Source: Rhea pennata (Eukaryota; Chordata; Aves; Rheiformes; Rheidae). From it: 64,000 nucleotides of DNA. Positions 1-64,000 of the stretch are shown here, one piece after another. The first letter of the stretch is position 1; the number at the start of each line of letters is the position of its first letter. Made by a program: the position numbers and the translations under genes. The notes beneath the pieces are model-generated. The model did no database searches and was not told the origin of the DNA. It saw only the letters and a program-made list of their open reading frames with translations. The DNA lies in NCBI RefSeq assembly GCF_028389875.1, contig NC_084678.1, positions 14,724,899-14,788,898 of the forward strand, written 5' to 3'.

Positions 1-475
1 CTAAATTGATTTGTTGAGTGGCTCCATGATTTTTAAATTAACAGATCAAAGTTGTTGTGACAAACTTTTCCATTCTTTTCTCCGAAGCAGTTTATTTTAG
101 AGGGTAGACTATAGTATCTGACTAGTCTCACAGTAAAGGACTGGACATGATGGTACCAGGCTAGTTAAGAGAAAAGCATATTTAAAAAAGAAAAAAAAAA
201 AAGAAGCTGTACTTTTAGAGGTAGGTGAAGAGGCAGAGCACACCCTGATAATGTACTTGAGAAAACAATTGCTTTTTGAAAATGAGATGCTAATTAACTG
301 CATTTCCTCAGTTTTGTGAGCTATAGAATTTAATTAATATAGAAGTTTTAACCTTAAGCAATATATAGTTCCTTTGTTTTGAATGAATAGTAAAATATTG
401 TAATATCTAAACATAATATACAAAAATTGTGGTTTTAATGTATTGTTCTTATAATCTGTACTTGTTTGCTTTTAG
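1..475 (+). other. OSBPL2: OSBPL2 intron (3' part)
   Basis: AT-rich intronic sequence ending in a polypyrimidine tract and the acceptor AG at 474-475. No exon-like reading frame was found, so the preceding exon lies left of the window. Confidence 0.7.
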
Positions 476-3400
476 GCTGTAGCTGCTTTTGCAGTTTCTG
501 CTGTAGCTTCTCAGTGGGAGAGAACTGGCAAACCATTTAATCCACTTCTAGGAGAAACCTATGAATTAACAAGGTAATAATTACTTTAAATTGGGAACTA
601 TTTTGGGAACTATTTGTGTTGTTAACAAACTGTGATGCCAGTTTGGTTGATTATGCAGTGAAAAAAAAAGTTAAAGTATATTTCTGAAATATGGCATTTT
701 TTCCCCCAGACTAACACAATCTTCAAGAAGTTATTATAAAACTAAGAATTTTATTTCTACCTTTAGGTAGAGTTTTCCTCCTTCAGAGGAAAAATTGGTC
801 TGACATTTCTCCTTACCAGATGCTAATGGTTAACTAATTTTAAAAGTATTTTGGTGATCCTGTCAGGATCACCACAGGAGTTAGGTTGAGAAACTTTCAG
901 GTTGCTGAAATGGGTGATATGTATGCTGTGGAGAAAATTACTGCAGTCAGACCTACTGCTGCCCAAATAGCTTCAGAATTTTCAACAGTTATTTTAAACA
1001 GCTTCGGATGCCTTTCTGGGTAAAATTCATTTAGGAGTTTTGATTGTGGGTTGTTTTGGTATATAAGAGAAAAGGTGTTCAGAGAATATTTCCTCAATTT
1101 AATTGGTTGTGTGCCAAGGAACACAACCTTGGCATGTAATGTAAAAATCCTTAAGACTTTTTTTTCCCCTCTCAAGTGTCAACTAATATTTTTCTGCTGT
1201 AAGGTTAAAAAAAATTTTTGATTAACCACTTAATCTCTTCCTTCCCCCCCTCCCCTTTTTTTTTAAGGGAGGATTTAGGTTTTAGGTTTATATCTGAGCA
1301 AGTCAGCCACCACCCACCTATTAGTGCATTTTATTCTGAAGGCCTCAATAAAGACTTTGTATTTCATGGATCAATCTACCCCAAACTAAAATTCTGGGGA
1401 AAGAGTATAGAAGCTGAGCCTCGGGGAACAATTACATTGGAGCTGCTGAAGTGAGTATGAGGAGAAAATAAATATTTTTATGCTCATCTCTCTAACATTT
1501 AGTTGTATAAAAATAGGTGATGACATCCTATTGGTTCTTCATAGATGAATTTCTGAAAACCTCTTGTCAAAGAGATTGCAGGGGTTTATTTACAAGTTAT
1601 TGTTCACTGCTTAATTTCAGGGCTCTCTTGTTGGAATTATGTCATGCTTGCACAGCTGCAGCAATTAAACCCTGTTTTTCTACTATGAAAATCGTTTCTT
1701 AAAAATTGAATTCTACCAGTTCCTTGAAGGCACATACAATTTAAATAAAGAGCTAAAATTCTATTACTAGGCTGTTCAAACTCATTGTTTGTGTAATTTT
1801 CATAGTTGGTCTTTATCATTTGAAAATGTTTGTGTCTGTGTGGAAAGCGTCACTACAGAATAGTTGCCTTTATGCTACAGGAAAACCTGAGGAGTTCATC
1901 GGGATTTCTATCACCTATTTAATGCTTTTTCTTACCTTTAGCAAGGTATGATCACATTCCTAATAAAATCACAACAGCCTTTCTGTATTACTTTTAGGCT
2001 TCTTTCTAATTGATTATAGTTCTTATAACTTGTGCTACTTTCTGTAAGTTGGTTTGCGCCCTGGTAACGCTAAGACTCTTTATTCTTCCTGAATAGGTCA
2101 CAAACATGCACAAATTTATAGTCACAGAAAAAGCATTCTACAATTAAGCACCTAAAGGTGCTTTTGTAAGAGCTTTCCCCAAGCCTATCTTAGGTTATTC
2201 TGAAATACCTTCTTATGAAACTTCTAGATGTTTGGTTTCAATGAAGAGGCAACTTCTCTGCCATATAGAGTATTGACTTTTCCTGTAGTTACTTTTGAAA
2301 GTGTAGTTTATTCACTGAGCTGCTAGGATCTAAACTTTTAGGCTTATAAAAATAGGAACTTGTCTTATCTAAGAATGGTGATCGAAATAGAGGAAGTTTT
2401 GAATATAGAAAGAATATTGCTGTATAGACTTGACAAAAATCAAAATTTGTTACTGGAGAAAGCCTTTATTCAGAAGGCCACTAAAGTTCTTGTTCTGCCT
2501 AATCAAATTACAGGATACAGTTTTAAATAGGAGTGTAAATGATTATGGCATATCTGTTAAATATTTGCTTCAAGTTAGTAGCAGACAGACTATTGTAGCA
2601 GGCATTGAGCTCAAAATTTTGAACCACTCAATCTTGTAATTTTTATTATTTTCTTGGTTTGAGTAGGTCTGAGAAATGCTCCAGACTGAGTTTGTAACAA
2701 GTAACTGTTTAGGTTGCAAAATTGAAAGTCAGCTAAGTGCTGCCTTTGTGTTAACCATGACTTTATTGTAAGTAACCATGAATGTATGTATGCAAAACAT
2801 GCATTAGAAAGCACACTTCTTTCTCACTCCTCCAGCCCAAATACTAAAATGCCTCAGTTTGTCAGCACTGGGCACGAGTGCCTTGTATTAAATTTTATGC
2901 TATAAAAAGCTTTTGCTGTCAAGTAATTCATGAAGAAAAACGTATACTAAGGCTGATGCGATACAGTTTTGGGGTTTTTTTCCTGAAGAAGAGCAGTCAT
3001 TGTTCTAAAGTATACTTGAAGACAGCTTGCCATGAAAAATTGTCAAACTTAAATGATCTGTGTTTTTTCACTGTACTGGAAAATGACAGATGGGTTGAAA
3101 ATATTTAATGTTTGTGTTCCATGAATACTCGATGGAAGCAGTAGCACAAGCCATTTGTCACAAAAAGGTCACTGCTTGTTTTCTATATTTTTGGTATTAA
3201 AGTGGGGTTTGCAAACTTTCCTTAGGTATCTTGACTTGTTTACTAGGTAGCATTAGCATTTCTTTCATCAGTATTGAAAATGAGTGAAAATAGAGGACTT
3301 TTGACTCTGTCAAGCCATTGATGATAGGAATCCAGTTACTTAATGTTTTGATCACTTACAGAATAGTTTCTTTTAAGGGTGTAGGACTGTTAACTCATCT

Positions 3401-6400
3401 TTCTAAAGCTTTTTACAAAACAAGTTAAAAAAAGCAAAGTGGAGACTCCTTCAATTTTAGGACTTTTCCTTTAGTTCTTGTCAGTAAATCTGGGGGAAAG
3501 GATCGAGTTGAGTAATAAATTAGATTTTTAAATGTCATATTTATGAAGCCTGAATATAGTGTTATTATGTCATGTTAATTAAAAACAAAATCTTGAACAA
3601 AACAAAACACAACCTTAGTTGGATTGTGTTGAAGTAAAGGCCTTGGGACAGAAGGTTTATTTAAATAAAACAAAAATCCTACTGCATTCAGTGACACTGG
3701 AACAGGCTTCATATACTGATGGACTTCTGGCATATTTGTGGGAAATAGCTGCCTTTTTAATTTTTTCCCCTCTGTATGTTTTCTTTCTAATCCCTTCCGC
3801 AGCTTGCCTGGGAGAAAGGGTCTTGGTGTTAGAAGCTCAGTGCCCTTGTCAAGTTTGCTGACTCATACCATTCTCTCTGGGTTCAAAAGCTTTTACCACC
3901 CAGTGTTTGTATTAAGAATTGTTTAAGTGGGTTAATCTGACCAACTCTTGAGGAGTGTCTTCATTTCAAACCTTCATAGTGACTAACCTCCCTTCTGCAA
4001 GTCTCACTAAAAATAGTCATTTTCAGTCATGAAGGCTGAACTACTTTCTTACCATAAAAAGGTACTCTGTGGATTATGGTAGAGGTTTATAATAAAGGTT
4101 TTGTGGGAAGAAGTTTGCAAAGCTGCTGCAGGAGTTACAGAGAAGACTTCACGCATTATTTTGTCAGTCCACTTCTCATGTGAGCATTATGTTATATCAC
4201 GTACAACCTCAGAGGTGTAAATGAAAAAGATGAATTCCTGTGCGATTGTTGGCCTGGAATTTGTAGTCAAAAACATAGCAATGCTAAAACTTAATATTTC
4301 AACTCTTCAAGAAGCAAGAAAAATACAGGTGATGTTGATTAATTAATTGGCTCTAATATTTAGATATGACATACTATTAGTTTATAAAGAAAAGTCTGCT
4401 TCTTATTTTGAAGCTAACTGCCTGCTGTTCACAGAAATGCTAAATATTTTGCCCTGCCACTAATAGAACTGAAAATAGATTTACGTTCTATCTCAAGTTC
4501 CAGAAATTAATTTATTTTTCTATTTTTCTTTACAGACATAATGAAGCTTATACATGGACAAATCCAACCTGTTGTGTACATAATGTAATTATTGGTAAAC
4601 TGTGGTTAGAACAATATGGAATGGTAGAAATTGTAAATCACAGGTAACACCAATCATGAAACTGAGGGTTGACTGTGGGGACTGCTGCATGGTTGTTTTC
4701 ACGTTTGTTACAAAGCAGATAATCTCGATTTTTGTCCGATACAGGGCACTTTTTTTTTTTAGGTCCAAAATCTTTGGTTCTTTTCCTTCTGACAAATGTA
4801 TACTATTCATTGGACTGGGATTAGTATTATAATGATATTAATGAAAATCCAATAGGCTAGATGGTGTATGGGATAAAAAGGTTTTTGTGAGTACCTATTC
4901 AAATTCTGCCCTACTGACTGCGAACTGAAACTTCATTTAGAGTAATTAAATGGCAATAATTGCTGGAGGCTTGTAATGGACCTCCATCATGTTCCTTGTG
5001 ATTTGGCACTCTGTAGTTTTCATAAAAGAGGATTTTTTAAATTAAGGATAGAACACACAAAAATGACAGCAAAATAGAATAACTTGAATTTAGAGCATGT
5101 CAGTTGCTCTGCTAACTACCCATATTTAGGCTTTTACATTATATAAACTAAAGGAGAAAATGACATCCTGCAATGATGAGGGAGAGAATTCTGTGAAAAA
5201 ATATGCTACTTCTGCCCATGTTTTTTGGCCAATAAATAGGAGCTTTAATCCAACAGGGCTGCTGTTTTGATACTTCTTAAAATGTCAGATATACTATTCT
5301 TTCTGTTACGTTCCCATAAAAGACCCAGGATGGTCTCTGTATGCTACGTGCCTGGCAAACTTGGCCAGATAATCTCTTCAAGTGAGGTATCTACATGTGT
5401 GTACAAGTTGATGTAAGGAAGATGCTGATATACAATACTGGTGTATGTTTGTAAAATCTTAGAATTTCTGAGAAGGGAAATCTAAAGAGAACGTTTGAAT
5501 ACACTTAGCTTGGTTTTCCTATGTAGGCCATTCATAAAAGTTCTGTGTGTTTTGTGTAAAATTAGTTGTGAATAGGTATTAATTTGAAATATGCTGTATT
5601 AATGGTGTGGATTAGGCAGTCTGCAGGACTGCATTCATTTTATTCCTAATGTCTTCAGTAAATTTTAGATACAAATGAAATTCAGAAGTCTATTAATATT
5701 TTCAGATGGTTTTCACAAGCTTATAATATCTTACATCTGCATGTTTTCTTACTAGTGTTTTTTAGTTTTGTGTAATTTTGAAATTTATTTGCCTTTTAAT
5801 GCTCTGGTCAGATAGTAAACTATAGTTAAAGAAAAATAACTAGACCTCTGCCTCCCTTGAGTTAACCAGGTATATGAAAGAAACTAAAGTGTGGATAAAG
5901 AAAACAAACTTACTAGTGTATATAAAGGCTTGCTTTGTCAGATACACAGGAAGTTGTTTAAGAGATTCATACTCTTTGTTTTTGAAAAGTATTCCTGTTT
6001 CTTTTATAGTACTGGAGATAAATGTGTCCTAAATTTTAAACCATGTGGACTGTTCGGGAAAGAGCTTCACAAAGTAGAGGGATACATCCAGGACAAAAAG
6101 TGAGTGATAACAGCCTCTTTGCTTCTCTGTTTCTGAGCCCTATAGCATTTCTTTAATGCTGAAATGGTGACCACAACCAATCTAGATGCAAAGCTCACAG
6201 CAATGTAGATTGAAACCATTTCTGTTCTCTATGTTAGTATTAATCCCTCGATTCTAGTGGTTTAATACTGACTTTTCAAGTTGTATTAGGAGAAGTCTAA
6301 AGTCCAGTGGTTTGAAATAAAGGCATCCAGGGAGAATGCAGAGTAGTTGCAACTGATTTATTTTCTCTAATATATTCACAGTTCTAATCTTTAGCTTAAA

Positions 6401-9400
6401 ACACAGACTACAATAATTACAAAATTTTAATGAAGGCAAGACCTGTCGTGTGATTCTGGGTCTTTGTCTTAAAATTATTGACTTCTCTGCGTCCACACTC
6501 ATGTTTTAATTGATCCCCCCCAAAAAAAGCATATGACTAACTCATGAAGATATGTTATGCGGGACTGAATACTAGCAAGACTGGAAGAAGCTGAACCCCT
6601 TTCCTGCTGTTAGTTGAATTTTCCAGCTTCTAAGAAGTCTGAGCAAAAATAAAATTCAACCAAGTAGGAAGTTGTGTATTTACTAAGGATCAGAATTTGT
6701 ATGACTTAATTTAGAAGACTTTATAGAAGTGAAGGAGCAAAAGCTAAGTCTCTCCTTTGCTTACTCTACAGCAAAAGGAAGCTATGTGTGATCTATGGCA
6801 AGTGGACAGAATGCTTATGGTGCACTGATCCCACCACATATGAAGCTTACAAAAAGAATGAAAAGAGAGGTGGTGAGCAGAAGAAACCGAAGCCGGTAAG
6901 ATGTCAGAATTCTTTAGATAGGGAGAAATGAAAGGAAAATATCTCCTTGTAACAATATCATCTTTACAAAAACGGGCAGGTACTGGTGAATGAGGAGTTA
7001 AAGCGGCCTGTATTTGGTGGCGTGCAATGTTAAAGCCATGAGATGGCAGTGCACTTTGAACTTGTGTTAACATTAGTGAGAGCTGCTGGTATTTAGAGAG
7101 CTCACAGAAATAGCATTTGCTAATGGATTTGTTCAAGAAGTCATCAAATATCAACTCCCAAGTCAATGTTTTCCAGTCCTTGAATAAGGAAAGTGGTTCT
7201 GTTGCCAACTCCAGACATGAAAATATCAGGATTTGGGGGTTCTAAAGAAAGAATGTAACTATATGCTTTTTTTTGTTTGTGTAGTAGTTATGTGTTTTGT
7301 TGACGTGACCTTTCAGAATCTTTCATGTAGAGAGGCTTGACAATAAGAAGGTCTGGAAACTTGTGCAGTTTTCAGTTTTCTTCACCTAAGCAGAGTGTCT
7401 TGTTCAGTTAAGTTCCTGCAGGAGTCTGATGCTTTATGGGAAAATACAAAATGTTGGAAGATTCAACAGAGGACTGCTGGATTTCCTGATATTAACAGAA
7501 GGCCCTAGCTGCTTGTTCAAAATGAAACTGATAGTTTAAAGTTAATAATGGGTAGCTTCAGTTCAGGAGGCTCAAACGTGGGGTGGGTGTGGGAAACATT
7601 TACATGAGAAGAGTCAAGAGCAACAACAGGCCTTGTTTTTTGGCTCTGGATTCTGTCACGTTGCAGATTTTTATTTTGACTTTCTTTTTTTTTTAAAAAA
7701 AGTTTTAAAAATAGTACAATTCTGTTCAGCTTATGAAAATCAATTCTTTCTTTCCATCCTTCCTGTTGAATTTATATTTAGATGGGGAAGTATCTAACAA
7801 TAAACCAGATGTTAACATGGAAAGTAGTCTGAAAGGGTCTTTTTAAAAAATGAATACTCAAACCAAATGAATTTAAATTAGAATCTTAACTGTATGGAAC
7901 CATTTTCTAGCATGTAAAACTGTGTCTGTTCAATAGGGTATTCTTGAATAAAATAAATAAGCTATGTCATTGGGCAGAAAGAAAAGAGGAGGAAAAATAT
8001 AAAATGGTAGGAGAGAAGAAAACTCAGTCATTGTCACTCTGGGAGGTCGTTGTCTGAAACTTCCCTTCTGGTTGTTGTGGCTTTAAGTAGTTTCTTACAG
8101 TGAATCCTCTGAACAGCTAAAATTTAGCCTTTCATGTCCAGAGACAGTCAAGCTTTTCTATAGATCAGGCTGATGGCAGGAACTAAGTATATGAGGAAAC
8201 AGATTTTCAGGTAGACTGGGGAAGCTGTCAGATGATCTGTGGCCTGTGTAGTCAAGATCAAAAAGCATCTAGTGCTGCAGCTTGTATTGTCTGGCCTGCT
8301 CCTACATAGACAGAGTACTTAGCTTGTATGTGATCTGCCTGCCTGCCTCTTCATTTTATGAAGATGATGTTATTTTCTGCTGTGTTTGTGTTCTGTGCTG
8401 TCTCTCTCTTTCCCCCAAGTGTTTCAAAACCAGATTGTATTTTCTTCTCAAAATAGATAAAGCCATCACAAAAGTGATTGAGATCAGTGGAACAAGCAGT
8501 GGAATAAAAATAAAATAGCAAAGTGCTAAAGTTAAACATTTCATCCTATTTGTTCCCACAAAAAACTCAAACTATAGTCCAGCTTTGTGAAACTGCTGCT
8601 ACTGCTGATGTTCATCCAACTGTCTGTCTTTATAGTACTGAGTTTGGGAATGCTGGCCAGAATGCTGGGAAATACTTCTTCCTTTTAAGAGCAGTTGTTG
8701 AATCTTTAGTGCAGCTTAGGCAGTGCATGTGTGAATCTGTATAACCTTCGTTGGGGTGCGAGTCCTCGTGCAGAAAGGTGGCTTTTATTAGGTTGAAATA
8801 GCTAGAATTGGTCAGGTGTTCTTAAATACTTCTGTTCCTAAACTAAGTAGTTATTCTACCACCCTGGAGGCACTGAGAACAGTAGGAATGTGAGGTGACA
8901 GCCCACTCCAAGAAAAGAATAATAAAAGTAAGTAGAAATAAGACCAGTGGTTAAATGTCACGCTGTTTTAATGTCAGAGGGTTCTGCAAAGATTCACACG
9001 GTTGTTGGAAGCCATAGTGAAATTTTTATTCAGACATCAGTAGCTGAGCAGACTGTAAAAATCTAAGTTACAAGGACATCGTTGTCTTTTCCAATAGCAG
9101 GCCTAAAGGTCCTCAAAGCTTCTTAGAAGATGTCTGAACCGGGATGTGGGGATAAAAAGGCAAGACTTTTCTGTGCTTGAGAGGATAAGAGATCACTGCG
9201 CTCTCAGATGAGCTGTAAATGAACTCTTTTGTTGTCCTTTTATTATGTACAACTGAACAGAGTCTGGAATAGGGCAGCTGTGGCTTGGTCTACCGAGAGC
9301 AGCCTCTTGAAGAATATCTCTCTTAATTTTATGAATATAATAACAGCGCATCACTGATTCTGAGAACAAAGGAACTTAGAGAAATACACTATTCATAAAC

Positions 9401-12400
9401 TTAAGTACAAAGCCTTCATAGTGAGAAAACTGGCAGTGATAATAGTTATTAGAATTTGGATCACAGGAGAACAAAGATTGGAAGAAAGGTGTGAGCATGT
9501 CTGTCTTCTAATCAAGCATCAAAATTTTTTTGCACATGATGAAGTGTTAACCAAAAGCAGACATGACCCTATTCATTTTCTTTCCTTTGCCATTGTGGGA
9601 ATTAGTTTAAATTAGTTTTAACTCATTCCAACCCAAAGAAGTAATAGTTATGTAGACAAAACTAAGCTATGGGATAGGGCAGAAGGGAAGCTAGAGAGAA
9701 GATTCCTGAAAGACGTGAATTTACTACTTTATTTTTTAAAACAGAAAGAAGTTGTACATAGATGGTGAGAGACTATTCAGTGATAGTAGGAACAAGACAT
9801 TAAAATGAAAATGAACAGTATATGGAGTGAGGAAAAGCAAACATAAGGGGTAAGGCAGAAATACTGGAGAGTGTTTTAAACCTTGAATTTTAACAGATTC
9901 AACAGTCATTCTGTAAAACTCTAGATGATTTCCCTTTTCCCCTGCCAAATGTTGTCTCTGTTTCAGAGTGAAGATGTTATTAAATCTGAAAATGATGAGG
10001 CTGATGATATGCCAGAGGTTCAAGACACAGTGCAGTTCATACCAGGCAGTAAATTGCTTTGGAGAATAAATTGTAGGCCACCAAACTCATCACAGGTAAC
10101 TATTCCAATCAAGATGAATGTTCCTATCACAAGTGACTTTTGCAAGAGGACATGAGTAATGTTTAAAGGAAATCCTGTTGATATGTCTGCTTATTGATAG
10201 CTCTGGCAATTTTTCCTGCAGGAGCAAAATTATAATATGGCAAGCTGTCTGCGTAGTCCCTAGTCAGAACGTATTACTCCTACGTCAAAGTTGACAGAAA
10301 AAACGTATGCTCAGACTGCAGCTGCTTCAGTGTAGAGTCCAGTGTCTTTGTTTCAACTCATAATAGTAATAAGATTTTTTGCACCAAATGGTCCTGAATA
10401 AGTCCAGAGTATTGTCTTCTAAAATCAAAGAATACAGCTTTCTTGAGGAAAAAATACTTGTCTCCTAGTTTGAGATTTTTCTTTTATAAAGGCATGATAT
10501 TAAATATCAGACATGGAGAAAATCTATCATGGTCCTCTGACTGCTTAAAAAATTAAAGGTGTGATTTTCTTCCCTTCCCTTCCCCTCCCGCCCCCCCAAC
10601 AAAAAGAAGAAAAGCATTTTTGTATGAGCCAAAGTCTACTTTTGGGGTAGCTCAGAGGAGCGTTTTTGACTCTGTGATTACTCTTAGAAGTTTTGGTATA
10701 TCAATTTGGTGTAGGAAACCTAATGCCGCTTTGCCAAAATAACTTGTATGTTATTTTTAATTTTCTTTTTAAGATGTACAATTTCACAAGTTTTGCTGTG
10801 AGTCTCAATGAGCTAGAAAAGGGTATGGAAGCAATATTAGCTCCTACTGATTGTCGGCTGCGTCCAGATATCAGAAACATGGAAGATGGAAACATGGGTA
10901 TGTGTTTGCTGGGGGAAATACTAGGTTTGAGAGGGATGATTGAAAGGAAGTGGTTTCATATAGCAACACGGTGTTCTGTTTCTAATTCCTAATGTTGCCT
11001 GATTTTTTTTTTTTTACACTGTTCTAATGAACATACTTTTCAACAATATATAAAGTCTGTTTCTTTCTGAAAGTCTGGGAGAGCCAGTGTGTCCAAGATA
11101 AAGAGTCCAAAAACTACTATGCTGCATTATGGTGCAATTGCATGTTTAGTAAGCTGGATAAAATTGACAGATGTGCTTTGTTACTCTAGAATTTGTCTTG
11201 AGAAAACCTGTGGAGAAGAGATGTGCTCTGTTGCTCTGGAGTTTTTCAGGAAAAGCACATGGTGAAATAGTGAAAAAATGTTCAATTTTGTTATGTTCAG
11301 TCTGTGTTCTTTCCCACTGCCTGGATGTAGTGTTTCTGAGAAATAAAACACCAAAACTTTGATTCTACTAAGCATTTGTAGTAGCAACCCTTCTGAAGTG
11401 ATGGTTTTAGTTTTTTGACTGAGATTGTCAAATGCTTTCTCTTATTTAAGTGAATCATACTCTCTTTCTCTGCAATCTTTTCCCTGTTTTCTGCTTTTTT
11501 TTGTTTTTATTTTGCTAAATAACCAATTCTTATTGAAATGTTTTGTTAGATCTGGCTAGCAAGGAAAAAGAGAGACTAGAAGAGAAACAAAGAGCTGCTC
11601 GCAAGGAGCGTGCAAAAGATGAAGTGGAGTGGCAGACACGGTAAGGGGCGGGAGGGGGAAGAAGCTGGGTATGCATTTAATGCTTAGAGTGGTTTGTTTT
11701 TACTATCTGAAATGTTTCTGTTCAAGACAATGTGTGCTTGACTTCCTGTAGGACAGCATAATTTGTAGTGTCACAGCATTTGCTGGGTCAATGTTTAAAT
11801 AAATTAAGTAAATTGCTGATAATTTTGTCTTGGAGAAATTATCTTAACAATAAATGCTGAAACCTGCCATAATTAACTATGGCAATGCTGGATTCCCCCC
11901 CTTCTCCCCCTCCCCCACACACACAGAGGTCATCTTTTTATGTTAATGCATTAAATGTTAAGTATCATCTCCCCTTTAAATACTTCCTGCACTATTTTTG
12001 GCTGTTGAGTAGCATGTTGTAGCCTTCCGGGGCTCTTTAATTTCAAACTGTCATGACTTTTTGGCTTGGTTACTTCAGAAATTGATTTTTGATTGCATAT
12101 TTAAGTGACTTTACTCCATGACGCAGGCTATGATTGAAAAGTGTGATTTGGCTCCTGCTTCTGCAACCGATTGTTTGCACAGATGCCAATGCTATGCAGT
12201 CTAATGTTGTACACACAGGCCAGTTTCTGCAGGTGTCTCCTTCGGAGGCAAGAATTTTTGGATGTTCCTATGATCTCATGAAATTCAGAAGAGAAAGCAT
12301 TTTATTCACAAAAGCTGGAGGGAACAGCTACAAACTCTTCTTAGTTAATGGTTTTCAAAATCTCTTCTAGAGAACATAAAATTGATTTCAGTCAATATAG

Positions 12401-12932
12401 TCAAAAAGTGAGAATTTGTTGCCATTCTATGCAAAGTACAGCTCCATAGAACAAAACTTTTTCTGGTTTGGGCAGACTTGCAAAAAGGATCCTGGAACTG
12501 ATTTGGCATCTTTTTTACAGAAAATTATCATACATGATCAAAAGTACCAATATATTCTTTATATTTAGAATGGGACAGCAATTTAAATATCTATTTCATA
12601 TCTCTTCTTGACTTTACTTTAAAAAATACAAAATCAAGGATGGTTACCATTACATTGGAAGTTTAATGCTGTACTCTTAATGTTCTAAATACCTTTGGAG
12701 ATAGTAGACTTTTTTTTTTCTGAGAGAAATCAATGTCTCTTTAGAATGTCTTGTGAAAGAGCAAAGTGCTTTTTTCCCCTTTTTAATAACTGTTCACTCT
12801 TAACAATTTTCTTTGTTTTTCTTCTGCAGATGGTTTCATCAAGGCAGTAACCCATACACTGGGACTCCAGATTGGCTGTACTCAGGTGGCTATTTCGATA
12901 GAAATTTCTCAGACTGTCCAGACATATACTGA
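476..12932 (+). CDS. OSBPL2: Oxysterol-binding protein-like 2 (ORP2), 3' nine coding exons; 5' end outside window
   Basis: Exons at 476-573, 1268-1450, 4536-4643, 6010-6099, 6772-6895, 9967-10095, 10774-10897, 11550-11640 and 12830-12932. All junctions are GT-AG and phases agree, giving 349 residues to the TGA at 12930. The human protein is about 480 residues, so this is roughly residue 132 onward, most of the OSBP-related lipid-binding domain. Visible landmarks are NPLLGETYE in the first exon, the family signature EQVSHHPP in the second, a conserved [12 protein letters not shown] in the fourth, and the C-terminus ending NFSDCPDIY. From family knowledge, ORP2 is a short ORP without a PH domain that moves sterol and PI(4,5)P2 between ER, plasma membrane and lipid droplets. 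The acidic exon at 9967 ([11 protein letters not shown]) is the usual linker and the exon at 11550 is a charged helix. Introns, up to 3.1 kb, are AT-rich and show no recognisable gene or repeat family. Confidence 0.96.
1268..1450 (+). other. OSBPL2: OSBPL2 exon carrying the ORP signature motif
   Basis: This exon is entered in phase 2 (AG|G makes Arg) and encodes the signature [12 protein letters not shown]. In the known ORP fold the two adjacent histidines bind the phosphoinositide head group at the mouth of the lipid tunnel; both are intact. The donor GTGAGT at 1451 is strong. Confidence 0.95.
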
Positions 12933-13300
12933 AATTACTGAACCAATAGCTCATCTCATCTGGACATCTAGTTACTAGATTGCATTCTAAGCCAGTTACT
13001 CTGGTTTTGTTAATAGCAGAAGCCAGCTTTTCTAAGTAAATTTTAACAAAAATTCTATCACTCAACAATCGAGGATTTAATTATCGCTAACTTTGGATTG
13101 CCAGATATTTAAATACTGTTGCATTATTTCCAAAAAGCTGAAAATCATCAAATTTTCACTAATTTTTAAAATGATCTTTGGTTGTTCTTTTCTTTTCCTA
13201 GTTTCTTTGCCAGAAAGATATGCCATATCTGGTAGAGCTTGTAACAACCTTAAACTATGTAACTTTAATAAAATAAATAGAGATAATATCCTTGTTACTT
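12933..13300 (+). other. OSBPL2: Proximal OSBPL2 3' UTR
   Basis: Noncoding AT-rich sequence after the OSBPL2 stop codon. It would be the complete 3' UTR if the overlapping AATAAA signals near 13267 are used. Confidence 0.6.
13267..13277 (+). terminator. OSBPL2: Candidate proximal poly(A) signal of OSBPL2 (two overlapping AATAAA)
   Basis: Two overlapping AATAAA hexamers lie about 335 bases after the stop codon, followed by a T-rich stretch (ATCCTTGTTACTTAG). Use is inferred; other ATTAAA/AATAAA sequences occur farther downstream. Confidence 0.45.
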
Positions 13301-13465
13301 AGTACAGCAGCGAAGAATCTGAGTTTTGGGGAACTTGGAATAGAGATGAAAAGTTAGTACGATACAAACATGATTACAGTTAGTACTGTTGCTATTCCCC
13401 ATGAAGATATGTATGTGAAATTTTTAGATGGTATGTAGCACTACGTGGGGATTGGAGCTTCTGGC

Positions 13466-13504
13466 CCCTCCCTCCCTCCCTACCTCTTTCTCTCTCTCTC
13501 TCTC
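13466..13504 (+). repeat. (CCCT)n/(TC)n pyrimidine microsatellite
   Basis: A CCCTCCCTCCCTCCC run is followed by about ten TC units; low-complexity simple repeat. Confidence 0.85.
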
Positions 13505-16429
13505 AAGCCGGTTCAATACTTCAAAGACTAGCAGGAACAAAACACAAAATGTTAGCTTCTCAAACTGTAGTTGTCTGTTACAGAGTCTTCACAATCTTTG
13601 GACACTGTGAGTATTAAACTGTGTACCTGTGATAAAATTATACAAAACAGGGGAAGGGAAGGGTGCATTAAAAAAAAAAAGACTGCTTTTTCTGAAGTAA
13701 AATGCTGTTCTTAAAATATAGGAAGCTTCAGAAATAATTGTAGGAATGTTGAGGTAGTTATAATGTAAAATATTGCTTGCTACCACTTGGAGCCTTAGAT
13801 CTCCAGCACTACTTTTGGCAGCTTTGGCACTGTGTATACTTGTAGACTAAACTTTCATTTGGAAGCACTTGGTAGACATATCCACCCACATTCATATTTT
13901 GGGGATGTTTTTGTTTGCATGTCTTTATTAAGTTATGTCTGTTGTCTGTGTCGTGAAAAAGCAGAACCAATTTAAAGCTGTGGCATAGTTAATACCTATT
14001 ACAAGTTTTCAAATTTTGTGAGCACGTGCAGTCATACAAGTGGATTTTTTTTTTGTTCCTTGTTGAAATATCGAAGCCATATAATACTGGAACTCTTAAC
14101 TACAGATCAATTATTGATGCATTCATTTTCCTTCAAAATGATACACTTCTGAGAGGGGGAAAGAGGCTTGGAAAATTTAAGTCAGACAATTTTAATTTTA
14201 ATGTTGCTTGGGTTTTTTAATGAAATCTTTTAATTTAATAACCAGGGAAACTGCAGAGTGGCTGCAGTGCAGCTAAGTTTACAGTAATTCAGACATTGCT
14301 GGTGTTAAGCACCAGCAGCTTGAATTAGTGGAAGAATTGATCTAAGTGATGCCCAAACACTTGTGGTTTCATCCAAAGACTAGCTCTAGAATTGCTTCTC
14401 CCAGACAAAGGATTAAAAAATAAAAGAAAAACATCACCTTGGTGAAGCGTTTTTGTAGGAAATCATGCATTTAAAGATCAGATTAACTTTAACTTTGTTG
14501 GGATTTAGTTGCCTTCTTCATTGGAAAAATAAACAAGAGAAACTGTAAAAATTCAATGCAATAAATAAGGGCATAATCTGAAATGTGCTCATGGCAACCT
14601 TTTTCTATTGCCAGAAATTGGACTTTGTCTGAAAGACTGCAATGAGCATAAAACCTAGACTTGGAAATGTGGGGCAAACAAATTAATATTTGTTCCCAGT
14701 AGACGCTTGGCTTTTAAGAGAGATTGCTGATCCTCATGGAACAGCATAAAAATACTTTTAGCTTTTCTGTAAAAATGTGATGGCTTTTACAGATACTGTA
14801 TCCCCCTTTCTAAACTCACTGTAAGCATAGTAGGGAACCATTTATGTAGGTGAGGCTTGAAAGAATGCATATATTAAGCTGGTTTAAAATATCAAAGTTT
14901 AAAACTTTTTTGAACTAAATAGCATGTCCAGTGTTATACTACTGTTTTTAAAGCATTATGTGTAAATTGAAATTGCCAGAATGGAAAAATGATAGTATTT
15001 GCTAAAGAAATACTCTATACTCTATAAGAAATAATGTACAGGTTAGCAACTCTCTCTAAATTAAATCTAAGTCAAGATTTAAATTCGGAAGACCTAACCT
15101 CTTTTATGCAAAAACATGAAAAGATCATAGCAGCATGTTTAATCCAAACTGCATTATAGCCTTTTCATGTATTAAAAAAGGGAAGACCTCTAAAATAAGA
15201 CCATTTTTTTCTTTATCCCCTTCTCCCCTTCCATTAGTGTATTGGGTTTTTTTGGTAAAAATTCTGTCTTGGTTGCAAGCCTATTCTCTATATAGTTTAT
15301 TATTCTTCATTGAAAATATTTACAAAATATTTTTCCATCACTGATGAAAAGTATGTGTTTGGCTGGCCATGAGATGCATACTACAAAATTTTGATTACTC
15401 TGAAAGTGGAAAAGTTTTATTTTAAATGCAGATCTCACCTCAGTAGTTTACTTGTCAAAACATTGATAACTTTGCACCTTTTAAAAGAATGTCACTTTTA
15501 TAACTTGATTAAACACTGACTGTATATAAAATAACTGTGTTAGTATATGTTAATATAGCTGTGTAGAAATATCATCTAGAAAGAAATTATTATAAATCCT
15601 TAACACCCTTTAGACCTCTAGATGGTGAGAGAGAGGTTTTTGTAAAGTGTGACCTTCATACTAGGGCAACTGTTTTGTAGGGCAAGGAAACGGTTGGAGA
15701 TTACTCTGGCTTTATTGCTGAGCCAGTGTCAGATCACTTACATTTTGTGTTCCTCTTGATGCTTATAGACAAATATGATTTAAATTAGAGCTTTGGACAC
15801 CCCCGTCCTTCCCAGATTTCGCTCTTTCTGCATGTAAGTGGACTCAATTCTTTAACAGTGTGTTGCTGTGCAGTACATTGGATATAAGAAATGTGGGATG
15901 ATACCAATGTACACTGAGAGCTGTCATGGCAAAGGGCACGTAGTTGGTGGAACTCATTTCTGAAATGTGCAAGGCAAAAGAAAGGGCCTGGGAGTCTTGG
16001 TGGGAACATTCTTACTGCAGCAGGAGCCGCACAATACTATGTGCTAAAAGAAGCCAAGTGTTAACTGGAGAAGGGGAATAAGTGGAGTTTTACTGTAAAA
16101 AAAAAAAAAATAGTGGCAGTGAAAAACTTACTTTATAGTCACTGTATAGCTTCTTGTTTGTCTTTGAGGCCAATGTCATATTGCAGATTGAGAACAGCTT
16201 TTTCAAACATCAAGCATTTATATAATTACTAGTACCTAGATTAATGATGACAGGAAGTGTATACTCTAAAGTAGTAAGAAAAACAACTAATTAGCAGTAT
16301 TTATCTCATTCTAATAATTAAAAATCAATTCTCAGTTCTTTGAAATAAAACAGTGAGACTTTATTTTTCTGAAGTTAAAAAAATCTCCTAAATCTCTTCT
16401 AAAGTTGAACTGCTGTAAAAGACTTCAGC

Positions 16430-16590
16430 TCCGCTGTTGTAGGGCGTTGTGGGTGACGAAGCGGCCAGTGTCTAACGGCGGAGCGCAGCGGCCCCTCGGT
16501 CCCTCCTCGGCGGGGAGGCCAAGGGCTGCGCTTCCCCCGAGCGTCCAGTCCCTCCCGCTAGACCTCCTGCTGAGCGCCGCAGGCATTTGG
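16430..16590. other. Isolated GC/CpG-rich patch upstream of the ADRM1 island
   Basis: About 160 bases rich in CpG (for example CTAACGGCGGAGCGCAGCGG) stand inside strongly AT-rich flanks, some 450 bases before the main ADRM1 CpG island. No coding homology is recognised. It could be an outlying part of the ADRM1 promoter or a small inserted fragment. Confidence 0.5.
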
Positions 16591-16999
16591 CTGTACTCTG
16601 TGGCTTGTGCTCATTGAAAACACCCATGACCTAGGTCACCTGTATGATAAAGCAATACTTAAATTATGTAAAGCTCATTATTTCTAACACCTGGTTTGAC
16701 TTTTGGTATGTTTTTATAGCATGAAAAGATTAAAAATGCTTATATCCAGAATTCCAGTCCACTCTGATTTCTACTTCTATGAAGCTTCTTGCCTTACTGG
16801 ATTGCAGTTTCCCTGCTCCTCGCCCCGCGTCTGCCTTGCCCACCTTGCATGAGCCTGCTGGCAACAAAAATGCTCTGGTGAAATGGATTTATTTTTATAA
16901 TATTTAATAACTGTCAATACCCATCTCTATTAACAACCGTTGGGCTTTTTAGAGACGTCTGTACAGGTTTGTGGACATACGTGTAAAACTGTAAATCTG

Positions 17000-17005
17000 A
17001 ATAAA
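17000..17005 (+). terminator. OSBPL2: Candidate distal poly(A) signal (AATAAA)
   Basis: A canonical AATAAA is followed 5 bases later by a T/G-rich GGTCATTTTGGAG and sits at the left edge of the ADRM1 CpG island. Assignment to OSBPL2 is inferred from strand and position only. Confidence 0.35.
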
Positions 17006-17071
17006 GGTCATTTTGGAGAAGACACCGCGCCTGCGGCCTTTGCTTGCTCAGCGGCGGGGCGGGGCGGGCGC

Positions 17072-17082
17072 GCCGCCATCTT
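17072..17082 (-). promoter_or_regulatory. YY1-like site
   Basis: GCCGCCATCTT on the plus strand is the reverse complement of AAGATGGCGGC, the YY1 consensus found near the start sites of many housekeeping genes. Binding is inferred from the motif only. Confidence 0.55.
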
Positions 17083-17108
17083 ACTCCGCGCTCCGCCCCG
17101 CGGCCGTT

Positions 17109-17119
17109 ATGACACAGCA
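17109..17119 (+). promoter_or_regulatory. ADRM1: Antioxidant-response-like element (TGACnnnGC)
   Basis: ATGACACAGCA differs at one position from the NFE2L1/NFE2L2-small Maf consensus ATGACTCAGCA and fits the core TGACnnnGC. NFE2L1 is known to activate proteasome subunit genes through such elements when proteasome activity falls. The position just upstream of the inferred ADRM1 exon 1 fits that role; occupancy is not shown by sequence. Confidence 0.5.
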
Positions 17120-17129
17120 CAATGGCGGG

Positions 17130-17295
17130 GGGCGGTACGGGCGCGGTGCACGCCGGGCCGCCCGCGTTTGATTGACGGCGGCGACGGCCAACCCGCTGGG
17201 GCGCGGCGGGCGTGGGCGGTGCCGCGGCGGGCGGGGTTCCGGCGCGCGGAGCAGGAAGAGCGGAGCGGGGCCTGCGGGCGCGGCGGCGGCGGCAG
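17130..17295 (+). other. ADRM1: Inferred noncoding first exon of ADRM1 (5' end approximate)
   Basis: GC-rich sequence ends at a good donor (GGCAG|GTACC at 17295/17296) and is followed by an intron reaching the acceptor at 18164-18165, two bases before the start codon. Human ADRM1 also has a noncoding exon 1 with the ATG in exon 2. The transcription start cannot be fixed from sequence alone. Confidence 0.55.
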
Positions 17296-18166
17296 GTACC
17301 GGCGCGGGGTGAGGGGGGGGCATGGCCGTGCCGGGCTCCCCAGCCCCCCGCCCGCCCGCCCGCCGCCTCCTTGGGGACCTGCGCGGCGCGGCCCTGGGGG
17401 CAGTCACGGGCCCGGCCCGGCCCGGCCGCCGTGACTAAGCGCTGGGGGCTGGGCGGCGGCGGGGGGCCCTCCCGAGGCGGCGGCGGCGGCGGCGTGTTCC
17501 CGCGGCCCTCTGGAGCGGCCCCGGCCCCTTGGGGCGTGCGGAGCCGCAGGGGGAGTTTGGCGGCGCCCCGTCCCCGCCGGGCGTCACTGGGGCCGCTGAT
17601 GAGAATCCCGAACTGCTGGTTAGAAGCGTCCTAAAAGCAACTGCGAAGTTGTTTGGGCTGATACCATGAGCTGTTTTAAGATAGTGACGTCTGCACGCGC
17701 TAACTTGGCAAACAAATTATTTGGGAAACATAATCTTTGGGCTGCTCGGAAATTGCCGTGTGTGAGGCCGTGGGGACATACAGTGCTCGGTAGCAAAGAG
17801 GTTGACCACGGAGATGAGTTTTGGCACTAGTTGCTGAAGCAGGAGTCAGAAAATCAGGATTACAGCAGATTTTTATGCAGTTAAGATCTCACTGATCCTG
17901 TGAACCATGATACCAGAGGAAGACGTTTCGGGGAGAAGGTGATTGCATTTTCAGGTGTGTTAGCAGAAGTGCTCCTTGTCATTAATGGAGTTATATGGAG
18001 GCGCCTTTCTTCATTCTGCTTTCTAGGGTTCTGTTTTAGTTTTTGGAGTGCCTTGCTGTCTCCTGGAGCCAGTGGAACAGGTTCCTTTTGCAAAATTTGT
18101 TTTGTAAAGTCTTGAGAGAATATGGGAAGTTTTCCATCATATTTGCTGATCTTTCTCTATTCCAGG

Positions 18167-21100
18167 ATGTCTTCAGGTGCATTGTTTCCAAGCCTGGTGC
18201 CAGGCTCCCGTGGCTCTTCCAGCAAATACCTGGTGGAATTTCGGGCAGGAAAGATGTCCCTGAAAGGCAGCACTGTAACCCCAGACAAAAGAAAAGGCCT
18301 CGTTTACATCCAGCAAACTGATGATTCCCTCATTCACTTTTGCTGGAAAGACAGGACTTCAGGCAATGTTGAAGATGTAAGTACAGCTTTTTATTTCAAG
18401 GTATTTAAGTCACAATGTTGTCTTGTTTCTGTTTTGTCCGCATGCTGAAAGAGCTTTTCTAAGACAAATTAAGGTGAGAATGTCACTGACTTGACAGACA
18501 GGCATGTTTAAATCGTCTCTTCTCTGAGGAATAGCAAGAAAGAGGGCTTGAGGAGGATGGCGGAGGCTTTTGTGGGAGACCAAGAGGAGTAAGAATTATT
18601 TCCTAAAACATTTTTTCCTACTGCTGTATTTTCCAGGATTTGATTATTTTTCCTGATGACTGCGAATTCAAGAGGGTACCTCAGTGTACTACTGGTCGTG
18701 TGTACGTGCTGAAATTCAAAGCAGGATCAAAACGACTCTTCTTCTGGATGCAGGTTTGTGAGAAATAAATAACATAGGTCTTGAAACAAAAATAAACTTC
18801 CAGTTTGTCTTGAAGGTATAAAAGCAACTTTCTTACAGGAGCCTAAGACAGATAAAGATGAAGAACACTGCCGTAAAGTGAACGAGTATCTCAACAATCC
18901 ACCAATGCCTGGTGCTTTGGGTGGTAATGCGAGTGGAGGCCATGAGCTCTCAGCGTTAGGAGGTACAGTCCATTCTTTGCTCTTAAATGTGAGAAGCTTT
19001 TTTAGAAAATAAGATCCTGTGGTTTCCTATGAAGAAATTCCTTAGGACTTTGGAGGGTGAGTTGGGAATGATGTTAATACAAGTGTAAACATGCTTTTAG
19101 CAGAATAAAATGTGCTGTTGTAATAGGTGCAGGTTAAAGGTAAGACTGTCAGAAGAAATCTCTTTTTTGCTAACAGATTCTCTGGAGTCTTACCTCTTTG
19201 TGAAGCCAAGTTGCATTTGTCTTTTATGAGCATCATGAATCAGTAAACACTTGAAACTGTTTTTTCCATACAGAATGTGATGCCAATTAATCTCCTGCTG
19301 TTTGAGCCGGAGTGCTGTGAAAAAAATATGTGAATATGTTGTGTTTCAGAATGTTTTTGTTTTTAGGTGAGGGTGGCTTGCAAAGCCTTCTTGGAAACAT
19401 GAGCCATAACCAGCTCATGCAGCTGATCGGACCCACGGGCTTAGGAGGACTTGGTAAAATGCTTTAATATCTTTATGCCAAAATGGTATTTTCTCCTGCC
19501 AGGTTAAATCTTACCTGACAATGAATATTTTCAAGTAGTGCTATTGATTTGAATAGCACTTCCTTGACATGAGAAAGCAAGGCCCTACCTCAAAGATGAG
19601 CTATAGAGGAAAAAAAAAGGATGCAGGAAAGGAAGGGAAACAGAATGCAGCCCTCCTGTTAGGGCTCAGTGTGCAAGGAATGTAGGTTCTGCTCCTTGCT
19701 TCACTGAATCTTTCACTTTTCCCCCTCTTTTCTTCCTCCTAAATATTCACTGAAGCAGGGATTAAACAACTGAGATTTGTCCCATTTGGATACCTCAGTT
19801 ATCAAGCTACAGAGCCTTGCTCATGTAGTCTCTGATACAGTGAATATTTGTGTGCAAAGTAGAATGGCTTCAAGAGGAAGGCTGGAGTGTACCTACTGCT
19901 GCAGTTTATAGCTCGGAAGGGCTTAGGGCTTTCTCTTCTGGGCATTGCTGGGAAGAGCTTCAATCACTGAGCTGTTTTTCTGAAGGGAGTGGGAGATAGG
20001 CTGGGGTCCCTGTTGCAGTCTGCTCTTAACACTGCCCATGCTCAAAAGCCTAATAGACCATTTATTGAGAAATCAGACCCCGTCGTTGAAGTAGGCAAAG
20101 GAATACTTAGCAGGTGACAGTGATAAAGGTTTGGTGCCTAAGCTCCAAAGTCCTTTTTTTTGGATCTAGCCTTAGTGTCGTTGTAAGCTTCAAACGCAGA
20201 TCTGATGTTGGAAGATACTGACTTCTTAGGATGTGTTTGGAAAAGGCTTCCTTTCCTTGCTTCCTTCTTGAAGCTTCACAGGACTCCTGAAACTTATTTT
20301 CTCTTACTATCAGTACTTGTTGTCAGCAGCTATTCTTTCTTTGCCTTTGTATCTAATTGTAAGACAGCTTGACACAAAGCTAACTACTGTAATGCAAAAA
20401 AAATCATCTACTTGAGTCTGCAAACAGTGTTTTTGATGAAACTGGATGGATCTTTCTCCCTAGTTATATATTCTTTTACATCTTGTTTGCATCTCTCTCG
20501 GGACTCTGCCTTTACTGCAGCTCCTGGGTAAACTTTTCCTAGCAAGGACATAGTAGATTAGCATGTGCTACAGCCTGGTTAGCTTTACTCTGCTGTTTCT
20601 GCTGCTGTGGAAGCAATGTGATTAGTGAACAGGTCCCTGATAGATGGCTTACTGCTTGCTCTGACCTCTCCATATTTCTGCAGTTTCAGTCAATGATGTG
20701 TTTGCTACTGGAGCACTGTGATTCTGTCCTCTGTGTTTGCAGACTGTTCCCAAAAGGTAGATGATGAATGCAGATTCTTGTATAGGAAAGTGTATCTAAT
20801 TAGATGTGGCATAAGAAACCCTTGAATGGGAAGCATGTAGTAAATGGAGCATTTAGCCAATGTGGCTCAGGAATCCTGGTCACTGGTAACTGATGGATTT
20901 AGAAGCCAAACCATTCCCTAGCTCTTTTTAGCTGATGTTCTTGATGCTGCTGCAAGTTCTTGGTAGCTGTGAATAGCAGTATGAATGAAGGAGGCTGTGA
21001 TTCTAATTTCTTTCGCATATGACAGTTGGCTGAAAGGCCACGCACTGGTTTTCTGTTGTTTTTTCCTGATCACTGTTCTGCTGGGAGCACTTCACTCGTG

Positions 21101-24100
21101 CATGGAATTGTCTTTATTTTGCCCTGCTTGTAAAGTGTTTAAGGACTCGGTTGTTTCTGCTGCTGCATCTCTGTATTAGATATGAAGTTACAAGAAGTCT
21201 GTCTGTATGGGGGAAGACTCAAAAGTTGTCTCTACAGTCTTTCTGCTGAGGGCCTCTTTAAAGTTTAGAGAAAATTTGAATTTTTTTGGAAACTAGTAGA
21301 GAAGACGGTATGGGTTCTCTGATAATGATTATGTATATATGGCACAAACCAAACTCATTTCATCCTTGTGAAAAGCTAGAAATTTGAGTAATTTCTAAAA
21401 TGTGCAACTATCTTTAAGACAGTTTTCTAATAGGCATGCAAGATCAGAAAATGAGAGCTGTTTGTTTACAGAAAGGGGGGGAGGGGTTGGTCTAGGTTCT
21501 TTCACCCCCTCCTCCTTTATTTTAGCCAATAAAACCTTTCAGGTACAAGAATGACCTCTCTGGACCCAGAGAGGTGCAAAAAAAAAAAAAAGTTGTTTCT
21601 AAATCTGGTTTTTTTTTATCTTTATGGAAGGTGGGCTGGGTGCACTGACGGGTCCTGGGCTGGCTAGTTTGCTTGGAAGTGGGGGACCACCAACCAGCAG
21701 TTCATCATCAAGGTAGGATACCTATGTGATCTGAATTTGTAATATTTTTGTAATGTAAAATTGCCACTCATGTGGGAGGAATTGTGACCTATTAAACAGA
21801 GAGTATAATGGGAATTAAGATTGCTTAATGCTCTCTAGAATGAGAGTGGTAGCTCTTTTTTTTTTGCAAGGGCTTGAAAAGAAGGTTTCTCGGGGGGAGA
21901 GTGGAGAGGGCAAAACTCTTTTTGCAGGTAATTAGTTATACTAATTACCTTCCAGCTCTCGCAGCCAGTCAGCTGCTGTGACACCATCTTCCACAACCTC
22001 TTCTACGCGTGTAACTCCTGCCCCATCTGTTCCTGCGGCTGCATCTGTGACCAGTCCGAGTCCTGTACCGAGTTCGGGTAATGGAACCAGCTCAGCCACA
22101 AGCCCAACCCAGCCCATTCAATTGAGTGACCTTCAGAACATTTTAGCTACTATGAATGTGCCATCTGGAGCAGGAGGACAGCAAGGTAACAGTATTCTGA
22201 CCAGACAGCTGTTGGATCCAGGAGTCCTTTGGAGCTGTTTTACTGTCCTATCCTGTTCCAAATTGGTTTGAAAGGTCTCTTAAATTTTTTTGTTCTTTTT
22301 TTCATTTGAGTGCCATTCTTTTTGACTGCTTCAAGAATCTTAATCTTGTTCCAAAACTGAGAGTGAGCAAGGATGCCAGCAATTTGCTCAATACACTTCA
22401 GTACTCCACTGACAAAATCATTTGGTTAGCGTGGCAAAATGTGTTTTTTTTGTACATAGTCTAACAATCAACCATTTTTCTTCCTAGTTGACTTGGCTAC
22501 TGTTCTGACTCCTGAGATAATGGCTCCCATTCTGGCCAATGCTGAAGTTCAAGAGCGGTTAATGCCTTATCTTCCTTCAGGGGAATCTCTGCCACAGACA
22601 GCAGAAGAAATTCAGAATACTCTGACATCTCCTCAGTTTCAGCAGGTAGATGCCTAGCTGTCACTGAAGTGCAGCTCTCCTTTCCTCCTTCCCTACGTGG
22701 GGTGACTTGTGTTGCCCTGCTTTTTCAGGTTTTTGCCACAGTTCAGAGCAGGAAGCTATTCTGTAGACGTGGAAGCGGGGAAGGATGTGACTTAATGAAA
22801 GTCACTATTCACTTTTTCCTTCCTTCCTGTGGTTGCCCAACGGCAGATTAGAATATTTTACCTTCTCTTTTGGAATTGGGCTTTACCTTTCTCTGTACTA
22901 TAAAGGCCATCTCTGGCAAATTACAGCAGATGTTGTAGCAAATTCATTATTTTCTTTTTTAAAATGACTTCTACACTGTCTTAAAAATAGTTTCAGGTGA
23001 CTGCACAAATGATTGGAAGGGAAAGAGGTGCTGGTGTTTACATCCTTTTTTTTCTTTTAAAACACTAGTATGTAATTCAAAGTATGGTTAGGCATACTTT
23101 TATCAGGTTAATTTTGGTTTATTGTAGGCCATCTCAAACTATGCATACTGAAATTTGTCATACAAAATTTCATTGGCTAAGAAGGATGTCTTTAGGTTAA
23201 ACTATGACAACCTCTTTTGTGCAGACAAGACTTCAGAAATGAAGGATATTTTTCATTGGATATTTGATAGAGTATTCTGCAGGTAGATAAAAGCTTAAGT
23301 AAGTTGTCCATGCTCTAAATTAGCTGGAAGTTATGTCACTGTGGTTTGGGGTGCTGCTAAGTCTATGTTCTAGCAGGGCATATCAATTTGTGCTTTTTGC
23401 AGCAGTGTCCCTGGCTTTATGGTATCTCGAGTTGGTTAAAAGCAAGTATTGTTCCTGATGATTGCAAAATACTCACAGGGCCTGTGGTGACAAGAGGCAG
23501 TTCAGAGCCTGACCACAGTGCAGTATTTTTTTTTAAAGGTGGGAGGCTGCTCCCAGATAGGTCATACAGTCAACATACTGTAATAGGTTATGGAAATGTA
23601 CAGAGAGAGAATGCTGTCATCATTATAATATTACATGGCAGCCATGTAGTGTTGGAAAAAAAAACAATGCGAACTTTGTTTGATGCTGTTGACTTTAATC
23701 CACAGGCATTGAGCATGTTCAGTGCTGCCTTAGCTTCTGGACAGCTTGGCCCTCTAATGAGTCAGTTTGGCTTACCAGCAGAGGCGGTAGATGCAGCAAA
23801 TAAAGGTGGTAAGTATTTATGTTGTTGAGAGCATGATTAAGTATCCCTTTTGCATTGTACATAAATGTTGCATGTAGATGCTGAGTAACTTACTTTCCGA
23901 AGTTTACTCTTGTGCTTTCTTAAAACGAAAACGTATGTATGTATGTGGCTCAGGTTTTCTTCAGCAGATGCAGCTAGTGCTGTCAGACTGACATTAGAGA
24001 ATTCAGGGTTCTGCAAAGAGATGTGCTGAGTAGCTTTGTGACTGTTTTCTTGAAAGCAAGAGATACAAAAGATTCTGGAAATGTCATAGTCACCTTGTTT

Positions 24101-24607
24101 AGGAATGCTTTCGTTGTGAGAATCTTTAATGATTCATTTGAAATAAGTGCACAATTGGGGCCTTAAGCACTCTGAGGGAAGGGAGGGTATCAGTTTTCCC
24201 TGATGAGCTTTTAGAATCCCTTCCATTATCTATCTAAGTAAACCTCTTAGGCTGCCTGTACACAGTGTTAAACTCCATAAAATGCTGGTGGTGGCAGAGG
24301 TACCCAAATGTGCACCGTATCTGAATGCCTGTTAAAACTGTCTTCTCTAGAAGAGAAGAATTTTTGTAAGTAAGTAAGTAGAAGAGTCTTTCTAAACAAA
24401 CAGTTTGTTTTTCAACTAAGGAAGCTTAACCTCCTGCGGAGAATGAATGCTACCTCTAAAAATGCAAAGTTAAATAACTAACACGATGTTTAACTTTTAG
24501 ATGTAGAAGCGTTTGCCAAAGCAATGCAGAACAGTGTCAAGTCAGACCAAAAGGAAGGCGACTCTAAGGACAAGAAAGATGAAGAGGAAGATATGAGTTT
24601 AGATTAA
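18167..24607 (+). CDS. ADRM1: Proteasomal ubiquitin receptor ADRM1 (Rpn13), complete
   Basis: Coding exons 18167-18376, 18637-18753, 18839-18962, 19367-19453, 21631-21712, 21956-22185, 22488-22645, 23706-23808 and 24501-24607, all GT-AG and phase-consistent, give 405 residues (human 407). The ATG is the first one after the acceptor and matches the known N-terminus ([14 protein letters not shown]). Residues about 15-130 form the Pru domain, which binds ubiquitin and the base subunit Rpn2; the ubiquitin-contact loop [10 protein letters not shown] is intact (Phe75, Asp78). A Gly/Leu- and Ser/Thr/Pro-rich linker follows, including a short serine run split by an intron. Residues about 250-390 form the DEUBAD domain, which recruits and activates the deubiquitinase UCHL5. 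The tail is acidic and ends EEEDMSLD. The 2.2 kb intron at 19454-21630 shows no exon. Confidence 0.97.
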
Positions 24608-24700
24608 GTTATTTGCTCTTCGTTACAGATATTCCTAGATACTAACTTAAGCAACTGTAGTAGGATTACTAACTTCATATTATGCTTATATAAATCTACA

Positions 24701-24706
24701 AATAAA
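24701..24706 (+). terminator. ADRM1: ADRM1 poly(A) signal (AATAAA)
   Basis: A canonical AATAAA 94 bases after the stop codon is followed by a T-rich stretch (TTTTCTTTATCTG). This gives a short 3' UTR ending near 24720-24730. Confidence 0.85.
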
Positions 24707-24730
24707 GGAATTTTCTTTATCTGCCATATT

Positions 24731-25014
24731 GGGTTTCTCAGTCTATTTAGCATGCACTTCAGTAGTACTTGCTGTTTATTTTCAGTGGAGGTGTTTGCAG
24801 TTCAGTTCAGTTTTAATGTGTTTGTCATCAGGCTAGCACAGTTCTTTAGATTTCCTTGTGATGGAGTCCTGAGAGTTGAACTCAGAACTCCATAGTTGAG
24901 AACTATGTAGTTAGATAGAATCTCAGTGTTAATTCTAAGTGGAAAATAGGAAGTTACTTGCTTGCGCTTTGTTATGTTGCTGCTGTGCATAGCTGAAAGT
25001 TGTGAAAAATATTT
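24731..25014. other. Intergenic DNA between ADRM1 and LAMA5 3' ends
   Basis: About 280 bases of unremarkable AT-rich sequence with no coding or RNA gene seen. The two neighbouring genes converge on this spacer. Confidence 0.5.
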
Positions 25015-25302
25015 TTACTTGGGTAAGCAGTGGGTAGTTACCTTAAGACTGGGGGCTGTTTGACAAAGGAGAAGAATCACTTCCCTCAACCTGCTGCCTC
25101 TACTCTTGCTCATACAGCCCAGGATGTGGTTATCTTTTGTAGCAGTGAGGGTGTGCTGCTGACTCGCATCCAACTTCTTGCCCAGCAGGTCACGTTCTGC
25201 AAAGCTGCCAGAGTTTGTTGTCCCGCATACACTGCCGCGTGGATCATCCTGTCTCAGGTGCAGGTCCTCACCTTTGTTGAACTCCTTGAGGTTCAACTGC
25301 AT
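25015..25302 (-). mobile_element. CR1 LINE fragment (C-terminal part of reverse-transcriptase ORF), decayed
   Basis: Read on the minus strand, this stretch gives an open frame resembling the end of the CR1 ORF2 product: KEFNKGEDLHL (CR1 KFNKGKCxVLHLG), SGSFAERDLLGKKLDASQQ (CR1 SFAEKDLGVLVDxKLNMSQQ) and ILGCMSKSRGSRLREVILLL (CR1 ILGCIxRSVASRSREVILPL). The match is to my memory of the CR1 consensus, not to a search. The piece is short, diverged and lacks the typical 3' tail repeats, so it is a dead copy. It lies just beyond the LAMA5 poly(A) site. Confidence 0.85.
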
Positions 25303-25515
25303 GAACTTCAGAGTGCTACCACTGCAGGTAGCATGCTAGGAATTACGGCAGTAGCTCCTAGAGATGCTGCCAGAGAGGGAACTGCTTGTGGCAAATACAA
25401 AGATAGGGTCCCATGGTGACATTTCCTGAGGTGGTGGTTACTCCTCTTCCAGGTCTATGTAAATCTCTCTCATACTTGCTCTTCACTAGTCAAGTGAAAG
25501 AGAGTAACATAGAAC

Positions 25516-25521
25516 TTTATT
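25516..25521 (-). terminator. LAMA5: Candidate LAMA5 poly(A) signal (AATAAA on minus strand)
   Basis: TTTATT on the plus strand lies about 1.3 kb past the LAMA5 stop codon. An alternative hexamer lies at 25942-25947. Human LAMA5 has a much shorter 3' UTR, so choice of site is uncertain. Confidence 0.45.
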
Positions 25522-26809
25522 GAACTCCAAAGTATGTACCAGTGATTTACAAAGACCATCTTTAATACTACAACTTAAAAACAGGTCATAATTACATTTA
25601 AGATAGACATGTTAAAAACCCATTTTACAATATTTACCCCTCATAAAAAAACAACATAATGATATAAGTTATAAGTCCATTTTAGAAGCAAGATTTTTGT
25701 CCCCAAGTGTCTAGATATATATATATATATGTATATATATATACACACACACAAATATATATATGATGTGTAAGTGCACAAGTGAACTAGGTGGCTTGGG
25801 AGAAAATGGTTTTGATTTCAAGTGAAAACTGCACTACAATAGGAGTGAGTTAAGCCAAACAGGAGAAGGTAACTGTTGGAAGGGCAGGTGAGGGCAAAAA
25901 TGACACATTTTAAACCCAGCCAGGCTTAGAGGTAACCTTTCTTTATTTTTTTCCCCTTTCAAGCAATGGTTTCTTCACACAACAGGACTTTTGCCAGTGT
26001 ATCTAATGGCACTGAATGTAACTGCAGAGTTTTATGAGTCTAGGCGTGTCATTTGTGATGTCCTCCTATTTTTCCCTCAGCAACTCTTCCAGCCTTGCCT
26101 TTTTTTTTTTATAGTTTTGAATTAATCTGAACAGAAGAGGCTAGTTCTGTAAACAGAATTTCATCTTGAAGCCCCTCTTGCACAGCTCTTTGCATAGCAG
26201 TGGCAGGTGAGCCTAGAGTGACTTGGGGGTTAAATGCATCCTTGCATTTGTCACACAAAAGTGACAGAATTAATCCAGTTTGTCCTAACTGCATTTGTTA
26301 TAAAAGAAAGGCTGCCTAGAGCCTTTAGCAGAAGACAGTCTGTGCCTGTTACTAACAGCCTTGAGTATTTTGTGATCTAAAATCTATGTGCATTGTAAGT
26401 GTGGGGAAAAAGGGGACAGGATTTATGATATGAGTGCATGGCTGCTGAGTGCTTAAGCCCACACTCTGTAGAGGACACGAGCCATGTGTCAGAAAGTCCT
26501 GCTGCAGATGATTGACCGCTGGGGAAGGCGTTATTTAGCCCTAGCTCCTGCTCAAACTTTTTGGTTATATTTATAAAACATGCCCCTGAAGTGCAGGGAC
26601 GCTTCTCCCCACTTTTCTCCCCTGCCCTCCTTCCCCATAGATACCTGGCCCCTCTCTGCTTTTGGCCCCAGACATGCACCTGCAGGCTTGCTCTGCAGTT
26701 GCTGGAGATCAAGTATGTTTGATCACTGTTAATCAGATTTAGTAGGTAACAGCTGGGGCCCAGGGTGCAGTGCAGCCTTCCATCGGTTGGGCTTTTCACT
26801 GAGGTGCAC
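25522..26809 (-). other. LAMA5: Probable LAMA5 3' UTR
   Basis: Noncoding sequence between the LAMA5 stop codon and the candidate poly(A) signals. It contains an AT/CA microsatellite but no other recognisable element. A 140-codon open frame here on the minus strand has no domain resemblance. Confidence 0.55.
25714..25764. repeat. (AT)n(CA)n compound microsatellite
   Basis: Alternating TA/AT units broken by one G, then ACACACACACA, then ATATATATAT. It probably lies within the LAMA5 3' UTR. Confidence 0.9.
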
Positions 26810-28756
26810 TTAGCGCATGGGACAACCCTTAAGGCTAACTGAGCCCCTGACAGTCCTGGTTTGCAGCAAGCTCACGCGGCTCCGGTTAATCATCAGGTTC
26901 CTTATACAGCCCACGTAATGAGGGTGTGGAGGCAATGGCAATACTGTGCTGGCCTTGGCTGTCTCTGCAAAAGGAAGACGTAAAACCAAGTATCAGGCTG
27001 GTTACTGAAGGGCATTGCCAAGCCTGGCCGAGTGCCATGAGGGCAGGGGCTGCGGCACAGCTGCTTCGGAGCTACTGGAACAAACTCCAGTCTGACAGTT
27101 GCTGTGTTAACTGGTCCTGTGGCCTTGCTGAGCGGCTGTGTGATGTCAAGTTCCCCCAAATGTCTCTGGCAATGAACCACAGGAGTCTTCGGGGTAAGTA
27201 AGCAAGCGAGCTATATCACAGGAGGCTTCCCAACCACCTCCTCCCTGCACCCCCCCCCCGGCAAGCGCTGCTGACACCTCTGGCAGTAGCCACTGTCAGC
27301 CCAAGGGTACTGCTACAGCCGTGCAGGACCCCAGAGAGCTGCTCTGGGACTCCCACCCTGAACTGCTGCGGTGCTGGGAGAAACGGGCATGCGGCACAAT
27401 GACTTCATTTGAGGCTGAGCAGGGAATTAACTGCCTCTTAAAACAGCAACAGTAACTCCTTGGGCTTTGTGGTGTTTTGTTCTAGAGCCGAGCCGTACTC
27501 CACAGCGCTCCGGACTCACCTGGCAGCCCTCCCAGGTGGAACGTCGCCCTCGCGCTGGGTGCAGGCAGCTGGGACCCCTGGCTGGGGCCCGCTGTGTAGT
27601 TTGCTTGTGTGTCCACATCAATCCGGATTATGTTCTTCCTTTTCATGACTTAGAAGGGAATAGAAAGTCAGAGTGGCTTCCTCAACTGGGGAGCAGTTCT
27701 ACCTCCTCCCTCCTGCAGAGGCCTGTTACCCCCCCCTGCACCGGGTAAAAGGCCCAATGCAAAATCTCAGCCCTGGCTCAATGGCGAATGCTCCAATTGC
27801 TAAGTTTTGCAGCTCCCAGGTTGTGATAAAACACTCCCCTTCTAAAACAACAACCTCAGCTGCGGGGTTTGAGCCCTTTGAACACAAACTGAGTCAGGTT
27901 GGAGGCAACTGGGCTCTTGATCCTAGCAGAAAGTGTTAATAGTGGAACAAGCTGAGGCTGGGACTGCTGCTCCAGGGGCTGTGGCAGGGCGCTGGGCACC
28001 CAGGGCAGCCCCTGGCAGGGGCCAAGCACCACCTCTCTCCTGCTCATCAGGTGTGACAGCTCTAACAGGATCAAGCAAAGCAGCTAATTAGAAAATGATG
28101 TACTAGTAGCTACAATTTCCTTAATTAAGTACTTGCAGGTGGGAGCTGGGCTTTAAATACACAAGGAAGGGGACTAGGCTCCCTCCTAGGAGATGGGAGC
28201 AAAGCAGCAGAAGCCAAGCTCCAGTCTGGTCTGCTCTGAGCTGAGTGTTGGCTGTCACCTCACCTGTGATGGTGTGCCATTGACCGTCGCAGAGAGCCGG
28301 GTGAGCCACCGATGTCGAGAACTCATCGGTCCCAGTGTGGGCGCTTGCAGTGACCTAAGGCAATGAGACACACTCGGTAGATGAGGCTGCTGCTGTTACT
28401 CTTTCCCTGCAGAAAGCTTAGCTGCTCCACAGGGGCATCTCATCTTGCAAGAAAAGGTGCAGCTAGAAAATGGGGACCTCTCCCCACTGTGTCCCTCTGG
28501 CCAAGCTCTCCCTGGGAAGCCCCAATGCACTGGGGTGGCTTTGGTGTCAGACCTCCTCCCAGCTCTGGAGGGGCTGCGTAGAGCTGGCGGCTGGCTGGGC
28601 ACCCACTAGCCCACCCTCCTGCTACCTTTGTCTTGTCCGTGTACAGCTGGAGGTGGGGGTTTCTCCTTGTGCCGATGTGGAAGATGAGGCCGGAGGTGCT
28701 GCGGGGACGGACCTCCAGTGTCACCTCCAAGTCCTGCTCAGTTGCCACTGTGTCAG
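26810..28756 (-). other. LAMA5: LAMA5 LG5 domain exons and stop codon
   Basis: Exons 28626-28756, 28264-28354, 27520-27648 and 26810-26964, the last holding the stop; LG5 itself begins in the 3' part of exon 28895-29054. Features include the conserved [11 protein letters not shown], a Ca-site-type aspartate in [15 protein letters not shown], and the terminal disulfide pair GCIRNLMIN and KGCPMR. The last exon was located by its acceptor after TTCCTTTTGCAG and by the LG terminal motif. LG4-LG5 is the part that binds dystroglycan and heparin. Confidence 0.93.
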
Positions 28757-31700
28757 CTGGAAGGAAATGCCACTAGTTAGGAGGAGGATGGGGAAAAGGG
28801 GCTTCCTACAAGACATGTTCCTCCCCGTTGGTGGTGGGCTTGGAGCAGCAGAGCACCAGGGGCTGTGGGGGCCAGCCCAAGCTGCTGTGGGTACCTAGGA
28901 TGATGGACCCGCCCTCTGCAGAGAAAAAGATGCCGCTCTCCTGGGCTCCCTCGTAGCACGGTGTCACCCCGACAGTGCGTGAGGGAAGCCCGAGGGGCCT
29001 CCCGTCCAGCTGCAGGTTCCTCAGGCACCCATCAAAGCTGGAGGTAGAAGAAACCTGTGGAAAGAAGCAGCGGGAGTGAGCACAGAATGGCTGGGAATGA
29101 AACACGTGCAGCAATGCCACAGGATCATGACCAATTCCTTACCGGGACATGAGCCTTGGCCATCCCAGCTGGTGTTCCCCCCACGTAGAAGGGGGTCTGG
29201 GCTAGGAAGCGTCCTGCAGTGGTCATGGTGGCCTCTTGGGCTCGCAGCCCATCAATGACCAGCTGGGCTCGGCTCTGGTCACGGCTGAAGAAGACCTGCA
29301 GGGACCAGAGGTTAGTGCTGGGGCTGGGGTTTTCCTAGTGCAGGATGCTGCTGCATGGGCTGGACCGGGAAGGGGGGCACAAGCGCCCAGCTCTCCCCGC
29401 AGGCCCTGGCATCAAGTGTGCAAGTCTCTGGGACTCCCTGGACATCCTCAGCTTGGAGGTTCAGCCAGCTCCGGCAGTATAGCCACTGTTCCCTTTGCTC
29501 CTGCAGCTCCCATGCCACCCCAGGACCTTGGATGTCCTTTGTGCAGTTGGGACCAAGGTCCAGGGAAGGTCTGAGCTGACCTCATGCACAGGCACTGGAG
29601 GCAGCTGGTGATGGAGTTAAGCCCCTGCAAACAGCAGGAGATGAATTCTGAGACTGGATGAGTCCTCCCTCCTTGCCGAGCCCAGGACACCCTGCTCACC
29701 GTATGCCACTGCCGGTCCCGGTACTTCTCTTTGCTACGGATCCGCAGCCGGTGCCCACCGAGGTCTGCCAGGAGCACGAAGTGCCCATTGGAGATGAAGA
29801 GTGCCAGGAAGGCGCCCTGCTCGCCGGCAACGTAGAAGAGCAGCCCATTGGAGGAACTGAGCTTTGCTTCCAGGGAGAAATAGGACCTATGGGGAAGGGA
29901 CCATGGCTCTGAGTGCCTTGCCTTCCTGTGGCCACGGGCAGGCAGGGGCACCTGCTCTCCAAGGCCTGCCCTTGGCTACCGGCTGGGTCAGCCCACGACA
30001 AGCCTCACCTCTCACGGAAAGAGCCTGGGATCTCCTCGAACTCCCAGCGGCTGCTTGGGGAACCTCCGAACCGGAAGCTGCCTCTGGCTGCTCGGGGATG
30101 TGGGTGCAGCCGGCAGCCGCTGTCCTGGTCATGCCGCCGGTCCTTTGAGGCAGCCTTGCCTGGGATCTGGGTGAAATGAACCCAAAAATGGGGTGAGGGG
30201 GAGCACCCTTGCAGGTGGCACCCCTGTGCACGGCTCTGCCAGCCCCATGCCCCCAGGGGTGCACAAAGCAGGGACAGGCAAAGCGGAGACCAGAGGCAAG
30301 TCTTGCAGGAGGGCCAGGAGCTGTGGGTGTCAGAGGACAGGGGTGCCCAGCAAGGGAGGGAATGGCTGGAGAAGACTGGAGATGTGGGGAATTTCAGCAG
30401 TTGTGGGCCCTGGGTCGCTACCTTGGGTTTCCGTCTGCCCTTCTTCGAAGGGACTCTGAGCTGCTGCGGCTGCTCCCCCCAAGGACAGCTCATGGTGACG
30501 TTGACGCTCCGCACGTTCTGCTGCAGGTCCACGACCATCTGGGGGTCCAGCTTCCTACAGCGCACAGAAAAGGGATCTCCCTGTCACCAGGACACGGGAG
30601 GCAGAAAGGGACTGAGCCCCATCCCTGGCTCCCTCCAGCACTCACCGCTTCACGAAGACGTTGCTGATGCAGCCACTCAAGTTGCTGAGGGTGCCCAGCT
30701 CCGGCAAGCCCCCAAGCTGGAAGAGCTGCTGGTCTTCCTGCCGCCGCTGCCTCCGGCTGGGGCCTGCTCCTGGCACAGCCTCCTGCAGCTCATCGTCCAC
30801 GTACAGCCGGACCCTGTGTCGGGATCAGCATTGCCTGAGCAGGGTGCTCCAGTGAACTGGCGCCCCCAGCCTCCTGAGGGTGGCCTGGGACATACCCACG
30901 GACATCGCTGTAGAAGGCCACGTAGTGAGTCCTGTCGTCTGCATAAGTGTTTTTCGTGGTGAATTCAGTTTTCGGCATGTTCAAGGCCAACTGGCCCCCC
31001 TTGAGAGACACTTGGCAAATCCCCTCCTGGGAAAAGCATCACCCTGTTACTGTTGAGTGGCCAAAGCCCAGGGAAGGGCCTGTTTCCCACCCCACCTGGA
31101 GGTGCTCACGTGCCCACCGGAGCTCCCACCTGGGTGGCATGGTGGTAGAGCAGCCCGTCATGCTGGCTTGTCCGGAAGCTAAAGCCACTGTAGAAGTCCT
31201 GCAGCTGGGGCACATTCTTCAGGGACAGGGTCAAGTAGCCATGGCCATGGAAGTTAACAGAGCGAGCCACCTGTGAGGGATACCGTGAGAAGCACGATGA
31301 GAGAGCATGACCCACCAGCCCCACCACAGTTCTTTGCTGATCCTGGACAAGCCACTGAACCTCTTGGTGCTGCAGTTTCCCACAGGTGGGATTGCAGGAA
31401 TGTTGGGAATACAACTCAGTAGCTTGGGTCCTTGTTTGGTCAGGGCACTGAGGAGCTGCTGGCTTTATTTCCCATGTGAATGAGCCTGTCCCTGCCTTTG
31501 TTTCCCCAGCAGACCCTTTCCCTGGGCCTGGGGAGGCAGGTGACTCCGCAGGCCTGGCTGCTGCAACACTTCACTTACCAGGAGGTCTGAGGTGCACCCA
31601 TAGCTCACACCAACTGTGCTCATGCGCTTTAAGTCAACGTATTTGCCGAGAGCCTTCAAACCCTTCATGCAGCCCCGGATGGGCCCCCCCGTGGGGAAAA

Positions 31701-34700
31701 GCGCTTTCAAGCTGTGGGAGAAGCAGATGGTGTTACCAGGCTGGCCCCAGGCAGGGTCTGGCACCATAGTCTCATCCAGCCCTTGGTACACAGCACCCAT
31801 GCAGGACTACAAAGCCTTAAGCATGAGGCTGCTCCCAACCACCTGGCAATGCCAAGGAGGGCTTGGTGACACACCAAGGAGCAGGTTGCTCCCCACGGAG
31901 ATGTTGGATCCTCAAGCCCATGGTGATGGGCTGGAAGAAAAAAGCTCCTGGGAGCTTTGCAGGGACCCAACCAGCAGCCTGGGATCCAGTGAGGAAGCAC
32001 TGGTACCACACCAGCCCTTCCCTAAGGTGTTAGAGGGTAAGAAGTGAACTCTCCTGTCCCTGGCCTGTGCACATGTCCTCAGCCCTGTAGTGCCTACTTA
32101 GGGCTGGACCCACCTGGGGGGCAGCACAGTCGGGGGCACACCACCCAGGTAGTAGGAGACAGCATTCTCCAGGGAGTTCTCCTGCTCCACCATGAAGACG
32201 GTGAGTCGCTCCAGCCGCACAAGGATGCGTTTCTTGTTGTTCATTTTGAGGAGAAAAATCTGGATCTGGAGACAGAGGGGAAAATTGGGGCAGCTGAGTA
32301 TCTTGAAAGGCCCTCTTCCAGGGGTTGTGGCTACACTGCCTGGCTGGCAGGAGCTGTGGCCCGAGGCCCGTGTGTGGCTGCTGCGTCCCTGCTTGGGATC
32401 AGCCAGGCATGCGTAAGCAGGGCACTTGGACACTCCTTACCGCTTGGTTTGTGGTGCTGCCGATGGCGAGGGAGGAGGAATTGCCGCTAGGTTTTGCCAT
32501 CTCCAGGCCACCACTGAAGTCATAGTAAAGCACCAGCTTCCCATCCCGGATGGCCAGACAGAGGAACTGTCCCTGAGGGAGACAGGGTGGATGCTCAGCA
32601 CCCCTGGCCCCATGTGCTGCCAGGGAGCCCAGCCCACCTTTTAGCACCAGCAGAAGCATGTCCCACCACTGGTGCCTTGACCTGAGTCACAGAGATGGTG
32701 ATGGGAGAGTTCTCTGGAAACAACAGCCCTGCGGCAGGGCATGAAGAAGGTACCATGGGCTGGAAATGCCCCTTGCAGCACTGCCTGCCCCAGTGAAGGC
32801 TGGCCTGGCATGGAGGGTCTACAGAAGGGCATGGATGCCCGTGGAGTTAGAGAATCTTTCTAGTACGGGACAAACTCTTCCCACCTGCTCCCCTAGAAAT
32901 TCCTGCTAGCAGGAATGGGATTTCCACTGCCTGCCTGCTAAATAGAAAGTCTTGATCCAGCTCCCCAGGAAAGCTGGGGCAGGCCCAGGTGAGGGATGAA
33001 GGCTCCCTGGCTGCCCAGAGGCCAGGGGAACTGACACCTGCCTCATTCTCCAAGAAGAAGAGGATGCCGTTGTAGGAAACCACACGGATTTCTTGCTCAA
33101 AGCGCTTGGTCGTGCCGAACTGGCTCTCAAACTTGATCTCTGCATAACCAGTGCCATCAAAGTAGGAGCCGTCTGTCAGCCAGGGGTCTCCTGTGGACTT
33201 GGACCTGAGCCATTGGAGAAGAGGGGATGAAGCACCACTGCAAACTGAAGCTTGCACTGCTCTGGGGCATCCAAGGGTCAGAATGGGGGCAGAAGCTGCC
33301 CTAGGCCTGGGTAGGGTGTCCTACCTTGCACAGGGCTTCTCTGCAGTGGTATCCAACTGGAAGGTGCGCTGGAAGTTGTACAGACTCACCACCTCCTCAT
33401 TCAGTGTGTCCAGCTCCAGGCACCCACGGTAGTTGGGGTAGCGCAAAGTGGGAGGGGGCTGGGAACAAAGCCAGCCAGTTAGGGTGAGTTTGATCCTAGT
33501 TTCCCCATGAAACACGGCATTTCCCCCCAGAACCTCCAAAGGTATTGCTGAGGTCTCAAAAAGACTCCAAGCCTGCACCTAGAGCTCATCTCACCGTGAA
33601 GCTGGAGGGGAAGCCACCCACATAGAAGACCACGCTGCGTGGGTCCAGGTTGAGCAGCCCCTGCTCCCCCTTGGCGATGCTGTCTCCCTTGGTCTCATGC
33701 ACCGTCTGCCTCTCCACAATCACTGACATGTGTCCATACTGCAGGATCCTGTGGTAGGAAGTGAGGGTCAGGATGAGTAGAGATCCACAAGGAGGGACTA
33801 ACTCTGCTCTCCCCAAGCACAAAAGCCTCCTTGCAGAGCCCTGCAGAAGAGGGCTATATGCCCCCATGGGGGAGCCCTGCAGCAACAAGGCACTGAAAGA
33901 AGCCAGCCTTAACATTATCAGCACTGTCACAAGGCTGAACAAACTCGCTACAAAGACATCTTCATTTCTCCTCTCCCACAGGTGCTCTCCAGCCCCTCTG
34001 TGATCTGATATCCAGCAGGAGATAGTGTGTTACCTCAGTGCTGACCTGCCCCAGTGAAGGTTGGTCTGGCCTGGAGGGTCTACCTGGGCTTGGATGTAGT
34101 GCCATCTGCATCAGCTACTGGGAGAGTCCTCCAATGAAATTCTTTGGGATGCATCCCATGACAGCTTTTCTCCTGCTCTTCCTCCCCTCCTGGACTCCTG
34201 CCATGCTTCAGACAACTGCTGAGTTTCTCCCTTGAGGTGGTCATCTTTGTTCTCCCTGCACTGGCTGTCCCTCAGAAGTGTCTGCCATACTCAGTGTTTG
34301 TCTCTGTTTCCTACCTGTTGATGCTGATGGTGGCAAACTGCTCTCCAATCTCCTCGTCGATGGTCAGGGAGGCCGGGTCCTCGTCTCCCAGTTTGTAGAC
34401 CCACTGCACTTTGCGGTCCTTGAGTACAACGCCCATGTAGTCTCCAGAGGCCTGAATGCAGGGAAAAACACAGATTGGCATTCAAGCTCTCCAAGATGGG
34501 CAGGAGTGTCAAGTGATGCTCTCCCATATGGACAGGAGCTGTTCTCACGGTGGTAGGACATGGATATGAAGGTGCACCACTGCACGTCTGGTGCTGAGCA
34601 TGGTGGCAGAGGGAGGCTGGGCAAACTCCATCGCCTGTACTGCCCTCCCCCATGACTGCATCCTCCTATGCTACTCCTGCCAGCAATGCCCACACAGCCT

Positions 34701-37700
34701 TGTCTTACCTCTCGGCTGCCCAGGTACAGTACGAACCGCCCCTCTTCAGCTGTGTCCTGGTCCTGCTGCCTGCTCTTGGGCTCGGGGTTCTGGATGTAGA
34801 ATTTGAGGGATGTGTAGGCTGCCAAGTCTTGCAGGTTGCTGGGCATGCGGACCTGCACACCTGAGCTGCCATTGAACTTCATTGGGACTTTCACCTGGAG
34901 GGAAAGAAATCCAAACCCACAGGACTGAAAGCACTGTATCTCCTCTCTTTCCATTGCCAGCTCCGCCAAGTCAAAGCACTTTCTAGAGTTTGTGCGCAAG
35001 AAAGGAACACTGTTGGTCCCACAGCTCCTCTGGATGCTTCTCCCACTCATGTACTGCCCTCGTGTTTGCCCTCATCCACCCGAAACACCCCAAACCCCTG
35101 CTTAGTGCTCTGCAGCCCTCATGCTCCCATGAACCTACCTTACTGGCCGCATTCCTCGCCTGGGTAATGAGCTGCCGGATCCGCATGATGTTCTCTGATA
35201 CAGTGGCGTTCTTGTTCCTTCTATTCTCCAGGCTGCTTAGCTTCTCCAGCAGGAGTGGGATGGTGCTTTCCAGACTGGACACTGGGTTTGGAGAGGAGCC
35301 AGGGTTTATCAAGGTTAGTGAGGAAGAGAGATGTGAAGCTCTTTTTGGGGGGTTTGAGGCAGTTTTGAGACATGCAAATCAAAGCAGTGGCAGTTGGGAG
35401 CAGAGCCACAGAATTATCCCCTAAATCCAGCAGCCTCGATGGTGGATTGTGAAAATACTCCAGTGCATGCAAATCCCTGCAGAAATGCATAGGTGACATG
35501 CACTGCAGGGAGAGGAAAAAAATTAAGGTGTTAGGTATGAGGCACCCAATCTTAGCTGCTGCCTCCCTCTACTCTTGATCTGAAGCTGCAAAGCACAGCT
35601 TCTGAAAGCAAGGTGCTTGCTAAGGGCAGACATTTCTGTGCGCTGACAGATGCTGAACTCAGCCCAGTGGGCCTAGCATGCTCAGCACCCACCGGACTTC
35701 CTGGCATCCTGGACTGCCTGGTTCAGGTCTTCATTTCGAAGGTCTCCGTATTGGTCCTTCCATTCATCCAGGTTCTTTTTCATGGTGTTCAGGGTATCTT
35801 CCACTTTTGCAGCTGTTTTGTTGGCCTCAGCTGCTGCCGCTTTGGCATTCTGGATTGTCTCCTTTGTGTCCTCTGCAAGAAAAGGAGAAAAATCTCTGAG
35901 ACAAACAAGTGAGAGGAGGAAGAGTCCAGGTTGTAACTGGAGTTAGCTGTATGCCAACCCTCATGAAGAAACAGGCTGAGGGGCTTGCAGGAGAGATGCT
36001 GGAGAGAGAGACCTCTGCAAACCCAGGTACGTTTATCTAATGTGAAGGACTCCATATTAGATGAGGATGTGGTCCCTTCCCACCCCTTCAGGGACTTCTA
36101 GGATGGAAAACTGGGGTGGGCAGTAGGAGAGCTGTACATGAGTGCTGTTATGCCTGCCTCCTGAGGGAACACTGACCCCTCTGCTTCACCCCTGCTCAAA
36201 GTCCAGTCATGCCCACAGTTTCCCTGCCTTGAGAGGGGAGGATGTAGATTACAAAGGGATTTATAGGACCACTTTACAAGAGCAGGCTGTGAGGATTATG
36301 TGGGTCATGGCCTGGGTGCAAAAAGGGGCAGGAGCATCTGCCCAGCAGCAGCTGCCTCAAGACAAACCTTGGTGCCTGCCCAGCATGTCCTGTATGGACT
36401 GGAGCTGGCTCAGGAGCTGATCCTTCTTCACGCGAAGGCCGCCCAGTTTGTCCTTTGCTGTCTGTAGGGTGCCTTTAATAGCTGCAATTAATTGAAGGAA
36501 ATGTATAAACCCACATGCCCTGTGTTGGATCTCAGTCCAGCCCAAAGGACATGACACCCTGCCACTTCCACCCACAGTCACTATCCAGCCTGTGCTAACA
36601 AACCCGCCAACTGCTCTCCCCGCACAGTGATCTGCTGTGATTTCTGCTCTCTTCCCAACCTCCTTGTGTCTGTGCAAGGAGCCTCTCTCACCCCCATTGA
36701 GTTTTCTCTGCTCTCTCTTCACAGCCTCTTCAAGGTTGCTGCTGTTGTTCTTCAGTTCTTTAGAGATGGCCCCGAGGTTTTCTGACATGACGTTCTATAA
36801 AACAAATATGCACTGCCTAGGCCACAGCCTGAAGAAGAAATCAAGTCCCTGGTCTTCAGGGTGTGCTGCTGGGCTGTGACAGGTAGAGGTTAACAGAATT
36901 GGACTAAGGGACACCAAACCCCAGGAGCCTGGCCCCAGCCTCAGCAAGGGAGATGCTGTTCTTCAGCACAGAGTATAGTGGTGAAGCTCTAGAGGGAAGG
37001 GGCAGGTAGGGTCCAATACGGGGCTGTCGAGGGGACAAAGGAGGGTTGGATTTTGCTCATCCATGCAGGGCTCCCCACAGCACATACCATCAAAGCCTCG
37101 CTGGCTGCCTCGTTAGCATCCTGTGCAGCTCGCTCAGCTTTTTTCACAGCTTCGATGATGCTGGCGTAGGCATTGGAGGCATCAATTGCTCGCTGGATAA
37201 AGCCATCCTGGTTTGTGCCCTGGATGATGCTGTGTTTGAAGATGAAGCAGTCAAGTCCTTGCAGACAGCTCAGGGTGGGCTCCTGCCCTTTCCCTCATGA
37301 TCAGACCCCTTCTAGCTCCTCCATACAAAAGCCCTGGAGACTGCACCCTTGCTCCCCTGCCACAGGCTCAGGGTGCAGCACCACAGGCACCAGCCCCCTG
37401 CGACAGCAGGGGACCATGCGCACATCTGCTTTGAGAGGCAGGGTGCGTGCCTTGGTGAAGGAAAATGCTGACTCCCTGTTACTGCTGCTGGTCTAGAGCA
37501 GTCAGAATACAGCCAGATCAAAGAGGTCGGCTGATCATATCACAAGCGTCATGCCACCCAACACCAGCTGCCCCCACTTTCTACTGCACGCAGTGATGGG
37601 ATGAGGTGCTTGGCAGTGATGTGCATGTGGGCCAAGCTCCACAGACATAGTTGTGGTTGAGATGGAGCATTTAGTCTGAGGTGAGACAGGGCTGGGTAAT

Positions 37701-40700
37701 GGCTCAGTAATTACTAACTGAGCAGCAGGGAGACAGGTAGAGGTGTTACCTGGACAGGTTCCTTGCGAGCTCATCCAGGAGGTGGGCATGCTCCTCAGCC
37801 TGCTCTACAATGGGTATCTTGCTGCTGGCCGGGGAGAACTTCTTCACTCGCTCTGTCAGGGGCAGCTTGGCCCCATCCAACAGGGCTGCCAACTTCTCGT
37901 ACTCCTGCAAGGATGCACATCATTCCCAAGAGCTGCTCGTTGCCTCTCCAGGGAGGTACGGACACCTGTGCAGGGCTGGTCACCTGGTTCAGTGGTGCCA
38001 CAGCTGCTCTGTACTCCCCTCCTCTCCTTTACCTGCCACTGATGTGGAGCCGTGTAGCCCTATTGCCCCCATTCTCTCCGGCCAGGCTGAAGCACCTCCA
38101 TCACTCACCTCCTTTGCACTGTCCATCTTCTGCAGGAAGTCGGAGACCTGTGCCAGTGAGTCCTTGGCCATCCTCAGGGTGTCCTGCACCACCCCATACT
38201 GCTTTTGGAGTTCCCGGCTCTTTTGCTAGACATACAGATGTGGAGTTAGGAGCTGGAGAGCACTAGAATAGACCCACTCTTACTGCATTTGTACTGTATG
38301 GCTGTCAAGTTCTCCTGGGGAGGGAAGATCTACCTGACTATCCTCCAGGTTGTTGCGATTCAGGCTGTTCAAGTCCTCTGTTTGCCTGGTTTTATTCACA
38401 GCCTCATTGAGGGCATCACGAAGGTCCATCAGCTCAGAGCTGTGCTGAGCCAGCCGCTCTCGGATGCTATTCAGCAGGTCCTGGTTAGCCTCCCAGCGGG
38501 CGTATAGCTCGTTCTTCACACGATGCAGCACTGAGGACAGAGGAGACAAGACCTTTTTTGTGTTAAAGGGCTCTTTCTGTGTTTGAGCTGCAGAAAAGCT
38601 TGATTCTGGTCTCACTTTGCAGATATTAAGGCCAGAAGAGACCATCCTCCCTCCTTCAGCCTGCACAGCACAAGACCTTATCCAGCATCATCTCCAAACC
38701 CACGTTAGTTTGAGAGGCAACATCTCTTTTAGAAAGAGATGACTGAAAGATTCCACATGTTGGAAAACAGCTAGCTAAGGCTGGTTCCAGTGCTTCATTA
38801 TTGTAAAAAAAAAAAAAAAAAAACAACCAACCAACCAACCAAACAACCAAACAAAAAACCCTGCTTATTTCTAGTGAGAGATAGTTTATAATTCTAGCTT
38901 TCAGCTAAAGATTTTTGTTGTGTCCCTGCAGCACCTGGTACAGCCAGCTATGTAGTATGGCTCTGTGTGGAAGCAAAATCTGACCCCTTGCCTCTTGCAA
39001 GAGATTCCCTCAGGACCATGGAGCTGGCTGGGTAGCAAGGTCTCTGCTGTTATTCCGAACAACTCTACTGGACAGTGAACATGAGGAAACACGAGGGGAT
39101 TTATCTGCATCTATATGTAATAACAATGACTCCTATTTCTAAGTGTTGTTGTTTTTCATCATCAAACAGAATTACTCAACTATTATAATCAAAAGTCCAT
39201 AAAAAAAAATCCCAGAGCCAGACTCACGCTTCTGAGCCTCCTCATGCTCGCGCCTTGCCAGCACTTCATGGCTGCCAAAACTCCTCTCCTTCATCTCCTT
39301 CAGCATCCTCTCCACCTCGGCCATCTTCTGGCGGAACTCCTCAGTGGAAGTAGTGCTGGTGTTTGTCGTCCCAAACCTGGCCATCAGCTGCACCAGGTCT
39401 GCAGGGAAATCCAGGTCCCCCATTAGCACCGACTGACCCTCCGCAACCCACCCAAGCTCCTTCCTATCTCACTCTTGACTGACCACAGCCAGCTTTCATG
39501 GCAGTACTCAGGCACTTTCTGAATTGCTCATGATCGCCCAGGAGCATTGCCACGTTTCTGCCCCCTTTGCCGTTACCATAATACACGCTACACCCCAAGA
39601 ACCTTTTTGTGGATCTCTCCTAGATTCAGTCACTCTCTGTTTTGCTAAATCTCTCCTGGAATGGTAGTGCAGACAGCCCTCGTCTTCTGCATTTTAACAA
39701 ATATTTGTGCAAGTTTAACATGTTTTTCCAAAAATGGTGCTCAGCCGAACAGCTGGGATTCACAACAACCCTGGTCTACTTAAGTAGCTAGAAGCCTGTG
39801 GGGATCTCCATCACATTTGTATTTCCCCTTCCTTTTTCCAAGACATGCAGTACACAGTGATGCTTGCAAAGCAAGAGTGTGACATTTCCAGCAGGAAAAA
39901 ACTCACAGAGAGACGACTTTAGCACCTACCCGCAATGCTTTTCTGGATGCTTTGGATATCTAGCAGGAGCTGCTCCCCACTCTGGTAACTCTCTCTTGTG
40001 TGCTGCTCTATCTGGTTTGCTTCTCTTTGAGTCATGCTCATCTAAAACACAAAATTCCGGTTTACCTGAAGCATGAGATTACGTTTAATGTGACCTGTCA
40101 GGGAGGCAGTGATGTACCCAAAAGGCATGCTAGGTTTGGGAAGGTGCTGCTTTTGAGCTCCCTGAACCAAGAGAGTCACGTCTCCTGCAACAGCCTGCCC
40201 CGTGCACCACGCTGGGGCTCCCGAAACAGCCCTAAGACCAGAGAGGACAGAACTGTCCCATGCTCATAACGCAGTGCAAGGTCACAGAGCCTGGGGCAGA
40301 CAGATCTGGGTGCTGAGCAGGAGAGAGAGGTCTGGCCATTCAGAGCTTGTACACTCACACACAGAGGTGGGCATTTGTCTGCTTAGCTGCCCAAGGGACG
40401 TGAGACATCCAGTAGAAACCTTTACCTCTCACTTTGATTAAAAACAAGGCCTCCAGTCCTGCTCAGTTTATAATTTCTCTGAAGACACAATTGGCGTATC
40501 TTTATGCTGTGTAGACCGACCCTTGTAAAATGTATTCTTGTGCTGAGGCCTCCAAAGGCAGCTACGATAAAAAGGATCAGTTCTTTGGCTGACGGGGCCA
40601 GGGCCCCACCTGCTGCAGCCCGGGTACACCCAGGACAGACCCAGCCACGCACACGCCTTCCCTATATGCTCCTTTTCTTGAAGGTATTTTTACTAGCAAA

Positions 40701-43700
40701 AGTTGAAGATGCCTCAAAAGCAAGCAATAAATCGAGAAATGACCTGAAATATCACAGTAAGTTTAGCAGCCCTCCAAAGGACCAATCCAGATAATCTAGT
40801 TCTGGCACGTGAGTAAGAGGCCCTGACACCCTCAGCTTTGTGCTGGGCTGGGCAGGTGATCCGGCCTGTCTGAACGAGGCTCCTCATGGCCTTCAAAGCC
40901 CTCTTTTTTGGTAAAAGGAGGGATTCATACTCTGGCAAGGGGAGGAAGACAGGCAAACATCCTACTTTGTGCTGCAGCGCATTGAGGTCCTGTGTGAGGT
41001 CCACGTTCTCGTCCTCCAGCTCGTCCACTCTTTGCCTGACCTTGCTCAGGGCTCGCTGGTGCTCGCGCAGGTGGTTCTGCGAGAGAAAGCAGAAGTCAGG
41101 CAAACGGGCCAGGAAAAGTGGGCAGAAAGCAGCGCTGAAGCCTTCCACGTACAGTGATGGTGGCCATAGTGCTGTTGAAACCGTGGAGGCGAGCCCAGGC
41201 GATGGAGCTGGCATTCAGGTTAACCAGCTGGCCTCGAATCGAGGGGAAGGACGTCTCGATGCTCTGCAGATCTTCCAGCAGGAGCAGGACACAGCTGTCA
41301 CACACTGCCACAGGAAAGAAGCAGTGAGCAGAGAGCCCTTTCCTTGGCTTCCCTCGCCACCTTCCCCGTGACTGCAGGAGGGATACAGTCTCCTTTTCCA
41401 GCAAGGCCACCCCAGTCCTACTAGGAAGGATGCCATTGAGTTTGGGCAGGAGGAAGGGAGAGGGGAGGACAGCTCACGGCACGATACAGACCTTCGCACC
41501 TCATGCTGTCCGGGCCGTTTGCCACGAGGACCTCGTGCTTCTGCAGGCAGACGTCGCACTGCTTCCCGGCCAGGCCATTGGGGCAGGTGCACTCGCCCGT
41601 GCGTGGGTCGCAGGAGCCGCCTTTGCACTCGCACTCTGCGGCGAGAGAGGGGAGGCTGCAGCGGCCCCGCCAAGCGCCGCTGCGGCCCCGGCCCCCGGTG
41701 GGGAACGCGGCCGTTTGCTGTGACACAGCAAACCTCCATCCTGGGAGCAGATGCTATGGGCAGATTTTGAGCAGGAGAAGGATAGGCAAAATCTTTTCTT
41801 TCAGCTCTGAAGGTTAGTAAGAGGAAAACAGCAGGGCAGTGTTTCGTGCTGCTGCCGTGCTGCAGGGAGGGGAAGCTGGTTTTATTCCAGATGTGCAACA
41901 GCATCTCTGCTCATCTACATGGTTTCAACCCAGCAACGCATGCAGGAGATGCCGAGATAACAGCGGCTGGTTTTCTTTCTCGGCAGCTCAACAAGTGCCA
42001 CCAACACCTCGCCCAGGTCCCCCGCGCACGAGAGCCGGGAAGCAGCACTCACTTGTGCAGCCGCTGGGGCCGAAGCCCCAGTAGCCGGGGGCGCACTGCT
42101 GGCAGCGCGAGCCGCTCACGCCGGGCAGGCAGCCGCACTGGCCCGTCCGCGCGTGGCACCGGGGCCCCACGGAGCCCACGTCGCAGTCGCACCGCTGGCA
42201 GCCCGAGCAGCCCTCGAAGCCGTAGTAGCCCTCCTAGGGAAAAGCAGGGCGGTTGGCTTCCCGCTCAGCCGGAGGGCACGCGCGTCTCCGTCCGGAGGCA
42301 CGACACCCCGACCTTGCTTCCCAGAAGCGTTTTGACCGCTGCAAAAACTCGTGCCAACGCAGCCAAGACTGGGAGCTGCAAGAAGGGCCCATCACGGACG
42401 GGCAGTTAAAGCAAATGGAGCATCAACCTCAGCGCCAGCCCCGGTCTGCCCCCAGCGCTCCCGCCTCGCCCCGGGCCCACCCGCGCTCCGTCCGGGCCGC
42501 GGGGCTCCCCTCACCTCGCAGCGGTCGCAGTGCTGGCCCGTCACTCCAGGCTTGCAGAAGCACTGGCCCGTTTGCGGATGGCACGAGTCGGTCCCGCAAG
42601 GCGAACAGTTGCACTCTGCCAGGGAAAAGCAGGCCCGGTTACACGGAGACCCGAGGAGCCCCAGTCCGCCACCCGCACGCTCCCTGTCCCTGGTGGGGAA
42701 TCCTACTTTCCCCTTGTCTCCCACAGGCAGAGCAAACACAAAACCTCTCTTCTCTTGCATTTGCTCCTGCCAACCACTTCTTCCCACGACACTTCTCCAG
42801 GCCAGACCTGCTTTTTTGAGCTGTAATTTGGCTGCTGTCCCTCAAAGGAGAGAGGAGCAATGGTGGGAAGGGGCCGTGTAAACATATGCTCCGACGGGAA
42901 TGATGGCAAGGCGAGCGACAGCCTTACTGCTGGGGGAGCCGCTCGGGTTGAGACCGTTCCAGCCTGGGTGAGGCTTAGAGCCTTGCAAACGGGGGTGGAT
43001 AGGAGCTTATGGAGTTGTGATGCTGGAGGGCAAGTTTTTGGAGTTGTTCTCTTCTTATTAGAGTTTTTGGAGGCTGCTTGCCCTGGCTCGCACGCAATGC
43101 AGTGCATGATTCATCCGGGCAACGCACAGAACGGCTAGGGGCGGCACACGGTCATGGTCCGTCTGTCCACCTCCCCCTTCTGGTGCTCGCGGCCCCCTGC
43201 GCTGCTGCCCACGCCACTCACGCGTGCAGTTCTTGGCTGCCACCGCGTCACCGTAGTAGCCGGGGGCGCAAACTTCGCACCGCGCTCCGGCCGTGTGGTG
43301 CATGCACCCCGTGCAGGCGCCCGTCAGGGAGTCGCAGCTGTTGAACAGCATGTTGGGGTCCGTGTTCCCGCTGCAGTCGCACGGCTGGCACGAGCTGCCG
43401 ATCACCAAGGGATTGCCGTAGTAGCCCGGGGCACACCTGCAGAAATACGGCATGTTAAAACACACCGGGAGCATCGGCGGGGGCGGGGGGGGCACAGCTC
43501 AGGCCAGCCCCACACGAGCACTGTGCCACTATAACTGTGCAGGCATCCAACGCCTCTGCTTGCTGCAGCCCCCGCGGTCCCCACACACCTTGTGTTTTAC
43601 CCTATGATACCCTGGAAAGGTGCCTTTATCACAGCCTGCAAGCCAGGGCAGCGCACGGCCAAGGGGTTCACCCACAGTAGCACGCACTACCAGCAGTGGA

Positions 43701-46700
43701 GACAGTAATAGGGGCTGAAAGGGACTGAAGTCCTGCCAGAGCAAAGCACCCTCGGGTCAGAGCCAACCACCTCCTCTGCAGTTCCTACTAGGGCAGCTTC
43801 TCTTCGGCCACAGTGATGGCTACGCTGGCTAGTGTGGCCCCAGCCGCAGACACCTTGGCTGCCATCGCTCTTACCGCTCGCAGTTCGGTCCAGCGTAGCC
43901 AGGCTTGCAGAGACACTGCGTGCTGGAGCCCTTGTGGACACAGCCGACGGCGAAGCTGAAACGAAAGGAGTGAGTATGAAGGAGCGGTCACCGCACTCAC
44001 GCTATTAATGGGACGTCCGCCAGGGCCAAGCCAGTGCGCAGGCACGGGACAGCCTGGCTCCCAGCAGTTAAACAGTGGGCCCAGAAAGGGAACCTCGTGC
44101 AAGGGCACTTACTTGTTGGAGGCAACTGAAAGAGGACATGGGCATCCGACACATTGTAAGAGTCCTTCAGCTGAGTGACTGCCCACGTAGCCGTCCTTGC
44201 ACCGCTCGCAGTGGTCCCCCTCCGTGTTGTGCTGGCAGTTCTGCAAGGACAAGGCAGGCTACGTGCTCAGCATAGAGGGGAGGAAACGGTGGGTTAGGAC
44301 AGACAGTTCCCCGACAGATAACTGGACACTTTGATCCTTCCTCTTTCCCAGATTTGTCTTTCACCCTAAGCTGACTCAGAGCTGGGCCATCCTTGAAATG
44401 GCACATGCAGGTAATGCACCTATTAAGGCATGGTCTACCTGCAAAGAACGTTTCAATCGCATGCTACAGCTCTTCCAGCTCCAAAATCTCAGCACTTCAC
44501 TGGCTGTTTACTCACCAGGCATATCCCAGACCCTGGAAGGCACTGATCTGAGTGGCCGTTGCAATGACACGGGATACATTTTCCCAGAAAGAGTCCCTTG
44601 GTGTCTCTGTAGAAACCTGGAGCACATTTCTAAGGACAGAGAAAAAGAAAGAGATGTGAAAAAAGCCCAACACATTCAGGCAAAGCAAAGAGGCTGATTC
44701 AGTTCCATTGCAGAATTCCCACAGGGTTGTGTCGATGGAGAAGAGATTAAAAGCAACAACTGTTAAAGATTTCTCAGTGCAGCTCTTCCCTGCTCCTCAT
44801 CAACAGAGATGATTTGTCAGGCAGAAGGATCTATTCTCAGAAACTACATGCCCTTAGTTTTAGCCCATAACACCTACACAATTTCCCCATCATGCCTCCT
44901 CCACGAGCCCTAGCACACATCTCCCAGGTGGGAGGAAGCCTGTGAGAGGGCTGGTGTGCAGGGAGCTTGGGAGCAGTTGTTTCTTCACTCGGCATAACCT
45001 GAGCTGTAATTAAAAGCAGAGCCCTTAGGGCTGGCTTGGAGGCTGGTGCTCTGGCACCGTTGTTGTGCATACAGTGAAGCACATCCAAACCCCGTGGCTG
45101 CCAACCGTGCTATACAGAGGGACAGCTGAGGCCCCAAGTGGATGGTATTCAATCCTGTTCTGCCCCGAGCAGCCACATCCTCTTTTGCTCCTACCTGGCA
45201 GGAGTCTCCCTGGTAGTTGGCTGGACAAAAGCACAGCTCCATGTTGCGGGCTTGGATGCCTGTGGCCGTATCTGTCACTATCTCCAGAACCACGCGGCGC
45301 AGGGACACCGAGGAGGAGAGCTGAGAGAAGAGCGCCCGGATCTGCAGCTGCTCCAGGTTTGCCAGCACCATCATGAGTTCCTCTCTGGACACAGGATTGT
45401 GTGTCTCCGTGTGCCTGAAGCTTCCCTAGTAGGAGAAGACTTGACATAACTGGCAGGAAGCATAAGCCCTTATTTTGTGTCAGGCAGCTGCAAAACAGCC
45501 CCTGGCTCTTCATAGCCACCTCTGCTGCACAGGCACATGGAAAACCAGCCTGCTTGCTTTAGGAGCAAGGTGCTTCTGCACCTTGGGACTGTAATGTCTT
45601 ACTGTCACATACTTCCAGCAAGGCCATAGGCCCCTAAAACCTAGGACAGCTGTGCTAACAAGTCACACCCAGCACTACCAAAACCCCGAATCTAACACAT
45701 GCTGCTAAGTCTGAAGATACACCACAGTGATCTTTATTCCAGAATGACTGGCACTAGCCTTGAGAGGAGACAGACATCCAAGAGGACAATACGTGCTGCT
45801 GCAATTCATGTTGGCCTCAAAGATAACGATGCAGAGAACGCATTTTTTGATGTTTCAAGTGAAAGACTCAGACCTTGGAATTTGCAAGAAATTTGTTGTA
45901 TGCATGTTTGAGAGCTCAGACAAAAAGAAAGTGCCAAGAACTAGTAGCAACAGGCAGCAACAAAAAATACTGAGTTCAAAGCAATCCTCCCTTCTGTCTA
46001 CATCCTAAATGCATCTGAGCACTTAACTTGGTACACACTTGTGTGTGCAAACTCACCTCCACCAGCTGCAGCTGGCCTTGGTGTACCTCCCCTGGTGAGG
46101 GGTAGGTGCCTTCCAGAAACATGATGCTCATCTGATTTCCCTAGGAGAAGTAAGGAAGTTGTCAGTCACCATCTCATCCTTGTGCTCTCCTTGCGGGAGT
46201 CACAAGGGCACTTCTTGGGCTGTACCTTCAGGATTACGTCGGGGCGGGACTCCGTGGGAACAAACACGTCGCCCCTCCGTGGGTCTGAGTGAAGTTCATA
46301 ACGCAAATGCCCACCATAGGACGAAACCTAGGGGAGAGCCAAGTAACGTAGCAAAGTTATATTGCTGTGAGTCAGGATGGAGATATGCTGTGGTGAGCTG
46401 TGTCACAGCCGTCTGTGCTCAACTGGAGCACTGAGCACTCCTGCATGGTGCTGGGCATGCCACCGGCATGCGTGTCAACGGAGGCCCAGCATGTGTGTGA
46501 CTGCTGGTCTGGTTGTCTTGAGCTAAGCATGTGTTCTTACCCGGTCCCCGAGGTAAGAGCTGGGCGCAACCCAGTAGACCTCCTGATATGCCTCAGGGAG
46601 GTTCCTGAGATCAGCATGAAGGAGCTGCTCCCGCAGGCTCAGGGTGGTGGGCACTTCCTGGCGGTCGCTGCTCAGCAACACCCATCCGCTCATGTCAACA

Positions 46701-49700
46701 AACTAGGGGAGAAACAGGAACCATAGATGTTTCCAGAGCTCCTTCTGGAGCAACAGAAGATATCTAGATGCTGACGCTGCAGAAGTGTAATTCTTTCTGC
46801 AGTGGAAAAGATGCCTATAGGGTCATCATAACCTTGCTCACCAAGTCTTTGGGAAGCTGGGCACCACCCCAGCCTCCCACCTTGCTGGAGTTCTCCTGAC
46901 ACAATACCAAAGTTCAGATATAGTGACTCTCCTCACATCAAATCTTCCACAGGGGCAGGATTAGTGCAGGATGAGAGATCTGAAGGCACTGGGAGCCAGG
47001 AGGGTGGGAACATACCTGCTCTAGCAGCCCTCTGGCCCCCAGCTCCACTCACCTCAGCTCGGTACTTCTCAGCACTGCGGCAGCGATCAGTCGCTCCGAA
47101 GCAGAAACACTTGGTGCAACCCTTGGGGTTGCCAGCATCCAAAGAAAACGTCCCCAAGCGGCACTGGTCACACCTTGGGCCCTCCACGTTTTCCTGGAAG
47201 ACGGGCAAAACTTGACATGTCAACAGCTCCTCATCAGGTTTTAGCAGAGGGCAGGCATTGCTGAACGAGTTATCAAAGCATGACAAACCGTACTGCTGGA
47301 GCAGGAGGGTCCAGCTAAGCAGAAGCACCTCATAGGAAGGCACTCAGAAGACTGACCTTGCAGTGACACTGCCCTGTGACTGGGTCGCACACACTCGCTT
47401 CAGTGCCAGCCTGGTGGCAGTCGCACTGCCGACAGTTGGGGTAATGGTAGTAGCCAGGGGCGCAGAGGTCGCATCGCCGTCCTATGACATTGGGCTTGCA
47501 CCTGGATGGGATGCAAGAGCAGCAGAGTTAGAGACCTCTGTGCTGTGATCCTGCGCAGGGAGCAGCGAGGTGGTCAGGGCCGCACGCAGGCCGGCATGGG
47601 ACAGCACTGACAGGGGTCTCCTATCCAGTTAACTCGTCACCCCCCGAGGACCAGGGAGGAGGTGATGCTGCCAAACACGCTCCCTCGGCACCCTCACCTG
47701 CACTGCCCGCTGTCCACGTCGCAGCCCGGCTCTGTCAGCTCTTGCACGCCCGGCCGAGAGCAGTTGCAGTCCTCGCAGCCGATGAGCGGGTGGCAGCCGA
47801 AGGTCTGGGGCTCGCAGACCACGCACTCCGGCCTCAGCGTGTGCGGAGGGCAGAGGCACTGCCCCGTCACCTCGTCGCAGAGACGCGTCCCGCAGTCACA
47901 CGCTGCAAGGGGGAGAGAGGTGCTCAGCCGCGCTGCTGGGAGCTGGCCTCTTCTCTGCCTCCTGCTCCGTGTGGAGCCATCTCAGGCTGAAACCAGGGCT
48001 GGGCAACGCAGCCGTTTTCTGAATCAGCCTCAGCCCGGCAGGAGGCAGAACGGCCACGGCTGGGGAAAGCAGAGCTTCCCCTGCGTGGGAGACAGGGCAA
48101 CTCACGCCTGCAGTTGGGGAAGCCCCAGTAGCCGGTGGCGCAACGGGAACACTCTCGCCCAATGATGTTGGGCTTGCAGGGACACTGCCCGCCGAAGGGC
48201 TCGCACTGGCTGCCCCGCGCTCCGGCCTCATGGCACCGGCAGGGCTGGGCCCCGTTGTTGTAGAAGAGCGAGAGCGAGATGGCAGAGTTGCGGCAGAACC
48301 TTGAGGATGTGGTGGGACTGCAGAAGAAAACATGAGAAGTCACCGCGCTGAGCACTCCAACAACCTCCTCACCAGCCCGCACTGAGCGTCAGTACAAAAT
48401 CCAGCAGGATCTCCCACAGCAATTTACACTGAATTAGTGCAAGGGAGAGCCCAGTGACACCAAGATCTCCAAACACCAAAGGTTTGGTACTTAGATAAGG
48501 AGAGCAATTAACTCTTCCCCTGCCACCTGCAGCGCCCCAGGAAGGGTACAAGTGCTGCTACTTTGGCTTCCCAAGGAACATGCAGCCTGTGGACAGCAGA
48601 AAGGGTACCCCAAAGCCAAGGATCTCACTTGATGTAGAAGCTGTTGACACCACAGCTGCTGATGAAGTCATATGACTTGTCCAGGGGTTCCTCCTGCAGG
48701 TACTGAGAACTGTAGCTTTCTTCTGGCACCACAAGGATGTAATCCTGCCATGAGAAGATGGAAGAGGCAGACTCTTTAGCTAGGCCAGACTGGTAGAGTC
48801 TGAAATGAGCCCATTCAGTAGCCCAAATGCACCTTAAACTTCTCATCAAACCATCCCTCCATTAGAGTTTATCCATCAGGGTCCATCTACTCTAATAGCC
48901 CATGTGCAGAGTGGCCCAAATTCACTGCAGTCAGGAAAGGCAGAATACCCTAAAGGGGCAGCAGAGGCGTGCTTCAGCATGGAGGCAGGCAGTCACTGTC
49001 ACCTTAAAGTCCTAGCTACAAAGTCGCCTGGGTTCCAGTTCTGTCTTTCAGTCTTCTAGTCCTTCTGTGCTTGAATTTAGGATACCAAGCACTACCTGCT
49101 CCCATGATGAGACACGCCTCGACAAACTGTCATATAGGTGCCATATATCACTGGGGCAGGAAGAAGGTTTATTCTGGATTACCACAGGCTATGCAAAGTA
49201 ACAGCTTCCATTTCCACCTTGCTTTGGTATCAAAACCACACAGCACTGGGGAAACCATGTCATACACAAAGCCTGTCTTTGTGAATTCTGCGCTCAATTC
49301 TGCACCACTAAGTAGAGTTAAGATTGTGGCTTTACAGGATAACGCAGAAACTGAGTCATGGTGGGAAACATTCCTATGGTCACACAGTAGCAAAAATCCT
49401 CAAGGACAAACTCCAGCCCTGCTGGAGGTGGGTCCGGCAGGCATCTGGAGTTTCCTGGAGAGAGGCTTACCAGCCACAGCTGCTTGCCTTCTGGCACTCG
49501 CACAGTCACGGTCAGGTCGTTGTCCGTAACATCCAGGACAATCTGGTTCTCAGAAACTACCAGGCTCCGGCATCCATAACCATGTGGGCAGAAGGTAGCA
49601 TTGGTCTCCCCTGAAAAGGCAACAAACCCTTTGGTGCCCCATTTCCCTTGCAATCCCCATCATCCCCCTCCACTCGCTCTCAGGGGAATCTCCTTTCCAG

Positions 49701-52700
49701 CCAAAGGGCCTCCTGGATTGCTTTTGGTGAAGAAAAGCAGCTCTACTGCTAGTCGGCTGCAGACGCCTTACATGGTGGTCCTCATCTCTACAGCAGATTT
49801 TTTCAGAGTTTTCAAACTGAAAATAGTTGAAAAGGACAGAAAATGAGAAGGACACCTGACACCCTGGAACAGAGCTGTCTCACCCTGCTGCCTTCTTTCT
49901 CCACTCATGGCACATTGTTTTTCACATCCCCACAGACCCTGTAGTTGTTACCTGGCATGACAAAGGTTTCTGAGGCCCCTTTGCCAGGGATCTCTCCTAC
50001 AATCCAGCTCTTCTTACCTTGCCAAATACGTCCACCATTGATTAACACTTCCACAGGGAAGGTGGGATGGTTGGGCTGGTAATAATGCAGGATGAAAGCG
50101 TAGCGTCCCAGCGTCTGGATCCGACTGTTAAACACAACAGCAGCCTGGCCCAAAACAGGAGAACAGAGAACAAGAAACTTCATCAGATGTCTGTGCTCAT
50201 ACCCAGGATATTTTTTATTACTGCACAAATCTGTGCTCATATTGCACAAACATGAGTTAACAGTCACACTCTCCTCAGGCTTTTGGCAACCCAACCCCCA
50301 ATACACCTTCACAGTTAACCTCCCGAATGGTGACTGTTGGGCTGCCAGCTACAGCGATCTGTAAAGCTTTCCATGGGAGCCCAGAGAACCAAGAAAGGTT
50401 GGATGGAAGTAAGACAGGAGAGTCCATGGGAATTACACGCTCAGGCACAAGTCTAAACCCTTGATTAAAACTGAGAGCTAATGACCGCAGAAGGGAAGCA
50501 TCTCCATGCACCCTGGTGCCTGTGCTGGGACAACCTGTGTTCCCGATGCAGCAGGGCCTGCACGGCACTGGCAGAGCAACGCACCCAGTGCCCGTGTCGC
50601 TACCTGTGGAGGCTGTAGGAGGATGAGCTCTGCCGAGGAGTCCACCGCGGTGGGAGGCCGAGGTGCAGGCTCCATGGGGACAGCAGCTGGAGCAATGTGG
50701 ACCGCCTGAGCCAGGGGGGTGTCCGGGGTGATGGGCAGAGCCTGGCCTCCCTCCAAAACGATCGACTGAGAAAGTTTCAGGAACCGAGAGGGAATGCAGG
50801 AACTGCTGCGAGGGAAGGAGGAAAGAGGATGTAAATGTCCCCCAGTAAGGAAAGATGGAAGCTGCTGAGGAGAGGGGACGCCCTGCAACACCCATCTGAT
50901 TACAACGCTTGCTTGGGAGGACGCGCCTTCTGAGCGACTCTCAGGGGCTTCAGGATAACGCGCTCAGCGGGAGGAAGAGGAATCTTGCACAGGCTAATTC
51001 CCGTGCAAATATTTATTCAGAGCAGCGTCAAGCATTTGGATACAGCGACTGTCTCTTGCTGTATGCAAGTCAACAGAGGAAAGCCTATTTCACGATGGCA
51101 CTTCAGCATGTACCGCAAGAGGCAATGCAATGTGGTGCTCAGGTAAAGACCAGCAAACTGGCCTCAGTCTTTCCTCCATCGCTGCCTCCTTGGCAGCCTC
51201 CTCTCCTCCTGTGCCATGGAGATTTCTTTCTCCCATGTCAGGAACCCAGAGGAATCAAACTGGAGGGAAGTCGGGCAAGCAATTTGTTTTAGAAGCAGCC
51301 ACAATCATGCTAAAATCTTGAGGGATCTCAGACCCTGTTACCTGTTGGAGGAGAACGTGCCGTGGATGCTGATGCAATGCACCTTCGGCTCAACAAGCTC
51401 CATGGTGAACTGTGCAGCAGGTACGAGGTATGCTTTGTACTGCCACACAGGAAAAAGAGAGGCCTGGTTACACCACGTCCCCTGCCACAGGGAGCCTACA
51501 GCTGCTTTTGTACCCTCAGAGATCAGGTTGAGCACACTAGGCATTCCCTTACCAGACACTTCACAACCTGTTAGCTGTGGTTATGGAAAAACTTTGGGCT
51601 CGGCGGAGGACAGGAGCTGAACACCTCTGACCCTACATCACCGAACGCTACTGTGAGGGAAGCTAAGGGCACACAGGCTGTGGGGAAAGCAAGGCACATC
51701 AGCCCCTCTGGAGACTGCTGTGAGCATCCTCTTAATCCTCCACAAAGGGGACAGCTTCTGCACAGCAGGTCGCATTCCTGTTTACTGTCCCTTCCTCTGC
51801 AAGCCCTAAGGTGTTTGGGAGCTCCACTTCTTCACAGAATCCTTCTAATCTCAGCTAAGCAGCTGCGAATGCCTTCAGGTAAAATAGGATGCTGCACTGA
51901 CACGCTGCTGCAAAGCTCCTCTTTCCCATTGTCTCCCAATTCCCAGTCCCATGATCTACCTCAAAACACATTGCTGAGAATGTTCTTCACCTTGGACTGC
52001 TCATGACATAGAAGTACATCTAGTAAACGTTCTAAACAGAAAGCCCTTCTCCAAGGTAGGCACTGCTCCTACCTCTCCTCCTTGCAATGTGCAAACAGAG
52101 CTGTCCTCTCAAGAAGCCTTACCAGGAAGAAGTCAGCTTGATCAGCTGTGAACTGAATGGTTGCCTCTGAGGTAAGTTCAAAAGTTGCCAGGCGGCTCTG
52201 GGAATCTACAGCCATTCCTCGACAAAGGAAACTGTAAGATAAAAACAGATCTTAGGGCTAGCCTTGAGCACAGTCATGACCCGTTTCTTGTCTTGCTGGC
52301 TGTATGTCCTGAAGGTATTTATACAAGTCCCTGTATATCTTCTGATGCCTTGTCTGGCAAGTCATAAGAGCGAAACATCCCAAGGACACCCCAGACCTTT
52401 GTTTCCTATTGCAAAGGTTGCGATCTGAAATCAGATGCTTGTGCAGCAAGGGACAGGCTGTTTGAAGTGCAGCAGTAGCTCCAAAAAACTTTTCTGTAGG
52501 CCATTCCCTACCTAAATTGGAGCCCTTCCTAATTTACCCAGCTACAAGTGGGAGCAACATATTAGCTACTGGCAAAGGCATTACAGACTACGTGGGCACA
52601 CAGTTTCCAGGGATGGCCCATCACTAAAATCCATATCCAGCTAGAAGAAGTTAAGGTACACACAGCTTAGAAGTACGACACTGAAGCATTGCTTTATTCA

Positions 52701-55700
52701 TGTGATAAAGCAGAAAAAAAGCTGAGGACTCTGTCTTTGCCATATTGTCCAAGGACTGATTCATCTACTCCTGCTGTGATTCATCTACCCCAAGCCTCTT
52801 GCTCAGAGCTGACCATACCTGTAGACACACGGGTAGAAGGTGAACGTGCCCTGCTGCATGGCTAAGTGTGGCGAGCTCACAGCAACACCCACTGTCTGCA
52901 AAGCATTGGTATTGGCGTACTCCACCACCAGCATGTATTTCCCAGGCTGAGGAACAGGCAGAGACAGCTGGACTTCCACCTGGATGAAAGAGACACGACT
53001 AAGCGGGGGTCTCCTGGCCCCCGTTCCAGAGTGAGAGCACGTAGGACGCCCATGCTGCCAACTAGCCTTCTCTGGAACAAACCTACACCCCCAAGCCTGC
53101 ACCCCCCACTGCTGTTTGCACCTCTCACAGGTACAGACACCCAGCAGCACTCATTTGTAGCATTTCAAGTGGTCCTGACTGAAAAGGTTCTCCCAGCTCT
53201 AGTCCTCAAAGCAATCTGCCCTTGTCTCTGTGCAGAATAAATCAGGGTAGCAGGTGCCATACTCAAAAGCATGTGCTACATGTTTGCCTGAGGTCATCTG
53301 CTCCAGGTTTATACCTTAAGTTTTAGCTCTCTGTGTCCATATGTCTGCAGAGGGTATCTTCATTTCTGCTACTTGTGGGCTGTAGGCTCCCAGGGATATG
53401 AGCCAGAGCTGCAGGGGACTTAGGGGACTCTTGCGACTCATCACATATGTCCTTGCATGCCCTTTTAATGGGAGACGCTGCTTTTGGGTGCCTTGACGAG
53501 CAGAGCATGCAAACACATGGGTACCAGACTGATGGGGAAACAGGGATGCACACAGGTGCAAAGCCCTTCGAGCAACCTGCCCTGGTGTACGCAAAGCACA
53601 AGATAGTGGGAGCAGAGGAATCAGTGCTGCAGTGCCTGTGTGAGGGATGAAACAGAAAAGCTACTCACATCACTGCCACTGCACGTTGCCATCTGGGGAT
53701 GGGAGGGAGTGAGTTGCTCCATGGGACATGCTCTGGGTAACCGGTTGTCCAGCCTGCACACTGCCTCCACTCCTGATGCAGTGGGGAAGCCATCCATCGA
53801 CAAGTACTTATACAAGAGGCAGCTAAAAGCATTAGGAAAAGATTTGCAAAACACTGTTGTTACACTGAGATTGTAAAGGAGCCAAGAGCAATTCCAGTGA
53901 GAGTTGGTGTCCCTGCCCCACCATCTCGCAGAACGTGAATTGAATATATTTCGTAACCCCAGGCCAAGAGGAGCTCAGTAGGACCCCAGTAGGACCCAAA
54001 TAGCACACAGACGTGGAGATCCTTACTTCTGCGTGGCTCTTTCCAGGGGTGGCTGGTAGGTACATGGCTCTGTGACCTTCAGCTGCAGTATTGGAGCCTC
54101 ATAGTATGAGCTGGGTAGCAAAACCAGATAGTCCTAGCAGGAAAGAAGGGAGAGGATGTTATGTTTGGGATACGTGCTCCTGAGCAGCTGCTGAAGCCCC
54201 CCTTGGTGTATGGAGGCCAGTCCTTACCAGCAACACACCCTCGGCTTCAACAACCAGAGACCAGGTGCTGGGGTTGAGTACAAAGGGCTCTCCAAAGCTG
54301 TTCTGGGGGACGGTGACAAAGGCCGGTTCCGTGCTGGGAGCAAAGACGATCTGCTTGGTCTGCTCTGTACCTAAGGTGGGAAGGACAAGAGGCTGTGAAG
54401 GCACTGGGGAGGGGCTGGGAAACCTGGGGCTGCAAATTGGGCAGGAAAGCAGCTCTGCAGTGCAACGCGGAGTCCTGGGCTTGTGGTTTCTTGGAGCTGC
54501 TGTAGTAGATGCACCATAGTCCCACATTGACCCATAACAGACAAATCCACATTGAATCTGTCCAGTAACTTAGTGGGAGAAAAAAAAATCATGGCAATCC
54601 TTAATGCTAATCCACAGCCCTCACAGTGTGCTTTGCATCCCTGGATTGCAAAGCATTGAGTATTGCATGCCAAAGAGCATTTTGCCAGCTAGAGAAGGAA
54701 GGAATTCATCTATGAAGAATTTCTTCTGAGACAGACAAAAAGAATTGCCCAGATACATTTTTCCACAGGGATATTCCGACCCCAGCTTCCCAGGTCAGAT
54801 ACCTGCTTTCCAGCAAACTCTCAGACCCCGAAACTTTGCTCCTGTCTTTCCTGCTAGCCACAGATTCTCTACAGCTGAGATTCAGACATTCATTTTAACT
54901 GACAGGACAGAATGCATTTAAAGCCTGATCTTCCTGCTGTTGAACAGCTCCTTGGTTCAGCTGACATTCTCGTAACCCTTGAATTCATTATCTTTGGATG
55001 CAATAACCTAGAAACAGACTGCCTGCCTGCCTAGCAGTCTCAGAAGTGTCTTGAAGTGCATGGACGAAAGAGATTCACCAACAATCATCCCCACGCAGCT
55101 GCATGGGGAGCAGATGAGATGAAGAAGTGGGGAACTTCACACACACAGCTGCCAACTATCCTGGTGTGGTCAGGGACATCAAGGCATAACCCAGAAGAAA
55201 AGACGCTATAGCAGGGGCTTGTGCTACTCCTGGGAGTGACCACCACTTTCCATGTGTGCTATCTCTAATACATGACCAGCATTAGGTGAGGCCAAGCCCT
55301 CACTTTCTCAGAGAGGAAGCAGAGAAGGTGAGGATGCAAAGGATGAAGAGCATTTCCCTGAACAGGCAACACGGGGCAGATGTCTCAAAGAGCTGAAGTT
55401 TGACATCTTTTGGAGAGGGTACACATCTCAAATTGAAATGCCTTGTGGAGATGGGAGTGGGAGAAACCGGTCTGCAAATCACACACTCAGAAAAGGCTTC
55501 CCTTTTCACAGGCCAGATCTTCTGACTTATATTTTTCAGGCAGGGAGAGATTAAACTAGCACAGTGTGCTAGTTTCTTTCCAGGCCACTTGTCCCTCACC
55601 ATTTGAAACCCAGGTAGAAGGTGGTTCCACATTTCTGGAGCCAATCTGGTGTAGCAAAGGAGTTGCCCTCCTGGGCCCATTTGCTAGTCTATTAGTCTGG

Positions 55701-58700
55701 CAGTTTGCCTTCAGCTCTAGAAAATCAAATGTTGCTTCTGGGCAAGTAGGAAAGCACATTACAAAGCAAATGAGCTCTGCCACTAGATAGGGCAGATTAA
55801 ATCCTTCCTGACCCTTGGTGGGATATTGAGGTATGAAGGTGGCTCACACTTCTCCTGTCTTTCTGCTGCATAACATGACTGGCCACAAAAAAATAACCAG
55901 ATCTTTCACTCAAAAAAAAAAAAAAAAGTGGAATAATAGTATCTTGGCATTTCAAACTTGGTATATCATCTCCAGCTGTTCACAAGTCAAAACATCTTCA
56001 ATGTCAATTCAAGACAAGGGAGAGAACGTCACATGCTGATAAATTAGGTAACTTGTGTTGACTTGCTCTGTGCACATGTGGTCTGGAGGGAGAACCTCAG
56101 CGGGACAGTATGTCTGTAGAGTCATCAGAGTGGTAAAATCCATCAGATAGCTCTGCAACAGTGCGCTTGTACAGCCTCAGTTCTGGTCTCACATGATCTT
56201 GCTCATGCTGATTGCCAGGATATTCAATGCAGAGGTCTCAAGGTTTCTTCAGTCATCTCTTCTGGCTCTTATTCCTCTTCAGCAGCTTATGTTGTGATTG
56301 CAGCTAACCACCAGAGTGCAATACTGGCAAAATGTGTGCAATTACACGCCACTTCCAAACCCAGCACCCTCGTAAAACCAGCAGCCTGGTTTGGGAGAAG
56401 CACAAGGCAAGGACAGCCCTGCCATGGGTGGAGACCTGAGAAATAAAACCAGGTCCAGCTGCCAAAGTCTGGATCCAGTTCCCAGCACTTGGCCCACTCT
56501 GGTTTTGTGGAAACTCACAGTTTTGCCTGGGGCACCAAGGTGACACTCCTCTGTCCCCTGCAGAGAAAGCTGTATCCAAATGTACAGCAGCCTCATCCAA
56601 CAACAGGCTAGCTGGTGCCAGTCCTCACCCTGCACAGCCCCAGGACAGCACCATGCTGCTGCTTTGTTAAATTAGGGGGCTGCAGGCTTAAACTAGCCTT
56701 TGAGTCGGAAAGGCAGGACTTATGGGATAAAGCCATATGGAAGTGTCTTCTGGAAAAGATGATGCAGGAGGTTGCCTGGGATGGGGAGGAGGTGGCGATG
56801 GTGCAGGGGAGCAGAGCGGTCTGCAATCCTTACCTCTCCTTCGTGGCTGATAAGCTGTAATTTTGCCATACACATTGGCCCCTTCTGAATTAATATACCT
56901 CAGGATGACATGGAACAGATAGAGCTCTGCCTCCTCCACGTCTACAGTGACTCTGACTTTATTCTGCAAAAAGCAAAAAAGCACATCGGGCACACGTCAC
57001 TGGGGGGCCAGCTCCTGGCCGCTCGCCCGCTCCGTGGGAGAGCCTTAGCCGCCTGCCTACCTGCCTGCCTGCCTGTCTTGCTTCCCCCTCCCCAGCCATC
57101 ACGGGGCGCCACACCGGCCGGTCTCCTGGGACCGGCGCACCTGGGGGCAGGAGAAGGGCCAGAGGCGCAGCGTTGCAGAGCGGGATGGGCTGAGTTAGTC
57201 TAGAAGTGAAAAATGCACTTACAGTTGCCACACACATTAAACTTTCCTTCCTCAAGGACCGAGACCCTCCCTTGCACACTGGCAGGCCCCCGGCTGACGT
57301 AGCGGAAGACGACGCGGAAGAGGTCGGGGGAGGTCACATTGAGAGTCACCACTACCTTGGGCTGGTGGGAGAGAGAAAGGGGAGAGAAGCAGAGCACACC
57401 TTCAATTACCTCCACCGCTGCCCGCCGCCAGCCCAAGCGCAGCCACTCGGCACACTGCTCCCAAAGCAACATGCCACAGTGCAAGGAGGAGACAAGCAAC
57501 TGGCCCTAGCACGCAGCCCAGGGACAAGGCGGCACGGCGTTTCCACACTGCGATCCCATCCCACCCAGAAATTAGACCAAAGTTGGCTGTGGATGGGGTT
57601 AGAAAGGCTCTGACAACATCTAGAAGATGTTCTCACGCAGTGGGGTGGGTTGGCTATGCTGGGGCACATCTCACCTAAGAGGAAAAGTTTTGAGAAGTTC
57701 TTTCTCTTGTTATCAGCATAATGTTGCTTCTGGGCTTTGTGCCACAACCCACCAGCAGGTATCGGATGCTAAAGCACCTGCTCTTGTGCTTACAGGTCTC
57801 CTGCCCAGAGACCTCCAGAGAAGGCTGCAAATGGAGCCCATATCTCATTCACGGGAACTAGCAAGAGTAACGTCTGGTGCTGCGAAGGGAGAGAGGGTAC
57901 CCAACCCTCTGCCTGCCCCTGTGCCAAAAGACATCGATTAAGCAGATGCTTAAGTCCTACCAATTTCAAAGATATCTAAGCACCTGCTTAAACATCCTCC
58001 TGCATATGGGACAAAGCAGGGGTTTGCCCAGGGACATTTCCAGTGAGGACTGTGTTCCTTAAAGCTCCAATTACACACCATCTGCTCAGAGCAAACTGGA
58101 AGGACCTTTCAGAGAGCAAACTACAGAGGAGACCTTCCAGCAGTAAGCCACATGCTAGTCCTTCTGTCGAGGCCTATTCCTATCTCAAATGGCAACACTG
58201 GATGCAAAGTAAAGGCCATAGTCTTGACACTCTTTCTTAAGCTTTAAGGCTGAGTTTTTCTCAAACCTAGTGCCTACAAATTGAATGGGAAATAGTTAAC
58301 ATATCTGGCCCCACTATTATTTCTCCTACGCAGGAAAAAAGTGAGGAAAATAGAAATACAAGCATTAGAATAAGCAACATCTCATATAAGACAAGACTAC
58401 AGAAATCACATCAGAGATCCCTGTGCTACACTCTGTACCCCACACGCACACAGACACATAAGCGACACTTTTGTAGGGGCCATGCAGAAGAAGAATCCAC
58501 TGGGGGGAAATAGATGAAATAACTTCACCTCTGGGGCTTAGACAACTTCAATTTACATAAACCACTTTATGACAAACCATTTATCAGCAAGAGTCTGTGC
58601 AGAGCAGTAACAAGAAGTTCAAGCTGAATACAGCAGCCAAAAAGAAGCTGCTTTATTTTTGGAAAAGGGGAGGAAGGTTAAGCAAAGAGTTGCAGGAAAG

Positions 58701-61700
58701 AGCAGAGTCAGATGAAAGAGCCACAAGCAAACCCAGAGACAGTGTTTATAGACATCCCTGTAAGTAATTACCAAGCTACCACCTTTGTCTAACTGGATTA
58801 GGCTGTCAGGGAATTCCCAATTTAGGATCTTTCCTCTCATCAGTCTATGCTGTCCCTAGCACTACAGGAAATCTCTGCACAAACAGGCTATATATACACT
58901 GCACTGTTTATGTTGGCCACCATGTGACTTTGGGGCTTTGAGAAGCATTTGGGGTGAAAGACGAGTGCCAAAACTACGTCAGCCCTCTGGCCATCTGTAT
59001 CCTCCCTGGCAGGGAGTGAGGCTGGGACGGAGACGACAGTCATACCTGGATGGAAGACATCTGTGCATATCCTCGCCAGCTGAAGTTCTCAAACTCCAGG
59101 GGGTTGTAGCCAAAGCGCACAGCCCGGCCAGCCGGCGTGGTGCCTTCTTCCAGCTCGAATTTCAAGTGGTGAAGGTCAGGAAAATAATGGTCTCTTGTAG
59201 GTCTGGAGAAGAGAGGAAGTGCCATTAACTGCTGGGCTAGCCAGACAGAAGAGCTCTCACCTCCCCAGCTAACATCTCCTTTAGCTTTCTGACATTAGTA
59301 GTGACCCTTGTGGGCTGCACATCAGTGTGTCCTGCTTGGGGAGAGCACCCTGGACTGATCACCTCCTCATGGGTATTTGGGGACACCGGAGGCAGGAGGA
59401 AACCTCGCTGGAATCAACACTGATGAAGCCGTGGCGCAGGAGATGAGGTATCCAGCACAGAGTGGCTTCAGTAGAGGAAAGGGGACATGGAGCATCCATC
59501 AGCTGGATGCCCACCACCTGCTAGGGGACAGGCCAGTATGTGGGGATCTCCCGCCAGCACGCACAGAGTGAACCCTATGTGGGTGGCTCTTACTGGGTGC
59601 ACATGGGACCACGGGTGTTCTGCCTGCAGGGACAGGCTCCGGTGCGCTCCTCACAGGCTGGCCCCACCGAGCCACCGACGTCGCACTGGCAGCCTGAGGA
59701 CAGGAAGCATATGTTTACATTCCAGCCATGCTAACGAGCTCCTGATAGCGCTAATCAAAAGCGCACCCGGCCCGGAGGGGAGGCCAGGGTGCTATTTTTA
59801 TTCCATTGTATCCGTTTTCATACTGGCCCCAGCCCCATTTGGATCAGCTTCTCCTCCACCTCAGCACTGAGCTATTTCCAGGTGGCCAACAGTCACCGGG
59901 AGGAGCAGAGGCCTGCGAATCCTCATGGTCCAGCTGTGAGCCCAGGCTCTCTAGCACCCAGGTTGCTTTCTCTTCACAGCCTAACCAGAGCTCCTCCTGC
60001 CTCTTTCTCTCCTAGAGTTCCTCCCACCCCTCTTCTCAAGGGCATGGAGAAGAGAAGCCTCTACAACCTTTCATTCCCCTTAGCCTGACTGATCTGTGCC
60101 CACTGGTGGCAAAAGGGTGAACTTAGGCCTCTCAGATCCTCAGTAAAACCTCTTCCTGCTCCATACCTTGATATGGTAAAAGCAAATGGTAGGACATCTC
60201 CCACAGCCCTGCTCTCCAAGGCTGCCATCCACTTATTCCAGGGACTGGCTCTTGTGGCCCCCTCCTTCATCAGACCTAACACACCATGAAGGCAGCTCAC
60301 CTTGGCAGCCAAAGTAATTGGCTTTGTCCATATTGAAGTATCCGTCTTTGCATGTCGAGCAGAGCTGCCCGCAGATGTTTGGTTTGCAGAAACACTGCCC
60401 ATTGCCCTAGGAGACAGCAGGCATGGGAATCGGTTAGAGACCCCACTCCTTCCCTATGGCTCGTCACAGCCAAGCTGTTTCTTGGCTGCTTGGGTCCTAG
60501 TTTGAGACACTGGAGAATTTTGAGCTTCATGCTCTGCACTGCTTCCTGTGCGTGGGTGGGCTAGAAAAGAACTAGATAAGTGCAATTACCCAACACATGC
60601 AAACAAAAATCCAGGGATGCTGGGCCAGACCCAGAAATATTTAGGTGCCTAATTTATGACAGATCTTAATCCTATGTTCTCATGCAAGCCCAGACTATGG
60701 TGCAAGCTCTGAGTGCTCAGTGTCGGGACAGGCCTCTACAGCAGCTGTCAGGAGAGACATCATCGAAACGCCCTCCATATAGCACAGGCCTGGAAATGCC
60801 TGGATGCAGATCGGAGCAAACTTACCTGCTGACACTCTGCAATTCCACTGATGGTGCCCTTGGTATCACACTTGCAGCCTAGAGATGGGAAGAAGAAAAA
60901 TAAGAAAGCCAGAAGATCAACACAGCCTCTGAGAAGGGTGTTAGTAGCCTGATGGAGGACAGTACCTACCGTATCAGAGGACACCAGCTGTGACCTCTGT
61001 CTGGGATTAGAGAAACTGAGGGTAGCACTGCCAAAGGGTTCAACTTTCATTTTGGACAGTTACAGCTGCAGATACAACTACTAAAGGCATTTGACTTTTT
61101 TGCACATCTCTCCATGAAAACCCAAGTGTGCAAAGTCTGAACGGAGGGCTGAGAATGCCACAACTCACTGCATGAACCCTGCCAATTCTATCCTAAATGA
61201 AAAGCTCCAGACTGCAGCCTTTTCCCTCCCCAGGCATGGCTTACTCAGACCATTACAGCTGTGACATGTCACCTCACGTTGAAGAATGAAGGAAAGATAC
61301 CACTTCCAACTGATAGTGATGGTGCCCACTGGCTTGGGTTTGGGTCTCGCCCCATTACAGCATGGTGGGGCATTCTGGGGCCACACAAATAGCATTTTCT
61401 TACTCATGCAGCCGTAGGGGTTCTCCGGAGTCAGGTTCCAGTACAGCGGTTTGCATCTGTCACAAGCTGGACCTTCAACATATGCCCGACATGCACAGGA
61501 ACCCTGAGAAGGGATGGAAAGACAGGAGCAGGTGAGAGCGGCAGAGTTTGCACCAGCATGGCTGAACATGAAATCTGCTCCTCTGGAGTTGGGAAGGGCT
61601 GCTGGCGGTACTGTGCTTAAGGAAGCACTTGGCCCAAAGGGAGGATGAGGGGATCAAGCAGAGGTGAGCTGCAGAGCTTGGTAGGTGTATTCAATACTCA

Positions 61701-62825
61701 CCGGGGCCAGTGAGGGGTCTGCAGGCACCAGCCCTGCTGGGTTACAGGAGCCCACTGGAAAACAAAAGCACAAGGGGAAGCTTAGAAAGAGATTGTTCAT
61801 GCCCTGCTAGTCCTAACGGGTGGCCCTGGCCAAGCAGAAGGTGGCTACCTTCACAGTGTGGAAATCCGTAGGCCCCCGGCACGCAGGTGTCACAGCGCAG
61901 TCCCGTCACCTTGGGCCGACAGCTGCACTGCCCGGTGTCCTGGTCGCACGTGCTCTGCAGGGAGCCTTGCCTGGAGCACTGGCAAGCTGCGAAATGGAGA
62001 GCAACCGCTCCGGCGCCCGCTCCTCCTGGGAAGGCCGGAGTACGACCTACACGCAGCGGCGGGGGGCCGCAGCCGAGCAAAAGGGAGCATTCGACACCGA
62101 GAAACCTGCCTGCAGTGCAACCTCCCAGGACAACCTCTGCTCGATTCAAGACTTTCCAAAGAAAACCTCTGCTCAGCTCCCCACACCACCACCAAAAGAA
62201 ACCCTGTGACTGCACGGACACAAAGACTTCTGCATTCGAGGCTTTACACCAATAAACTCTTTTGTCTGCCTGACCTTCACCACCGCCAAAGCAGCCAGAA
62301 AAATGGATTAAATATAACATATGCACTCAATTCTTTGCTTTCAGTTAAAAACACGCCATTAAAAAAAATAGACACTGCAATGTTTACCACATTTAACATA
62401 TTTAAGTGTACTTCAGTGAGAGGGAGGAGCTATGGGGTTAAGGAAAAGGAGAGTGCACGACCATATCCTCAAAACGTTGACAATCACCCACGAAACGCCA
62501 TTTACACCCAAACATTGAAGAGCGGTGTTCAGTTCTGCACCGTGGACATCAGGCACAGGCACCTGCCTGCAGGGATCTCCGGTGCCTGAGAGCAGGAGCA
62601 GGGAAACGGCTTTGGGCTCCCAGGACAAGGCGCCTCCTGCGAAAGCATGTGCAGATCCTGCACCCTACGGGATGAAAGGTCCCTGAGCTGCCAGGGAGCC
62701 AGCTGCTACACCTCAGCCCAGCCCACGCTCCTCAAATCCCTGCGCTGACCCCAAGGGCGCGCGTTAGGTTGACACCCCCAGCCTGGCTAACAGCAGAACA
62801 CTGTTCATGAAATAGCAAGTTTTTG

Positions 62826-62871
<46 letters not shown>

Positions 62872-63635
62872 CAGGTTCTCCTCCTCTCTCTCTCTGCTAC
62901 AACTCCTCTGCAGCTCTGCACTTTGGATTCTGCTTTAGGAAGTGACCACCGAACTCCGGCGAGACCCTTTCGCCCAGGCCTCCCGCCTCTTCACGGGCGT
63001 ATCGCCGGCACGGGCCTTCGCGAGGCGCGTGCTGCCAGCCGGCCCGGGCGTCCGCGCTCGGCGTGATGATGCTCGATTACTCTTTTAACGAGCAGCGAGT
63101 CCTTGTGGTGAGACATGAGTACGGCTGGCTGCCAGCGTGACTGCCGATGGGGAGGGAGCTGGGGGGGGACATGTCGCCCGGGGCCAGGAGAGGGGCTGCG
63201 GAGGACACGCCAGCGCCGCCGGCACCCGCCGCGCCGCTCGCTCCCGCTGCACCTCCTGGCACGAGCCGCTCTGCTCCGGCGGCGGCACCTCCTCACCAGC
63301 CACCTAAGCACCATCCGAACGTGTGGTCTGAGACTTCTGCGGGAAAATACTACCCAGTCCAAAGCCTGCTCCCCCCAGCTGCAGACGCTCAAACCCAGGG
63401 GTAGGCAGAAAAATCCAGCGCACTGTGTCCTTCTGATAAAGCCAGGATCAGCAGCTGGTCACTATCTCCCGCGAGACCCCCCGCCGGGGCAGGTACTCAC
63501 GCGTGCAGCTGGGGTACCCGTAGAAGCCCAGGGCACACTGGCTGCAGGTGTGTCCCCCAAAATTCGCGTGACATCGGCACTGCCCGGCGGGGCTGCAGTC
63601 GTTGTCCACCGAGCCCCGGGAATCGCAGGAGCAGG
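26810..63635 (-). CDS. LAMA5: Laminin subunit alpha-5, 3' 66 coding exons; 5' end outside window
   Basis: Minus-strand gene whose coding exons run from 63501-63635 (partial short arm) to the stop TAA at 26810-26812. I placed 66 phase-consistent exons coding for about 3070 residues, roughly human residue 625 to the C-terminus at 3695, plus one alternative exon. Order from the N-terminal side: domain V LE repeats, L4b/LF globular domain, LE repeats, L4a domain, LE repeats, the coiled-coil long arm, and LG1 to LG5. Exon coordinates are given with each block below. The L4b domain plus conserved stretches such as [20 protein letters not shown] and [11 protein letters not shown] identify the alpha-5/alpha-3B type; the long short arm and overall match favour alpha-5. 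Laminin alpha-5 assembles with beta and gamma chains (laminins 511/521) in basement membranes; its LG domains bind integrins, dystroglycan and Lutheran/BCAM. The gene is compact, 66 exons in 37 kb. Confidence 0.97.
28895..30166 (-). other. LAMA5: LAMA5 LG4 domain exons and basic LG3-LG4 spacer
   Basis: Exons 30009-30166, 29700-29886, 29143-29295 and 28895-29054. The first begins with the end of the spacer, [18 protein letters not shown], and then the strand [13 protein letters not shown] of LG4. Later exons carry [26 protein letters not shown] and [19 protein letters not shown], all standard LG landmarks. The fourth exon runs into LG5 ([13 protein letters not shown]). Confidence 0.93.
30422..31270 (-). 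other. LAMA5: LAMA5 LG3 domain exons and start of LG3-LG4 spacer
   Basis: Exons 31130-31270, 30896-31026, 30646-30813 and 30422-30554. They encode [17 protein letters not shown], a [22 protein letters not shown] segment split by a splice site, and [12 protein letters not shown]. The last exon ends in the basic run [12 protein letters not shown], which opens the spacer to LG4. LG1-LG3 form the integrin-binding cloverleaf together with the gamma-chain tail. Confidence 0.93.
31579..33204 (-). other. LAMA5: LAMA5 LG2 domain exons
   Basis: Exons 33036-33204, 32441-32572, 32114-32265 and 31579-31711. The first carries [19 protein letters not shown] and [10 protein letters not shown]; the last carries [20 protein letters not shown], matching alpha-5 closely. 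The donor of the first exon is ambiguous: GTGTCA at 33037 would break the frame, while GTCAGT at 33035 keeps it, so the latter was chosen. Confidence 0.9.
33325..34894 (-). other. LAMA5: LAMA5 LG1 domain exons
   Basis: Exons 34709-34894, 34315-34451, 33595-33748 and 33325-33458. LG1 begins with [18 protein letters not shown] at the coiled-coil boundary. Other landmarks are [39 protein letters not shown] and [20 protein letters not shown], ending at the disulfide cysteine in EKPCAR. Confidence 0.94.
38621..38910 (+). repeat. Probable ancient sauropsid interspersed repeat in LAMA5 intron
   Basis: The stretch resembles a repeat that I recall as common in turtles, crocodilians and birds: AGATATTAAGGCCAGAAGAG opens it, followed by CTGCACAGCACAAGACCTTA, AACATCTCTTTTAGAAAGA, a CCAGTGCTTCATTATTGTAAAAA segment and CTTATTTCTAGT near the end. 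The order of these blocks agrees with my memory of that consensus. The family name is not certain. An A-rich simple repeat interrupts it. Confidence 0.5.
38805..38860 (+). repeat. A tract plus (AACC)n-like simple repeat
   Basis: About 19 A residues are followed by repeated ACCA/AACC units (CAACCAACCAACCAACC). It lies in the intron between exons 39228-39398 and 38334-38530. Confidence 0.85.
41492..45425 (-). other. LAMA5: LAMA5 domain IIIa LE repeats (with end of L4a)
   Basis: Exons 45195-45425, 44516-44629, 44113-44240, 43875-43955, 43222-43436, 42515-42615, 42053-42233 and 41492-41635. The exon at 45195 closes L4a ([20 protein letters not shown]) and reopens the split LE repeat at [12 protein letters not shown]. 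Six further eight-cysteine LE modules follow, for example [28 protein letters not shown] and [17 protein letters not shown]. The last runs into the coiled coil. Each module is a stiff, disulfide-bonded rod segment. Confidence 0.93.
46057..46702 (-). other. LAMA5: LAMA5 L4a (laminin IV type A) domain exons
   Basis: Exons 46541-46702, 46226-46327 and 46057-46140, continuing into 45195-45425. The domain opens [18 protein letters not shown] and carries [20 protein letters not shown], typical of laminin IV type A. The second exon contains an RGD tripeptide in PRRGDVFVP; the equivalent human segment also has RGD and is listed as a possible cell-attachment site. Confidence 0.93.
47053..48317 (-). 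other. LAMA5: LAMA5 domain IIIb LE repeats
   Basis: Exons 48106-48317, 47698-47902, 47357-47501 and 47053-47193. They encode four full LE modules and a half module that is interrupted by L4a ([19 protein letters not shown]). Landmarks include [18 protein letters not shown] at the join from L4b, [11 protein letters not shown], and [17 protein letters not shown]. The exon at 47357 uses the less common donor GTCAGT. Confidence 0.93.
55912..55927 (+). repeat. A16 homopolymer
   Basis: Simple A tract within the 2.5 kb LAMA5 intron; no target-site duplication or retrocopy is recognised beside it. Confidence 0.85.
56834..56963 (-). other. LAMA5: LAMA5 L4b exon, form B (homologous alternative exon, no CxxC)
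   Basis: A 130-base exon of 43 codons plus one base, also entered in phase 0 and left in phase 1. It encodes [20 protein letters not shown], then [20 protein letters not shown]. It aligns along its length with the exon at 57223: KVxVT, the FHVILRY/FRVVFRY core, and GKIT/GRVS. Acceptor TTTTTTGCTTTTTGCAG and donor GAGAG|GTAAGG are strong. If spliced after the exon at 57223 it gives TAA at once, so the two can only be used as alternatives. Confidence 0.85.
57223..57361 (-). other. LAMA5: LAMA5 L4b exon, form A (LAMA5-typical, with CxxC)
   Basis: A 139-base exon of 46 codons plus one base, entered in phase 0 and left in phase 1. It encodes [20 protein letters not shown] and ends [10 protein letters not shown] plus the first base of a Cys codon that is completed by the next exon at 54370. 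Human LAMA5 has the matching CANC ending, so this is the canonical exon. Acceptor CTCTCTCCCACCAG and donor GTAAGT are strong. Confidence 0.93.
62826..62870 (+). repeat. A45 homopolymer in LAMA5 intron
   Basis: About 45 uninterrupted A residues. The flanks show no poly(A) signal within 30 bases and no clear target-site duplication, so it may be a plain mononucleotide tract or the tail of an old retroposed copy. Confidence 0.9.
62960..63310. other. LAMA5: CpG-rich patch within LAMA5 intron
   Basis: About 350 bases dense in CpG (for example GGCGCGTGCTGCC-like and CCGCCGGCACCCGCCGCGCC stretches) in the intron between exons 63501-63635 and 61849-61986. Neither strand gives an LE cysteine pattern. 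It may be an intragenic CpG island; promoter activity is not evident from motifs. Confidence 0.5.
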
Positions 63636-64000
63636 CTGCAAGAGAAGGCATCGCCTTAGCTCGACTGACCGCGCGGCCGGCCGCTCCGGTTCTGAGCTGC
63701 CACGCGGTCCCACAGCGATCGGCTGCTTCCAGCAGAACTAAATCCATTCATTCCTTAATCCGCTGGAGATGTAGGGAATACTTTCATCTAGAGCCATTGC
63801 CATACCAGGAAAACGCCCTGGAGATTTTTTTTTTTTTTTTAACAGCAAATTCAACGCTCTGCAGCAGTTCAGTAGGCTAATGCACTAAGCAGACAAAAAG
63901 GCAGGTGCTGGGACACCAGCTCACGGTGGGGCCAAGGAAAGGAAGTGTGACTGATTAAAACAAAAAAAGAAAAGAAGAGCTTTGTCTTCCAGGCTCTGGC

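Follow-up and report, generated by a model that had tools for sequence, protein, structure and literature searches.

The LAMA5 gene of Rhea pennata raises the question of why a laminin alpha gene should carry, between the same two neighbouring exons, a pair of short exons that encode alignable versions of one and the same protein segment. A first-pass annotation of the window (the whole 64-kb stretch of DNA that was analysed) had proposed that the two exons are spliced in a mutually exclusive manner. The gene occupies the minus strand of the window and was identified through a 39-residue LG segment that matched laminin subunit alpha-5 (5xau) in a PDB search with an E value of 2.3e-17, this being its sole PDB match at E ≤ 0.001. 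On the plus strand, the end of an open frame at 23388-23828 resembles ADRM1; ADRM1 is a known neighbour of LAMA5, and the presence of an ADRM1-like frame is in keeping with conserved gene order. A stretch at 25188-25066 on the minus strand is 51-54% alike in protein to two places in the LAMA3 region discussed below, and presumably represents a CR1-type repeat. The two short-arm globular domains of LAMA5 are named L4a and L4b (PMC8883398). The segment encoded by the exon pair lies in the first globular domain C-terminal to the first LE array, so that the domain, called L4b in the first-pass annotation, should in N-to-C order be called L4a. The label L4b was presumably derived from the older name IVb.

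All exons of the LAMA5 region in question are read on the minus strand. The upstream shared exon (59046..59202, minus strand) ends in ...MSSIQ with a complete Gln codon at 59046, i.e. in phase 0. It is followed by the exon hereafter called A (57223..57361, minus strand; 139 nt), whose peptide ends in ...VCGN and whose donor reads ACT/GTAAGT, then by an intron of 259 nt (56964..57222, minus strand) that has the motif ACTAAC 24 nt from its start and an AG-free stretch of 34 nt at its end, and then by exon B (56834..56963, minus strand; 130 nt), with the donor GAG/GTAAGG. The downstream shared exon (54228..54370, minus strand), ending in ...EGVLL, provides the GT of the junction codon, which is TGT (Cys) when preceded by A and GGT (Gly) when preceded by B. 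The boundaries read at 57361-57223 and 56963-56834 bear out the claim that both exons begin in phase 0 and end in phase 1. The further claim that the two, 259 bases apart, specify versions of one segment is likewise upheld, as 13 of 41 aligned residues are identical, which is 6.7 SD above shuffled sequences, and the homology of the predicted A and B segments is beyond chance. Either exon joined to the next one leaves the frame open. Using both gives an immediate stop, just as had been stated, since A joined to B reads ...CGN and then TAA TAA (T/AA at the junction); using neither indeed shifts the frame into the exon at 54370, and a stop follows once 65 codons have been read past the junction.

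At 46% of its third codon positions exon B (56963-56834) has G or C, as opposed to 67% in those shared LAMA5 blocks that were compared. When the initial 37 kb of the LAMA5 minus strand were matched against themselves for further exon duplicates, the neighbours listed (within 3 kb, bit score above 28) were mainly pairs of LE repeats, with a few other short matches; the A/B pair itself was absent from this list, so that an equally divergent pair elsewhere would be missed.

The same arrangement was encountered in a second gene. Whole-genome searches covered the 1.27-Gb assembly (180 contigs) of this one genome. Exon B together with the next exon returned seven rows at E ≤ 10, two of them being LAMA5 itself, two belonging to a single gene on contig C2 (E values of 7e-10 and 7e-7), and the remaining three being at chance level (E 2.8 to 8.7). 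A query joining A to both of its shared neighbours also returned seven rows, three in LAMA5 and four on C2. We take the C2 gene to be LAMA3, as a human LAMA3 peptide matches C2 at 78%, compared with 62% for LAMA5 and 56% for a third locus. Within the 30 kb of this gene that were read (C2:114930000-114959999), an A-type exon occurs at C2:114948522-114948660, has exactly the length of LAMA5 A (139 nt) and shares with it 21 of 44 residues, and a B-type exon of 133 nt occurs at C2:114948852-114948984 and shares 22 of 43 residues with LAMA5 B. The two are 191 nt apart, lie in the same order as in LAMA5 between the counterparts of its two shared exons, and both run from phase 0 to phase 1, matching LAMA5. 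Their own similarity (12 of 42 residues identical) is 5.5 SD over shuffles. When searched against the genome at E ≤ 10, each returned two rows among the best candidates scored, namely itself and its LAMA5 namesake (LAMA3-A against LAMA5-A, 49%, E 3e-4; LAMA3-B against LAMA5-B, 54%, E 6e-8). A search of viral and prokaryotic contigs with the 50-residue peptide of the upstream exon found no relatives, as expected.

The frame logic is repeated in LAMA3, where the A-B junction likewise creates a stop (T/AA TGA) and omission of both exons leads to a stop after 40 codons. The A exons of both genes end in T ahead of the GT donor (position 57223 in LAMA5), T being an unusual last exon base in this context. 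The TAA at the A-B junction of both genes arises because A ends in T and B starts with AA. LAMA3 is thus a second gene with a probable A/B switch. The likeness of form B to human LAMA3 pointed out in the first-pass annotation has deeper roots than was realised there; form B is not a LAMA3-like oddity, as LAMA3 carries an A exon too.

Comparison of the two genes provides a measure of constraint. The proportion of nonsynonymous differences (pN) between LAMA5 and LAMA3 comes to 0.30 in A and 0.27 in B; the two shared neighbours have 0.27 and 0.19, and shuffling of codons gives 0.74 (A) and 0.75 (B). The corresponding pS values are 0.46 for A, 0.84 for B, and 0.92 and 0.96 for the shared neighbours. 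At the protein level, the A exons of LAMA5 and LAMA3 are 48% identical and the B exons 51%; both values fall within the 28 to 81% spanned by 12 shared blocks and under the median of these, 57%, the blocks being chosen from tblastx matches between LAMA5 and LAMA3 and assumed to be constitutive. The upstream shared exon (59195-59046) has 34 of 50 residues in common between the genes and the downstream one 28 of 47. A and B are conserved between the genes about as much as the shared neighbouring exons. In a neutral simulation of LAMA5-B, with indels set at 8% of substitutions, the frame and the splice dinucleotides were kept in 43%, 22%, 7% and 3% of cases at distances of 0.05, 0.1, 0.2 and 0.3 substitutions per site, respectively; for LAMA3-A the survival at 0.1 was 0.24. 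A long-standing function of the exons is supported by these comparisons of predicted coding sequences, with a small probability left for the recent death of one of them.

At synonymous positions, codon choice in the A exons of LAMA5 and LAMA3 coincides at 10 of their 19 shared residues, where 4.8 matches would be expected (P 0.009, unadjusted), possibly reflecting splicing signals within the exon. Pooling A and B gives the same codon at 20 of 41 shared residues (11.5 expected, P 0.003), and set against the shared exons (89 of 241) the pooled figure has a Fisher p of 0.10, so that the case for splicing signals constraining the synonymous sites of A and B is suggestive only.

To place the exon duplication relative to the gene duplication, we analysed 41 hand-aligned columns of the four exons (A and B of LAMA5 and LAMA3). 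The best topology unites the two A forms with each other and the two B forms with each other (AA/BB). The AU test gives the two alternative topologies p values of 0.005 and 0.026 under LG+G4, 0.007 and 0.026 under JTT, and 0.0005 for each at the nucleotide level (GTR+G4), and a distance bootstrap recovered AA/BB in 9745 of 10000 replicates, the two alternatives appearing 18 and 237 times. Within the 41 columns, six substitution sites and two insertion columns back AA/BB, one site groups the sequences by gene and three group them crosswise; both B forms have a two-residue insertion (LY) and Asn at the start, and both A forms start with Pro. Since the AU tests reject a separate duplication in each gene, the A/B pair would predate the split of LAMA3 and LAMA5, and since LAMA3 holds both A and B, the B exon of LAMA5 would belong to a pair that the ancestral gene already possessed. 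The exon duplication thus seems to be older than the LAMA3/LAMA5 gene duplication, an event placed at the base of vertebrates.

All four exons have AG acceptors and GT donors. The donors, GTAAGT (LAMA5 A), GTAAGG (LAMA5 B), GTAAGT (LAMA3-A) and GTAGGT (LAMA3-B), match the nine-position consensus at 7, 7, 7 and 8 positions, respectively. Judged against the U12 donor consensus, all four are U2-like, and U2/U12 incompatibility is not supported as a cause of exclusion. Steric exclusion through a distal branch point was rejected, because the AG-free stretches before B are short (LAMA5, 34 nt; LAMA3, 39 nt), so that the branch points are expected near B and away from the donor of A; the ACTAAC motif in the LAMA5 A-B intron is separated from B by many AGs and was discarded as a distal branch point. 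RNA pairing across the exon pair gave a mixed picture. In LAMA5, pairing of the region upstream of A with that downstream of B beats 100 of 100 shuffles, and the other two comparisons stand at 5 and 21 of 100 shuffles; the three LAMA3 comparisons stand at 37, 46 and 68 of 100. A pairing signal is thus present in LAMA5 and absent from LAMA3. A search for conserved intron regulators, comprising eight comparisons of flanks or introns between LAMA5 and LAMA3, revealed no significant likeness and hence no conserved element, the lowest p being 0.076. The A-B intron contains two copies of TGCATG, the RBFOX site, in LAMA3 and none in LAMA5. Mutually exclusive splicing as proposed in the first-pass annotation draws its backing from the frame logic, the splice sites and the conservation at the protein level, which together make A and B good candidates for such a pair.

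What the choice of exon would mean for the protein is most apparent in potential modification sites. Taken together with the next exon, LAMA5-A has two sequons, NVT and NCT, and a CxxC motif whose second cysteine codon is split by the splice junction. LAMA3-A contains NYT at a nearly matching place (residue 44 versus 46) and no cysteine. The B forms of both genes, again with the next exon, are devoid of sequons and cysteines. The difference in predicted sequons between A and B is common to both genes. The suggestion that the switch removes a pair of cysteines therefore holds for LAMA5, where A has the CxxC and B does not, and fails for LAMA3, whose A form has no cysteine. Pfam searches with the two LAMA5 forms or with the four aligned members gave no family at E ≤ 10, and no laminin was matched for the A/B domain in PDB. 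Two of the PDB rows for this domain were one designed repeat protein (E 0.007 and 0.009), the single stretches of which scored E 5 or worse, and two others were unrelated proteins (E 1.3 and 1.9).

Several explanations of these data have to be weighed. We consider it highly probable, on the genomic evidence, that LAMA5 has in A and B two functional, mutually exclusive homologous exons, which go back, like the LAMA3 pair, to an exon duplication in the gene ancestral to both. An unlikely alternative is that each gene has a single working exon, A in LAMA5 and B in LAMA3, the other exon being a relic lost recently in the lineage. We take human LAMA5 to be A-type and human LAMA3B to be B-type, and human peptides align at 65% to LAMA5-A and at 50% to LAMA3-B, as such an alternative would predict; nor would brief neutrality necessarily have left a mark, given the simulated survival at 0.1 substitutions per site of 0.22 for LAMA5-B and 0.24 for LAMA3-A. 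Yet none of the four exons is broken, their conservation between the genes is roughly that of the neighbouring shared exons, and exons dead for a long time would be hard to recognise at all, synonymous sites being saturated in B and its two neighbours (pS 0.84-0.96; 0.46 in A).

Still less credible is that exon B serves as a poison exon, which, spliced in after A and creating TAA, would lower LAMA5 levels via nonsense-mediated decay without any B protein being made. The stop at the A-B junction of both genes agrees with this notion, but a poison exon needs no conserved protein, and B not only retains its frame, its phases and 22 of 43 residues in comparison with LAMA3-B, with a pN of 0.27 against 0.75 for shuffled codons, but also stays in frame when used without A. 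The least probable explanation, to which we attach hardly any weight, is that the pair is not ancestral, A and B having arisen by separate duplications in LAMA3 and in LAMA5 or having been homogenised between these genes later. Gene conversion could also cause the sharing of codons between the A exons (10 of 19 against 4.8 expected, P 0.009, unadjusted), but these are merely 48% identical in protein, so recent conversion would not have occurred, and the tree with independent duplications is rejected by the AU test (p 0.005 and 0.007 for protein, 0.0005 for nucleotides).

If A and B are indeed alternatives, each laminin alpha chain would use one of them to build a single segment, probably part of a beta-sandwich, of the first short-arm globular domain. 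Both forms would be spliced in vivo, the choice presumably being made, as a default guess, by cell-type-specific splicing factors. Since in LAMA5 as in LAMA3 the two exons together give a stop and the lack of both shifts the frame, nonsense-mediated decay would clear such errors, and RNAs with both exons or with neither would be destroyed. The switch would alter the surface of the domain, since N-glycosylation sequons close to the end of the segment (in LAMA5 also the CxxC) are present in the A forms and missing from the B forms, and would thereby probably affect binding by the domain or secretion of the chain. A broader scenario, plausible but falling somewhat short of probable, is that an A/B switch in the first short-arm globular domain of the ancestral alpha-3/5 gene was kept by both vertebrate descendants, that mammals specialised them in opposite directions, and that Rhea pennata retains A and B in each of the two; exon choice could then tune basement membranes, with A glycosylated and B bare, matching the X1/X2 choice of an integrin.

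A switch kept in two paralogues since before their split would point to a part of the domain for which two versions are useful, and would give experiments a direct point of attack. LAMA5 is an essential gene, and mice with a missense change in its L4a develop nephrotic syndrome with reduced laminin secretion (PMC8883398). Should the alternative exon exist in mammals, disease variants there would escape exome designs and annotations restricted to one form. The titles and abstract openings surveyed did not mention the A/B pair, and annotation databases may hold form-B isoforms unremarked; laminin is likewise not mentioned in the main texts of PMC9741552, PMC5740500, PMC4465641, PMC9013439 and PMC7954323, the supplements of which might list a case. 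The laminin exons very probably represent a new and ancient pair of mutually exclusive homologous exons in two genes, a known kind of switch in a new place. To our knowledge, the variants LAMA3A, LAMA3B and LaNt alpha-31 involve an N-terminal change or truncation, and none of them exchanges homologous exons within the first globular domain. These three are described as alternative products of a laminin alpha gene (PMC9788559).

Exclusive homologous exons predating vertebrate gene duplications have been described in tropomyosins, alpha-actinins, dynamins, plasma-membrane Ca ATPases and the enigma family (PMC4465641), and the laminin exons resemble the pairs of these families in being homologous, apparently used one at a time, shared by paralogues and older than the gene duplication. 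Unlike those families, the laminin pair resides in an extracellular-matrix gene and is here predicted from genomic sequence. In OGDH, two alternative exons, 4a and 4b, are likewise separated by a short intron, and their exclusivity is attributed to distant branch points (PMC7969005). The laminin pair differs in this respect, its AG-free stretches of 34 nt (LAMA5) and 39 nt (LAMA3) pointing to ordinary branch points. Tropomyosin and alpha-actinin are also of the distal-branch-point type. A parallel in terms of the protein is integrin alpha-7 (ITGA7), a laminin receptor in which a swap of the either-or exons X1 and X2 replaces one segment of the extracellular domain and changes the preference for laminin isoforms (PMC12564407). 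X1 and X2 act on the receptor side, in a beta-propeller, whereas the laminin A/B pair would be a switch on the side of the ligand.
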